Both the position numbers and the translations under genes were made by a program. The notes beneath the pieces were generated by a model. That model had not been told where the DNA came from. It searched no databases and was given only the letters and a program-made list of their open reading frames with translations. Shown piece by piece: positions 1 through 41,451 of a DNA stretch of 41,451 bases; position 1 is the first letter of the stretch; each line of letters opens with the position of its first letter. Source of the DNA: Methanomassiliicoccales archaeon. Lineage in GTDB: Archaea > Thermoplasmatota > Thermoplasmata > Methanomassiliicoccales > UBA472. Location of the stretch: positions 1 through 41,451 of the forward strand of contig JAJRAN010000110.1 of assembly GCA_028682915.1 (NCBI GenBank), read 5' to 3'.

Positions 1-333
1 GATCATCCTCTTCCCTTCCATTATCACCCTGACTTCGGTGTCGTCATCCTTAGAAACCCTTAGGATGTCCTTGACAGCCTTTGCTATCTTCTCGGCATCC
101 TTGACCACCGGTGCCTCGATCTCCTTGCCCTTGATATAACCGCCACCGACTCGTCCAGTCTTGAGACCTTTCTCAATTCCGGGCATATCGACGGCAATTG
201 TCCTCTTGGCAAGGCTACCGATGCGCATGATGGCGGGGTTCTTTAAAGGACTGATCGCCTCCAGTGGCAGGCCCTTTTCAATGAGCTTGCCCCTGTCGTC
301 GTACAAGTCTATCTTGTCCTTATATTTCGCCAT
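1..333 (-). CDS. mcrB: Methyl-coenzyme M reductase beta subunit, N-terminal part (runs off the window)
   Basis: This is the first 111 codons of the beta subunit of methyl-coenzyme M reductase, the enzyme that releases methane from methyl-CoM and coenzyme B. The N-terminus reads MAKYKDKIDLYDDRGK, followed by a PLEAISPLKNPAI segment, which is the hallmark start of McrB. A VGGGYIKGKEIEAP stretch matches the usual region before residue 75. The start is ATG at 331-333, preceded by a strong Shine-Dalgarno AAGGAGG about 7 bases upstream. The remainder and the expected mcrD, C, G and A lie beyond position 1. The gene follows tfuA on the same strand across a 313-base gap with its own promoter. Identification is from sequence recognition and is firm. 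Confidence 0.95.
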   Translation of the reverse strand, partial: MAKYKDKIDLYDDRGKLIEKGLPLEAISPLKNPAIMRIGSLAKRTIAVDMPGIEKGLKTGRVGGGYIKGKEIEAPVVKDAEKIAKAVKDILRVSKDDDTEVRVIMEGKRMI

Positions 334-376
334 TCTTTGCCTCCTTTTCGTTTTAGAAAAACGCGACTCTCTCCTT

Positions 377-412
377 AAGGTTGCAAGCCATTACAACAAA
401 TCCCCCAACCTT
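377..412 (-). promoter_or_regulatory. Hairpin in the mcrB mRNA leader
   Basis: Arms AAGGTTG (377-383) and CAACCTT (406-412) are perfect complements separated by 22 bases. They lie inside the predicted mcrB leader, about 44 bases before the start codon. An overlapping 8-base palindrome CCTTAAGG occupies 373-380. Function is unknown; it could be a leader stem or chance. Confidence 0.35.
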
Positions 413-469
413 GCTTCCTTTCGGTGAAAATCGGTTCCCCTTGCTCGGGACTCTAAACGGAAAATTCCC

Positions 470-477
470 ATATATAT
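470..477 (-). promoter_or_regulatory. TATA box of the mcr operon
   Basis: On the minus strand this reads TATATATG within an AT-rich patch. A start point about 25 bases downstream falls near 448, giving mcrB a leader of about 115 bases. A second TATA-like run (minus-strand AATATATATCC, about 550-560) could be an alternative upstream promoter. Inferred from position and composition only. Confidence 0.55.
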
Positions 478-484
478 CTGCTGT

Positions 485-519
485 TGGATGGTTAATCCAT
501 CCATCAATAAACGATTGAT
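485..519. promoter_or_regulatory. Two abutting dyads upstream of the mcr TATA box
   Basis: TGGATGG (485-491) and CCATCCA (497-503) form a 7-base inverted repeat with a TTAAT spacer. ATCAAT (503-508) and ATTGAT (514-519) form a second with an AAACG spacer. The centres are 17 bases apart. The first ends 8 bases upstream of the mcr TATA box in transcription order, a typical activator position in archaea. The first dyad shares its outer half-sites with one upstream of the corrinoid-protein gene. Confidence 0.5.
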
Positions 520-586
520 TACGCTTTTTGCCTTCCAGTTAACAATCGGATATATATTCTTAGATTATAATATTTTCAAATTCATG

Positions 587-637
587 CCGTTAAAAAGGTT
601 TTCAATTAACGGGTTTAATCGCGATTTTAAGCCCGTT
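587..637 (-). terminator. Hairpins and T-run after tfuA
   Basis: Downstream of the tfuA stop, arms AACGGG (608-613) and CCCGTT (632-637) surround the palindrome AATCGCGATT (617-626). A second inverted repeat, CCGTTAA (587-593) with TTAACGG (606-612), overlaps it. Read on the minus strand, the first hairpin is followed by CCTTTTT. This would end the ycaO-tfuA transcript before the mcr promoter. Inferred from structure. Confidence 0.5.
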
Positions 638-646
638 TATCCTTAC

Positions 647-1318
647 CTATTTTTTTGTTGATTTCGCGAAATCCTTCATTGCTTTTTTCACGTAGCGAAG
701 TATCCCTATAGCATCCTCCCTCTTAATATCGGCATAATCCTCGCTAACGAACTTTTCGAATTGCGATAATGACGAAGGGTCGAGCGCTCTCGCGGCCTCC
801 TCGATCAACTTCTCCTTCGTCCTCTTCGGGAAGTATATGCCCTTCATTTTCGCTAGCAGAACGTCCGCTTGAGCCGAACCGATTATACCCCTTGCACAAG
901 CGACTTCCAGGTTATGCCTCATGTTAACAAGCGGCTCGGACAGTGCTTCGAGGTCCTCGGGGTTGAAGATGAGGGCGACCTCATCGTCCCCGTCGATCTT
1001 ACCGCCTGAATACAGATCGTAGACTTTGCCGATCCCCAACATCCCCATGGTGTCGAGCTCGGACGCGCGGAGGGCGCCCATGCTTCCGCCCCCTACCACC
1101 TTGACGCCCTTCCGGATGAGGTCCAGTATCTCGCGGTGGCCGACCGCGGCCTCGCTCTGGAACACCCCGTCGATTATGGCCACCAATCGGACCGAACTGG
1201 GCAGGGACGGCAGGTCGCCCCGTTTTACTGGAGGCAGTAGATCGCAGGCATCGCCGACGATGGCCCTCGCCTCCTGGTGGGAGAGGCTCGGACCGAGGAA
1301 CACCACGCATGACGTCAT
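647..1318 (-). CDS. tfuA: TfuA-like protein, YcaO partner
   Basis: A 223-residue TfuA-family protein (core motif region TCVVFLGPSLSH at the N-terminus, then a GGGSMGALRASEL segment near residue 100, both typical of the family). In methanogens TfuA acts with YcaO to convert one glycine of McrA to thioglycine, probably by handling or delivering sulfur. The ATG at 1316-1318 directly abuts the ycaO stop (TGAATG), so the two are probably translationally coupled. The next gene downstream is mcrB, so the modifier genes sit immediately before the operon of their target. A hairpin plus T-run follows the stop. Function is from family knowledge; the enzyme target is supported by context. Confidence 0.9.
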   Translation of the reverse strand: MTSCVVFLGPSLSHQEARAIVGDACDLLPPVKRGDLPSLPSSVRLVAIIDGVFQSEAAVGHREILDLIRKGVKVVGGGSMGALRASELDTMGMLGIGKVYDLYSGGKIDGDDEVALIFNPEDLEALSEPLVNMRHNLEVACARGIIGSAQADVLLAKMKGIYFPKRTKEKLIEEAARALDPSSLSQFEKFVSEDYADIKREDAIGILRYVKKAMKDFAKSTKK

Positions 1319-2521
1319 TCAGCCTACCGTCCTCAATCTCCTACCAGCGCGCTCCTCGTCCATGGCGTGCACCTCCATCCCAGGGACGATGACCCTGACC
1401 ACGGGCACGTCCAGCTCCTTGCGGGTGAGATCCACCGCCACTGCCCTCTTGAATCCCTTCGCCCTCAGTCGCTCCAGCACGAACATGAGGTCGTCATAGA
1501 GGTCCGGGGCGTCGTATCCCTCGATGGACGCCAGCCCCTCCTTCCTCTCAGCAGGGCCGAACCACATGGAGTTCAGGCGCTTCATGCGATCGTACCCGAG
1601 CTGCCTGGCTGGCCCTCCCCGGGTGGTGTCCTCCCGCGCCCCGTGGATCTGGGTGAGGCGGCTCTGCGCCACCTCGGTCAGGGCGCGTATCACCGTGATC
1701 CTCGGGCTAAGGTGCGTCCCCATGCCTAGGCAGAGAAGGGCAGGGTCCTGCAGTCGCACATCGTCGGCGGCCGCAGCGAAGGTCGGCAGGCCGAGGTCGC
1801 TGGTCAGGTCCTTTAGGTGCACCTCGATGCCTTGCGAGACGAACTTCTGCAGCATCGATTGGATGAGCTGGTCATCGGTCGGGGGCTCGATGTCCGCCAC
1901 CGGCCGGCGCTTGGCCTCGCAGATTGACCAGGCGTCGCGCTCCACCACCTCGCAAAGGGCATGCACCACCGCCTCCTCCATGATGTTCCCCGAGGCCAGG
2001 CCGTTGGTGTTGGTCCTGAACAGGGGCAGGTCGAGGCGCGAGGTGTAGGGATGGAACACCGCGCTGGCCGGGACGAATACATCTTCCTTCTCCATCAGCT
2101 CGAAGCCCTTGACCCATCCCACGTTCCGCTGCATCACCACCGAGGCCGTCCGCTGCGGCAGGATCAGAGAGCGCGGGTCGACGGCGTTCTCTGAGGCGAG
2201 CATGTCCTCGACCGTCTTGCGGACGATGCGGTCCCCGCGCACCTCCCCGCTGTACCTCTCCAGGGCCTCCATTATCGCCGATACCTTCGCCTGTTCGGTG
2301 GAGGCGCCCTTGCCGTTGTACACGGTTATGGCGCCGCTGTCCGCGTCGGGCCTTATGCTCGAGAATACAGGAATCCCGACCCTGTCCAGGCCGGTGATGT
2401 CCGCGACGCGGGTGATGCCAGCGACCTTGCACAGGGGCTCGATGCGCCTCAGCGTCGTGAGCGGGTCGACGGTCCGCTGCCCGTCCGCGGTGTAGGTCTT
2501 CAGGGCGTGGCCGAGCTCCAT
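1319..2521 (-). CDS. ycaO: YcaO-type thioamide-forming cyclodehydratase homologue
   Basis: A 400-residue YcaO protein. The family uses ATP to activate a peptide backbone amide; with TfuA in methanogens it installs the thioglycine of McrA. The ATP-binding glutamate regions are visible as STEQAKVSAIMEALERYSGE around residues 94-113 and EEAVVHALCEVVERDAW around residue 182. Length is normal. The gene lies 48 bases after lrp and abuts tfuA. A TATA-like AATAAACC patch on the complementary strand around 2545-2555 could give it its own promoter in the lrp-ycaO gap. The neighbouring mcrB supports McrA as the substrate rather than a natural-product peptide. Confidence 0.92.
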   Translation of the reverse strand: MELGHALKTYTADGQRTVDPLTTLRRIEPLCKVAGITRVADITGLDRVGIPVFSSIRPDADSGAITVYNGKGASTEQAKVSAIMEALERYSGEVRGDRIVRKTVEDMLASENAVDPRSLILPQRTASVVMQRNVGWVKGFELMEKEDVFVPASAVFHPYTSRLDLPLFRTNTNGLASGNIMEEAVVHALCEVVERDAWSICEAKRRPVADIEPPTDDQLIQSMLQKFVSQGIEVHLKDLTSDLGLPTFAAAADDVRLQDPALLCLGMGTHLSPRITVIRALTEVAQSRLTQIHGAREDTTRGGPARQLGYDRMKRLNSMWFGPAERKEGLASIEGYDAPDLYDDLMFVLERLRAKGFKRAVAVDLTRKELDVPVVRVIVPGMEVHAMDEERAGRRLRTVG

Positions 2522-2569
2522 ACACCACCCTGAAGGATAGGCCCGGTAATAAACCTGATTTCCTCGGGC

Positions 2570-3043
2570 TCAGTGCGGGTTCGAGGCGGGCAGGGTCATC
2601 AGTTCCAGCTCGGCGTTGGGGTTGAGGGGGATCTTCTCGATGAGGATGTCCACCTCCACGTTCTGGATGTTGGGGATCTTGAGTATCCTGTTCTGGATGA
2701 GGTCATAGAGCAGATCCACGCTCTTGGAGTACACCTCGCACAGGAGGCTGTGGTCGCCGAAGACCTTGTGCACATACTCGATCTCGTCGAACTGCCTCAG
2801 CTCGTCGATGACCGAGCCCATGGCCGGCCCAACCACCTCGAGGCCGATGATGGCCCTCATCATCCCGAGCTTCGATGAGCTGGTGGTGATGGTGTAGCCG
2901 GAGATGTAGCCCTCCTGCTCCAGCTTGGAGATGCGCCGGCTCACCGTCGCCTTGGATACCCCGAGCTTCAGGGCGATGTTCCCCAGGCTCTCGCGCGAGT
3001 CCTGCCTTAGCATCTTCAGTATGTTGAGGTCGGTCAGGTCCAT
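2570..3043 (-). CDS. Lrp/AsnC family transcriptional regulator
   Basis: A 157-residue protein with the classic Lrp/AsnC architecture. The N-terminal helix-turn-helix starts MDLTDLNILKMLRQDSRES and continues with LGVSKATVSRRISKLEQEGYI (residues about 27-47). A RAM-type ligand-binding and oligomerisation half follows from about residue 65. Such proteins bind DNA as dimers or octamers and often sense amino acids. The ATG is preceded by AGGAGGG and a TATA-like CTTAATAGG near 3085-3093. It is the first gene of the lrp-ycaO-tfuA-mcrB series, so control of itself and of the methanogenesis genes downstream is plausible but unproven. Confidence 0.9.
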   Translation of the reverse strand: MDLTDLNILKMLRQDSRESLGNIALKLGVSKATVSRRISKLEQEGYISGYTITTSSSKLGMMRAIIGLEVVGPAMGSVIDELRQFDEIEYVHKVFGDHSLLCEVYSKSVDLLYDLIQNRILKIPNIQNVEVDILIEKIPLNPNAELELMTLPASNPH

Positions 3044-3195
3044 GCTCTCCCTCCTAGACTGTAGGAAGTTACGCTTTGCGCCCTATTAAGTTGCTTTCTT
3101 CTCAGAAATGCTCCACAAAATGCTTTCATCGTTGCGAAGGAATAAAAGAAAGTAAGCGGAAATGGTTTGGTGGAAATGATTCGCAGAGTGACGGC

Positions 3196-3900
3196 TCAGC
3201 CTTTCTGCCTGGACTTGGGGATCGGCCCCTGTGCCATTGTCTTGAGCGCCTTGACCGTCTCTGCCAATCTAACCTTGGGTATGCCCACTAGCATCTCCTC
3301 GGGCTTGATGTCGCTGGTCTTGCGGCAGCCGAAGCATCCCAAGGACATGTTCATGTTCCCCGTCTTCATCGGGACCACGGTGGAGTCGGCGCAGGTCGCT
3401 TGCACCGAGGCCATCTCGACAGTGACCCTTCCCCCCATGCTGAAGGTGCTGGCGGCGGGGACCAGCCAGAATACCTGCTCTGGCATCCCGACCACGACCA
3501 CCACGTCCGGATCGAGCGTGGCCTTGCTCAACGGCGCCAGGGCCGTCGCCTCGTTGGACAGTGGCTCCAGCTGAGGCCTCACTGAGATGGTCTTCGCTGC
3601 CGCATCAGCGGTCTCGTACATCCCCATGTTGTGATGGAACTCTCCCGCCTTCACCTTGTCTGGCAGCGGTACAATGCCCAATGCGCTTCCGCCCACTGGG
3701 CAAGCTTGCTTGTCCGCGGGAACCGTGAGCTTTTCTCCCTTCCTTGCCCTCATTATCGCCTGGCAGTGCCTGATCGGGGTCTCGGGGACCTTGTATCCTT
3801 CTGGAAGGGGCTTCCCCTTCTTGATCAAGGTGATGGCCACGGGCTCGGTCTGCAAACCAAGTGATTCCATGAATACCTTCGACATCTCGACGTTATCCAT
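3196..3900 (-). CDS. DUF169 family protein
   Basis: A 234-residue DUF169 protein (COG2043), a family common in methanogens and of unknown function. Conserved cysteines are visible: HCQAIM (C46), QACPVGGSALG (C67), C170 and the CFGCRK motif (C189, C192). Several could bind metal or a cofactor. An upstream in-frame ATG at 3933 exists, but the TATA box at 3941-3946 predicts transcription starting near 3919, so the ATG at 3900 is preferred. It diverges from mtrA-mtrH across a 301-base region rich in inverted repeats. Its role in methyl transfer is only suggested by location. Confidence 0.85.
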   Translation of the reverse strand: MDNVEMSKVFMESLGLQTEPVAITLIKKGKPLPEGYKVPETPIRHCQAIMRARKGEKLTVPADKQACPVGGSALGIVPLPDKVKAGEFHHNMGMYETADAAAKTISVRPQLEPLSNEATALAPLSKATLDPDVVVVVGMPEQVFWLVPAASTFSMGGRVTVEMASVQATCADSTVVPMKTGNMNMSLGCFGCRKTSDIKPEEMLVGIPKVRLAETVKALKTMAQGPIPKSRQKG

Positions 3901-3940
3901 GAGGTTCAAACCTCTGGACCTTCGAAGGACCATGCATTTA

Positions 3941-3946
3941 CTTATA
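3941..3946 (-). promoter_or_regulatory. TATA box of the DUF169 gene
   Basis: The minus strand reads GTATAAGTAAAT here, with a purine-rich AAGGAACG just upstream as a BRE. The expected start point near 3919 gives a leader of about 19 bases to ATG 3900. The plus strand of the same patch (TTTACTTATAC) is also TATA-like and could fire in the opposite direction with a start near 3965-3970. Confidence 0.5.
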
Positions 3947-3962
3947 CGTTCCTTTTCATCGA

Positions 3963-4088
3963 ATCGGGAAGAACGATGGCTGGCCTCTTACCGATTGTTA
4001 GGTCAGATGCGAGGATCGGGATGCGAAATGGGTGAAATCTCGTGCCTGCCCTCGCATGGTTCAGAGGCGCCTGCCCTCTCTTCCCGAT
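3963..4088. repeat. Three nested inverted repeats, possible structured RNA
   Basis: Three perfect stems nest co-linearly. The outer stem is ATCGGGAAGA (3963-3972) with TCTTCCCGAT (4079-4088). The middle is GCCTCT (3983-3988) with AGAGGC (4063-4068). The inner is ATGCGAGG (4007-4014) with CCTCGCAT (4050-4057). TATA-like sequences lie about 25 bases outside either end, so an RNA from either strand could begin at the outer stem. No T-run terminator is seen on either side. It could be a structured RNA, a DNA cruciform or chance. Confidence 0.45.
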
Positions 4089-4111
4089 GAACGCACAACC
4101 GTCTAGGAAAT

Positions 4112-4147
4112 GTTACATAACGATAGTAAAGGAAAATGGCATATGCC
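4112..4147 (+). promoter_or_regulatory. Candidate mtrA promoter with start-site palindrome
   Basis: GTTACATAAC (4112-4121) is a TATA-like dyad. A start point about 25-30 bases on would fall in the perfect 10-base palindrome GGCATATGCC (4138-4147). A regulator bound there could block initiation. The resulting leader to the mtrA ATG would be about 60 bases. Confidence 0.4.
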
Positions 4148-4201
4148 TTAGATACCGGTAGGGCTAGAATAGGCCTTTGAGCCATTAGCGAGGGAGGAAC
4201 C

Positions 4202-4972
4202 ATGTCCGCGGAATCGTCGTGGCCGATCATCCAGGGGGACTATCTGCTGGGAGACCCTGACAGCCCTGTCGCGGTCCTGATAATCGGACGTGGCCAAGTC
4301 GAAATTCCCGGCGATCGCTTCTGCATCATGGGGACGGTGAAGACCGAGAACATGGGGCTGGAGAAGGTCATCGTCAACATCGTCAGCAACCCGCGCATCC
4401 GATTCTTGATCGTCTGCGGCAAGGAGGAATTCGGGCATTTCCCCGCGGACGCGGTCATGAGGATCTGGAGGAACGGGATTGACGACAGGAAGAGGATCAT
4501 CGACTCAAAGTCAGCGATTCCATATATCTGCAACATCGGCAAGGAGGCGGTGGATCGGTTCCGCTCTCAGGTGGAAGTGGTGGACCTGGTCCATCCCAAG
4601 GAGTCAGAGGAGATCGTGGCCTACGACCCGATGTACATGTTCGAGCCCGAGAGGCGGGACGAGCTCCTTGCGGCCATCTTCGACTGCGTGGCCAGGGACC
4701 CGGGGAGGCTAAAGGCCGAACCGTTGCTGGTACAACCTCCTGGCCTCATGGTCGAACCCAAGAAGGCCATCAAATCCATCGACAAGCTGGCCTTGGAATT
4801 CACCAATCAGATGCTGAGGCTGCCAAGCGAGAAGCTGTCCACGGAGGCCTCGCTGATCGCGGTCTCCGAGGAGATGGGCATCGTCATCGACCCGACGGAC
4901 GGGCTGGTCTTCGACGTGCCCTCCGTGGAGTTCGCTGGAAAGCTGAAGCTGTATTATCGAGGGGGCAGGTAG
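4202..4972 (+). CDS. mtrA: MtrA-like corrinoid methyl carrier, soluble form
   Basis: A 256-residue homologue of subunit A of tetrahydromethanopterin S-methyltransferase. The N-terminal corrinoid domain is clear: WPIIQGDYLLGDPDSPVA, then VKTENMGLEKVIVNIVSNP, then FLIVCGKEEFGH, where H79 matches the histidine that coordinates cobalt in MtrA. Canonical MtrA ends in a membrane helix that anchors it to the sodium-pumping complex. Here no hydrophobic segment exists, and the last 90 residues form a different soluble tail. The other Mtr subunits (B-G) are absent from the window. A strong AGGGAGG precedes ATG 4202. mtrH follows after one base, so the two form an operon. I infer a cytoplasmic methyl-transfer pair. 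Confidence 0.9.
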   Translation: MSAESSWPIIQGDYLLGDPDSPVAVLIIGRGQVEIPGDRFCIMGTVKTENMGLEKVIVNIVSNPRIRFLIVCGKEEFGHFPADAVMRIWRNGIDDRKRIIDSKSAIPYICNIGKEAVDRFRSQVEVVDLVHPKESEEIVAYDPMYMFEPERRDELLAAIFDCVARDPGRLKAEPLLVQPPGLMVEPKKAIKSIDKLALEFTNQMLRLPSEKLSTEASLIAVSEEMGIVIDPTDGLVFDVPSVEFAGKLKLYYRGGR

Positions 4973-4973
4973 G

Positions 4974-5864
4974 ATGCTGAAGTTCACCAACAAGCAGACG
5001 ACCTTCAAGATCGGGGGCGTGGAATTCGGAGGGCAGCCTGGGAAGCGGAGGACGGTCATGGTCGGTTCCATCTTCTACCCCAGGCACAGCGTGGTCGAGG
5101 ACCGGGTCGAGGGCAGGGTCAAGGAAGGCGCGGTGGAGCGTTTGGTGGGCGACCTGGCTCGCGCCGCCGAGGAGACGGGGTGCCCGACCGCCCTGATGGT
5201 CTACGCGGAGACGGAGAGGTGCATGCGCAGCCACCTGGAGAAGGTCGCGGACGCTTACCAGGGACCATTGTTCATTGACTCCCCGAGCGCCGATGTCCGC
5301 ATCGCCGGGGTCGTCAAGGCCAATGAGCTGGGCGTGCAGAAGAGGGTCATCTACAACACCATCAACGCCGGGGTGACGGACAAGGAGCTCGAGGCGCTGC
5401 GGCGCAACGAGGTCAAGTCGGCGGTCCTGCTGGCCTTCAATCCAGGAGACATACAGGCCAAGGGCAAGATCTACCTCCTGGAGAACGGTGGCGGGATCCT
5501 CCCCCAGGGCATGCTGGAGATGGCGCAGGCCCACGGCGTGGAAATGCCTCTGCTGGACATGGCCGTGATGGCCTCCGAGCAGGGCGCGGGCTCCGCGCTG
5601 CGCGGCATCATGATCGCCAAGGCCAAGTGGGGCCTTCCCTGCGGGTGCGCCATGCACAACGCGGTGGAGTCCTATCCCCCGCTGGCCAAGCTCCAGGGAG
5701 AGGACAGGAAGCTCTTCCGCTACGTGGACGTGGCGGCGGCGGTCATGCCCATAATGGCCGGCGCGGACTACGTCATGTACGGCCCCATCGAGTTCGCCCG
5801 GCGCACCTTCCACGCCGCGGCCTTCGCGGACCAGCTCATGGCCCAGGCGGCCGCTGAGCTATAA
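4974..5864 (+). CDS. mtrH: MtrH-like methyltetrahydropterin:corrinoid methyltransferase
   Basis: A 296-residue MtrH homologue. MtrH is the subunit that transfers the methyl group from methyl-tetrahydromethanopterin to the MtrA corrinoid; it has a TIM-barrel fold related to pterin-binding methyltransferases. The start MLKFTNKQTTFKIGGVEFGGQPGK and the TVMVGSIFYPRH segment are characteristic. IDSPSADVR (about residue 101) and VIYNTINAG (about 124) correspond to pterin-binding strands. The start codon lies one base after the mtrA stop. The partner pterin (methanopterin or folate type) cannot be read from sequence. In a methyl-reducing lineage the reaction could run in either direction. Confidence 0.92.
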   Translation: MLKFTNKQTTFKIGGVEFGGQPGKRRTVMVGSIFYPRHSVVEDRVEGRVKEGAVERLVGDLARAAEETGCPTALMVYAETERCMRSHLEKVADAYQGPLFIDSPSADVRIAGVVKANELGVQKRVIYNTINAGVTDKELEALRRNEVKSAVLLAFNPGDIQAKGKIYLLENGGGILPQGMLEMAQAHGVEMPLLDMAVMASEQGAGSALRGIMIAKAKWGLPCGCAMHNAVESYPPLAKLQGEDRKLFRYVDVAAAVMPIMAGADYVMYGPIEFARRTFHAAAFADQLMAQAAAEL

Positions 5865-5890
5865 TCAGCAGGTATTGGCGAGGGAGATCG

Positions 5891-6748
5891 TCAGAGCTCG
5901 ATCTCGGAGCCCGCCGGCATCAGCTCGAAGCCGACGAAGCGGTCGGAGATGTTCTTCATGGCCTCGAAGCCGGTGCAGTGGAGCGGGGCGATGCGGTCCA
6001 CGCCCAGGTTCTTGAGGTGGTCCATGGTCTTGCGGATGCGGTCCTGCGACCCGCCCCCGAGGTGGAAGCCGCCCATGACCATGAGTATCTTGGAGCCGGT
6101 GGACTTCTTGGCGTGGGTCACGATGTTGACGATCCCGGGATGCGAGCACCCGGTTATCACGATGACCCCGCGCTTCTGCGTCAGGAACAACGCCTGCTCG
6201 TCCATCACCATGTCCTCTATCGTCCGGCCCTCCTCCTCCCGGAGGAAGTTGAGGGTGGGCTCGAAGTCCGTCACCCTGGGCACCTCTCCCGAGGTCCTCA
6301 CCCCGGGGACGATCTCCACCGGGGTGGAGTTGAAGCTCATCTTCGCCTTGGCCAGGGCGGAGGTGACGTGATCCGGGGGCGAGATGTCGACCTTGGACTC
6401 GCCACCAGTGGAGAAGCGCTTGCCCACGAAGGTCCTGGGATGGGTGTGGATGGGGACCCCGGCCTCGATGAATGGCAGCAGCCCGCCGACGTGGTCGTAA
6501 TGCCCATGGGAAATGAACACGGCGCTGAAGTCCTTGGGCTCGGCTCCGACCGCCCTGAGGTTGTTGAGCAAGGCGGCCTCGGAGGCGCCGGCGTCGAAGA
6601 GCACCTTCTGGCCAGCGTCGGTCTCCACCATCACGGAGAAGCCCTGCTCGCCCATGAACTGCTTGTTGGGGGAATCCAAGCGCTTGACCATGCGGGACTG
6701 CACGTAGGGCGTCCCGCACATATTGTCCACCAGGGTTATGACGCGCAC
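5891..6748 (-). CDS. MBL-fold metallohydrolase of the COG1237 type
   Basis: A 285-residue metallo-beta-lactamase-fold protein. The metal motif is HGHYDHVGG (H81, H83, D85, H86), with later ligands in TGCSHPG (about residue 200) and LHCTGFEA near the C-terminus. COG1237 includes the archaeal dihydropterin-ribofuranosylaminobenzene phosphate synthase of methanopterin synthesis (MJ0301 type), but the family has many paralogues and the exact reaction is uncertain. The start is GTG at 6748, directly abutting the ramA stop (TAAGTG), so it is coupled to the activase gene. This linkage favours a role in corrinoid or pterin methyl metabolism. It converges with mtrH. Confidence 0.85.
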   Translation of the reverse strand: MRVITLVDNMCGTPYVQSRMVKRLDSPNKQFMGEQGFSVMVETDAGQKVLFDAGASEAALLNNLRAVGAEPKDFSAVFISHGHYDHVGGLLPFIEAGVPIHTHPRTFVGKRFSTGGESKVDISPPDHVTSALAKAKMSFNSTPVEIVPGVRTSGEVPRVTDFEPTLNFLREEEGRTIEDMVMDEQALFLTQKRGVIVITGCSHPGIVNIVTHAKKSTGSKILMVMGGFHLGGGSQDRIRKTMDHLKNLGVDRIAPLHCTGFEAMKNISDRFVGFELMPAGSEIEL

Positions 6749-8392
6749 TTAGACATCCCTCTTGACGATCTTGAGCTCGCTGAAGCGCATGGCGTCCTCC
6801 GTGCACACCGTCTCGCAGTTCTTGCAGGCGGTGCCGAGGCAATACTCGGTGGCGATGCGGACCTTGAAGCGCTTGTCGCCTACCTTCTCGACGCGAAGAG
6901 CCCGCTCCGGGCACTCGCGCATGCACCTCTTGCAGCCGATGCATCTCTCGAACTCGGCAATCAGGTAGACGCCCACGTGGTCCAGGGTCTTGAGGCCCTT
7001 GTCCCCCAGCACCGGTATGTCGGCCGAGACTATGCGCAACGTCTCCTTGGGGCGCTTGATGTCCGGCAGGGGGCGGTAGCCCTTCCCCACCAGCATGGCG
7101 TTGAACATCTCCCAGGGCATGCCCTCGAGCCAGTAGGCGATCTCGTTGACGTAGATGTCCTCGAAGACCTTGCTGGTGGCGAACATGATGTGCCTGGCCG
7201 CCATGGAGTCGGCGATGCTCTGCATCTCGTCCATGGCCTCGTCCTTGACCAAGAGGTCGTAGGCCATCATCAGCGAGGTGTTCCCGCATTGGTAGGTGCG
7301 CTCCAGCACCCTCGGCACCAGCCCGCAGGTCTGGGCCTTGATCGGGTCCACGTAGGTGCCCGAAGCCCCGGCCAGGTACATGGACTTGACCTCCTCGTCC
7401 TCGATGCCGACCTCCTCGATGAGCGTGCGGTGGCCGGCGCGGATCGCGCCCATGGCCTTACCCGCCTCCAGGACGTCGTGCTCGTCGATGTACACGCTGT
7501 CCTGCAGATGGATCCTGCGGTCCCCGGTCATGAGCCTCGGAAGCTTGATTATTCCCGTCTCTAGGCCGACGGCGACGGCCGCCACCACTCCCGTCCCGGT
7601 AATGCCCCGGGCCTTGACGTTGGAGGTGCGCCTGACCTCGCCGTTGTAGGGGTCCACCACGTTCCCTGGCTGCGCTTTCAGCCGATCGTCCAAAACGAAG
7701 TTCTGCCAGCTTCCGTCCGGGTTGGCGACCAGGTCGGAGATGGCCATCGGCGCGGCCAGCATCCCGAACTCTATGCTCTGGCCCTCCATCGCCGGGCCGG
7801 CAGCCGCGGAGCCGGTCCACAGCTCCCCGTCCTTGTAGAGCCCCATCTCGGCATTGGTGCCGTAGTCCGTAACCATACAGGTTTCCTTGCGGTCCAACAT
7901 GTGGGACTTGATAATCATGGCAAGTGCGTCCGCGCCGATCTCGTGCCGTATGGAAGGGGGGCACCGTATCTCCGCCTCTGGGTGCACCGAGCCGATGCCC
8001 AGGTCCGAGGCCACGCGGGTGTGCGCTCGCCTCTCCGGCACTTTGACGTTCAGCCTCTGCAATATGCTCTGGCCCGCGTAGGCCAGGTCCCTGATCTCGA
8101 TGTTCTCAAACATGGAGAGCTGCGCCGGGTTCCCGCAGATGGCTATGCGCTTGATCTCCTTGGGTTCAGTGTTGTGGAGCCCTATCAGCTTGTCCACGGT
8201 CTCGATGATGATGCGATGCCCGACCTCCGACCCGTTCTCCATCCAGAAGTGGAGGTGGTCCATGATGTTGGCCCCTGGGAGGGGATGACGCATGGTTATG
8301 GCCGTGGAGATGATCTTCCCCCTTTGGTCCAGGTCGACGAGATGCGTGCGGTATCCGCTCGTGCCGAGGTCTAGCGCAATTCCAAAGGCCAT
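6749..8392 (-). CDS. ramA: RamA-like ATP-dependent corrinoid reductive activase
   Basis: A 547-residue homologue of RamA, which uses ATP to reduce inactive Co(II) corrinoid proteins of methylamine and methanol methyltransfer to active Co(I). The N-terminal ASKHA fold begins MAFGIALDLGTSGYRT, with later phosphate-binding segments VTDYGTNAEMGL and YLAGASGTY. The C-terminus carries two iron-sulfur clusters: CIGCKRCMRECP (about residue 485) and CLGTACKNCETVC (about residue 520). Length matches RamA. An open frame continues 78 codons upstream to 8626, but the palindromic TATA box at 8424-8435 places transcription start near 8402, so ATG 8392 is chosen. The likely clients are the corrinoid proteins at 4202 and 16539. 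Confidence 0.92.
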   Translation of the reverse strand: MAFGIALDLGTSGYRTHLVDLDQRGKIISTAITMRHPLPGANIMDHLHFWMENGSEVGHRIIIETVDKLIGLHNTEPKEIKRIAICGNPAQLSMFENIEIRDLAYAGQSILQRLNVKVPERRAHTRVASDLGIGSVHPEAEIRCPPSIRHEIGADALAMIIKSHMLDRKETCMVTDYGTNAEMGLYKDGELWTGSAAAGPAMEGQSIEFGMLAAPMAISDLVANPDGSWQNFVLDDRLKAQPGNVVDPYNGEVRRTSNVKARGITGTGVVAAVAVGLETGIIKLPRLMTGDRRIHLQDSVYIDEHDVLEAGKAMGAIRAGHRTLIEEVGIEDEEVKSMYLAGASGTYVDPIKAQTCGLVPRVLERTYQCGNTSLMMAYDLLVKDEAMDEMQSIADSMAARHIMFATSKVFEDIYVNEIAYWLEGMPWEMFNAMLVGKGYRPLPDIKRPKETLRIVSADIPVLGDKGLKTLDHVGVYLIAEFERCIGCKRCMRECPERALRVEKVGDKRFKVRIATEYCLGTACKNCETVCTEDAMRFSELKIVKRDV

Positions 8393-8423
8393 CAAATCAC
8401 GGGCCAGGAATCGCCTTCGCGTA

Positions 8424-8435
8424 TTTAATATTAAA
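8424..8435 (-). promoter_or_regulatory. Palindromic TATA box of ramA
   Basis: TTTAATATTAAA is a perfect 12-base palindrome. A start point about 25 bases downstream on the minus strand falls near 8402, ten bases before ATG 8392. The core TTAATATTAA recurs at the corrinoid-protein promoter (17223-17232). Confidence 0.55.
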
Positions 8436-8566
8436 CGCCATGTAGCCTTCCGGACCCGAATCTTATTGGTGTTTGCCAGGTCTAAGGGGCACGGGGTCGT
8501 GTGCCGTCGCGGCGCCCGTTGAGGTTTGAGGCCTATGAGTTCATCTAGTGAAAACGAAACCGTTTG

Positions 8567-8575
8567 TTTTATATT
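8567..8575 (+). promoter_or_regulatory. TATA box of the sensor kinase gene
   Basis: TTTTATATT lies about 55 bases before ATG 8625 and predicts a start near 8598. Just upstream, AAACG (8552-8556) and CGTTT (8561-8565) form a short dyad that covers the BRE position. Confidence 0.45.
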
Positions 8576-8624
8576 GCTTGTTCCGGGATGATATCCTGGC
8601 ACAGGGCGTAGCGGCAGGCTTTGC

Positions 8625-11600
8625 ATGATCTCGGTCCTTCACGTCGATGACGAACCAGCATTCCTCGAGCTCACCCGCGCCTACCTGGAGATGCAGAAGG
8701 ACATCATGGTCGACGGGGCACCTTCTTGCCTCGAGGCCATCGAGATGCTCAAGAACCACGGGTACGACGTGGTGGTCGCGGACTTCCAGATGCCGGGGAT
8801 GGATGGCCTGAAGCTCCTGGCGCACGTCCGCAGCCGCTACGGCGAAATGCCTTTCATCCTCTTCACCGGAAAGGGCCGGGAGGAGGTCGTCATCCAGGCG
8901 CTCAACCAAGGCGTCGATTTCTATCTGCAGAAGGGGGGCGCGGCCAAGGCTCAGTTCGCCGAGCTGGCCCACAAGATCCGCCTGGCGGTGGAGAAGAAGA
9001 AGAAGGCGGAGGCGCTGCAGCTGGCCGAGTTCTCCGTCGACCAGGCGGCCATCATGACTCTCTGGAGCGACGAGAGGGGGCGGATCATCAAGGCCAACAT
9101 GGAGGCGACCAGGCAGCTGGGTTACACCACCTCCGAGCTGCAGTCGATGGGGTTGGGGGACATCGACCCCAGCTTCACACCCGAGAACCTGGAGCGGTTC
9201 TGGGCCGCCCTTTCCAACAATAAGAGGCTGATGCAGGACTCGGTCATGCGCAAGAAGGACGGGAGCCTGGCGCCCGTGCGCTTCGTGGCCAACTACCTCG
9301 AGGCCAACGGGCGGAGCTACAACTTCGCCTTCGGTTGGGACATCGGCGACAGCATCCGGTCCGAGAAGGCGCTGCGCGAGAGCGAGGAGCGCTATCGCAC
9401 CCTGGCCGACAACCTGCCAGATTTCATATTCATAGCTAACAGGGAAGGGGAGATACGCTTCGTCAACGACGCCCTGTCCAAAAGGCTCTCCCAGGAGCCC
9501 AAGGAGCTGGTGGGCAGGAGCCTCTCCGACGTCTTCCCGCCCTCGATGGCCACGAGGTACAGGCAATACCTGGCCCAGGTCATCGAGAGCGGGGAGGGGA
9601 TGAGGATGGAGGTCGGGGGCGATGGGGAGGAGCAGATGCGGTGGATGGACATGATCCTGGTGCCGCTGAAGGACCTCTCCGGCCAGGTAGTGGAGGTGAT
9701 AAGCACCGCCCGGGACATCTCCCACACCAAGCAGACGGAGCAGCAGCTGGCGGAGTCCGCCAGCTCCTACAGGTTATTGGCGCAGAGCTTACCTGGCCTG
9801 ATCTATCGCGTCCATCTGCGCGAGGATGAGCGTCTGCAGCTCTTCAACGACCCCCAACCTATCACGGGCTATACCATCGACGAGCTGGGACCGGACCTCA
9901 AATACATGCTCCATTTCATGGACAAGACCGACCGGCCCTTGGTGCAGGCCACGGTGGAGGAGGCCGTCCGCCAAGGGAACCCGTTCGAGGTCGAGTACCG
10001 CATCCAGAGGAAGGACGGCGAGATCCTCACGGTGATTGAGAGAGGGCGCCCCATCCAAGGCTCCGACGGCCTCCCGCTTTACATCGACGGCGTCGTCTTC
10101 GATGTCTCGAGGAGGCGGCAGGCCGAGGAATCGCTCCGCGCCAGCGAGCGCAAGTTCCGGGAGCTGGCGGATCTCCTGCCAGCGTTGGTCTTCGAGTGCG
10201 ACGCCGACGGCGATATCAACTTCATCAACGAGACGGCCAGGGCCATGGTCGGGTACGGAAGGGAGGACGTGGAGAAGGGCCTGTCCATCTACGAGATCAT
10301 CTCAGAGGAGGACCGGCCCAGGGCCAGGTCGGAGCTCGCGCGCCTGATGGAGGGGCACTCCTGCGAGGGGGCCGGGTTCGAGCTCGCCCGCAAGGGCGGG
10401 GGAGCGTTCCCCGCGACCATCCATTGCGCCCCGATGCACAAGGACGGGGTGGTCTCCGGAATCCGCGGGCTGTTCGTCGACGTCTCGGCCCTGCGCCAAT
10501 CGGAAAGGATGCGGGAAGCGACCAACGTCATCGCCCAGGCGGCCATCTCCGACACCTCCTTGGAGGAGCTGTATATCAAGATCCATGCCATGCTGCAGGA
10601 ACTGATGCCCCTGGACAACTTCTTCATCGCCCTCTACGGCGAGGAGAAGGATGAGCTCACCTTCCCCTATTTCAAGGACGAGAGGGACCCGACCCCTGAG
10701 CCGAGGAGGAAGGGGCGGGGGATCACGGAGTACGTGCTGCATTCCGGCGCGCCGTTGCACCGGGACACCTTCGGGATCGAGGAGATGTCCAGAAGGGGCG
10801 AGATAGACATCATAGGCACGCCGCCGGTGGACTTCATCGGGGTGCCGCTACTACTGAAGGGCAAGGTCATCGGCCTCATGGCCGCCCAGAGCTACCGGCC
10901 CGAGGTCGTGTTCTCCGCCCAGCAGCTGGACGTCCTCACCTTCGTGTCCGGCCAGGTGGCGATGGCCATCGAGCGCAAGCGACAGGAGGTGGAGCTGGAA
11001 CGCTACGTCGGACTGCTCAAGACCACCTTCGAGAGCACCGATGACGGGCTGCTCATCGTGGACAAGGAGGGGCACACCCTCGCCTACAACGAGCGCTTCG
11101 TGGAGATGTGGTGCATACCAGACATCATCATGCGCACCAAGGAGGACCAACGCATGCTGGGCTTCGTACTGGATCAGCTGGTCGAGCCTGAGGCCTTCAT
11201 GCAGAAGGTGGAGGAGCTCTACCGCGAGCCCAACAAGACCAGCATGGACCTTATCAAGTTCAAGGACCGGAGGTTCTTCGAACGCTACTCCCAGCCCTTC
11301 TACCTGGAGAACGACATCGTCGGCCGCATCTGGTCGTTCCGCGACGTGACCGAGCGCACCTGGGCCGAGGAGGCGCTGAACAAGTCGGAGCGCGAGCTCA
11401 AGTACATCATCAACAGCGCCAAGGACGCCATCTTCGTGAAGGACCAGGTGGGGAAGTACGTGATGGCCAACGAGGCCATGGGCAAGCTCTTCCACATATC
11501 CCCGAGCGAGGTCCAGGGCAAGGGGGACGAGGACATCTTCGGGGAGGAGGCGGCGCGCTACAACGAGCTCAAGGACCGCCAGGTCCTGGCCGGGAGCACG

Positions 11601-12419
11601 GTGGAGGAGGAGGTCGCCTGGAACATCGACGGCGTGCCTCACACCTTCAGCGTCATCAAGGTGCCGCTGAGGGACGAGACCGGCTGGGTCTTCGGCATCT
11701 GCGGCATCGCCCGCGACACCACCGAGCGCAAGCAGGTGGAGAAGGCGCTCAAGGACGCCAACGAGTCGCTCAACCTCCTGAGCAGCATCACCCGCCACGA
11801 CGTCCTGAACCAGCTCATGGTCATACGGGGATACTCGGACCTGGTCCGCTCTTCGCTGAAGGACCAGAAGCTCCTGGACTACATGGACAAGGTGGAGAGG
11901 GCCACCCGCAACATCCGCCAGCAGATCATCTTCACCCGCGACTTCCAGAGGCTGGGAGTTGTGGAGCCGAGGTGGCAGTCGGTGGAGGAGCTCCTGGACA
12001 AGTCCCTGACCACGCTGGAGGCGGGGAAGGTGGACATCTCGGTGGACCTGGGAGGGCTGGAGCTCTATGGCGACCCGATGCTGGAGAAGGTGTTCTACAA
12101 CTTGCTCGACAACACCCTGCGCCACTCGGAGAAATCCACGCGCATATCCGTCTCCTGCCACAGGCGGGGCAGCGACCTCCTGCTGGTGTACGAGGACGAC
12201 GGCATGGGCGTGCCGGACGAGGACAAGGAACGCATCTTCGACCGCGGCTTCGGCAAGAACACCGGCCTCGGGCTCTTCCTGGTGCGCCTGATCCTGGACG
12301 TCACGAGGATCCAGGTTAAGGAGAGCGGGGAGTTCGGCAAGGGAGCGAGGTTCGAGATGCTGGTCCCGGACGGAGCTTACCGCTTCCGAGAATGGGACGA
12401 CGCGGAGCGGGAGGCCTAG
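8625..12419 (+). CDS. Giant hybrid sensor histidine kinase (REC, six PAS, GAF, HisKA, HATPase)
   Basis: A 1264-residue cytoplasmic kinase without membrane helices. An N-terminal receiver domain (residues 1-120) has acidic residues D8 and D9 and phospho-acceptor D53 in VVVADFQMPGMDG. Four PAS domains follow (about 130-625), then a GAF domain (about 630-785) and two more PAS domains (about 795-1040). The dimerisation helix carries ITRHDVLNQL with phospho-histidine H1058, and the ATPase has NLLDNTLRHS (N box), DDGMGVPDEDK and GLGLFLV. The architecture resembles archaeal multi-PAS kinases such as MsmS, which regulates methyltransferase genes in Methanosarcina. Its position between ramA and the CoM methyltransferase suggests sensing of redox state or substrate; the signal is unknown. 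Confidence 0.92.
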   Translation: MISVLHVDDEPAFLELTRAYLEMQKDIMVDGAPSCLEAIEMLKNHGYDVVVADFQMPGMDGLKLLAHVRSRYGEMPFILFTGKGREEVVIQALNQGVDFYLQKGGAAKAQFAELAHKIRLAVEKKKKAEALQLAEFSVDQAAIMTLWSDERGRIIKANMEATRQLGYTTSELQSMGLGDIDPSFTPENLERFWAALSNNKRLMQDSVMRKKDGSLAPVRFVANYLEANGRSYNFAFGWDIGDSIRSEKALRESEERYRTLADNLPDFIFIANREGEIRFVNDALSKRLSQEPKELVGRSLSDVFPPSMATRYRQYLAQVIESGEGMRMEVGGDGEEQMRWMDMILVPLKDLSGQVVEVISTARDISHTKQTEQQLAESASSYRLLAQSLPGLIYRVHLREDERLQLFNDPQPITGYTIDELGPDLKYMLHFMDKTDRPLVQATVEEAVRQGNPFEVEYRIQRKDGEILTVIERGRPIQGSDGLPLYIDGVVFDVSRRRQAEESLRASERKFRELADLLPALVFECDADGDINFINETARAMVGYGREDVEKGLSIYEIISEEDRPRARSELARLMEGHSCEGAGFELARKGGGAFPATIHCAPMHKDGVVSGIRGLFVDVSALRQSERMREATNVIAQAAISDTSLEELYIKIHAMLQELMPLDNFFIALYGEEKDELTFPYFKDERDPTPEPRRKGRGITEYVLHSGAPLHRDTFGIEEMSRRGEIDIIGTPPVDFIGVPLLLKGKVIGLMAAQSYRPEVVFSAQQLDVLTFVSGQVAMAIERKRQEVELERYVGLLKTTFESTDDGLLIVDKEGHTLAYNERFVEMWCIPDIIMRTKEDQRMLGFVLDQLVEPEAFMQKVEELYREPNKTSMDLIKFKDRRFFERYSQPFYLENDIVGRIWSFRDVTERTWAEEALNKSERELKYIINSAKDAIFVKDQVGKYVMANEAMGKLFHISPSEVQGKGDEDIFGEEAARYNELKDRQVLAGSTVEEEVAWNIDGVPHTFSVIKVPLRDETGWVFGICGIARDTTERKQVEKALKDANESLNLLSSITRHDVLNQLMVIRGYSDLVRSSLKDQKLLDYMDKVERATRNIRQQIIFTRDFQRLGVVEPRWQSVEELLDKSLTTLEAGKVDISVDLGGLELYGDPMLEKVFYNLLDNTLRHSEKSTRISVSCHRRGSDLLLVYEDDGMGVPDEDKERIFDRGFGKNTGLGLFLVRLILDVTRIQVKESGEFGKGARFEMLVPDGAYRFREWDDAEREA

Positions 12420-12425
12420 GCTCCG

Positions 12426-12475
12426 CTCATCCTTTTAAAAATGAGAAAAGAAAAGGGAAAAGGTAAGGGATTGGG
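12426..12475. terminator. Convergent terminator between the kinase and mtaA/mtbA-like genes
   Basis: CTCAT (12426-12430) and ATGAG (12441-12445) flank TTTTAAAA. On the minus strand the stretch is pyrimidine-rich with several T-runs, as expected for an archaeal terminator of the methyltransferase gene. It probably serves both converging genes. Confidence 0.45.
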
Positions 12476-12486
12476 CGGAACTGCGT

Positions 12487-13500
12487 TCAGCCCTTGACGG
12501 CCTTGACCATTGCCTGCAGGTTGACCAGCGGGACGCGCGCTGCCAATCCGCAGCCAGGAGCCACCAGGTTGAACCCGGAGTTCTTGACGCGGAGGGCGTC
12601 GAGCCTCACGTCCTCAGGCGTTCCCTGCAACAGTGGGCGGACCACGCCGATGTTGCCGACCAGGGCAGCGCGTCCGTTGACGATGTCCACCGCCTTCTCC
12701 GGCTGCACCTTCTCCTCGATGCTGAGTCCACTCACTCCGGTGGCCACCATGTGGTCCAGCAGGACGGTGGTGTCCCCGCAGATGTGCAGGACGGTCTTGG
12801 CGTCCCCGGGGTTCGAGAAGCATTCCTTGATGTAGGGCTTGGCATACTCGTCGAACATCTCTGGGGATAGCATGTCAGTTCCCGCGGAGGGGTCGCTCAT
12901 GACGATGACGTCCGCCCCGGCCTTAGCCAAGGCCTCGACGTACGCCTTCTCCATCTTGGTGGCGACCTTGAGGGCCTTGTGCACGGCCTCAGGGTTCGTT
13001 ATGATCCAGAGGAGGAGGTTCTCGGTGCCGACCATGTGGCCGGCGATGGTCAGCGGCCCGGTGGTGCCGGCGACGATGGGCAGCTCCTTGCTGTATTTCT
13101 GCTTGGCGATCCTGACGCCCTCTACGACCGCAGGTATCCTTCCCTTGTACAAAGCACCTATGGGAATGTCATCAGGGATGGTGTTCTCGTCACAAGAGTG
13201 GGCTTTGACCATGGGGGTCCTGTCCATCTTGCCCAGGTCGACGCGGCAGCCCATGACCTCAGCCTCGACGGTCAGGCAGAAGGGCAACCTGGCGCACTCC
13301 ACTCCCCAAACCTTATTGGGAGCGGCGGAGAGCTCAGCCATCCTGTGCGGGTCAACGTGCGCGTCCGGCCAGTAGACGCCAACAGCCTCCATGGCGTCAA
13401 TGGTCGCAATCTGCGTGAAGCAGACTGCTGGGGGCCGGTCCAACTTCTTACGGGCGAGCGCGGCGAGCACTCGGTCCCTCGGGGTCATGTTGTTAGACAT
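12487..13500 (-). CDS. Methylcobamide:CoM methyltransferase, MtaA/MtbA family
   Basis: A 337-residue member of the uroporphyrinogen-decarboxylase-fold methyltransferases that move a methyl group from a methylated corrinoid protein to coenzyme M. The zinc site is visible as LHICGDTT (H and C, about residue 236) together with VAPGCGLAARVP near the C-terminus. Length equals MtaA/MtbA (about 339). A GTG at 13530 is in frame, but it overlaps the TATA box at 13531-13539, whereas ATG 13500 has GGAGG 8-12 bases upstream; 13500 is chosen. Whether it serves methanol or methylamine corrinoid proteins cannot be decided. The corrinoid gene at 16539-17180 is the obvious partner. Confidence 0.9.
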   Translation of the reverse strand: MSNNMTPRDRVLAALARKKLDRPPAVCFTQIATIDAMEAVGVYWPDAHVDPHRMAELSAAPNKVWGVECARLPFCLTVEAEVMGCRVDLGKMDRTPMVKAHSCDENTIPDDIPIGALYKGRIPAVVEGVRIAKQKYSKELPIVAGTTGPLTIAGHMVGTENLLLWIITNPEAVHKALKVATKMEKAYVEALAKAGADVIVMSDPSAGTDMLSPEMFDEYAKPYIKECFSNPGDAKTVLHICGDTTVLLDHMVATGVSGLSIEEKVQPEKAVDIVNGRAALVGNIGVVRPLLQGTPEDVRLDALRVKNSGFNLVAPGCGLAARVPLVNLQAMVKAVKG

Positions 13501-13530
13501 ATACGACTTCCTCCATTTTTTTCTTAACAC

Positions 13531-13556
13531 TATAAATAGAGTCCTTGGCCCGCCAA
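13531..13556 (-). promoter_or_regulatory. Promoter of the CoM methyltransferase gene with upstream dyad
   Basis: The minus strand reads CTATTTATA at 13531-13539. Immediately upstream, TTGGC (13545-13549) and GCCAA (13552-13556) form a perfect dyad with a CC spacer. The predicted start is near 13508-13512, giving a very short leader. Confidence 0.45.
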
Positions 13557-13572
13557 AGGCACTATAGTTACA

Positions 13573-15561
13573 TTAATCTTTCGACCCTCGGTCAACGATT
13601 GTTGGCTTGCCAGTAGCTCGGGCTCGGACCTCGACCCAATTCAAAATCTCCCTCGAAGTCCGGACGCCGGTACGGCACTTCTTCATCTCCACCTCGAGAA
13701 GGACGGAGATGTCCTTCCCGCCAGCCTCCTCGACCTTTTTGCTGACGTAGGCGGTCGCTCCCTCCTTCGCCGCGTAGAGGGCCTGCTCCAGCCTCTCCAC
13801 CTCGATAGGCTCCTTGTCAGGGACGTAGACGAAGAAGGTGTTATCCCGCTTGTGGATCTGCACCTCCACGCTCTCCGCCACCATGCTGCAGACCGCTCCA
13901 ACGGCGTTGCCGACATCGTGGTCCGGGGGCACTATGACCTTGGCGCCTAGGAGGCTTTCTACCAATGGGACGTAAACGTGGGCCGGGGCACCGATCCCCA
14001 CCACCGGTCTGTCCAGCCTGCAGGCCACGTCTATGCCGTTGGCCTGAGCCATCCCAGTGATGGCGTCCAGAAGGAACTCGGCCGCCTTGCCCGTGGGGAC
14101 CTCCCCGGAGGCGTCGAGGACGGCCTTCTTCAATAGCTCCTCCGCCACCCTCGCCCCCATGGTCCTCCAGAACGTCGCCACGAATTCCTGCTTGTTCATC
14201 CCGTTCCGAGTGGATACGATCTCGACCCCCAGCTCCGCCGCCTCCCTGGCCCCGTGCTGGTAGACGCCCGCGACGTGGAGCACGTCCGTGGGTGTCAGAC
14301 CAGTGGAGATGAGGTAGCTCTTGGCCTTCAGCCTCTTCACGTAATCAGGCGCGAGATACAATCCCTCAAGGCTGTCCACCAGCTCTCTTAGGGTCATCGG
14401 TCCATGCTCCGAGATGGCCTGGAAGACCTTCATCTCGTTCTCCGGCAAGCGCGAGGGGTCGCGCGGGAAAGCCACCAGGAACTCGAGCTCGCCCGAGTCC
14501 CTCATCCTTTGCACCAGACCGGGGTTCTCGGCGCAGGCCACCTCCAAAGGCAGCACGCGATCCGGCCCGATGACGAGGCGGCCAGCGTTCACGTCCAGGC
14601 GCGAGTCCCCTCCTAGTCCGGCCGTCCAAATGTCGATGGCCCGGACCCTCGTCCTCCATTGGCCCACCACCGCCCCCTCCTTCCCCAGCCTGGGGAAGCC
14701 CTGGTCGAGGTAGGCTATGTCCGTGCTGGTGCCACCTATGTCCACGACTATGCATCGGTCCTTGCGGGAGAGGGCCATTCCGCCCATCAGGCTCGCGGCC
14801 GGGCCGGAGAGTATGGTTTCGACAGGACGCTCCCTGGCCTTCCTCAGGTTCATCAACGTCCCGTCCCCCCGGAAGACCATGATGGGGGCGGATATGCCCC
14901 TACCAGCGATGGAGGCCTCCACCCCGCGCAAGAACTCGTCGATGATCGGCAGGAGACGGGCATTGAGCACCGCGGTGACCGTCCTCTCGAGTATACCGAG
15001 CTCTGCCGTGAGCTCGTGACCGGTGACCACCGGCAATCCCTTCTTCTCATGGATCATGCGCCGGAGGGCTTCCTCGTGCTGAGGGTTCACCACGCTGAAG
15101 AAGGAGGACACCACCATCGCGTCCATATCCACGCATGCCTCGTCCACCGCCGCCTCAGCCTCCCTCATATCCAAGGGTGCCAAAGGACGGCCTCGCATGT
15201 CATGGCCCCCGACGATGAACTTGGCGCGGGAGGCGCCGAGCTGCCAATCCGGCTCCGGCCTCCAGCCTATGCCGATGAGGCCCACCGCGCCCCCCTTGCC
15301 CTGGAGCAAGGAGTTGGTGGCGAGGGTGGTCGACAGACCCACCAGCCTGACCTCGGAGGGCTCGAAACCTCCCTGAGAGGTCGCGGCCTCCACGGCCTGG
15401 ACAAGCCCTTGGGAAAGGTCTTGGTAGGTCGTGGGAGCCTTGGCCTTGGCCACGACCTCCTTGCTCTCCAAGTCGACGATCGCGGCGTCGGTGTATGTGC
15501 CACCAGTATCGATGCCCAGGCCCAATCTCCTCTTGTCCGCTCCCATGCGCCGATCTCCCAT
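13573..15561 (-). CDS. Hydantoinase/oxoprolinase family protein (ASKHA fold)
   Basis: A 662-residue protein of the HyuA/oxoprolinase family, which hydrolyse cyclic amides with ATP. The phosphate-1 loop is GLGIDTGGTYTDAAIVD near residues 14-30 and the second nucleotide motif is CIVVDIGGTSTDIAYLD near residue 270. A third glycine-rich segment, VVGIGAPAHVYVP, lies near residue 527. Members are found beside methyltransferase genes in methanogens, where the substrate is undefined. The downstream CoM methyltransferase starts 72 bases after its stop. A TATA-like TTAAATAAT on the minus strand (about 15590-15600) precedes the start. It could act on a methylated cyclic amide or serve as an accessory ATPase; neither is shown. 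Confidence 0.85.
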   Translation of the reverse strand: MGDRRMGADKRRLGLGIDTGGTYTDAAIVDLESKEVVAKAKAPTTYQDLSQGLVQAVEAATSQGGFEPSEVRLVGLSTTLATNSLLQGKGGAVGLIGIGWRPEPDWQLGASRAKFIVGGHDMRGRPLAPLDMREAEAAVDEACVDMDAMVVSSFFSVVNPQHEEALRRMIHEKKGLPVVTGHELTAELGILERTVTAVLNARLLPIIDEFLRGVEASIAGRGISAPIMVFRGDGTLMNLRKARERPVETILSGPAASLMGGMALSRKDRCIVVDIGGTSTDIAYLDQGFPRLGKEGAVVGQWRTRVRAIDIWTAGLGGDSRLDVNAGRLVIGPDRVLPLEVACAENPGLVQRMRDSGELEFLVAFPRDPSRLPENEMKVFQAISEHGPMTLRELVDSLEGLYLAPDYVKRLKAKSYLISTGLTPTDVLHVAGVYQHGAREAAELGVEIVSTRNGMNKQEFVATFWRTMGARVAEELLKKAVLDASGEVPTGKAAEFLLDAITGMAQANGIDVACRLDRPVVGIGAPAHVYVPLVESLLGAKVIVPPDHDVGNAVGAVCSMVAESVEVQIHKRDNTFFVYVPDKEPIEVERLEQALYAAKEGATAYVSKKVEEAGGKDISVLLEVEMKKCRTGVRTSREILNWVEVRARATGKPTIVDRGSKD

Positions 15562-15630
15562 AACGGAATGGCCTGGAAGTTCTACCTCGATTATTTAAGA
15601 AGGTGGGTCGGAGGATAGGGGGAGCGCGAA

Positions 15631-16380
15631 TCAATGCTTCAGGAGCTGATGCACATCGCTAATGCCCTTGAGCACCTTGAACCCCTTCTCCGTGATCATG
15701 TAATCGCCTCGGCCATGACGCTGCAGCATCATCCCGGCGTCCAGGAGCCTTTGGATGTGGAACAGTAGGTTCCCCCCTTTGAGCTCTGTGATCTCGGAGA
15801 GGGACGAGAAGCTCCTGGGCTCGGTGGAGACCGCCTTGATTATCTGCAGGCGATGGTAAGAGGAGATTGGCTCGAGGACCTCGTTCACGAAATCCTTCTC
15901 CTTCAGCTCCAATATCTCCTGCCTCTTGTCCACGGTCGTGGAATAGATACGCAGGGAGCGCATCAGCCTGACCTGCCTTCCGAACAGCCGGGCAAGCTCG
16001 ACGAAGCACTTCTCACATTTGTCATAGGGGGCTGTGTCCCTCAACCTGTCCAGCTCGCTCTGGTTGGTGATGATGACCTCTTCCCTGACCACGTCCCTTT
16101 CCAGCAATGAGGCGTTCTTCTGGAGGAAGGTGGTGAAGGTCGCCCGGCAAGGCTCCTTGAGGTCGCATCTCTTCACCATGTTTCGGGAGAGGCCGTCCTC
16201 CACATCGTCCATCACCTGAGAGACCATGACCTCTAGGAGGTCCGTCCTTCCGCGGGGCGAGGACGTGGTCTCGGGTAGGAGAGAGGGGTCCACCAAACGC
16301 GATATGGTGGATCTTATTTCATCTAGGTCGGCCCTGATTTCATCGAGGTCATCGCGCAATGATCTGTCCTTTTCCTCCAT
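15631..16380 (-). CDS. Winged-helix regulator with an N-terminal four-cysteine region
   Basis: A 249-residue protein. Residues 1-30 are a charged heptad-like helix (probable coiled coil). The middle region has two cysteine pairs, C72/C78 (RCDLKEPC) and C122/C125 (KCEKC), suited to binding a metal or iron-sulfur cluster. The C-terminal winged helix (about 168-240) reads LQIIKAVSTEPRSFSSLSE, then GGNLLFHIQRLLDAGM and a wing GRGDYMITEKG, as in ArsR/TrmB-type archaeal regulators. The gene sits between the hydantoinase and corrinoid genes on the same strand, so local control of methyl-transfer genes is likely. Redox or oxygen sensing through the cysteines is my inference. Confidence 0.82.
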   Translation of the reverse strand: MEEKDRSLRDDLDEIRADLDEIRSTISRLVDPSLLPETTSSPRGRTDLLEVMVSQVMDDVEDGLSRNMVKRCDLKEPCRATFTTFLQKNASLLERDVVREEVIITNQSELDRLRDTAPYDKCEKCFVELARLFGRQVRLMRSLRIYSTTVDKRQEILELKEKDFVNEVLEPISSYHRLQIIKAVSTEPRSFSSLSEITELKGGNLLFHIQRLLDAGMMLQRHGRGDYMITEKGFKVLKGISDVHQLLKH

Positions 16381-16538
16381 CGGGTCATATAAGAGAAGGT
16401 CGGAATAGAAAGGTTTGCCGGAAGACTTTCTAGGTCACGAAAGAGTAATTCTTTGATCGAATCGTTGGAGCAAAAAGGCAGAATTCCATAAAATATGAGA
16501 ATTGGAAAGGGTTTATAAGATTACAGAGCTCGAGTGAC

Positions 16539-17180
16539 TTACCGGTTCTTGATGAGCTCGGAAGCGATTTTCACTGCCTCGATGGCGTCGTAGCCCCATG
16601 CGTCGGCACCAATCTGGGTGGCGAACTCCTTCGAGGTCGCACCGCCGCCAATCATGGTCTTCACCTTGGGCTTCATGTTGCCTTCCTTGGCCATGCGCTC
16701 GATCTCCTTCATGCCCGCCAGGGTGGGGGTCATGAGGGTGGATGTCGCGATGATGTCGACGCCCTCGCTCTTGGCCTTCTCGATGATGTTCTTAATGGGA
16801 ACATCGCGGCCTAAGTCGAAGATGGTCATGCCAGCGCCGGTGAGCATCGCCTTCACGATGTTCTTGCCGATGTCGTGGACATCTCCCTCGACGACGCAGA
16901 TGACGACCTTTCCAGAAGCGCCCATCGAGCCGACCTTCAGCTTGGGAAGGACGACATCCAGGGACGCATACATGGTCTGGGCGGAGAGAAGAACCTGGGG
17001 CAGATAGTACTCCTTCTTCTCATACTTCTGACCCACTACCTCCATGCCCTTGCTCAGGCCATTGAAGATAATGTCCTTCGCGTCGATCCCCTGAGCCAAA
17101 GCCTGCTCAGAGAGCGGCTTCGCTTCCTTAATCTTACCTTTCACAACAACTTCAGCGAGCTGTGCAAGTACGTCTGACAA
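16539..17180 (-). CDS. Corrinoid protein of the MtbC/MtmC/MttC type
   Basis: A 213-residue methyltransferase-associated corrinoid protein. The N-terminal helical cap domain (about 1-85) precedes the cobalamin-binding Rossmann domain with the signature EGDVHDIGKN, where H102 would ligate cobalt. TSTLMTPTLAGM (about residue 145) and MIGGGATSKEFATQIGADAWGYDA complete the pocket. A GTG at 17210 is in frame, but AGGAGGGAG lies inside those first codons and 9 bases before TTG 17180. TTG also gives the usual family length and start (MSDVLAQLAE), so it is preferred. The substrate methyltransferase gene is not adjacent, so the substrate remains open. Confidence 0.93.
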   Translation of the reverse strand: MSDVLAQLAEVVVKGKIKEAKPLSEQALAQGIDAKDIIFNGLSKGMEVVGQKYEKKEYYLPQVLLSAQTMYASLDVVLPKLKVGSMGASGKVVICVVEGDVHDIGKNIVKAMLTGAGMTIFDLGRDVPIKNIIEKAKSEGVDIIATSTLMTPTLAGMKEIERMAKEGNMKPKVKTMIGGGATSKEFATQIGADAWGYDAIEAVKIASELIKNR

Positions 17181-17222
17181 ACTCCACTCCCTCCTATGGG
17201 AATTGGCCACCGATTATATTAG

Positions 17223-17260
17223 TTAATATTAAAGCCTCTCATGGATGGATGTAACATCCA
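17223..17260 (-). promoter_or_regulatory. Corrinoid-gene promoter with TGGATG dyad
   Basis: TTAATATTAA (17223-17232) is a palindromic TATA box, with a predicted start near 17202. Upstream of it lies the 15-base dyad TGGATGTAACATCCA (17246-17260), with 7-base perfect arms, and a third half-site TGGATGG at 17242-17248. The TGGATG/CATCCA half-sites match those at the mcr promoter. Confidence 0.55.
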
Positions 17261-17471
17261 GATGCACCCAAAGTATACTGGGATGACTATAACAATAGAC
17301 AACTGAATGTTTTTTCCGAAAGAGGCGGGATGATAGGTTAACAGCATCAAGACCTAAGGCCTATAGGAATCGTTTCCATGAGGGTACACTCGACGTTCAT
17401 CGTACTGCATGGCCCCTGTAAGCACGTACCAAGGCCCTTCTCAAAGGAGCGGCGATCTCTCCCGACTCACC
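17261..17471. other. Non-coding stretch upstream of the corrinoid promoter
   Basis: No gene is supported here on either strand. The stretch contains a short imperfect dyad around 17268-17283 (CCCA...TGGG around GTATAC). The 139-codon open plus frame over 17378-17797 runs into the phosphoesterase coding sequence and has an arginine-rich low-complexity translation, so it is not called. Confidence 0.4.
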
Positions 17472-17567
17472 TCAATAGTCGTCCTCCTCGAATTGAGAGG
17501 CTCCGCAGACAGGACACCGATCCTGATTCTTCTTCAGCGCGCACCCGCAGACGATGCACTCGGGCAA
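17472..17567 (-). CDS. Tiny zinc-ribbon protein (31 residues)
   Basis: Reading the minus strand from TTG 17567 gives a 31-residue peptide beginning MPECIVCGCALKK. It has CIVC and CPVC pairs spaced as in a rubredoxin-like zinc ribbon, and an acidic tail FEEDDY. GGAG lies 6 bases before the TTG. The frame stays open upstream to the phosphoesterase stop and contains more cysteine (GCYCDAP) and a protein-like segment, so the true start may be a rare codon or the protein could be longer. Small zinc ribbons of this type are common in archaea and usually bind RNA, DNA or partner proteins. Confidence 0.55.
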   Translation of the reverse strand: MPECIVCGCALKKNQDRCPVCGASQFEEDDY

Positions 17568-17636
17568 GTCTTTCTCCGTATGGACATAGCGTCGGCCGAG
17601 GATTAATAGATTGTCTGGTGCGTCGCAATAGCAACC

Positions 17637-18356
17637 TCAAGGCCTGGAGCGCGATAGCCTTCCCGCCTCGCCGAGGCTCAGCACCCCGATCTCGCTGCAT
17701 CCATAGACCTTGGCGCGATCCAAATCCGCGCCTTCCAGGATGGGTGAGAGCGCCTCCGCGCCCGACGTCAGGTCGGTGCCGGCCGCGAGGGGGCTGAAAG
17801 CTGGCATCACCAGCACCCTCTCCCTCTCGAAATGCACGAAGCAGGGCAGCTTGACGCAGGCGCCGACGGAGTCGAACAGCCGGACCGAGGGGTGCTCATG
17901 CCCCATGACCAGAGGCCGGTCGTCGTTCGCGAGATGGCCATGGACAAAGTGGATCCCTGCGACCGTGTGCTCCTCAACCATCCTCACGCCCAGCTTGGAG
18001 GCGATGGTAGCGAGGAAGTTGTCGTGGTTGCCTCGGACGATTATCACCTCGCCGTGCTCCTGGAGGGTGCCCAGGATGCGCCTGGCCTCAGACCATTCCT
18101 GGGCCAGGTTGCGCGAGAACTCGTGCTTCAGGTCGCCCAGCAGCAGGAAGCGCTCGGGCGAGTAGCGGTCGATGATGTCCATCAGGGAATCGCGCATCGC
18201 CTCCGTCTGCATATGGGGAAGGTGCAGGCCCGAGTCCTCCAGGACCGACTCATAGCCGACATGCAGGTCCGACACCACGACCGTGCCCTGGTCCTTAAGC
18301 AGCGCGCACAGCTGGTTGGTGATGAGCAGTCCGGGCATGACCTCGAGCTGGTTCAT
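17637..18356 (-). CDS. Calcineurin-like metallophosphoesterase (COG1407 type)
   Basis: A 239-residue archaeal phosphoesterase. All metal-binding motifs are present: SDLHVG (D30, H32), GDLKHEF (D75), GNHDN (N110, H111), VHGH (H139, H141) and GHEHP (H153, H155). Family members are predicted phosphohydrolases or nucleases; the substrate is unknown. The start is a probable leaderless ATG, with a TATA-like AGAAATAGC about 25-35 bases upstream. It diverges from the YprB-like nuclease gene over 134 bases. The stop TGA is followed by an in-frame cysteine-rich open reading that ends as the tiny zinc ribbon. Confidence 0.9.
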   Translation of the reverse strand: MNQLEVMPGLLITNQLCALLKDQGTVVVSDLHVGYESVLEDSGLHLPHMQTEAMRDSLMDIIDRYSPERFLLLGDLKHEFSRNLAQEWSEARRILGTLQEHGEVIIVRGNHDNFLATIASKLGVRMVEEHTVAGIHFVHGHLANDDRPLVMGHEHPSVRLFDSVGACVKLPCFVHFERERVLVMPAFSPLAAGTDLTSGAEALSPILEGADLDRAKVYGCSEIGVLSLGEAGRLSRSRP

Positions 18357-18490
18357 GTTTCGCCTGAGCAGCGCTCGATTCCGGCCGTCGCTATTTCTAC
18401 CTTTGCGCCACGCCCGATCAGGAGGATAAGGGCCGCACTTTCGTGGCTCCTAGCGAAACCCATTTTAGTGTGATCCGGGTCAGGTAGACC

Positions 18491-19264
18491 ATGATCAGGC
18501 GCACCTTCCTCATCCTGCCCAGCGTGGGGGCGAAGACGGAGCGCGAGCTCTGGGGGAAGGGGGTGGCACGCTGGGAGGACTTCCAGGACCGCCCTCATCT
18601 GCCCGGCTTCTCGGCCTCGCGCAAGGGCCGCCTCGACCAGCTCTTAGTAGCCGCCGAGGATTTCCTGGAAAGGCGCGAGACCGGCTATTTCCATCGGCTC
18701 CTGCCGCCGAGCGAGCATTGGCGCCTGTTCGGGGAGGTGAAGGAGGACGCCGCCTACCTGGACATCGAGACCGACGGCCTGGGGGAAGGGGCGGTGGTCA
18801 CGGTGGTGGGCGTTCATCGCCAAGGACGGGACACGACCCTGGTCCGGGGCATCGACCTCGACGCCCGCGCCCTGAGGCAGGCCCTGCAGGGTTGCAGGAT
18901 CCTGGTCACCTTCAACGGCTCCTCCTTCGACCTTCCCATGCTGGAGAGGGAGTTCCCCTTCGCCGTGCCAAGGGTCCCGCACTTCGACCTCAGGCACGGC
19001 TGCGCGCGCATCGGGCTCAAGGGCGGGCTGAAGAGCATAGAGAAGCAGCTGGGCATGTCCAGGCCGTTGGAGGTGGAGTACGTGACCGGGGAGGAGGCGG
19101 TGTACCTGTGGCGCCTATGGGAGCGCAAGGGCAAGGAGAACGCGCTCAAGCTCCTCAAGCAATACAACCGCGAGGACACCAAGAACCTGGTACCCATCGC
19201 CGAGATGACCTACTACGACCTGGTGACGCGGACGCTGGCTAAGGCCTGCTCTCCGACCCCTTGA
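18491..19264 (+). CDS. YprB-like RNase H-fold 3'-5' exonuclease
   Basis: A 257-residue protein of the YprB/DnaQ-like exonuclease family. Catalytic acidic residues are visible in LDIETDG (D91, E93), FNGSSFDLPML (D147) and YNREDTKNL (D229). The first 80 residues form a helical, helix-hairpin-helix-like region (VGAKTERELWGKGVARWEDF). Such proteins are predicted DNA or RNA repair nucleases. The ATG is probably leaderless, with TATA-like TTTTAGTG about 25 bases upstream. Its 3' end overlaps the converging TPR gene by 26 bases. Confidence 0.85.
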   Translation: MIRRTFLILPSVGAKTERELWGKGVARWEDFQDRPHLPGFSASRKGRLDQLLVAAEDFLERRETGYFHRLLPPSEHWRLFGEVKEDAAYLDIETDGLGEGAVVTVVGVHRQGRDTTLVRGIDLDARALRQALQGCRILVTFNGSSFDLPMLEREFPFAVPRVPHFDLRHGCARIGLKGGLKSIEKQLGMSRPLEVEYVTGEEAVYLWRLWERKGKENALKLLKQYNREDTKNLVPIAEMTYYDLVTRTLAKACSPTP

Positions 19265-19817
19265 GAGCCATTTCCCGGTTGTGCTTGGCATCGGCGTGCC
19301 CGGGGTCGATGGCGATCGCTTTTTCGTAAGCCTCGGCCGCATCCTTGTAACGCCTGAGCTCCAGCAGGGTGTTGCCTTTGTTGTACCACGCCTCGCAATA
19401 ATCCGGTTTCAAGGCTATCGCCCGGTCGTACGACTCGACCGCCTCCGATAGCGAGTTCTGACCGTTCAGGGCGTTGCCGCGGATGAACCAGGCGATCGGG
19501 TCACCAGGCCTCAAGGCAATGGCCAGGTCGCATGAGCTCACCGCCTCCTCGTACTCGCCGCTCAGATTCAAAGAGTTGCCGCGGGCGAGCCAGATGGTGG
19601 CATCGCCCGGGCGGAGCTCGAGCGCCTTGTCGTAGGAGGCCACCGCCTCGTTTGCACGTCCGAGCGCGTCGAGCGCTATCCCGCGGTTCTTCCAACAGTC
19701 GGCGTCCTCGGGGTCGAGGGAGAGCGCCTTGTCGAAGCAGGCTAGCGCCTCGGGGTAATGCCCGGAAGTGTAAAGCTCCACCCCTCGGTTGAAGAGAACG
19801 TCCACATCGCTGCCCAC
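19239..19817 (-). CDS. TPR-repeat protein
   Basis: A 192-residue protein made almost entirely of five tetratricopeptide repeats of 34 residues. Each has the W/Y-N-G-A-Y-A-L-P pattern, for example VLFNRGVELYTSGHYPEAL and AWYNKGNTLLELRRYKDAA. These helical repeats mediate protein-protein contacts; the partner is unknown. There is no signal peptide or membrane segment. The start is GTG at 19817, probably leaderless, with TATA-like CATAAATTG on the minus strand about 25 bases upstream. It converges with and overlaps the YprB-like gene by 26 bases. Confidence 0.88.
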   Translation of the reverse strand: MGSDVDVLFNRGVELYTSGHYPEALACFDKALSLDPEDADCWKNRGIALDALGRANEAVASYDKALELRPGDATIWLARGNSLNLSGEYEEAVSSCDLAIALRPGDPIAWFIRGNALNGQNSLSEAVESYDRAIALKPDYCEAWYNKGNTLLELRRYKDAAEAYEKAIAIDPGHADAKHNREMALKGSESRP

Positions 19818-19951
19818 GCATCAGGGATGCGGCTGCGGGCAATTTATGATTTTGATGGCCTCACTTCTCGTCGGTCGAAAGACCCCATGCCATGAAGGCA
19901 TCTAAATAGGCGGAAGTCGCTGAGCGAGACGGGATATGGGATGGGCATCTT

Positions 19952-21532
19952 ATGGAGCATCGCGAAGCCGACGCCATGAAGGGCGACCTGGAGGGCTTCA
20001 CCGCTAGGGCCAGGGAGATAGCCAAGGCCTTGCGCTCCATGCACAGCGTGACGGTGATCACCCACATCGACGCCGACGGCATCACCGCCGGGGCCATCGC
20101 CGGCCAGGCGCTGCAACGGGCGCACATCCCGCACGAGGTCCTCTTCTTCAAGAAGCTGGACGACGCGGCCATCGCCCGCATCGACTCCTTGACCTCCGAG
20201 GGCGTATGGCTCACGGACCTGGGGAGCGGATACCTGTCCAAGATAGGGCACCCTGGCCTGGTGGTGGCGGACCACCACTCGCCCGACTGCTGCAGCAACG
20301 TGGGCTCGAAGAAGAAACGGGACCTGTTCGATTTCCATGACAACAGCCGACTGCACCTCAACCCCCACCTCTTCGGCTTCGACGGGTCGAGGGAGGCGAG
20401 CGGCGCTGGGACCGCCTACTGGATCGCCAGGCAGATGAGCTCGGACAACATCATGCTCGCCCCCTTGGCCATCGTGGGCGCCGTGGGCGACCTGCAGGAC
20501 AACGCCCAACTCAAGCTCGTCGGGATCAACTCCCTCATCCGCGACGAGGCCGAGGACGCTGGCCTGCTCAGGACCGAGTACGACCTGCGCCTTTTCGGGC
20601 GTGAGACCCGGCCGCTCACCAAGTTCTTCCAATACGCGAGCGACCCCGCATTGCCCGGGCTGAGCAACGACTGGTACGCCTGCCGCCAGTTCCTGGACCG
20701 GACCGGGGTGAGGCTGAAGGACCACTCCGGAAGGGAACGGAGCTGGGCCGGACTGAGCGTGGACGAGAAAGAGGAGATAAAGGTCGCCTTGGACCTGTGC
20801 ATGGACCGGCAGGGGCAGAAGGGGGTGCTGCGCCGCATCTATGGCGAGGTATACGTGCTCCCGGGGCAGAAGCAAGGGACCGAGCTGCACGAATCGAAGG
20901 AGATGTCCACCCTCCTCAACTCCTGCGGGCGATACGGGAACGAGCGCCTGGGCCTCGAGGTCTGCGTGGACGTGGTCGAGCCCTCCTCGCGGGAAGGGGA
21001 GAGGGATGAGAGGAGGCAGAGGAACATCGAGGAGGCACTGGAGCAGCTGCGCAACCACCGCAGCAACCTAATCGGGGCGATGAACTTCTTCTTCGCCCAT
21101 GAGCGAGGGAAGATCTGCGACAGGAGGAAATCCATCCAGGTGCTGAGGGCGAACGGCGGCTACCTGCTCCCGGAGAAGGTCAAGGGGATCAACGCCGAGG
21201 GCGCGGAGGAGGAGAGGGAGGTGTTCCGCGACACCACCATCGGCATAGTGGCCGGGATGGTCCTGGGCTCGGGGAACGTCCCCGACGACGTGCCCATCCT
21301 CGCCCTGATGCGCTCGGAGGGCGACGTCAAGGCCTCGGCCCGCGGCAACCAGAGGATGGTGGACCGGGGGCTGGACCTCTCACGGGCGATGCGGGAGGCC
21401 GCGGAGGGCGTGGGTGGGACCGGCGGAGGTCACAACGTCGCAGCTGGAGCCACCATCCCCGAGCCGAGGGTCCACGATTTCATAGACGCCCTGGACGACA
21501 TCGTCTCGCACCAGATGCGGCCCAGCACCTGA
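19952..21532 (+). CDS. DHH-family RecJ-like phosphoesterase/exonuclease
   Basis: A 526-residue archaeal RecJ-like protein. The DHH domain shows VITHIDADGIT (H38, D40, D42), LTDLGSG (D89) and the name motif VVADHHSPD (D107-H109). The C-terminal DHHA1 domain has the GTGGGHNVAAGATIP substrate motif. Archaeal members act as 5' or 3' single-strand exonucleases and associate with the CMG replisome (GAN type), or hydrolyse short RNAs. Start at ATG 19952 or the second ATG at 19976; a TATA-like TCTAAATAG near 19904-19912 supports a short leader. Its stop directly abuts the converging argF stop. Confidence 0.88.
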   Translation: MEHREADAMKGDLEGFTARAREIAKALRSMHSVTVITHIDADGITAGAIAGQALQRAHIPHEVLFFKKLDDAAIARIDSLTSEGVWLTDLGSGYLSKIGHPGLVVADHHSPDCCSNVGSKKKRDLFDFHDNSRLHLNPHLFGFDGSREASGAGTAYWIARQMSSDNIMLAPLAIVGAVGDLQDNAQLKLVGINSLIRDEAEDAGLLRTEYDLRLFGRETRPLTKFFQYASDPALPGLSNDWYACRQFLDRTGVRLKDHSGRERSWAGLSVDEKEEIKVALDLCMDRQGQKGVLRRIYGEVYVLPGQKQGTELHESKEMSTLLNSCGRYGNERLGLEVCVDVVEPSSREGERDERRQRNIEEALEQLRNHRSNLIGAMNFFFAHERGKICDRRKSIQVLRANGGYLLPEKVKGINAEGAEEEREVFRDTTIGIVAGMVLGSGNVPDDVPILALMRSEGDVKASARGNQRMVDRGLDLSRAMREAAEGVGGTGGGHNVAAGATIPEPRVHDFIDALDDIVSHQMRPST

Positions 21533-22450
21533 TCAGCGTATCAGCATCAGCAGGATGGCCTTCTCCGTGTGCATGCGGTTCTCCGCCTGGTCGAATATCA
21601 CGCTGTGGGGGCCGTCCATCACCTCGTCCGTTATCTCCTGGCCGCGGTGGGCGGGCAGGCAGTGCATGACGATGCAGTCCTTCTTCGCATTTTTTATCAG
21701 GGCGGAGTTCACCTGGAAGGGTTGGAAGATCTTGAGGCGCTCCTTGGCCTCCTCCTCCATGCCCATCGACACCCAGGTGTCCGTGTAGATTACATCGGCT
21801 CCCTTAACGGCCGCCTTGGGGTCGGTGGTCAGCTCGGACGACGCCCCATTCTTCTTGGCCAACCCTTGGGCCTTCTTGGCCAGCTGCTTGTCAGGTCCGT
21901 ACCCGTCCGGGTTCGCCGCAACGAAATCCATGCCGACGATGGCCGAGCCCAGCATGAGGGAGTTGCAGACGTTGTTGCCGTCCCCGATGTAGGCGAGCCT
22001 GAGACCTTTGAACCTCTTCTTCCGCTCGAGCACGGTCATCAGGTCCGCGACCGTCTGGCAAGGGTGCTCCACGTCATCCAAGGCGTTGATGACCGGCACG
22101 GTGGCGTTCTTCGCCAGGTCCAGCATCATCTTGTGGTCGAATGCCCGGTACATGACGCAGTCGACATAGCGGGAAAGGATCTTCGCGGTGTCAGAGATGG
22201 TCTCGCCCCGTCCAAGCTGGAGCTCCTTCGGGCTAAGGTTCAGGGCGTGCCCCCCGAGCTGGGCCATTCCGGCCTCGAAGGAGACCCGGGTCCTGGTGGA
22301 GGACTTCTCGAAGATCATGGCCAACGTCCTCCCTTTCAGGGGGAACGCGTCCTTCAAGGCCCCGCCCTTCAACCTCATGGCGGAGGCGATGACATCCTCC
22401 AGGTCGTCCTGGAGATCTAGTATGGAGATGACGTCGAGCTTCATAGGCAT
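21533..22450 (-). CDS. argF: Ornithine carbamoyltransferase
   Basis: A 305-residue ornithine carbamoyltransferase, which makes citrulline from carbamoyl phosphate and ornithine in arginine synthesis. The carbamoyl phosphate site is SSTRTR (50-55) and HPCQ (129-132). The ornithine site is YTDTWVSMG (around 222-230), and the catalytic HCLPAHRGQEI carries C264. Length is normal. The minus-strand TATA TTAATAAAG (22467-22475) predicts transcription starting within a few bases of the ATG, so the mRNA is near-leaderless and ATG 22444 is an equally good start. No other arg genes are nearby. Confidence 0.95.
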   Translation of the reverse strand: MPMKLDVISILDLQDDLEDVIASAMRLKGGALKDAFPLKGRTLAMIFEKSSTRTRVSFEAGMAQLGGHALNLSPKELQLGRGETISDTAKILSRYVDCVMYRAFDHKMMLDLAKNATVPVINALDDVEHPCQTVADLMTVLERKKRFKGLRLAYIGDGNNVCNSLMLGSAIVGMDFVAANPDGYGPDKQLAKKAQGLAKKNGASSELTTDPKAAVKGADVIYTDTWVSMGMEEEAKERLKIFQPFQVNSALIKNAKKDCIVMHCLPAHRGQEITDEVMDGPHSVIFDQAENRMHTEKAILLMLIR

Positions 22451-22538
22451 CGTTGGATAATGGGCGCTTTATTAAGTTTAATGTGCGCTGAGCGACAAAA
22501 ACAACGGACATTAATCAAGGTTCTAGACAAGGCCAGGC

Positions 22539-22582
22539 AATTGAAAGGGCATTCATGCTTTCGAATATTGCCCTTGACAATT
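22539..22582. promoter_or_regulatory. Dyad upstream of the tiny membrane-protein gene
   Basis: AAGGGCA (22545-22551) pairs with TGCCCTT (22569-22575), extended by AATTG (22539-22543) with CAATT (22578-22582). A TATA-like GCTTACATAG at 22603-22612 follows. It may be an operator or a hairpin for the small gene at 22631. Confidence 0.35.
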
Positions 22583-22630
22583 ATGAAAAGCCAGAGAGAA
22601 AAGCTTACATAGTGACAAAGAGTCGAAGCT

Positions 22631-22762
22631 ATGATGATAACCATCGATCAGCTCGCGACTAGCATCTACCATTCGGCCATCGCCGTGGTCCTGGTAGCCT
22701 TGGCGGGTGGATTATGGATTGGAATAATCTTAGCGGTTGGTAAGGTCAGGCGGCCCGCGTAG
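22631..22762 (+). CDS. Tiny single-pass membrane protein (43 residues)
   Basis: ATG 22631 opens a 43-residue reading frame starting MMITIDQLATSIYHSA. A single hydrophobic segment of about 22 residues (IAVVLVALAGGLWIGIILAVG) is followed by the positive tail KVRRPA, which predicts an N-out, C-in helix. A TATA-like box at 22603-22612 lies about 25 bases upstream, so the mRNA would be leaderless. It ends in TAG. I do not recognise the family. It sits alone between argF (divergent) and pepF. Small size limits confidence, but the promoter spacing and membrane pattern fit a real gene. Confidence 0.5.
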   Translation: MMITIDQLATSIYHSAIAVVLVALAGGLWIGIILAVGKVRRPA

Positions 22763-22981
22763 CATCAAATCAATTCATTTTAGCGCGATAGTAAACTCTG
22801 GAAATGCCTTTCTCGAATTCACTTTCGCCCCGTAGATGACTCTGCCACAGGTGTTTATCTGTGATGCGTTTAGTAGTCACGGCCATGGGATAATCCAGCG
22901 AGCGTTTGAGCCAAGTTGATAATACGGAGGCAAATGCTTTGAACCGAAACGGGCATTGTGCTACCTTCGTACGGTGATAAG

Positions 22982-24760
22982 ATGTCTTTCGAGATGCGCT
23001 GGGACCTGAGCGGCCTGGTCAAGAGCGTGAGCCCGGAAAAGATCAAGGCGGAGTTGGACTCTATGGTCCGAGCGGCCAACGTCATCAGGGACATCTATGC
23101 TGGCCAGGTGAAGGGCATGGACGCGGCCGGGGTCAGGAAGCTCTTGGAGAGCCTGGACTCCTTCTCGCTGGAGTTCGACGGGGTCATGGGCTATTGCAGC
23201 CTCAGGTACGCGGCCGACTCCACCGATGATGTGGCCAAGCAATTGCATGACATGATGCGCAACTCCTGGGTGAAGGCGGGGCAGGCCCTGGCCTTCGCCG
23301 AGGTCGAGCTGGGCCAGCTGCTCCTCGATAGGCCTGATTTGCCTGCCCAGCCCGAGCTCCGCAACTACCGCCACTACCTCGAGCGCACCCTGGCCCGGGC
23401 GCCGCACCTCCTCTCCGAGAAGGAGGAGCAGCTGATAATGGCCAAGGACCGGAACGGAATCGGGTCCTGGAGCCAGCTGCACGGCGACTGGCTGGGCACC
23501 AGGACCTTCCGCCTGCGCATCGATGGCACGGACAGGGACGTGACCTACGGAGAAGCGGTCGGCTACTTCACCTCGCCGGACCGGAAGCTGAGGCGGGGCG
23601 CCTACAGCGCGGTGCTGGAAGGGATCGGGAAGGATGAGATGGTCCTGTCCTCCGCCTTCAGAGCGGTCAGCGCCGACCACCTGACCATGTGCGAATGGCG
23701 CAAATTCCCCGACCCGATCACCCAGAGCCTGCTGGCCAACGACGTGAGCATGGAGTCCATCCAGGTCATGATGCGAGTCGTGGAAAGGAACGCCGGCATC
23801 TACCGCCGCTACCTGCGGGTCAAGGCCAAGCTGCTGGGTCTGGAGAGGCTGGGCGGATGGGACCTGATGGCGCCCCTGCCCTTCGCCAGCAACTCGTCCT
23901 ATGAATGGGAGGACTCCAAGTCCACCGTCACCAAGGCCTACGCCGACTTCGACGCCGAGTTCGGCCGCTGGGTCGGGGAGATGTACTCGCTGAGGAGGAT
24001 CGACGGGGAGGTGCGCAAGGGAAAGACCCCCGGCGCCTTCTGCCACACCTGGATGGCGGGGAAGAGCGCCTTCATCCTGCAGAGCTACAACAACCGCGTG
24101 AACGACGTCTACACCCAGGCCCACGAGCTGGGCCACGCCGTGCACGCCTACCTCTACACCCGGGAGCAGGGCCCGGCCAACTGCGACATCGGCTCCTGCA
24201 TCTCCGAGTGCGGCAGCACCTTCGGCGAGCTGCTGCTGACCGAGAAGCTGCTGGCCGAGGCCAAGGGCAAGGATGACCGCCAGGTCGCCCTGTCCACCAT
24301 ACTGGACGAGCTGGGCATCGCCGTCTTCCTGGTGGGCGCCAGGTACTGGTTCGAGGAGTCGGTGTACAAGGCCATTGAGAAGGAGGAGCTGCTGGACGGC
24401 GAATCGCTGAGCAGGCTCTGGACCTCCTGCCGCGACCGCCTCTTCGCGGATGAGGTGGAGTGGTTGCCGGAGATGCGCTTCGACTGGGCCCGCCCTCCCC
24501 ACTACTACCTTCCCAACTACCGCTTCTACAACTATCCATACATCTTCGCGCAGCTCTTCGTCTTCTCCCTTTACCGGCTGTACAAGGAGCAGGGCAAGGC
24601 CTTCGTGCCCAAGCTCCGGGTGCTCCTGGCCGCGGGCTCCTCCCGTTCCCCCGCGGAGCTGGGAAGGGAGCTGGGCTTCGACATAAACTCGGAGGAGTTC
24701 TGGCAGAAGGGGATGCTCCAGGCCGAGGAATTCCTGCGCATGCTGGAAGAGACCTTGTGA
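22982..24760 (+). CDS. pepF: Oligoendopeptidase F-type M3 metallopeptidase
   Basis: A 592-residue M3B peptidase that degrades short peptides in the cytoplasm. The zinc site is HELGHAVH (H381, E382, H385), and the third ligand lies in SCISECGSTFGELL about 25 residues on. The N-terminal helical half and the Y-rich region PHYYLPNYRFYNYPYIFAQL match PepF. An in-frame GTG at 22958 lacks a ribosome site; ATG 22982 is preceded by GGTGAT and begins MSFEMRWDLSGL, a usual family start. A short inverted repeat (CACAG 22846-22850 with CTGTG 22859-22863) lies upstream. Confidence 0.93.
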   Translation: MSFEMRWDLSGLVKSVSPEKIKAELDSMVRAANVIRDIYAGQVKGMDAAGVRKLLESLDSFSLEFDGVMGYCSLRYAADSTDDVAKQLHDMMRNSWVKAGQALAFAEVELGQLLLDRPDLPAQPELRNYRHYLERTLARAPHLLSEKEEQLIMAKDRNGIGSWSQLHGDWLGTRTFRLRIDGTDRDVTYGEAVGYFTSPDRKLRRGAYSAVLEGIGKDEMVLSSAFRAVSADHLTMCEWRKFPDPITQSLLANDVSMESIQVMMRVVERNAGIYRRYLRVKAKLLGLERLGGWDLMAPLPFASNSSYEWEDSKSTVTKAYADFDAEFGRWVGEMYSLRRIDGEVRKGKTPGAFCHTWMAGKSAFILQSYNNRVNDVYTQAHELGHAVHAYLYTREQGPANCDIGSCISECGSTFGELLLTEKLLAEAKGKDDRQVALSTILDELGIAVFLVGARYWFEESVYKAIEKEELLDGESLSRLWTSCRDRLFADEVEWLPEMRFDWARPPHYYLPNYRFYNYPYIFAQLFVFSLYRLYKEQGKAFVPKLRVLLAAGSSRSPAELGRELGFDINSEEFWQKGMLQAEEFLRMLEETL

Positions 24761-24825
24761 CCATCGGAAGGAACTTCCGAGCGAGCCATTCCCGGGCTAG
24801 ATGAAAGGGCCTCAGGCGAGAAACA

Positions 24826-24833
24826 TTTATTAG
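24826..24833 (+). promoter_or_regulatory. Box A of the tRNA-His gene
   Basis: TTTATTAG lies about 27 bases before the mature tRNA 5' end, the normal archaeal distance. A perfect 5-base stem GATGC (24838-24842) with GCATC (24848-24852) falls between the box and the tRNA. Confidence 0.5.
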
Positions 24834-24859
24834 CGAAGATGCTTTGAGCATCCCGAAAT

Positions 24860-24934
24860 GGCCGGGATGGGGTAGCCTGGTTATCCTGTGGGACTGTGGA
24901 TCCCTAGACCCGAGTTCAAATCTCGGTCCCGGCC
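24860..24934 (+). tRNA. tRNA-His (anticodon GTG), G-1 encoded
   Basis: Acceptor GCCGGGA (24861-24867) pairs with TCCCGGC (24927-24933). The anticodon loop CTGTGGA carries GTG, closed by GGGA/TCCC. The T arm is CCGAG-TTCAAAT-CTCGG. The extra 5' G at 24860 opposite C73 (24934) is the identity element of histidine tRNA and is present in the gene. CCA is not encoded. Base 27 and base 43 are both T, a U-U mismatch at the top of the anticodon stem. No intron. The last 19 bases overlap, on the other strand, the 3' end of the 7TM-DUF835 gene. Confidence 0.95.
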
Positions 24935-26130
24935 CCTTTCCCTTCTACGACCTGGAAATCGCGCACCAGCATGGCCAGCCCCTTCTTGGACATGACCTCC
25001 GGGTCCAGGGTCGTTATGAGCAGGCCCTTGGTCACCACCACCTCGTCGTCGAGGGCGTAGAGCATCTTGAGCACGTTCTCCAGGGAGTTGTTGGCCAGGA
25101 GACATTCCACCCCATCGACCAAAACCACGGCCCCCTCATGCTGGTGGAGGAAGTCGGCGATCGACACCTGCAAGATAGATAGGCTCGCGGGGTCAACGCG
25201 CTTCTCCCCCGGCTGCTTCGCCAGCCAGATCACGGCGGAGTTCTGGAGGCGGTACCTCTCCCTGAGGACGTCAGGATGGTCGCTGCTGATGACCACCCCC
25301 ACCGAGCCGGCCGCCACCTCGTTCTCGAAGGCGGCGAAGGCCCTCTCCCCCTTCTTCTCGAGGAAGAGCAGGCTCGTCCCGTACTCGAACCTCCGGGCCG
25401 CCAGCGAGCTCGAGACCGCGGACTTTCCATTGTCCTGGACCTTGATGGTGAACAGCCGGTAGCGGCGCACGGCATGGGCCATTATCACTGCGGCGATGAA
25501 GAAGCCCGGGGAGAGTATGGGGGGCAGGTCCAACGTGGTCTGGTCAAGGATCGCGTAGATAATGGTGTAAACGATAGGGGTCGTGGTGGCGACGGCCACG
25601 ATGACTATCCGCGTCCGCGAGTTCTTGTCGCTCGTCCTCCTATAGACATCCGCCAGCATGGCGTCAGCGGCGAGAGTGTAGAGGAGGATCAGCGCTCCGC
25701 AAATCCACAGGGCCAAGGAGCCCTCCACCCCCCAGCCGTAGGAGGTGTGCGCCACGTCGTCCTCCTGGAGCAGCAGCGCCGGTGCCAGCGCGGTCGCGCT
25801 CACCACCAGGAAATATAGCCACCACCGGTCCCTGAACCACCCGCTGGAGCTCTCGTAGGGAAGGAAGGTGGCGAGATAGAGGAGCGCGCCCATCTCCAGG
25901 ACCAGGACGAAGAGCAGCAGGCGGGCGAGCGCGGTCGCCTGCGCCTGGTCTGCCGCGTTCATGAAGAAGAAGTCGGTGCATCCCCCCACGAACAAGAGGA
26001 TCATGACGAGGAAGAACGCCCTGGTAGCGTCCGCCCTGGGATTGGCGTGAAGGACGAAGAGGCCCAGGCCTAGGGCGAAGGCGGCCAGCGCCAATGACAC
26101 CAGGGACCAGGTCTCGTGGCCGGAGAGCAT
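24916..26130 (-). CDS. Seven-helix membrane protein with a C-terminal DUF835 domain
   Basis: A 404-residue protein. The first 225 residues contain about seven hydrophobic helices, laid out like the 7TM sensor region found at the N-terminus of some histidine kinases (starting WSLVSLALAAFALGLGLFVL). After the linker, residues 245-390 match DUF835, a domain frequent in Thermoplasmatota that resembles a RecA-like or receiver-like output. VVISSDHPDVLRERY and VVLVDGVECLLANN are its recognisable parts. A membrane signalling role is likely, the signal unknown. The start is near-leaderless, with TATA-like TTGATATAC about 27 bases upstream. Its last codons and stop are antisense to the T arm of tRNA-His. 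Confidence 0.8.
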   Translation of the reverse strand: MLSGHETWSLVSLALAAFALGLGLFVLHANPRADATRAFFLVMILLFVGGCTDFFFMNAADQAQATALARLLLFVLVLEMGALLYLATFLPYESSSGWFRDRWWLYFLVVSATALAPALLLQEDDVAHTSYGWGVEGSLALWICGALILLYTLAADAMLADVYRRTSDKNSRTRIVIVAVATTTPIVYTIIYAILDQTTLDLPPILSPGFFIAAVIMAHAVRRYRLFTIKVQDNGKSAVSSSLAARRFEYGTSLLFLEKKGERAFAAFENEVAAGSVGVVISSDHPDVLRERYRLQNSAVIWLAKQPGEKRVDPASLSILQVSIADFLHQHEGAVVLVDGVECLLANNSLENVLKMLYALDDEVVVTKGLLITTLDPEVMSKKGLAMLVRDFQVVEGKGAGTEI

Positions 26131-26220
26131 CCTTTTCCACTTCGACGTGGACGTATATCAATCCTTATCCGTCAATTGCGGATTTTGATTCTGAGGGACT
26201 GGTCGACCTTCCGTCAAGTT

Positions 26221-26236
26221 TTATCTAGCGAGATAA
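26221..26236. promoter_or_regulatory. Perfect dyad overlapping the rtcB TATA box
   Basis: TTATCTAGCGAGATAA has 6-base perfect arms and a 4-base spacer. The first arm belongs to the TATA-like TTTTATCT (26219-26226), about 40 bases before the rtcB start. A protein bound here would cover the core promoter. Confidence 0.45.
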
Positions 26237-26261
26237 TGATTGGTCAGTCGGTGCGAGCCCG

Positions 26262-27716
26262 ATGACTTGGAACGGCCCTCTGAACAAGATCGACGACTAT
26301 CGATGGGAGATACCGCAGACCTACAAGAAGTGCATGCGCACCTCCGCGGTCATCTTCGCCGACCAGAAGATGATCCAGCATATCCGGGACGACAACGCAC
26401 CGGAGCAGGCGGCTAACGTCGCCTGCCTTCCTGGCATCGTGGGCAAGTCCCTGGCCATGCCCGACATCCACTGGGGCTATGGGTTCCCGATAGGCGGCGT
26501 CGCCGCCATGGATGCGGAGGAGGGCGTCATCTCTCCTGGCGGAATTGGATTCGATATAAATTGCGGGGTCCGCCTCATCCGCACGAACCTCACCAAACAG
26601 GAGGTCAAGCCCCGCATCAAGGAGCTGATCGGGCTTCTCTTCGACAACGTCCCCGCGGGAGTGGGGTCCGAGGGGGTGACCGACGTAGCAGCGAATCAGA
26701 TCGATGAGATACTCACCGAGGGCGCGGAATGGGCCGTCCGCAACGGCTACGGCTGGGAGGAGGACCTGGAGGCGACGGAGGAGGGCGGCCGGATGAAGAG
26801 CGCCGACCCCTCGAAGGTCAGCCGCAAGGCCAAGGAGCGCGGCATCCCCCAGGTAGGGTCGTTGGGCTCCGGCAACCACTTCCTGGAGGTGGACGAGGTG
26901 GACGAGATCTATGACCTGGAGGCGGCCAAGGCCTTCGGCATCGGGGAGAAGGGGCTGGTCACGGTGACCATCCACTGCGGCTCGAGAGGCTGCGGCCACC
27001 AGATTGCCACCGATTACCTGCAGGTGATGGAGCGCCACATCCGGGACACCAACCTACAACTGCCCGACCGGCAGCTGGCCTGCGCCGGGGTGCACACCAA
27101 GCCGGGGCAGGACTACTTCGCGGCCATGGGCTGCGGGGCCAACTTCGCCTGGGCCAACCGGCAGATGATCCTCCACTGGGTAAGGCAGAGCTTCGAGATG
27201 AGCTTCAGGCGCTCCGCCGAGGAGATGGGCATGAATCAGGTGTATGACGTCGCGCACAACATCGCCAAGGTGGAGGAGTACGAGGTCGAGGGGAAGAGGA
27301 GGAAGGTGTATGTGCACCGCAAGGGCGCCACCCGCTCCTTCCCCAAGGACCATCCAGACGTGCCGAGCAAGTACCGTTCTGTGGGGCAGCCCGTGATCAT
27401 CCCCGGGGACATGGGCGCGGGCTCGTACGTGCTCATCGGCACCGAGCGGGTGATGAAGGAGGCTTTCGGCTCCACGTGCCATGGGGCTGGCAGGATGATG
27501 TCACGCGCCTCCGCGACCCGCAAGTACAGCGTCAACGAGATCCGGCAAGAGCTCGAAGCAAAGGGAGTGCACATCAAGGCCAGCACCAAGGACGGCATCT
27601 TGGAGGAAGCGCCGGGAGCCTACAAGGACATCGACGACGTGATCAACGTGGTCAAGGGCGCGGGGCTCTCAAAACCAGTCGCCAGGCTGCGGCCGATCGG
27701 CGTGATGAAGGGTTGA
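26262..27716 (+). CDS. rtcB: RNA-splicing ligase RtcB
   Basis: A 484-residue RtcB, the GTP- and manganese-dependent ligase that joins 2',3'-cyclic phosphate (or 3'-phosphate) and 5'-OH RNA ends in tRNA splicing and RNA repair. Metal ligands are seen in DINCGVRL (C101), GSGNHFLE (H206), IHCGSRGCGH (H238) and VAHNIAK (H332). The guanylylated histidine is H407 in CHGAGRMMS. All are offset by 3-4 from the Pyrococcus positions. The GAGSYVLIG and HRKGATRSFP segments complete the GTP pocket. The neighbouring tRNA-His has no intron, so the linkage is probably incidental. Confidence 0.97.
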   Translation: MTWNGPLNKIDDYRWEIPQTYKKCMRTSAVIFADQKMIQHIRDDNAPEQAANVACLPGIVGKSLAMPDIHWGYGFPIGGVAAMDAEEGVISPGGIGFDINCGVRLIRTNLTKQEVKPRIKELIGLLFDNVPAGVGSEGVTDVAANQIDEILTEGAEWAVRNGYGWEEDLEATEEGGRMKSADPSKVSRKAKERGIPQVGSLGSGNHFLEVDEVDEIYDLEAAKAFGIGEKGLVTVTIHCGSRGCGHQIATDYLQVMERHIRDTNLQLPDRQLACAGVHTKPGQDYFAAMGCGANFAWANRQMILHWVRQSFEMSFRRSAEEMGMNQVYDVAHNIAKVEEYEVEGKRRKVYVHRKGATRSFPKDHPDVPSKYRSVGQPVIIPGDMGAGSYVLIGTERVMKEAFGSTCHGAGRMMSRASATRKYSVNEIRQELEAKGVHIKASTKDGILEEAPGAYKDIDDVINVVKGAGLSKPVARLRPIGVMKG

Positions 27717-27738
27717 TGACCTTCCTAAATTGAGACAG

Positions 27739-28920
27739 CTAGGCCTTGAGATAGTGCTTGAGGATTAGCTGCATCTTCCTCTCGTACTCTTCCTCGGAAA
27801 TCTCCCCTCTAGCAAGACGCAAAGATAGCACCTTGGCCGGGTCATCGGTGCTGTCTTGGGCCTGTTCCTTCTCCGAGGGTTTGACTGCCTTCTTCCTGGT
27901 CAATGACCAGGTGCAATTCTTATCCCCTTTTGTCATCATGCGGTCATATGCGAACTCGAAATCGGGGCAGATCACCTCGCAGACGCCGTTCATCACCAAT
28001 TCGAACTCCCTGCATGCCAGATTTGGAGAATCCTGGAACGGGCAGACGGTGACCTCCCCCTTCAGCCCTTCCGGCTCGATTTGCGCGTTCAGCTCTCCCT
28101 GCATCACCATGCTCCTCTGACAGATTCCGATGGCCCGAAGCATCCCTTCCTTACCTTCGAGCTCCCCCGTGAGCTCGTTTTCGAGGAAGAGGGCCAGACG
28201 CCTGCCAATCGCCCTTAGCTCAAGCTCGAGGCCGGCCAGCATCTCCTCCTCCACCCCCATGTCCCTGGCGACAGACAGGATGTAGATGATCACGTACATC
28301 ATCGTCTGGTCGCCGAGGTACAATTTCTCATCCTCGGTCAGCTCCAGCCGCGGCATCACTTTGACGAGGCGCCCCAAGTCCTCGAAGTCCCCCTTGCCTC
28401 CCTTCCTCCGGACGATGTAACGGCAACGGCCATCGCCATTGGCCAGATGATGGGTGAATATGTACTCAAAATCGGGGTTCACCGATCGGCAGACGGCCTC
28501 GGCGCCGAAATGAGATATGGATATGCATATCTCCGGCCTGGCCCTAGACAAGGGGCAGGAATAATGTTCGAACACCACGCCCCTCTCGTGGACCTCCGGC
28601 GGCGAATAGTTCTCATGGGAGATGCAGGCGTGAATCCAATACATTGGCAGCATGACCTCCTCAGGCCCGTTGCCTTCGAACCCGAGACGGTTCCTGGCAT
28701 TCGTCGCTATCGCCGTCCCGGAATAGATGGCTAATTTCCCGATTTCGGAGATCACCTTATCCGAGGGGATCAGCTCCAGGAGCTGATCGAAGCTCTTGGT
28801 GCCCAGCTCGGAGATCAAAAGCTCGCGAATTTGGAGCTCGAGCACGGTTTCGGATCCCTTCGCGCCATCCTCAGCATCCTTGACCATTTCATTGGATTGA
28901 AGCGGTTCCGACACCTTCAA
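27739..28920 (-). CDS. Protein with a duplicated cysteine-rich domain and C-terminal SHOCT motif
   Basis: A 393-residue soluble protein of unrecognised family. Two copies of a cysteine module are visible. The first is HYSCPLSRARPEICISISHFGAEAVCRSVNPDFEYIF followed by GRCRYIVRRK (about 120-172). The second is VTVCPFQDSPNLACREFELVMNGVCEVICPDFEFAY followed by KNCTWSLTRKK (about 290-345). Each repeats a C-P-x-C-F-x-C-x-PDFE-x-C order. The module resembles the C-terminal half of amino-thiazoline hydrolase-like and methanogen sensor-output domains. The C-terminus (LSLRLARGEISEEEYERKMQLI) is a SHOCT motif. The start is TTG 28920 or ATG 28887; the TATA-like TTAGAATAG favours the latter. It follows the HD gene by 23 bases. 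Confidence 0.7.
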   Translation of the reverse strand: MKVSEPLQSNEMVKDAEDGAKGSETVLELQIRELLISELGTKSFDQLLELIPSDKVISEIGKLAIYSGTAIATNARNRLGFEGNGPEEVMLPMYWIHACISHENYSPPEVHERGVVFEHYSCPLSRARPEICISISHFGAEAVCRSVNPDFEYIFTHHLANGDGRCRYIVRRKGGKGDFEDLGRLVKVMPRLELTEDEKLYLGDQTMMYVIIYILSVARDMGVEEEMLAGLELELRAIGRRLALFLENELTGELEGKEGMLRAIGICQRSMVMQGELNAQIEPEGLKGEVTVCPFQDSPNLACREFELVMNGVCEVICPDFEFAYDRMMTKGDKNCTWSLTRKKAVKPSEKEQAQDSTDDPAKVLSLRLARGEISEEEYERKMQLILKHYLKA

Positions 28921-28943
28921 TCTATTCTAACTCGATCTCGAAA

Positions 28944-30257
28944 TCAATCCTGAATGACCTTTGCCGCCGCTCTAGCCACTTCCGCCTTGTACCTCTCGGG
29001 GCAGGAGACCATGATGGCCCAGTCGAAGACCGAGCGCGACTGCAGCGCCTTGGCCAGGGGGCTGTGGCGCGACAGCGGCCTCACCCTGTCCTCGTCGAGG
29101 ATGGGCACCTCGGTCTTGCCTATGCGCGGTTCGGAGATCAGCAGCTCCCTCGAAGGCATGTCCAGCACCACCTCTGAGGGATGCACCCCCGCCCTGAGGG
29201 CGATCTCCTCCTCCGCCTCCTTGCGTGCGCGATAGGGGATGAGCTGCATCAACCGCTCCATCTGCCCCTCGGCCATGTCCATCATGGTGAGGGAGAAGCA
29301 CCTCTTGTAGAGCTCCCGGTACTGGAGCTGGATCATTATCCTCCCGGGATAGCCACCCTGCTCGATGAGCTTCTCGGTCAGGCTGGCGTCGTTGTCGGTG
29401 TGGATGTCGCGGATGACCTTGGCATCGGCCATCTCCACCGCCTTGCACAGCATCATCTCCGCGATCCTGACCGTCTTGTGGAAGTAGACCGAGGAGTACA
29501 TCAGGGCGCGCGCCACCAGCAGGCCCTCGACCGCCACCACGCCCCCCTTGTGCACGACCAGATCGCCATGGTAAACGTCGATGGTCTGCAGCAGCCTGTC
29601 CAGGTCGATGGTGCCGTGCGCCACCCCGGTGTAATGCGCGTCCCTAAGAAGATAGTCCATCTGGTCGGCGTCCACCGGGCCGTGGATCATCTGATGCAGG
29701 TAGTTGCGCTGGCCGAAGTGCGCCTGCCCCTCCTCCACGTCCAGCACGCTCTGTCCCGGGACCTCGGGGCCGACCGGCGATACCACCAGCCCGGCCACCC
29801 TCTCCGGGGAGATCCCCTCCTCCTCCAGGACCTCCTGCACGCTGGAGGTGTCCTGCAGGAGCCTGGCCTCGTTCGGGGTGATGGAGCGGAGCTCGCCCTT
29901 GATCATCGAGCGGGAGAGGTCGACGTGGTCCACGCCCAGGCGGTCGGCCATGACCTCCTCCAGGGTGTGCGAGAAGGGCGGATGGCCGAGGTCGTGCAGC
30001 AAGGCCGCCGCCAGGACCTCGTCCCTCTCCTCCGGCTTCAGGCGCAGCGCGTCCGCCATCTTGGAGGCGATGAAGAACGTCCCCAGGGAATGCTCCAACC
30101 GAGTATGGTTCGCGCCCGGGAAGACCAGGTGGGCGAGGCCCAGCTGATGCACCCCGTGCAGCCTCTGCATCTCCGGACGGCCCAGCAGCCGCAGGAAGAC
30201 GCCCTCGACCTTCACGCTGCCATGAACGCTGTCATGGATGACCTTGAAGCCTGGCAC
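28944..30257 (-). CDS. HD-domain phosphohydrolase (SAMHD1/dGTPase-like, COG1078)
   Basis: A 437-residue HD-superfamily hydrolase. The start KVIHDSVHGSVKVEGVFLRLL is typical of COG1078. The metal site includes HTRLEHSLG (H51, H56), ALLHDLGHPPFSH (H88, D89) and DADQMDYLLRDAHYTG. Relatives hydrolyse dNTPs to nucleosides and triphosphate. The start is GTG 30257; a TATA box at 30279-30287 predicts a leaderless transcript. Confidence 0.9.
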   Translation of the reverse strand: MPGFKVIHDSVHGSVKVEGVFLRLLGRPEMQRLHGVHQLGLAHLVFPGANHTRLEHSLGTFFIASKMADALRLKPEERDEVLAAALLHDLGHPPFSHTLEEVMADRLGVDHVDLSRSMIKGELRSITPNEARLLQDTSSVQEVLEEEGISPERVAGLVVSPVGPEVPGQSVLDVEEGQAHFGQRNYLHQMIHGPVDADQMDYLLRDAHYTGVAHGTIDLDRLLQTIDVYHGDLVVHKGGVVAVEGLLVARALMYSSVYFHKTVRIAEMMLCKAVEMADAKVIRDIHTDNDASLTEKLIEQGGYPGRIMIQLQYRELYKRCFSLTMMDMAEGQMERLMQLIPYRARKEAEEEIALRAGVHPSEVVLDMPSRELLISEPRIGKTEVPILDEDRVRPLSRHSPLAKALQSRSVFDWAIMVSCPERYKAEVARAAAKVIQD

Positions 30258-30278
30258 TGGAACAAAATATGCTCGCGG

Positions 30279-30287
30279 CTATAAAAT
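30279..30287 (-). promoter_or_regulatory. TATA box of the HD hydrolase gene
   Basis: The minus strand reads ATTTTATAG. A start about 25 bases downstream coincides with the GTG at 30257. Confidence 0.5.
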
Positions 30288-30323
30288 ATTGATTGATAAA
30301 GGGAATATGGAAAGATTGGGGGC

Positions 30324-30704
30324 CTACGCGAAGCCGCCCTTGATCTTGTGCCTGTCGATCTTCAGACCGTTCGGGGCCACGATTATCAGGTTGTGGCCGA
30401 TCGCCGCCACGTCCCCGTTGGTGTCCCTGGCCACCGCCTTCAGCTCGTTGGTGATCCTCTTCAGCGTGAGCTCGTCGTTGGCGATAGCCGAATAATCGAT
30501 GAGGACTATGTTGCCGGAGTAGGCCGGCTGCACCACCGGGTTAAGGTCCTCGTAGCGGTAGATCTCGGCGATCTTGATCATTCCCTTTCCGCCCAGCGGA
30601 TTCTCCTCGTCGAAGTTCAGCTGCCCTAGGTCGATGTACTGGTCGGCCTCGACGGCCTGAACGTCCTCCTTGCTCCGAATAAAAGGCTTCTTCAGCAGCG
30701 ACAT
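30324..30704 (-). CDS. sepF: Cell division protein SepF
   Basis: A 126-residue SepF, the FtsZ membrane anchor of most archaea with FtsZ. After a short N-terminal region the compact SepF fold runs from about residue 40, with the segments IAEIYRYEDLNPV and GNIVLIDYSAI. These are followed by LTLKRITNELKAVARDTNGDVAAIGHNLIIVAPNGLKI. The membrane-binding N-terminal helix is short (MSLLKKPFIRSK). ATG 30704 has a TATA box on the minus strand (TTTAAATA, 30737-30744) about 35 bases upstream. ftsZ is not in the window. Confidence 0.9.
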   Translation of the reverse strand: MSLLKKPFIRSKEDVQAVEADQYIDLGQLNFDEENPLGGKGMIKIAEIYRYEDLNPVVQPAYSGNIVLIDYSAIANDELTLKRITNELKAVARDTNGDVAAIGHNLIIVAPNGLKIDRHKIKGGFA

Positions 30705-30736
30705 GCCATCCCTCTGTGTTGGTATCTTTTGCTCAG

Positions 30737-30744
30737 TATTTAAA
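30737..30744 (-). promoter_or_regulatory. TATA box of sepF
   Basis: The minus strand reads CTTTAAATAC. It predicts a start near 30714 and a 10-base leader. Confidence 0.5.
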
Positions 30745-30808
30745 GTTTTGATGATGTGGCTATGCTCATAAAATCGCTTAATCGGGTGGAAGGTCCGTCG
30801 CTCGAGCG

Positions 30809-31303
30809 CTAGTCCTCTTCCAACTTCCAGAGCTTGTCACCGACGAAGAGCAGGCTCTTGATGGCCTTGCCCGGCTTCTTGGATGCCATCTCCGCTCCGG
30901 TGACCAGGGCCTGGCCCACCGCCAAAGGCTTCCTGTTCCTCTCGTCCCTAATCCAGACCATGTCCCCTGGTCGGATGCCCTCGTCCGCCTCGACTATCCC
31001 CGGGCCCATGATGTCCGCGCCGTTGATGACGAAGCGGATCGCGCCCATGTCCACCGTGACGAAGGATCTCGTGGCCGGGTACTTCAGGAGGCCGCGGACG
31101 GTGAGGAAAGCTTGGCCTTGAATAATGAAGGCGTCGATCTCGCCATTCACGAAGACCAGGTACATGTCCGAGCTCTCCGCCTGGTCCACCGTGTCCTCGA
31201 GGGTGAAGACCTGCACGCCCACCTTGGAGGATATCTCCTCGCTCAAGGCGCGTAACTCCTTCTCGCGCAGACGCTTCCTCTTCCTTACCCTGAGCTCGGA
31301 CAT
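30809..31303 (-). CDS. PUA-domain RNA-binding protein (MCT-1/Tma20-like, COG2016)
   Basis: A 164-residue archaeal PUA protein. Residues 1-70 match the N-terminal domain of the MCT-1/eIF2D group, starting with a basic helix RVRKRKRLREKELRALSEE. Residues about 75-155 form the PUA domain, with MGAIRFVINGADIMGPGIVEAD and the GDMVWIRDERNRKPLAVGQAL core. Eukaryotic relatives act in translation re-initiation and ribosome recycling; PUA domains bind structured RNA. It follows the zinc-ribbon gene by 31 bases on the same strand, so the two probably share a transcript. Confidence 0.88.
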   Translation of the reverse strand: MSELRVRKRKRLREKELRALSEEISSKVGVQVFTLEDTVDQAESSDMYLVFVNGEIDAFIIQGQAFLTVRGLLKYPATRSFVTVDMGAIRFVINGADIMGPGIVEADEGIRPGDMVWIRDERNRKPLAVGQALVTGAEMASKKPGKAIKSLLFVGDKLWKLEED

Positions 31304-31334
31304 CTCGCTCTACCTGCAAAAACGAAGTGCTTTC

Positions 31335-31709
31335 TCACTTCTTCTTCTTTCCGAATAGCCGGCCCAGGCCTCTCTTCCCCTCGTCCTCTTTCTTCTCTTC
31401 CTTGGCTTTCTCCGCGGATTCCTGAGCCTTCTCTTCGATAGGGGTCATCTGGTGCTTCGCCGGTTCCTTTGGCGGCTCCGGTTCCTGCACGGTCGCGGCC
31501 TTGGGCATCGGCTCCGACTTGGCCTCGGACGGCTTGGGGGCGGGCCTCGGCTCAGGCTTTGCAGACGCTTTTCCTACCGCCACGGCCTGCGCCACTTCCT
31601 CGAGCTCGTCGAAGCTTGCCATCTTCAGGTCCGCGCCACAATATTGGCAGACGGTGGCGCTTGAGGGTGCCTTGCGGTCGCACACCGGGCATTCGATCTC
31701 GTAACTCAT
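31335..31709 (-). CDS. Zinc-ribbon protein with a long charged tail
   Basis: A 124-residue protein. The N-terminus holds one zinc ribbon, ECPVCDRKAP then VCQYCGADL (about 6-28). The rest is a low-complexity tail rich in Lys, Glu, Pro and Ala, ending GKRGLGRLFGKKKK, a basic terminus that could touch membrane or nucleic acid. The frame is open upstream to 31826, but a TATA-like ATTATATGG (31739-31747) predicts transcription starting near 31718, so ATG 31709 is chosen. It precedes the PUA gene. Confidence 0.72.
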   Translation of the reverse strand: MSYEIECPVCDRKAPSSATVCQYCGADLKMASFDELEEVAQAVAVGKASAKPEPRPAPKPSEAKSEPMPKAATVQEPEPPKEPAKHQMTPIEEKAQESAEKAKEEKKEDEGKRGLGRLFGKKKK

Positions 31710-31868
31710 CGAAGCACGAAGATTTCCGATGCGGTTTATCCATATAATCCTTGCCAATCCCTTCTCAATCAGGGAACAATGCTGGAATAGGAGGGAGGTA
31801 GGAGGCTGAGCGGGAGGCGTTTGCAATTACGCAATTAATAATATCTGATAATCGCTTTGACGTTAAGG

Positions 31869-32702
31869 ATGAAGGGCTCAGTTAGGATTTTCACTATCCT
31901 CAATTATCTTTGGCTGGTCATAATAGCCCTGCTCCTGATCTTAGCCGTTGTCCCCATCATACCTGGCGTGGTCGTTGTCAAGACCCCGGGACCCGATGGC
32001 TGGACGACGACCATCACCAACGATACCGTGATCATGACGGGGAACGTGAGCGTCCGCAACGGCGGATTCTACGCCTTCAATAACTTCTATTTCATCGTCA
32101 AGCTCTATAATGAGAACGGAACTGACCTGGCCACATTCTCCTCGAATAGGACGAATTTGCTCCCTGGCCTTTGGATGGATGTTCCTGTGACCTTCTTCCT
32201 CGACAAGACCGCGTTGGGGGCGGACGTGCTCGAGGCCTTGCTCAGGTCCGAGGTGACCTTCGCGAGCCTGGTCTACTTCAATGTCAACTACCTCTTCGAT
32301 TTCAGGATCCAGGCGGGGTTCAGAGGCAATGTCACGGTCGGCCCGCTCATCCAGGACCTGTTTGTGGATTGGAACAACACCATCGTCAAGACCAACGGGA
32401 CCCATTACGAGATGGACATTCCCTATTCCTTCAGTTCCAGGGCCGTCTTGAATGGGAGCCGAATGAGCATAGCTGGTTCGATCAGCAACGCAACGGAGCT
32501 GCTTGGAAGCATCTCCACCAACGTTACGCTGGGCGGGCAGGTCAACAGCACTCTCGTGATCATACTCTCCCAGGATGCCTACGACCATCTGAGCACCACC
32601 CCAGACCATCTGTACTTGGATTTGCAGCTCACCTTGAATGACGCGAGCTATAGCGTGAACTTGGAACGAGATTGGGTGCCTAACTCCCAAGGGGGTGGTT
32701 AA
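31869..32702 (+). CDS. Membrane-anchored extracellular beta-rich protein
   Basis: A 277-residue protein. One strong hydrophobic helix lies at the N-terminus (LNYLWLVIIALLLILAVVPIIPGVVVV) and anchors an external domain of about 235 residues. That domain is rich in beta-type sequence and in N-glycosylation sequons (NDT, NVS, NRT, NVT, NNT, NGT, NGS, NAT, NST), as in archaeal surface proteins. No known enzyme motif is seen; an LEA14- or immunoglobulin-like fold is possible. TTG 31857 is in frame, but a TATA-like patch near 31832-31842 supports a near-leaderless ATG 31869. The next gene starts two bases after its stop, so the two form an operon. Confidence 0.7.
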   Translation: MKGSVRIFTILNYLWLVIIALLLILAVVPIIPGVVVVKTPGPDGWTTTITNDTVIMTGNVSVRNGGFYAFNNFYFIVKLYNENGTDLATFSSNRTNLLPGLWMDVPVTFFLDKTALGADVLEALLRSEVTFASLVYFNVNYLFDFRIQAGFRGNVTVGPLIQDLFVDWNNTIVKTNGTHYEMDIPYSFSSRAVLNGSRMSIAGSISNATELLGSISTNVTLGGQVNSTLVIILSQDAYDHLSTTPDHLYLDLQLTLNDASYSVNLERDWVPNSQGGG

Positions 32703-32704
32703 GC

Positions 32705-35176
32705 ATGGCCAAGGAGAAGAGCAAGAAGGGCAGGTCGATCAATGAGGGAATCAAGGGGGCCGGCTTGGCCCGGGGAACGATCACCGGCGCCATCATCACG
32801 GCCATAACGCGCCTCCTCTTCTTCGTTATTTTACCTGTAGGAATACTCAACGTATTCATTTCCGTGGCTCAGACCGACCTGAGCCCCTCGGCCCCCCTGT
32901 TCATCGCCGCGGCCACCGAGCTGCAGAACTACATGACGATCTTCGGTGTGCCGATCGCCATCGTGGCGGGCCTCTGGGAATACCACCTCAGGTACACCAA
33001 GGCCAGGCTGTTCTTCGGGCTGCTGGGCTCGGTACTGCTCGTGCTGTACGGTGCGGCGCTCCTGCTGACGTCCCCGATGAGGGACGTCCAGAGCGCCTTG
33101 GGATGGCTATTCCCCGTATGGATAGCGTTCGGGATCGTCTGCTACAGGGCGACGCGCAACTCCCTGCGCTTCCTCAGAGACTACTCGTACTTCAAGGAAA
33201 GGGCCAAGAAAGCGGCCAAGGACGCGGCGCCCTTCAAGCCTCAACTCGGCCGCGGCGAGTTCACCACCAAGATCGGCACGGTCAGCCTGGGCGCGTCCAA
33301 CGCGGAGAAGTTCATCCGAACCACGATCACCGTGTTGCCATTCTGGCTTACCTTGATCGTGTTCATTCTCTCGGTCTTCGGATTCGGCGATACGGATCCG
33401 TCTGAGAAGTTCCTACAGGTCCTCGTATCCATGGGCGGCCTGTTCCTACTCCTGGGCATCCCCATGACCGTGCTGGCGTTCTTCGTGGGCTTCTATCCCA
33501 GGGGGACCATCTCGCGCACCCTATGCGATCTGGTCAATTCCCTCCTATTCATCCTGCTGATATACTGGCTCTTCGTGGCCAGCGGCCTGCCCGACATCAT
33601 CACCGACAGCGGACTGATAATCTCGCTCACGCCCCTCATCCTCGCCATCCTCATCTGGGCGGTGATCGACGTCATCAGGGTGGGAGCGGAGTACCGGGAC
33701 GAGAGGCGCAACTGGAAGAAGAGCGTGGGTTACGATGTACCGCCCAAGAAGAAGAAATACTTCCAGATAAAGCCTGAGTCCAGATGGTACGACTTCAGCC
33801 CCTCCATCGGTAAGTTCAGCCGCGGGGCGATGGACGCCAAGAAGGAGGTGCTGCGCTTCGTCACCATCCCCGAGATCATCATAATCCTCGGGATCGGAGC
33901 GATGAGGTCGGCGGGCACCACGGGCACCCTTTACACCATATTCGAGAGTTGGTCCATCAACATACTGATCTTCGGCCTGCTGATCGCTTTCGTGGCCTTC
34001 TGGCGCGGCTACTTCCCTCCGGGGACGTTCAGCCGGCTGCTCATCGGCCTTCTCCTAGTGCCCGCCCTGCTGCTCTACGTCCGCGGCCTGGAGCTGGGCG
34101 GGACCTTGGACGACGCGCTGAAGAATGTCGGCCTGGTGCTGCCGATGCCGGAGATCAACCTGCTCATCCTCATATTCATCGCCTTCATAGGCGTGATGCA
34201 GTTCGGGGAGCTCCTGGACTCACGGCGCTCTTGGAAGATCGCGGTGGGGAAGAAGGTCAAGCCCATCAAGCCGATCAAGAAGATGAGCCGGCGGCAGGAG
34301 TTCAGGACCCGCTTCGGCAGCAAGCACAACGGGATAGTCTGGATGCGCAAGGGCGTGGTACGGTATATGTACTACACCTCCATCTTCATCATCGTACTCA
34401 TCACCATAGTCGACAGCCTGATCTACGCTGCCATCAACGTGGACCTGCAGGCCCTGTCCAATGGTTTGAATGACGTATTCTACACGCTGCTCATCGCCGC
34501 CATTCCCCTGGCAGCTTTCCGGGCGTTCTATGGCTTCTATTACGCAGGCTCTACCTCCAAGCTGGTCTTCGGCATACTCGTGGCGGTGGCCGGCGCGAAC
34601 TACACCTACAACGCCTTCAAGGGCGGCAATATCGCCGTGGCAGGCGAATGGGGCAACGTCGCGGCGGGGATATCCATAGACTTCTTCTTCATCATAACCC
34701 TGTTCTTCATCGGCTGGATCCTTTATTGCGTGATGGTCCTGGTGGAGCACGTGTCCTACCGGAAGGAATGGATAGCGAACGACTACCGCCCGGTGGAGGA
34801 GGCCGAGGTGCAGGAGCGGATGAAGTTCGAGCGCTTGATCTCCAAGGAGGAGCTGCGCATGACCAAGCTGGACGCCCGCGCCAAGAAGCGCGCCGCCAAG
34901 CGCGCCAAGAGGAAGGGCACGACCGTCCAAGAGGAGGAGGAGAGGGAGGTCGCGGCCAAGGAGGCGGACGTCAAGATCGCCGATGTGGACGAGGAGGAGG
35001 CCGCCGAGGAGGACAAGTCAGAGGTGCCCGTCGCGTCGGAGGACGAGGTGGAGAAGGAGCTGGAAGTGGAGATGGGCGCCAAGGAGCTGGAGAAGGACCA
35101 GGAGGCGGCGGTCGTGGAGGAGCAGAAGGTCGAAGAGGCCAAACCTCCCGAGGAGAAGCCCCCGTCCGGGCCCTAG
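32705..35176 (+). CDS. Large multi-pass membrane protein with four internal repeats and a charged tail
   Basis: An 823-residue membrane protein of unrecognised family with about 16 hydrophobic helices. Four copies of a unit of about 170 residues are visible. The first shared element is YTKARLFFG (97), YPRGTISRTLCD (264), YFPPGTFSRLLIG (436) and YYAGSTSKLVFG (612). The second is RDYSYFKE (158), YRDERRNWKKSVG (330), SRRSWKIAVG (506) and YRKEWIAND (685), basic segments that probably face the cytoplasm. Residues 700-823 are a Lys/Glu/Ala-rich tail, likely cytoplasmic and partly helical. It is co-transcribed with the surface-anchored protein before it. Transport, scaffold or envelope roles are all open. 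Confidence 0.75.
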   Translation: MAKEKSKKGRSINEGIKGAGLARGTITGAIITAITRLLFFVILPVGILNVFISVAQTDLSPSAPLFIAAATELQNYMTIFGVPIAIVAGLWEYHLRYTKARLFFGLLGSVLLVLYGAALLLTSPMRDVQSALGWLFPVWIAFGIVCYRATRNSLRFLRDYSYFKERAKKAAKDAAPFKPQLGRGEFTTKIGTVSLGASNAEKFIRTTITVLPFWLTLIVFILSVFGFGDTDPSEKFLQVLVSMGGLFLLLGIPMTVLAFFVGFYPRGTISRTLCDLVNSLLFILLIYWLFVASGLPDIITDSGLIISLTPLILAILIWAVIDVIRVGAEYRDERRNWKKSVGYDVPPKKKKYFQIKPESRWYDFSPSIGKFSRGAMDAKKEVLRFVTIPEIIIILGIGAMRSAGTTGTLYTIFESWSINILIFGLLIAFVAFWRGYFPPGTFSRLLIGLLLVPALLLYVRGLELGGTLDDALKNVGLVLPMPEINLLILIFIAFIGVMQFGELLDSRRSWKIAVGKKVKPIKPIKKMSRRQEFRTRFGSKHNGIVWMRKGVVRYMYYTSIFIIVLITIVDSLIYAAINVDLQALSNGLNDVFYTLLIAAIPLAAFRAFYGFYYAGSTSKLVFGILVAVAGANYTYNAFKGGNIAVAGEWGNVAAGISIDFFFIITLFFIGWILYCVMVLVEHVSYRKEWIANDYRPVEEAEVQERMKFERLISKEELRMTKLDARAKKRAAKRAKRKGTTVQEEEEREVAAKEADVKIADVDEEEAAEEDKSEVPVASEDEVEKELEVEMGAKELEKDQEAAVVEEQKVEEAKPPEEKPPSGP

Positions 35177-35251
35177 TCAGGCGTTAAACCCAGCTCTGAG
35201 TCATGGAATAGGAAGTTAATTGGGAATCGGATTAGAGGATTTTGGCCTCGC

Positions 35252-35749
35252 CTAGACCGGGCAGTGCGATATCCCGTGCTTCTGGAAGTACTTCTGATGG
35301 TATTCCTCGGCCTTCCAGAAGGTCGAGGCCTTGGTTATCTCCGTGGCGATCGGCCTCTTGAACTTACCTGAGGATTGGAGGCGGTCCTTGGAGGCTTCGG
35401 CCTGGGCCCTCTGCTCCTCGGTGTAGTAGAAGATGCCCGTCCGGTACTGGTCCCCGACATCCGGGCCCTGACGGTTCACCTGGGTGGGGTCGTGGATGCT
35501 CCAGAAGACGTCGAGGAGATGCTCGTAGCTCACGACCTTGGGGTCGTAGAGGAGATGCACCACCTCGGCGTGCCCGGTGGTCTTGGTGCAGACCTGCTTG
35601 TAGCTGGGGTTCGAGGTCGTCCCGCCCATGAACCCCACCTCCGTCATCACCACCCCCTTGGTTTGCATGAAAGCGTCCTCCACGTGCCAGAAGCATCCTG
35701 CCGCGAACGTCGCCTCCGTCAGACCCTTGCCGTCATCCATATCTCTCAC
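35252..35749 (-). CDS. msrA: Peptide methionine sulfoxide reductase A
   Basis: A 165-residue MsrA, which reduces methionine-S-sulfoxide in proteins. The catalytic motif [12 protein letters not shown] is at about residues 16-27, with the nucleophile C19. The [26 protein letters not shown] segment holds the substrate pocket and a further cysteine, and the fold ends KYFQKHG. The start is GTG 35749 or ATG 35740. It shares a short divergent region with the TfoX-like gene. Confidence 0.94.
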
Positions 35750-35872
35750 CTAGTTGGGAAGCAGCGCACACGCCGTTACAAAAAGGTTTTCGATGTTCCT
35801 TTTCCGTCGACGAAGGTTCTCCCGCCCCACAACTTGATTTAGCGGCACCTCGCTAGCCGTTCCGGTGCGAGG

Positions 35873-36214
35873 ATGTCCTGGCCCAAAGCCTCGGTGGAGA
35901 AGGAAGCGCTGTTGGACGGCCTGGTGCAAGGCCTGCCATGCGAGAAGAAGCGCATGTTCGGCGCGCCCTGCTTCTTCGCCAAGCACAGCATGTTCACCGG
36001 GGTGTTCGCCGAGGACATCTTCATCCGGCTGCCCGACCAGGAACGCTCCCGGTTCGTCAAGGAGAACAAGGGGGCGAAGACCTTCGAGCCAGTCGAGGGG
36101 AGAAAGATGGGCGAGTACCTGATCGTGCCCCACGCGCTGCTTAAGAATAAGGACGCGGTCAGGCAATGGCTGCGCATCTCGTTCGACTACGCTTCCACGC
36201 TGAAGAAGAAGTGA
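35873..36214 (+). CDS. TfoX N-terminal domain protein
   Basis: A 113-residue protein covering one TfoX N-terminal domain (KRMFGAPCFFAKHSMFTGVFAEDIFIRLP). The fold is widespread as a stand-alone protein of unknown role. ATG 35873 follows directly on GCGAGG, part of a 6-base inverted repeat (CCTCGC 35848-35853 with GCGAGG 35867-35872). TATA-like TTGATTTAG near 35834 puts the transcript start close to the ATG. Confidence 0.82.
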   Translation: MSWPKASVEKEALLDGLVQGLPCEKKRMFGAPCFFAKHSMFTGVFAEDIFIRLPDQERSRFVKENKGAKTFEPVEGRKMGEYLIVPHALLKNKDAVRQWLRISFDYASTLKKK

Positions 36215-36216
36215 GC

Positions 36217-36903
36217 TCAGTCCACGAAGGATATCCCCTTGTCGGTGATCTCGAAGAGCTTGTAGTCGATGCTGTGCTTGGTATGGCGCATCTTGAGGAT
36301 CTCCATCGCCCTCTCCCTGGAGTCGGTGTAGGCGTTGTCGCGCTTCATCAGGCGGATGGCGCCGTCCACGGCGTAGGTGGCCACCTCCCCGAACTTGACC
36401 ATGGTGGTCTCATCGCAGATCAGCAAGGTGGTGCAGCCGCGGTAGCTCAGGGCGTACACCAGGTAGTCCAGCTGTTGGCGGAAATGGGACATGCTCATCT
36501 CCAGCGCCAGGATGCCGAGGTTGTCGACGATCACCACGTCCACGTCCCCGTCGATGCCCTCCATGATGGTGCTGAAGCCCCCCTCCGAGCCGTAGGAGTC
36601 GAACTGGTACTTGGCGTCGGCCATGCGCGACTCCAGCACGCTCACGAACTTCAGCAGCCCCTTCTTCTCGTACGCGTCCAGGTCCCAGCCGAACATCGAG
36701 GCCTGGGTGATAAGGTTGGAGCGCTTCTCCTCGATGGCCACGTACACCGCCTTCTTGCCGGCGGCGCAGGTCGCCTGTGCCAGGTGCAGGGCGAAGATGG
36801 TCTTGCCCGTGCCCGCGGTGCCGCTGATCAGCACGCAGCTGCCCTTGGGATAGCCGCCGATGAGCTTGTCGAGACCGGATATTCCAGTGGAGACCCTCTC
36901 CAA
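36217..36903 (-). CDS. KaiC/RadA-like RecA-superfamily ATPase
   Basis: A 228-residue single-domain KaiC-like ATPase. The Walker A is GTAGTGKT (28-35), with the Walker B strand VDVVIVDNLGIL (about 122-132). Archaeal members act in signalling, motility (FlaH type) or unknown regulation. No catalytic glutamate pair typical of true KaiC is obvious after Walker A, where the sequence continues IFALHLAQATCAAG. The start is TTG 36903, preceded by AGAGGA at 6-8 bases. It converges with the TfoX-like gene with two bases between stops. Confidence 0.85.
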   Translation of the reverse strand: MERVSTGISGLDKLIGGYPKGSCVLISGTAGTGKTIFALHLAQATCAAGKKAVYVAIEEKRSNLITQASMFGWDLDAYEKKGLLKFVSVLESRMADAKYQFDSYGSEGGFSTIMEGIDGDVDVVIVDNLGILALEMSMSHFRQQLDYLVYALSYRGCTTLLICDETTMVKFGEVATYAVDGAIRLMKRDNAYTDSRERAMEILKMRHTKHSIDYKLFEITDKGISFVD

Positions 36904-36998
36904 ATCATCATCCTCTGTTATCGACCTAGATAATACTGGATGAGTAAATAAAACGATTCCTCTCTATGTCATCGCCTGCTTTCGCCTCCGCCTCCTCG

Positions 36999-37439
36999 TC
37001 AGAGCGGCTTCTCCATCTGCCAAGCGTCCTGCTTCGGGCCGAAGAAATCGGTCAACGCGCCGATGGTGCTGTATCCCTGGCCCTGGTAAAGGCCGATGGC
37101 TTGGGAGTTGCTTTTCCTCACCTCGAGCGACATGGAGGACGAGCCGCGCCTGCGAGCGATCTCCTCCGTCCTGATGAGGATCCTCTTGCTGAGGCCCCGC
37201 CCTCGGTGGCTCGGCAGCGTGGCCAGGGAGAGCAGGTGCGACCGGCCCTGGACGTCGTAATGAATGACCATGGCAGAAGAGACGACCAGGTCGCGGACCG
37301 TCCCGACGAGCACGTCCGCCGCCTTCAGGGACATCAGGCATTCGATGTAAGGGCGATGGAAGCGCTCGTGGCTGAAGCAGGCATGCTCGATGAGCAGCAG
37401 AGCGTCGATGTCCTCTTCCTCGGCCGGTCGGATGATCAC
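36999..37439 (-). CDS. GNAT-family N-acetyltransferase (RimI-like)
   Basis: A 146-residue GNAT protein. The start MIIRPAEEEDIDALLLIEHACF and the acetyl-CoA loop ATLPSHRGRGLSKRIL (about 73-88) are diagnostic, followed by MSLEVRKSNSQAIGLYQGQGYSTIG. This most resembles RimI/Ard1-type N-terminal protein acetyltransferases. The start is GTG 37439; a TATA-like run around 37460-37470 (minus strand ATTATAAAA) makes it near-leaderless. Confidence 0.88.
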   Translation of the reverse strand: MIIRPAEEEDIDALLLIEHACFSHERFHRPYIECLMSLKAADVLVGTVRDLVVSSAMVIHYDVQGRSHLLSLATLPSHRGRGLSKRILIRTEEIARRRGSSSMSLEVRKSNSQAIGLYQGQGYSTIGALTDFFGPKQDAWQMEKPL

Positions 37440-37624
37440 GCCCGCCGAACGCCCTCCGTTTTATAATATGTTCGGTCGCAGGCGCACCGCGCACCAATAA
37501 GTAGTAAGCGATCGACCTACCTCCCCGAGACCCTCTGGTGCGATCAGTGAAGGTTCGCTCGCAACGTCGCCCTAGCCTCCTCAGTCTGACGATTCGGACG
37601 ACCCAAGGGAACTGATAAATAGAG

Positions 37625-37634
37625 TATAGCTATA
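37625..37634. promoter_or_regulatory. Palindrome TATAGCTATA before the unknown-padR operon
   Basis: A perfect 10-base palindrome between a TATA-like GATAAATAG (37614-37622) and ATG 37654. It lies close to the expected start point. It is a candidate site for the PadR regulator encoded at the end of this operon. Confidence 0.4.
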
Positions 37635-37653
37635 ATCCGTCGAGGTTTGTTTC

Positions 37654-38385
37654 ATGGGTATCAGCATTGCCATTTGCGAGACCGACTCTAACGAGGCTCT
37701 GTGCAAGGCCGGAAAGACGGACATCAAGAAGGTTTTCCTGCGCGACGTGAAGGGGTTCGAGGACTACGCCGAATCGGACGTGACCATGAGCGCCAAGGAG
37801 GCCAAGGAGGTCATGGGCGCGGAGTGGGAGGGCTTCCTCAAGCGCAACCGCATCGACCCCGAGGCAGAGGTGGTCTACATGGACAAGGTCAAGAACGACG
37901 TCGACCGCGCGCACCTCGCCCCCAAGATGAAGAAGACCTACACCGGCTGGGTGCTGCTGGACAAGGCCCCCGCCGACACGAGGAAGAGGATCGTCGAGGC
38001 CTCCTCCGCCGACGACCGCCTAACTGGCTGGGACATGCTCTCCTTCGACGAGATGGGCGAGACCTGCAAGAAGTGCGGCCTGTCCTGGGACAAGGGGAGG
38101 GGCTGCATCGGGGACTTCGGCCCGGAGTCCTCCCTGCTCCCGCAGATCGCCAAGAAGCTCGACCTGCCCATCGTCGCCAACGTGGTGGAGAGCGCCAGGA
38201 CCAAGAAGACGTTCTCCGGCGATGACGCCAAGGAGCTGCTGCGCGAGGTCCAGGTGCTGAGGCAGAGGATGCCGGACGAGCCCAAGGGCAAGCTGCTCAT
38301 GTCCCGCTACGGCGGGGTGCTGGAGCGCCTCGAAGGGGTCGCGAACATAGCATTGAAATACAAGACGCGATTCTATTTCGTATAG
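37654..38385 (+). CDS. Conserved-looking protein of unknown function with a Cys motif
   Basis: A 243-residue soluble protein I do not recognise. It has an alpha/beta pattern, ISIAICETDSNEAL at the start, and a cysteine cluster CKKCGLSWDKGRGC (C138, C141, C151) that could bind zinc or an iron-sulfur cluster. The C-terminal half (LPQIAKKLDLPIVANVVESARTKKTFSGDDAKELLREV) looks like a helical or Rossmann-like region. It ends in TAG two bases before the PadR start, so the two form an operon. A TATA box lies about 32-40 bases upstream. Confidence 0.7.
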   Translation: MGISIAICETDSNEALCKAGKTDIKKVFLRDVKGFEDYAESDVTMSAKEAKEVMGAEWEGFLKRNRIDPEAEVVYMDKVKNDVDRAHLAPKMKKTYTGWVLLDKAPADTRKRIVEASSADDRLTGWDMLSFDEMGETCKKCGLSWDKGRGCIGDFGPESSLLPQIAKKLDLPIVANVVESARTKKTFSGDDAKELLREVQVLRQRMPDEPKGKLLMSRYGGVLERLEGVANIALKYKTRFYFV

Positions 38386-38387
38386 GC

Positions 38388-38744
38388 GTGGGAGCCCAGA
38401 AGGTTCATGAATTGCCCCCGGAGCAGCAGGCGTCCTTCCAGAGGTACGGCTTCAAGGTAGGCTTTCTCAAGCTGACCTTGCTTACCCTGGTGTCGAAGGG
38501 GCCGCTGCACGGCTACGCCCTCATGAAGCGGATCGAGCGCCTCACCGACGAGGAATGGAAGCCCTCGCCCGGCTCCATCTACCCCGCCTTGCAGGAACTG
38601 GTGCAGGACGGTCTGGTGACGTGCAACGCTCAGGGGCGGAAGAAGGTCTATGCCATCACGCCCGAGGGGAAGGACGCGCTCGTCGTCGCCATCCGCGAGG
38701 CCGAAGAAGCGATCAAGCGCCTCAACCGCATCCTCGCCGGCTGA
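38388..38744 (+). CDS. PadR-family transcriptional regulator
   Basis: A 118-residue PadR protein. The winged helix is clear: LTLLTLVSKGPLHGYALMKRIE (about 27-48), then PSPGSIYPALQELVQDGLV and a wing GRKKVYAITPEGKDALV. A C-terminal helix would form the dimer. PadR proteins usually repress their own operon and respond to small molecules or stress. The start is GTG 38388, two bases after the preceding stop, so translation is probably coupled. A run of eight T at 38753-38760 follows as a likely terminator. Confidence 0.92.
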   Translation: MGAQKVHELPPEQQASFQRYGFKVGFLKLTLLTLVSKGPLHGYALMKRIERLTDEEWKPSPGSIYPALQELVQDGLVTCNAQGRKKVYAITPEGKDALVVAIREAEEAIKRLNRILAG

Positions 38745-38796
38745 GAAACCAATTTTTTTTAAACGCTGACGCCGCTACATCCTGCGGGTTGCGAGA

Positions 38797-39249
38797 TTGG
38801 ACGAGGAGAAGATATTCTGCTTGAGCTGCGGGCAGGCCATCCAGAAGGAGGCTAGGTTCTGCCCCTTCTGCGGGGCCAGCGTGCGCAGCCGGGAGACCTC
38901 GGCCCCGGCGGGCCAATCCCCGACCAGGCTCTGCCTCGCCTGCGGCAGGTCGTATCCCAACGAGTTCTCCTTCTGCCCCCATTGCGGCAGCTATCCGACG
39001 ACGAGCCCGCCCCCGACCGGGGAGCCCTACCGGCCCTACCCGACGTACCAGAAGGAGCCCCTGGGCGGGATAAAGTACGTGGCCTTCCTGCTCGCGTTCC
39101 TCATCCCCATCATCGGCATCATCTGGGGGATCATCTGGCTCCTGGACAAGGACCAGGAGAAGAAGGATGCGGGCAAGATCACCATCGTCATCGCTCTCGC
39201 CTCCTGGTTCCTGGCGTTCGTCTGCCTGCTCTGGTCCGGGTACTATTAG
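38797..39249 (+). CDS. Double zinc-ribbon protein with two membrane helices
   Basis: A 150-residue protein. Two zinc ribbons lie at the N-terminus: FCLSCGQAI with FCPFCGAS (about 7-27), and LCLACGRSY with FCPHCGSY (about 45-64). A proline-rich linker precedes two hydrophobic helices (YVAFLLAFLIPIIGIIWGIIWLL and ITIVIALASWFLAFVCLLW). The ribbons would be cytoplasmic. The start is TTG 38797. A TATA-like TTTTTTTAAA (38755-38763) is 35-40 bases upstream. Confidence 0.78.
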   Translation: MDEEKIFCLSCGQAIQKEARFCPFCGASVRSRETSAPAGQSPTRLCLACGRSYPNEFSFCPHCGSYPTTSPPPTGEPYRPYPTYQKEPLGGIKYVAFLLAFLIPIIGIIWGIIWLLDKDQEKKDAGKITIVIALASWFLAFVCLLWSGYY

Positions 39250-39356
39250 GCCATGACTCATCGGTCAGGTCGCCGCTTGCAGACTTATTTTGGCATTTCA
39301 TCATTCGAAGCGCTTTCCTCCGAGGGGCGCGATGGTCCGAAACGAGGTTCTTTAGG

Positions 39357-39379
39357 GCCTGGGAGCGCTAAGCCCAGGC
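39357..39379. promoter_or_regulatory. Hairpin abutting the DUF2124 start codon
   Basis: GCCTGGG (39357-39363) and CCCAGGC (39373-39379) are perfect 7-base arms with a 9-base loop. The last base touches ATG 39380. It may be a DNA operator at a leaderless start, or an mRNA stem if transcription begins upstream. Confidence 0.4.
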
Positions 39380-39871
39380 ATGGAAAAAAGAGCGGGCATA
39401 AGCGGCCTCACTGGGTCGTTCAAGGAGGCGGTCTTCCAGATTCCTGATGGCTCCAAAGTGGTCTTCGCCGGCTCGGTGGCGGTGTGCACCCCCTTCGCTG
39501 AGCTCCTGGCCTACGCCGTAAAGGACCGCCGGTTCGAGCTGGTGTACCTACCGAGGGCGGACATAACCAGCGCCCGGAGGATGGAGTGGTCGGAAGGAGT
39601 TGGCTTCACCGTGACCGGACAGGAAGGCGACCCCCGGGGACCGGCGGCGATCGTGCTCCTTGGAGGTCTGGCCATGCCCAAGTTCGGTTGCCCGCTGGCC
39701 CAGGTGCAGGAAGTGGTGCGCTCCCTTTCCACGAAGGGGACCATCCTGGTGGGGGTGTGTTTCATGGGGATATTCGAGAGGGAGGGATGGGCGGGTGCTC
39801 TGCCGTTCGATTCCGTCATCGACGCCACGATGGAGGTCAGCCTGACACGTCGCGACACACTTCAGACCTAG
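39380..39871 (+). CDS. DUF2124 family protein
   Basis: A 163-residue protein matching DUF2124, a small alpha/beta family found mainly in methanogens, of unknown function. Recognisable parts are VVFAGSVAVCTPFAELLAYAVKDR (about 29-52), AAIVLLGGLAMPKFGCPLAQVQEVV (about 91-115) and LVGVCFMGIFEREGW. Conserved cysteines (C38, C107, C127) stand at loop ends. A weak TATA-like TTCTTTAGG lies about 30 bases upstream and no ribosome site is seen. It is followed after 46 bases by the CBS gene with its own promoter. Confidence 0.78.
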   Translation: MEKRAGISGLTGSFKEAVFQIPDGSKVVFAGSVAVCTPFAELLAYAVKDRRFELVYLPRADITSARRMEWSEGVGFTVTGQEGDPRGPAAIVLLGGLAMPKFGCPLAQVQEVVRSLSTKGTILVGVCFMGIFEREGWAGALPFDSVIDATMEVSLTRRDTLQT

Positions 39872-39917
39872 CAAGGAAAGGCAAGCGATAAGTAGCCGGT
39901 AGCCCTCATTCGATGCC

Positions 39918-40391
39918 ATGCTTCCCGGTAAGCGCCTCGATGAGCTCAGGGTCGGGGACCTAGGCCGCCTGGTCGACCGGATGCCGCCCACGCTGCAAAA
40001 GAGCGCGACCCTCGGGCAGGCGTTGGAGGCCATCGACTCCGACCCCTTTTCGCGGAAGGCGTATGTTATCGACGTCGAGGGGAACCTCGTCGGCGTGGTC
40101 ACCCCTGGATCCATCATCAAGCTCATGCTCGACCGTGCGAGAAGCCGCGAGGACAAGGCCAAGCCCCTCGCCGACCTGGCCGAGGACGTTCTGGAGGAGG
40201 GGGTGGAGAAGGCGATGCGGATGCCCTTCCCTATCAAAACCTCCACATCCTTGGCCGAGGCGCTCTCGATCCTCCAGGAGAACCATTTGACCGGAGCCCC
40301 GGTGGTGGACGAGGACTACAAACTGGTCGGGGAGCTCGTCGCGCTCGAGCTCCTTAAGACGCTGACTCCGGCTTCAAGTACCAAGGCCTGA
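39918..40391 (+). CDS. CBS-domain pair protein
   Basis: A 157-residue protein made of two CBS motifs forming one Bateman module. The first is ATLGQALEAIDSDPFSRKAYVIDVEGNLVGVVTPGSIIKL, the second SLAEALSILQENHLTGAPVVDEDYKLVGELVALELLK. Such modules bind adenine nucleotides or other ligands and regulate partners. ATG 39918 is probably leaderless, with TATA-like GATAAGTAG about 25 bases upstream. Its last 18 bases overlap the converging ThiF/MoeB gene. Confidence 0.9.
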   Translation: MLPGKRLDELRVGDLGRLVDRMPPTLQKSATLGQALEAIDSDPFSRKAYVIDVEGNLVGVVTPGSIIKLMLDRARSREDKAKPLADLAEDVLEEGVEKAMRMPFPIKTSTSLAEALSILQENHLTGAPVVDEDYKLVGELVALELLKTLTPASSTKA

Positions 40392-41132
40392 GCAGACCGG
40401 GCAGTCTGGATCCCGTTGGACCTCCACCCGCTCCCAGACGTTGGTGCGCAGGTCGCCCAGGATCATCTGGCCCATCAGCGGGTCCCCGACCCCGGTGATG
40501 AGCTTGATCGCCTCGGCCGCCTGCATAGAGCCGAAGACCCCGGTGGCCGCGCCGAGGATGGGCAGCTCTCCCTTGCGCGGGGGCGGGTTGGGGAAGAGGC
40601 ATCTAAGGCAAGGGGTCTCGCCCGGGACAATGGTTGTGATCTGCCCAAACAGACCCTCCACGCCCGCATGGACGAAGGGCTTGCGCGTCTCCACGCAAAA
40701 GGCGTTCAGCGCGTAGCGGGTCTCGAAGTTGTCCGTGCAGTCGAGGATGATCTCCGCCTCGCCCAGGACCGATGAGATGCTCTCCTTGGTGACGCGCTCG
40801 CAGCGTTCAAGGACCTGGACCTCCTCGTTCATCTCCTTGATCTTCCACGCCGCCGACTCCACCTTTAGGCGGGAGGCGCTCACGTCCCTGAGCCAGTGGA
40901 GCACCTGGCGGTTGAGGTTGGACATCTCCGGGACCTGGTCGTCGACCAGCAGGATGCGCCCCACGCCCGCCGCGGCGAGGTACATGGTGGCGGGCGACCC
41001 CAGTCCACCTATCCCGAGCACTCCGACCGTGGCTCGGCCGAGCCTCTGCTGGGCGTCCTCCCCGAAGCCCTCGATGATGAGCTGCCGGCGGTAGCGGTCC
41101 TTGTCCCTGACGCTGAGGTCCGTTCGGTCCAT
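40374..41132 (-). CDS. ThiF/MoeB/HesA-family adenylyltransferase (E1-like)
   Basis: A 252-residue E1-like enzyme that adenylates the C-terminus of a ubiquitin-like sulfur carrier for thiamine, molybdopterin or tRNA thiolation. The ATP site is GVLGIGGLGSPATMYLAAAGVG (40-47 core), with catalytic LVDDQVPEMSNLNRQVL and LDCTDNFETRYALN. Zinc is held by PCLRC (C175, C178) and CPVC (C244, C247). The frame is open upstream to 41396, but those residues do not resemble the family. MDRTDLSVRDKDRYRRQLII is the usual start, with a TATA-like TGCTTATTC about 28 bases upstream. Confidence 0.92.
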   Translation of the reverse strand: MDRTDLSVRDKDRYRRQLIIEGFGEDAQQRLGRATVGVLGIGGLGSPATMYLAAAGVGRILLVDDQVPEMSNLNRQVLHWLRDVSASRLKVESAAWKIKEMNEEVQVLERCERVTKESISSVLGEAEIILDCTDNFETRYALNAFCVETRKPFVHAGVEGLFGQITTIVPGETPCLRCLFPNPPPRKGELPILGAATGVFGSMQAAEAIKLITGVGDPLMGQMILGDLRTNVWERVEVQRDPDCPVCSGLGT

Positions 41133-41432
41133 GTCGCTGGTCGTGATGCCATTTTCGGGGAATAAGCATTCGCCTTCAGGGCAAGGGCTGTTTTCGGCAC
41201 GATGAGATAGACAGGGCGTCCAAACTAGATGGATGTCGGGGGGGAGCCCGTATGAGCAAGGCAGCTTAGGTTCAGTCCACCTCACACCACATAAGCCAGT
41301 GCAGTCGTGATGTAGATGGGGCACAGTGGCCTCGGAACGTCTTCCACCGGTCAATGTGAGATAGACCAACCTTTTTTCAGGCGCATTCGCAATCATATAA
41401 TACTGGTTGATTGCAACTATGCGCTGATACCC
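41133..41432. other. Non-coding 300-base gap before the last gene
   Basis: No protein gene is supported. A 10-base direct repeat TGAGATAGAC occurs at 41203-41212 and 41357-41366, and the second copy is followed by CTTTTTT (41371-41377). The mixed GC-rich content ending in a T-run could mark a small RNA, but no known RNA family was recognised (no SRP or RNase P signatures). Confidence 0.35.
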
Positions 41433-41451
41433 ATGGCTGAAGAGAAGAAAG
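41433..41451 (+). CDS. Start of an unidentified gene (runs off the window)
   Basis: ATG 41433 opens MAEEKK, cut by the window end. TATA-like CATATAATA (41394-41402) lies about 35 bases upstream, so a leader of 8-10 bases is expected. Six codons do not allow identification. Confidence 0.5.

Follow-up and report, generated by a model that had tools for sequence, protein, structure and literature searches.

A soluble MtrA-MtrH pair beside mcr in a Methanomassiliicoccales genome, a probable methyl shuttle between tetrahydrofolate and coenzyme M

Methanomassiliicoccales count as obligate methyl reducers that depend on H2. In the genome of an uncultured, methane-making archaeon of this order, mtrA and mtrH lie side by side and MtrA has no membrane anchor, which raises the question of what such a pair does, which pterin and acceptor it uses and whether the corrinoid activase encoded next to it belongs to it. 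The window, i.e. the whole stretch of 41,451 nucleotides analysed here, is contig C82 of a 1.84 Mb draft genome with a completeness of 93.7%. The genes that bear on the question are the following:

1 to 333, minus strand: mcrB, first 111 codons (93% identity to McrB of the congener G001, 62-83% to others)
647 to 1318, minus strand: tfuA, McrA-glycine thioamidation partner (NF033432 above cut-off)
1319 to 2521, minus strand: ycaO, McrA-glycine thioamidation protein (TIGR03266 above cut-off)
2570 to 3043, minus strand: AsnC/Lrp-type regulator, kept in the island (synteny across families; family by sequence judgement)
3196 to 3933, minus strand: DUF169 (COG2043) protein (PF02596; by synteny between ycaO/AsnC and mtrA)
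4202 to 4972, plus strand: mtrA, soluble (PF04208; 5laa/5l8x matches; alignment A1; AlphaFold2 model)
4974 to 5864, plus strand: mtrH, pterin:corrinoid methyltransferase subunit (PF02007; structure matches 9qtp and 6sj8)
5891 to 6748, minus strand: MBL-fold hydrolase, COG1237-like (PF00753; nearest solved structures 3h3e and 2p4z)
6749 to 8392, minus strand: ramA, corrinoid reductive activase, 547 aa (TIGR04270; ATG at 8392)
12487 to 13530, minus strand: mtaA, methylcobamide:CoM methyltransferase (PF01208; PRK06252 subfamily above cut-off; zinc motif HIC...C)
13573 to 15561, minus strand: hyuA-like (hydantoinase A family) island protein (PF01968/PF05378; synteny)
16539 to 17210, minus strand: island corrinoid protein, MtxC type (PF02310/PF02607; TIGR02370 just under cut-off)

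The mtrH gene starts one base past the mtrA stop codon. On the opposite strand, the MBL gene and ramA face this pair, the MBL gene ending 26 bases past mtrH and abutting ramA. A first-pass annotation of the window had described this layout (an MtrA with H79, a tail and no anchor, MtrH one base further on, RamA abutting a COG1237 hydrolase), and domain searches and coordinates confirmed it. The methanogenesis context, with mcrB, tfuA and ycaO beside the locus, had been missed. The contig ends inside mcrB and so truncates the adjoining mcr operon, and synteny indicates that mcrA-G-D-B continue in relatives at the point where mcrB of the window breaks off; because the contig ends there, no mcrA is found in the genome's own bin. 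No substrate methyltransferase gene adjoins that of the island corrinoid protein.

MtrA matches PF04208 with an E-value of 8.6e-49 over residues 3-140. Its cobalamin domain covers approximately residues 1-145 and is followed by a conserved C-terminal domain of ∼100 amino acids, which replaces the membrane helix. His79 aligns with the cobalt ligand of MtrA (PMC4915002) and is invariant in 16/16 aligned sequences. The window protein also keeps K47, T48, E49, N50, G52 and N59 of the cobalamin site; in the alignment, N50 and G52 are retained in all 16 rows, and E49 as well as K47/T48 in 15. The marks of the corrinoid fold (cobalt-ligating His84, here H79; Glu54, here E49; and the KTEN motif) are all present. 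The mean hydrophobicity of 19-residue segments peaks at 1.1, too low for a membrane helix, whereas in canonical MtrAs the same scan gives 1.6-2.8 near residues 205-218. The C-terminal tail is conserved throughout the order in the alignment, and in the AlphaFold2 model (mean pLDDT 84) it is predicted to be helical with a small beta part. It matches no Pfam family, and the significant Foldseek matches of the model are MtrA structures only. Among the 80 loci kept, full-length matches including the tail come from this order only, under the labels Methanomassiliicoccales, Methanomassiliicoccaceae, Methanomethylophilaceae or broader groups containing them; no MtrA relatives were found on viral contigs.

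MtrH matches PF02007 (E-value of 2.5e-80) and, among solved structures, MtrH of M. mazei (9qtp, 5.6e-59) and MtgA (6sj8, 9e-43). The pterin residues D102, N128, D195 and N229 (Asp103, Asn129, Asp196 and Asn230 in M. mazei numbering) are present in the window, and these four positions, common to MtrH and MtgA, are kept in 12 of the 13 MtrH rows. The genome G053 has an MtrH without N128, D195 and N229 and an MtrA without E49. Asp5, which forms a salt bridge to MtrB, and Arg239, in a basic patch suggested for the H4MPT tail (PMC12774963), are each kept in none of the 13 rows. The canonical H4MPT patch is missing, and Arg236, the THF-tail residue of MtgA, is not clearly conserved either: the residues of MtrH alone do not prove THF.

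No mtrB-G genes had been noticed in the window. Of the membrane subunit genes, we searched this genome and 60 relatives for mtrE alone, which was found in 0/61 while the positive controls were recovered. The lack of mtrE speaks against a full mtr operon elsewhere in the genome, an objection that the first-pass annotation had itself raised. As the membrane subunits are missing, a shuttle built of MtrA and MtrH would pump no sodium. Running uncoupled toward CoM, it would forgo ∼30 kJ/mol, a point against that direction.

PF04208 was detected in 37 of 120 relatives, including nearly all genomes of GTDB family f1. The order of mtrA, mtrH, the MBL gene and ramA is shared by most genomes of families f1, f3 and f5, so the layout is not due to chance, and the linkage of mtrAH with ramA-MBL, whose absence would have weakened the first-pass reading, is conserved in relatives. 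The usual order is mcr-tfuA-ycaO-AsnC-DUF169-mtrA-mtrH, facing MBL-ramA; past ramA come uroD2 and/or mtaA, then hyuA and the corrinoid protein gene. Of 121 genomes, 29 have an MBL ortholog scoring >200 bits, and 28 of these also carry mtrA; the metal motif HxHxDH of the MBL protein is intact, with H81, H83, D85 and H86 invariant. Across a sample of 390 genomes from the phylum, further matches score no higher than 137 bits, with no RamA in the flanks examined, and the ortholog is restricted to this order in that sample. No useful link emerged from the literature (MJ0301) that ties COG1237 to dihydropteroate synthesis, and no ortholog that has been characterised came up for the MBL enzyme.

Genomes devoid of mtrA carry an mcr-tfuA-ycaO-AsnC-ramA-mtaA-corC island. 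The MBL-ramA block is intact in G005 (99% complete), where other genes take the place of mtrAH; in G024, mtrAH lies on another contig, away from ramA-MBL; and G004 has mtrAH and ramA without the MBL gene. Because of these arrangements, mtrAH with the MBL and DUF169 genes looks like an extra block inserted in an older island, and the MBL gene looks as if it travels with ramA.

RamA scores 702 bits against TIGR04270 (cut-off 500) and consists of a RACo-type ASKHA domain and two C-terminal [4Fe-4S] motifs, for which Fer4 domains were matched. Adjacency alone would point to a private reactivation system, as the first-pass annotation proposed, in which mtrAH and ramA-MBL form one dedicated module whose RamA and MBL enzyme have the reactivation of MtrA as their function. 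The common neighbourhood in families f1, f3 and f5 and the co-occurrence of the MBL ortholog with mtrA agree with this proposal, as does the fact that the RamA of the locus is the sole RamA above the TIGR04270 cut-off in eight genomes at least 90% complete (G003, G009, G012, G015, G023, G024, G025 and G028). However, synteny and the RamA tree make it orthologous to the RamA found in the same mcr-mtaA island of seven mtrA-less, Methanomassiliicoccaceae-like genomes (G026, G029, G032, G035, G045, G049 and G051). The arrangements in G005 and G024 also speak against a dedicated module, and mtrAH occurs without the MBL gene not only in G004 but also in families f6 and f2. The wider comparison does not support an activation system of its own for MtrAH, and we consider a dedicated module very unlikely. 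RamA may still act on MtrA because it is the only RamA above the cut-off in the eight genomes; it would probably re-reduce inactive Co(II) MtrA as the general activase of the island. Where MtaB is encoded, a second RamA usually lies near mtaB. In a first tree of 55 RamAs, those of the locus formed a clade with 100/100 support, but it broke up once the second RamAs from families f6 and f2 were included.

Which pterin serves MtrH can be approached through the rest of the genome. The H4MPT-specific Mch was found in 0/61 genomes and MetF in 37/61, this genome included; its MetF contig also encodes FTHFS, MetV and a methyl-THF methyltransferase-type Pterin_bind protein, and CODH/ACS genes lie on another contig. 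Among genomes at least 90% complete, MetF is present in 20 of 22 that carry mtrA versus 9 of 25 that do not (Fisher p 2e-4, kinship ignored), and CODH/ACS also occurs in 20 of the 22. These data favour THF over H4MPT for MtrAH, given the lack of Mch, the presence of FTHFS, MetF, MetV and CODH/ACS in this genome, and an MtrH without the H4MPT-tail and MtrB contacts. CODH/ACS may have a methyltransferase of its own in the separate Pterin_bind protein, in which case MtrAH would be available for CoM.

In this methanogen, MtrA and MtrH probably act together as a soluble shuttle that carries methyl groups in two steps between the pool of tetrahydrofolate and coenzyme M. With mtrE missing and the linkage conserved, the cytoplasmic corrinoid-pterin shuttle uncoupled from sodium that the first-pass annotation put forward stands as the best reading. 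In the first step, MtrH would take a methyl group from methyl-THF and place it on the cob(I)amide of MtrA. In the second, the methyl-MtrA so formed would donate it to CoM through a cytoplasmic MtaA-family zinc methyltransferase (mtaA of the window, or its paralog uroD2 in some relatives). Mcr, encoded next door, would then reduce the CoM-bound methyl group to methane. The mtaA gene of the window likely encodes the acceptor-side partner. Like the window MtaA, UroD2 has an MtaA-type zinc motif (HxC...C), and in G041 (L050) uroD2, mtrA and mtrH lie head to tail in one operon, with uroD2 and mtrA overlapping by 4 bases. The chemistry of each step is inferred, and so are the enzyme acting on the CoM side, the way the methyl group moves and the action of RamA on MtrA.

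The distribution of the methanol enzyme MtaB bears on how methyl groups enter methanogenesis. Among genomes at least 90% complete, MtaB is missing in 11 of the 22 with mtrA, this one included, versus 1 of the 25 without it; the p-value (Fisher, 4e-4) ignores kinship, the MtaB and MetF associations both resting on few independent events, and two mtrA-less genomes (G046 and G050) were scored as MtaB-positive on partial matches. The genomes lacking MtaB are spread over several families. This pattern, from a comparison that covered the methanol enzyme alone among the enzymes for methylated substrates, suggests as a hypothesis that MtrAH can replace methanol as the methyl entry to methane, or be the main entry. 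We put forward only tentatively that, in the MtaB-less UBA472-like genus and families f3, f4 and f5, soluble MtrAH may be the main or only one. The presence of MtaB in the other half of the mtrA-carrying genomes does not fix the direction of MtrAH transfer.

In the opposite direction, MtrA would receive methyl groups from methylated compounds, carried on CoM or a corrinoid protein, and MtrH would load them onto THF to feed oxidation or acetyl-CoA synthesis. MtgA, the closest characterised soluble relative of MtrH, methylates THF in Desulfitobacterium (PMC7154762), and the methanol-disproportionation scheme of Speth and Orphan runs the same way (PMC6147122); CODH/ACS, present in nearly all mtrA-carrying genomes, and MtaB, encoded in half of them, would fit. 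Yet the other half, without MtaB, would have no methanol-derived donor, the transfer from methyl-CoM to methyl-pterin is endergonic without a sodium gradient, and mtrAH sits beside mcr, so that we hold this direction to be rather unlikely. Still less credit, and slightly less than to a dedicated module, is given to the view that MtrAH is what is left of an ancestral Mtr complex in decay, either without a methyl-transfer role today or reused for another acceptor. Pump-free MtrAH remnants are known in other archaea (PMC9635834), and the residue losses in G053 would fit. However, f1, f3, f4, f5 and part of f6 retain the catalytic residues together with the new tail and the arrangement of mtrA and mtrH, features that a decaying pair would not preserve.

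If MtrAH is indeed the main or only methyl entry there, the MtaB-less relatives would use formate/CO2 or acetate as methane precursors, with the carbon passing through tetrahydrofolate, CODH/ACS, MtrAH and an MtaA-type enzyme in a route that needs neither H4MPT nor the Mtr sodium pump, and part of the order would draw its methane carbon from formate, CO2 or acetate. We know of no experimental demonstration of a THF-fed, pump-free methanogenic route. Mtr chemistry would be separated here from sodium coupling, and both steps would be easier to study with soluble proteins.

The locus had been regarded as a candidate for an undescribed system, which does not hold for the MtrAH pair. For the Lake Pavin clade of Methanomassiliicoccales, Speth and Orphan reported in 2018 a soluble MtrAH that lacks mtrB-G and whose MtrA is extended at the C-terminus; they proposed that it acts as a methyl-THF:CoM methyltransferase and named acetate or methanol as the substrates (PMC6147122). 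No assay of that activity turned up. According to a 2024 survey of 243 genomes, most of the environmental clade carries mtrA and mtrH, and its authors speculated on CO2 (PMC10804542). The shuttle reading itself therefore dates from 2018. A search of open-licence papers returned no report of the placement in the island, the MBL companion or the MtaB pattern. Apparently new are the insertion of mtrAH and the MBL gene in the island and the absence of MtaB almost only where mtrAH is present; the new, testable point is a possible THF-fed route to methane in the MtaB-less relatives.

The Lake Pavin MtrAH (MALP/UBA248, of which UBA472 is a close relative) shares with the present pair the tailed mtrA, the divergent mtrH, the lack of mtrB-G and THF in place of H4MPT, and the MtrA relatives with the same tail include a UBA472 contig (L083). 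However, the linkage to mcr-tfuA-ycaO, the MBL companion and ramA are not discussed for it (PMC6147122), and MALP has mtaABC, whereas this genome and many relatives lack mtaB. The membrane complex MtrABCDEFGH (PMC10998594, PMC12774963) has the same MtrA corrinoid domain with its cobalt histidine and the same MtrH pterin site; here, the anchor helix, MtrE, the Asp5-MtrB salt bridge and the basic H4MPT-tail patch are gone, and MtrA has an extra C-terminal domain. Desulfitobacterium MtgA-MtgC (PMC7154762) is comparable in that a soluble MtrH-family enzyme moves methyl groups between a corrinoid protein and THF, as predicted here, but the partner of MtgA is an MtxC-type corrinoid protein rather than MtrA, and that system has no CoM step. 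The MtrA, MtrH and MtrAH fusions of non-methanogens, Asgard archaea among others (PMC11291895, PMC9635834), likewise have no sodium pump; those genomes lack Mcr, whereas here the genes adjoin mcr. Finally, RamA resembles the Methanosarcina methylamine RamA (TIGR04270, above cut-off) as an ASKHA activase with two C-terminal [4Fe-4S] motifs, but it is encoded here within the mcr-mtaA island.

The following features lie in the window or in the loci compared:

Window 1-333, minus strand: first 111 codons (N-terminal) of mcrB, at the contig end
Window 3196-3933, minus strand: DUF169 protein, beside mtrA
Window 8625-12419, plus strand: 1264-aa histidine kinase that carries numerous PAS/GAF domains as well as a receiver domain
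Window 13573-15561, minus strand: HyuA-like ASKHA protein, near mtaA
Window 16539-17210, minus strand: corrinoid protein, island member
L050 6407-8374 and L051 6553-8619: HyuA-like ASKHA protein in two f6 genomes
L054 2744-4329: divergent mtrH and mtrA of the relative G053, catalytic residues lost
L166 859-5280, contig C31 of the source genome: second RamA, MtaA-like protein, URO-D methyltransferase and corrinoid protein

No mcrA was found elsewhere in the source genome's bin. The DUF169 gene keeps its place next to mtrA in families f1, f3 and f5 and is in some cases duplicated (L037). The histidine kinase gene is divergent from ramA, and its position is taken by uroD2 or cobW in several relatives. 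In L091, L093 and L094, two genes directly precede mtrA-mtrH, one for a CobW-like GTPase and the other for a small conserved protein (~155 aa); the same pair precedes uroD2 in UBA472-like genomes and follows a corrinoid protein in L053. The island corrinoid protein gene, which has no adjoining substrate-specific methyltransferase, is kept in the island across the whole order.

The MtrH of G053 has lost catalytic residues (N128G, D195N and N229D), as has its MtrA (E49A); these losses may reflect either decay or a new role. The genes on C31 constitute a separate putative methyl-transfer cluster. Finally, the HyuA-like ASKHA protein is possibly another corrinoid activase. In both f6 genomes, its gene and mtrH are convergent with a 4-base overlap, and ramA-MBL is absent from these loci.
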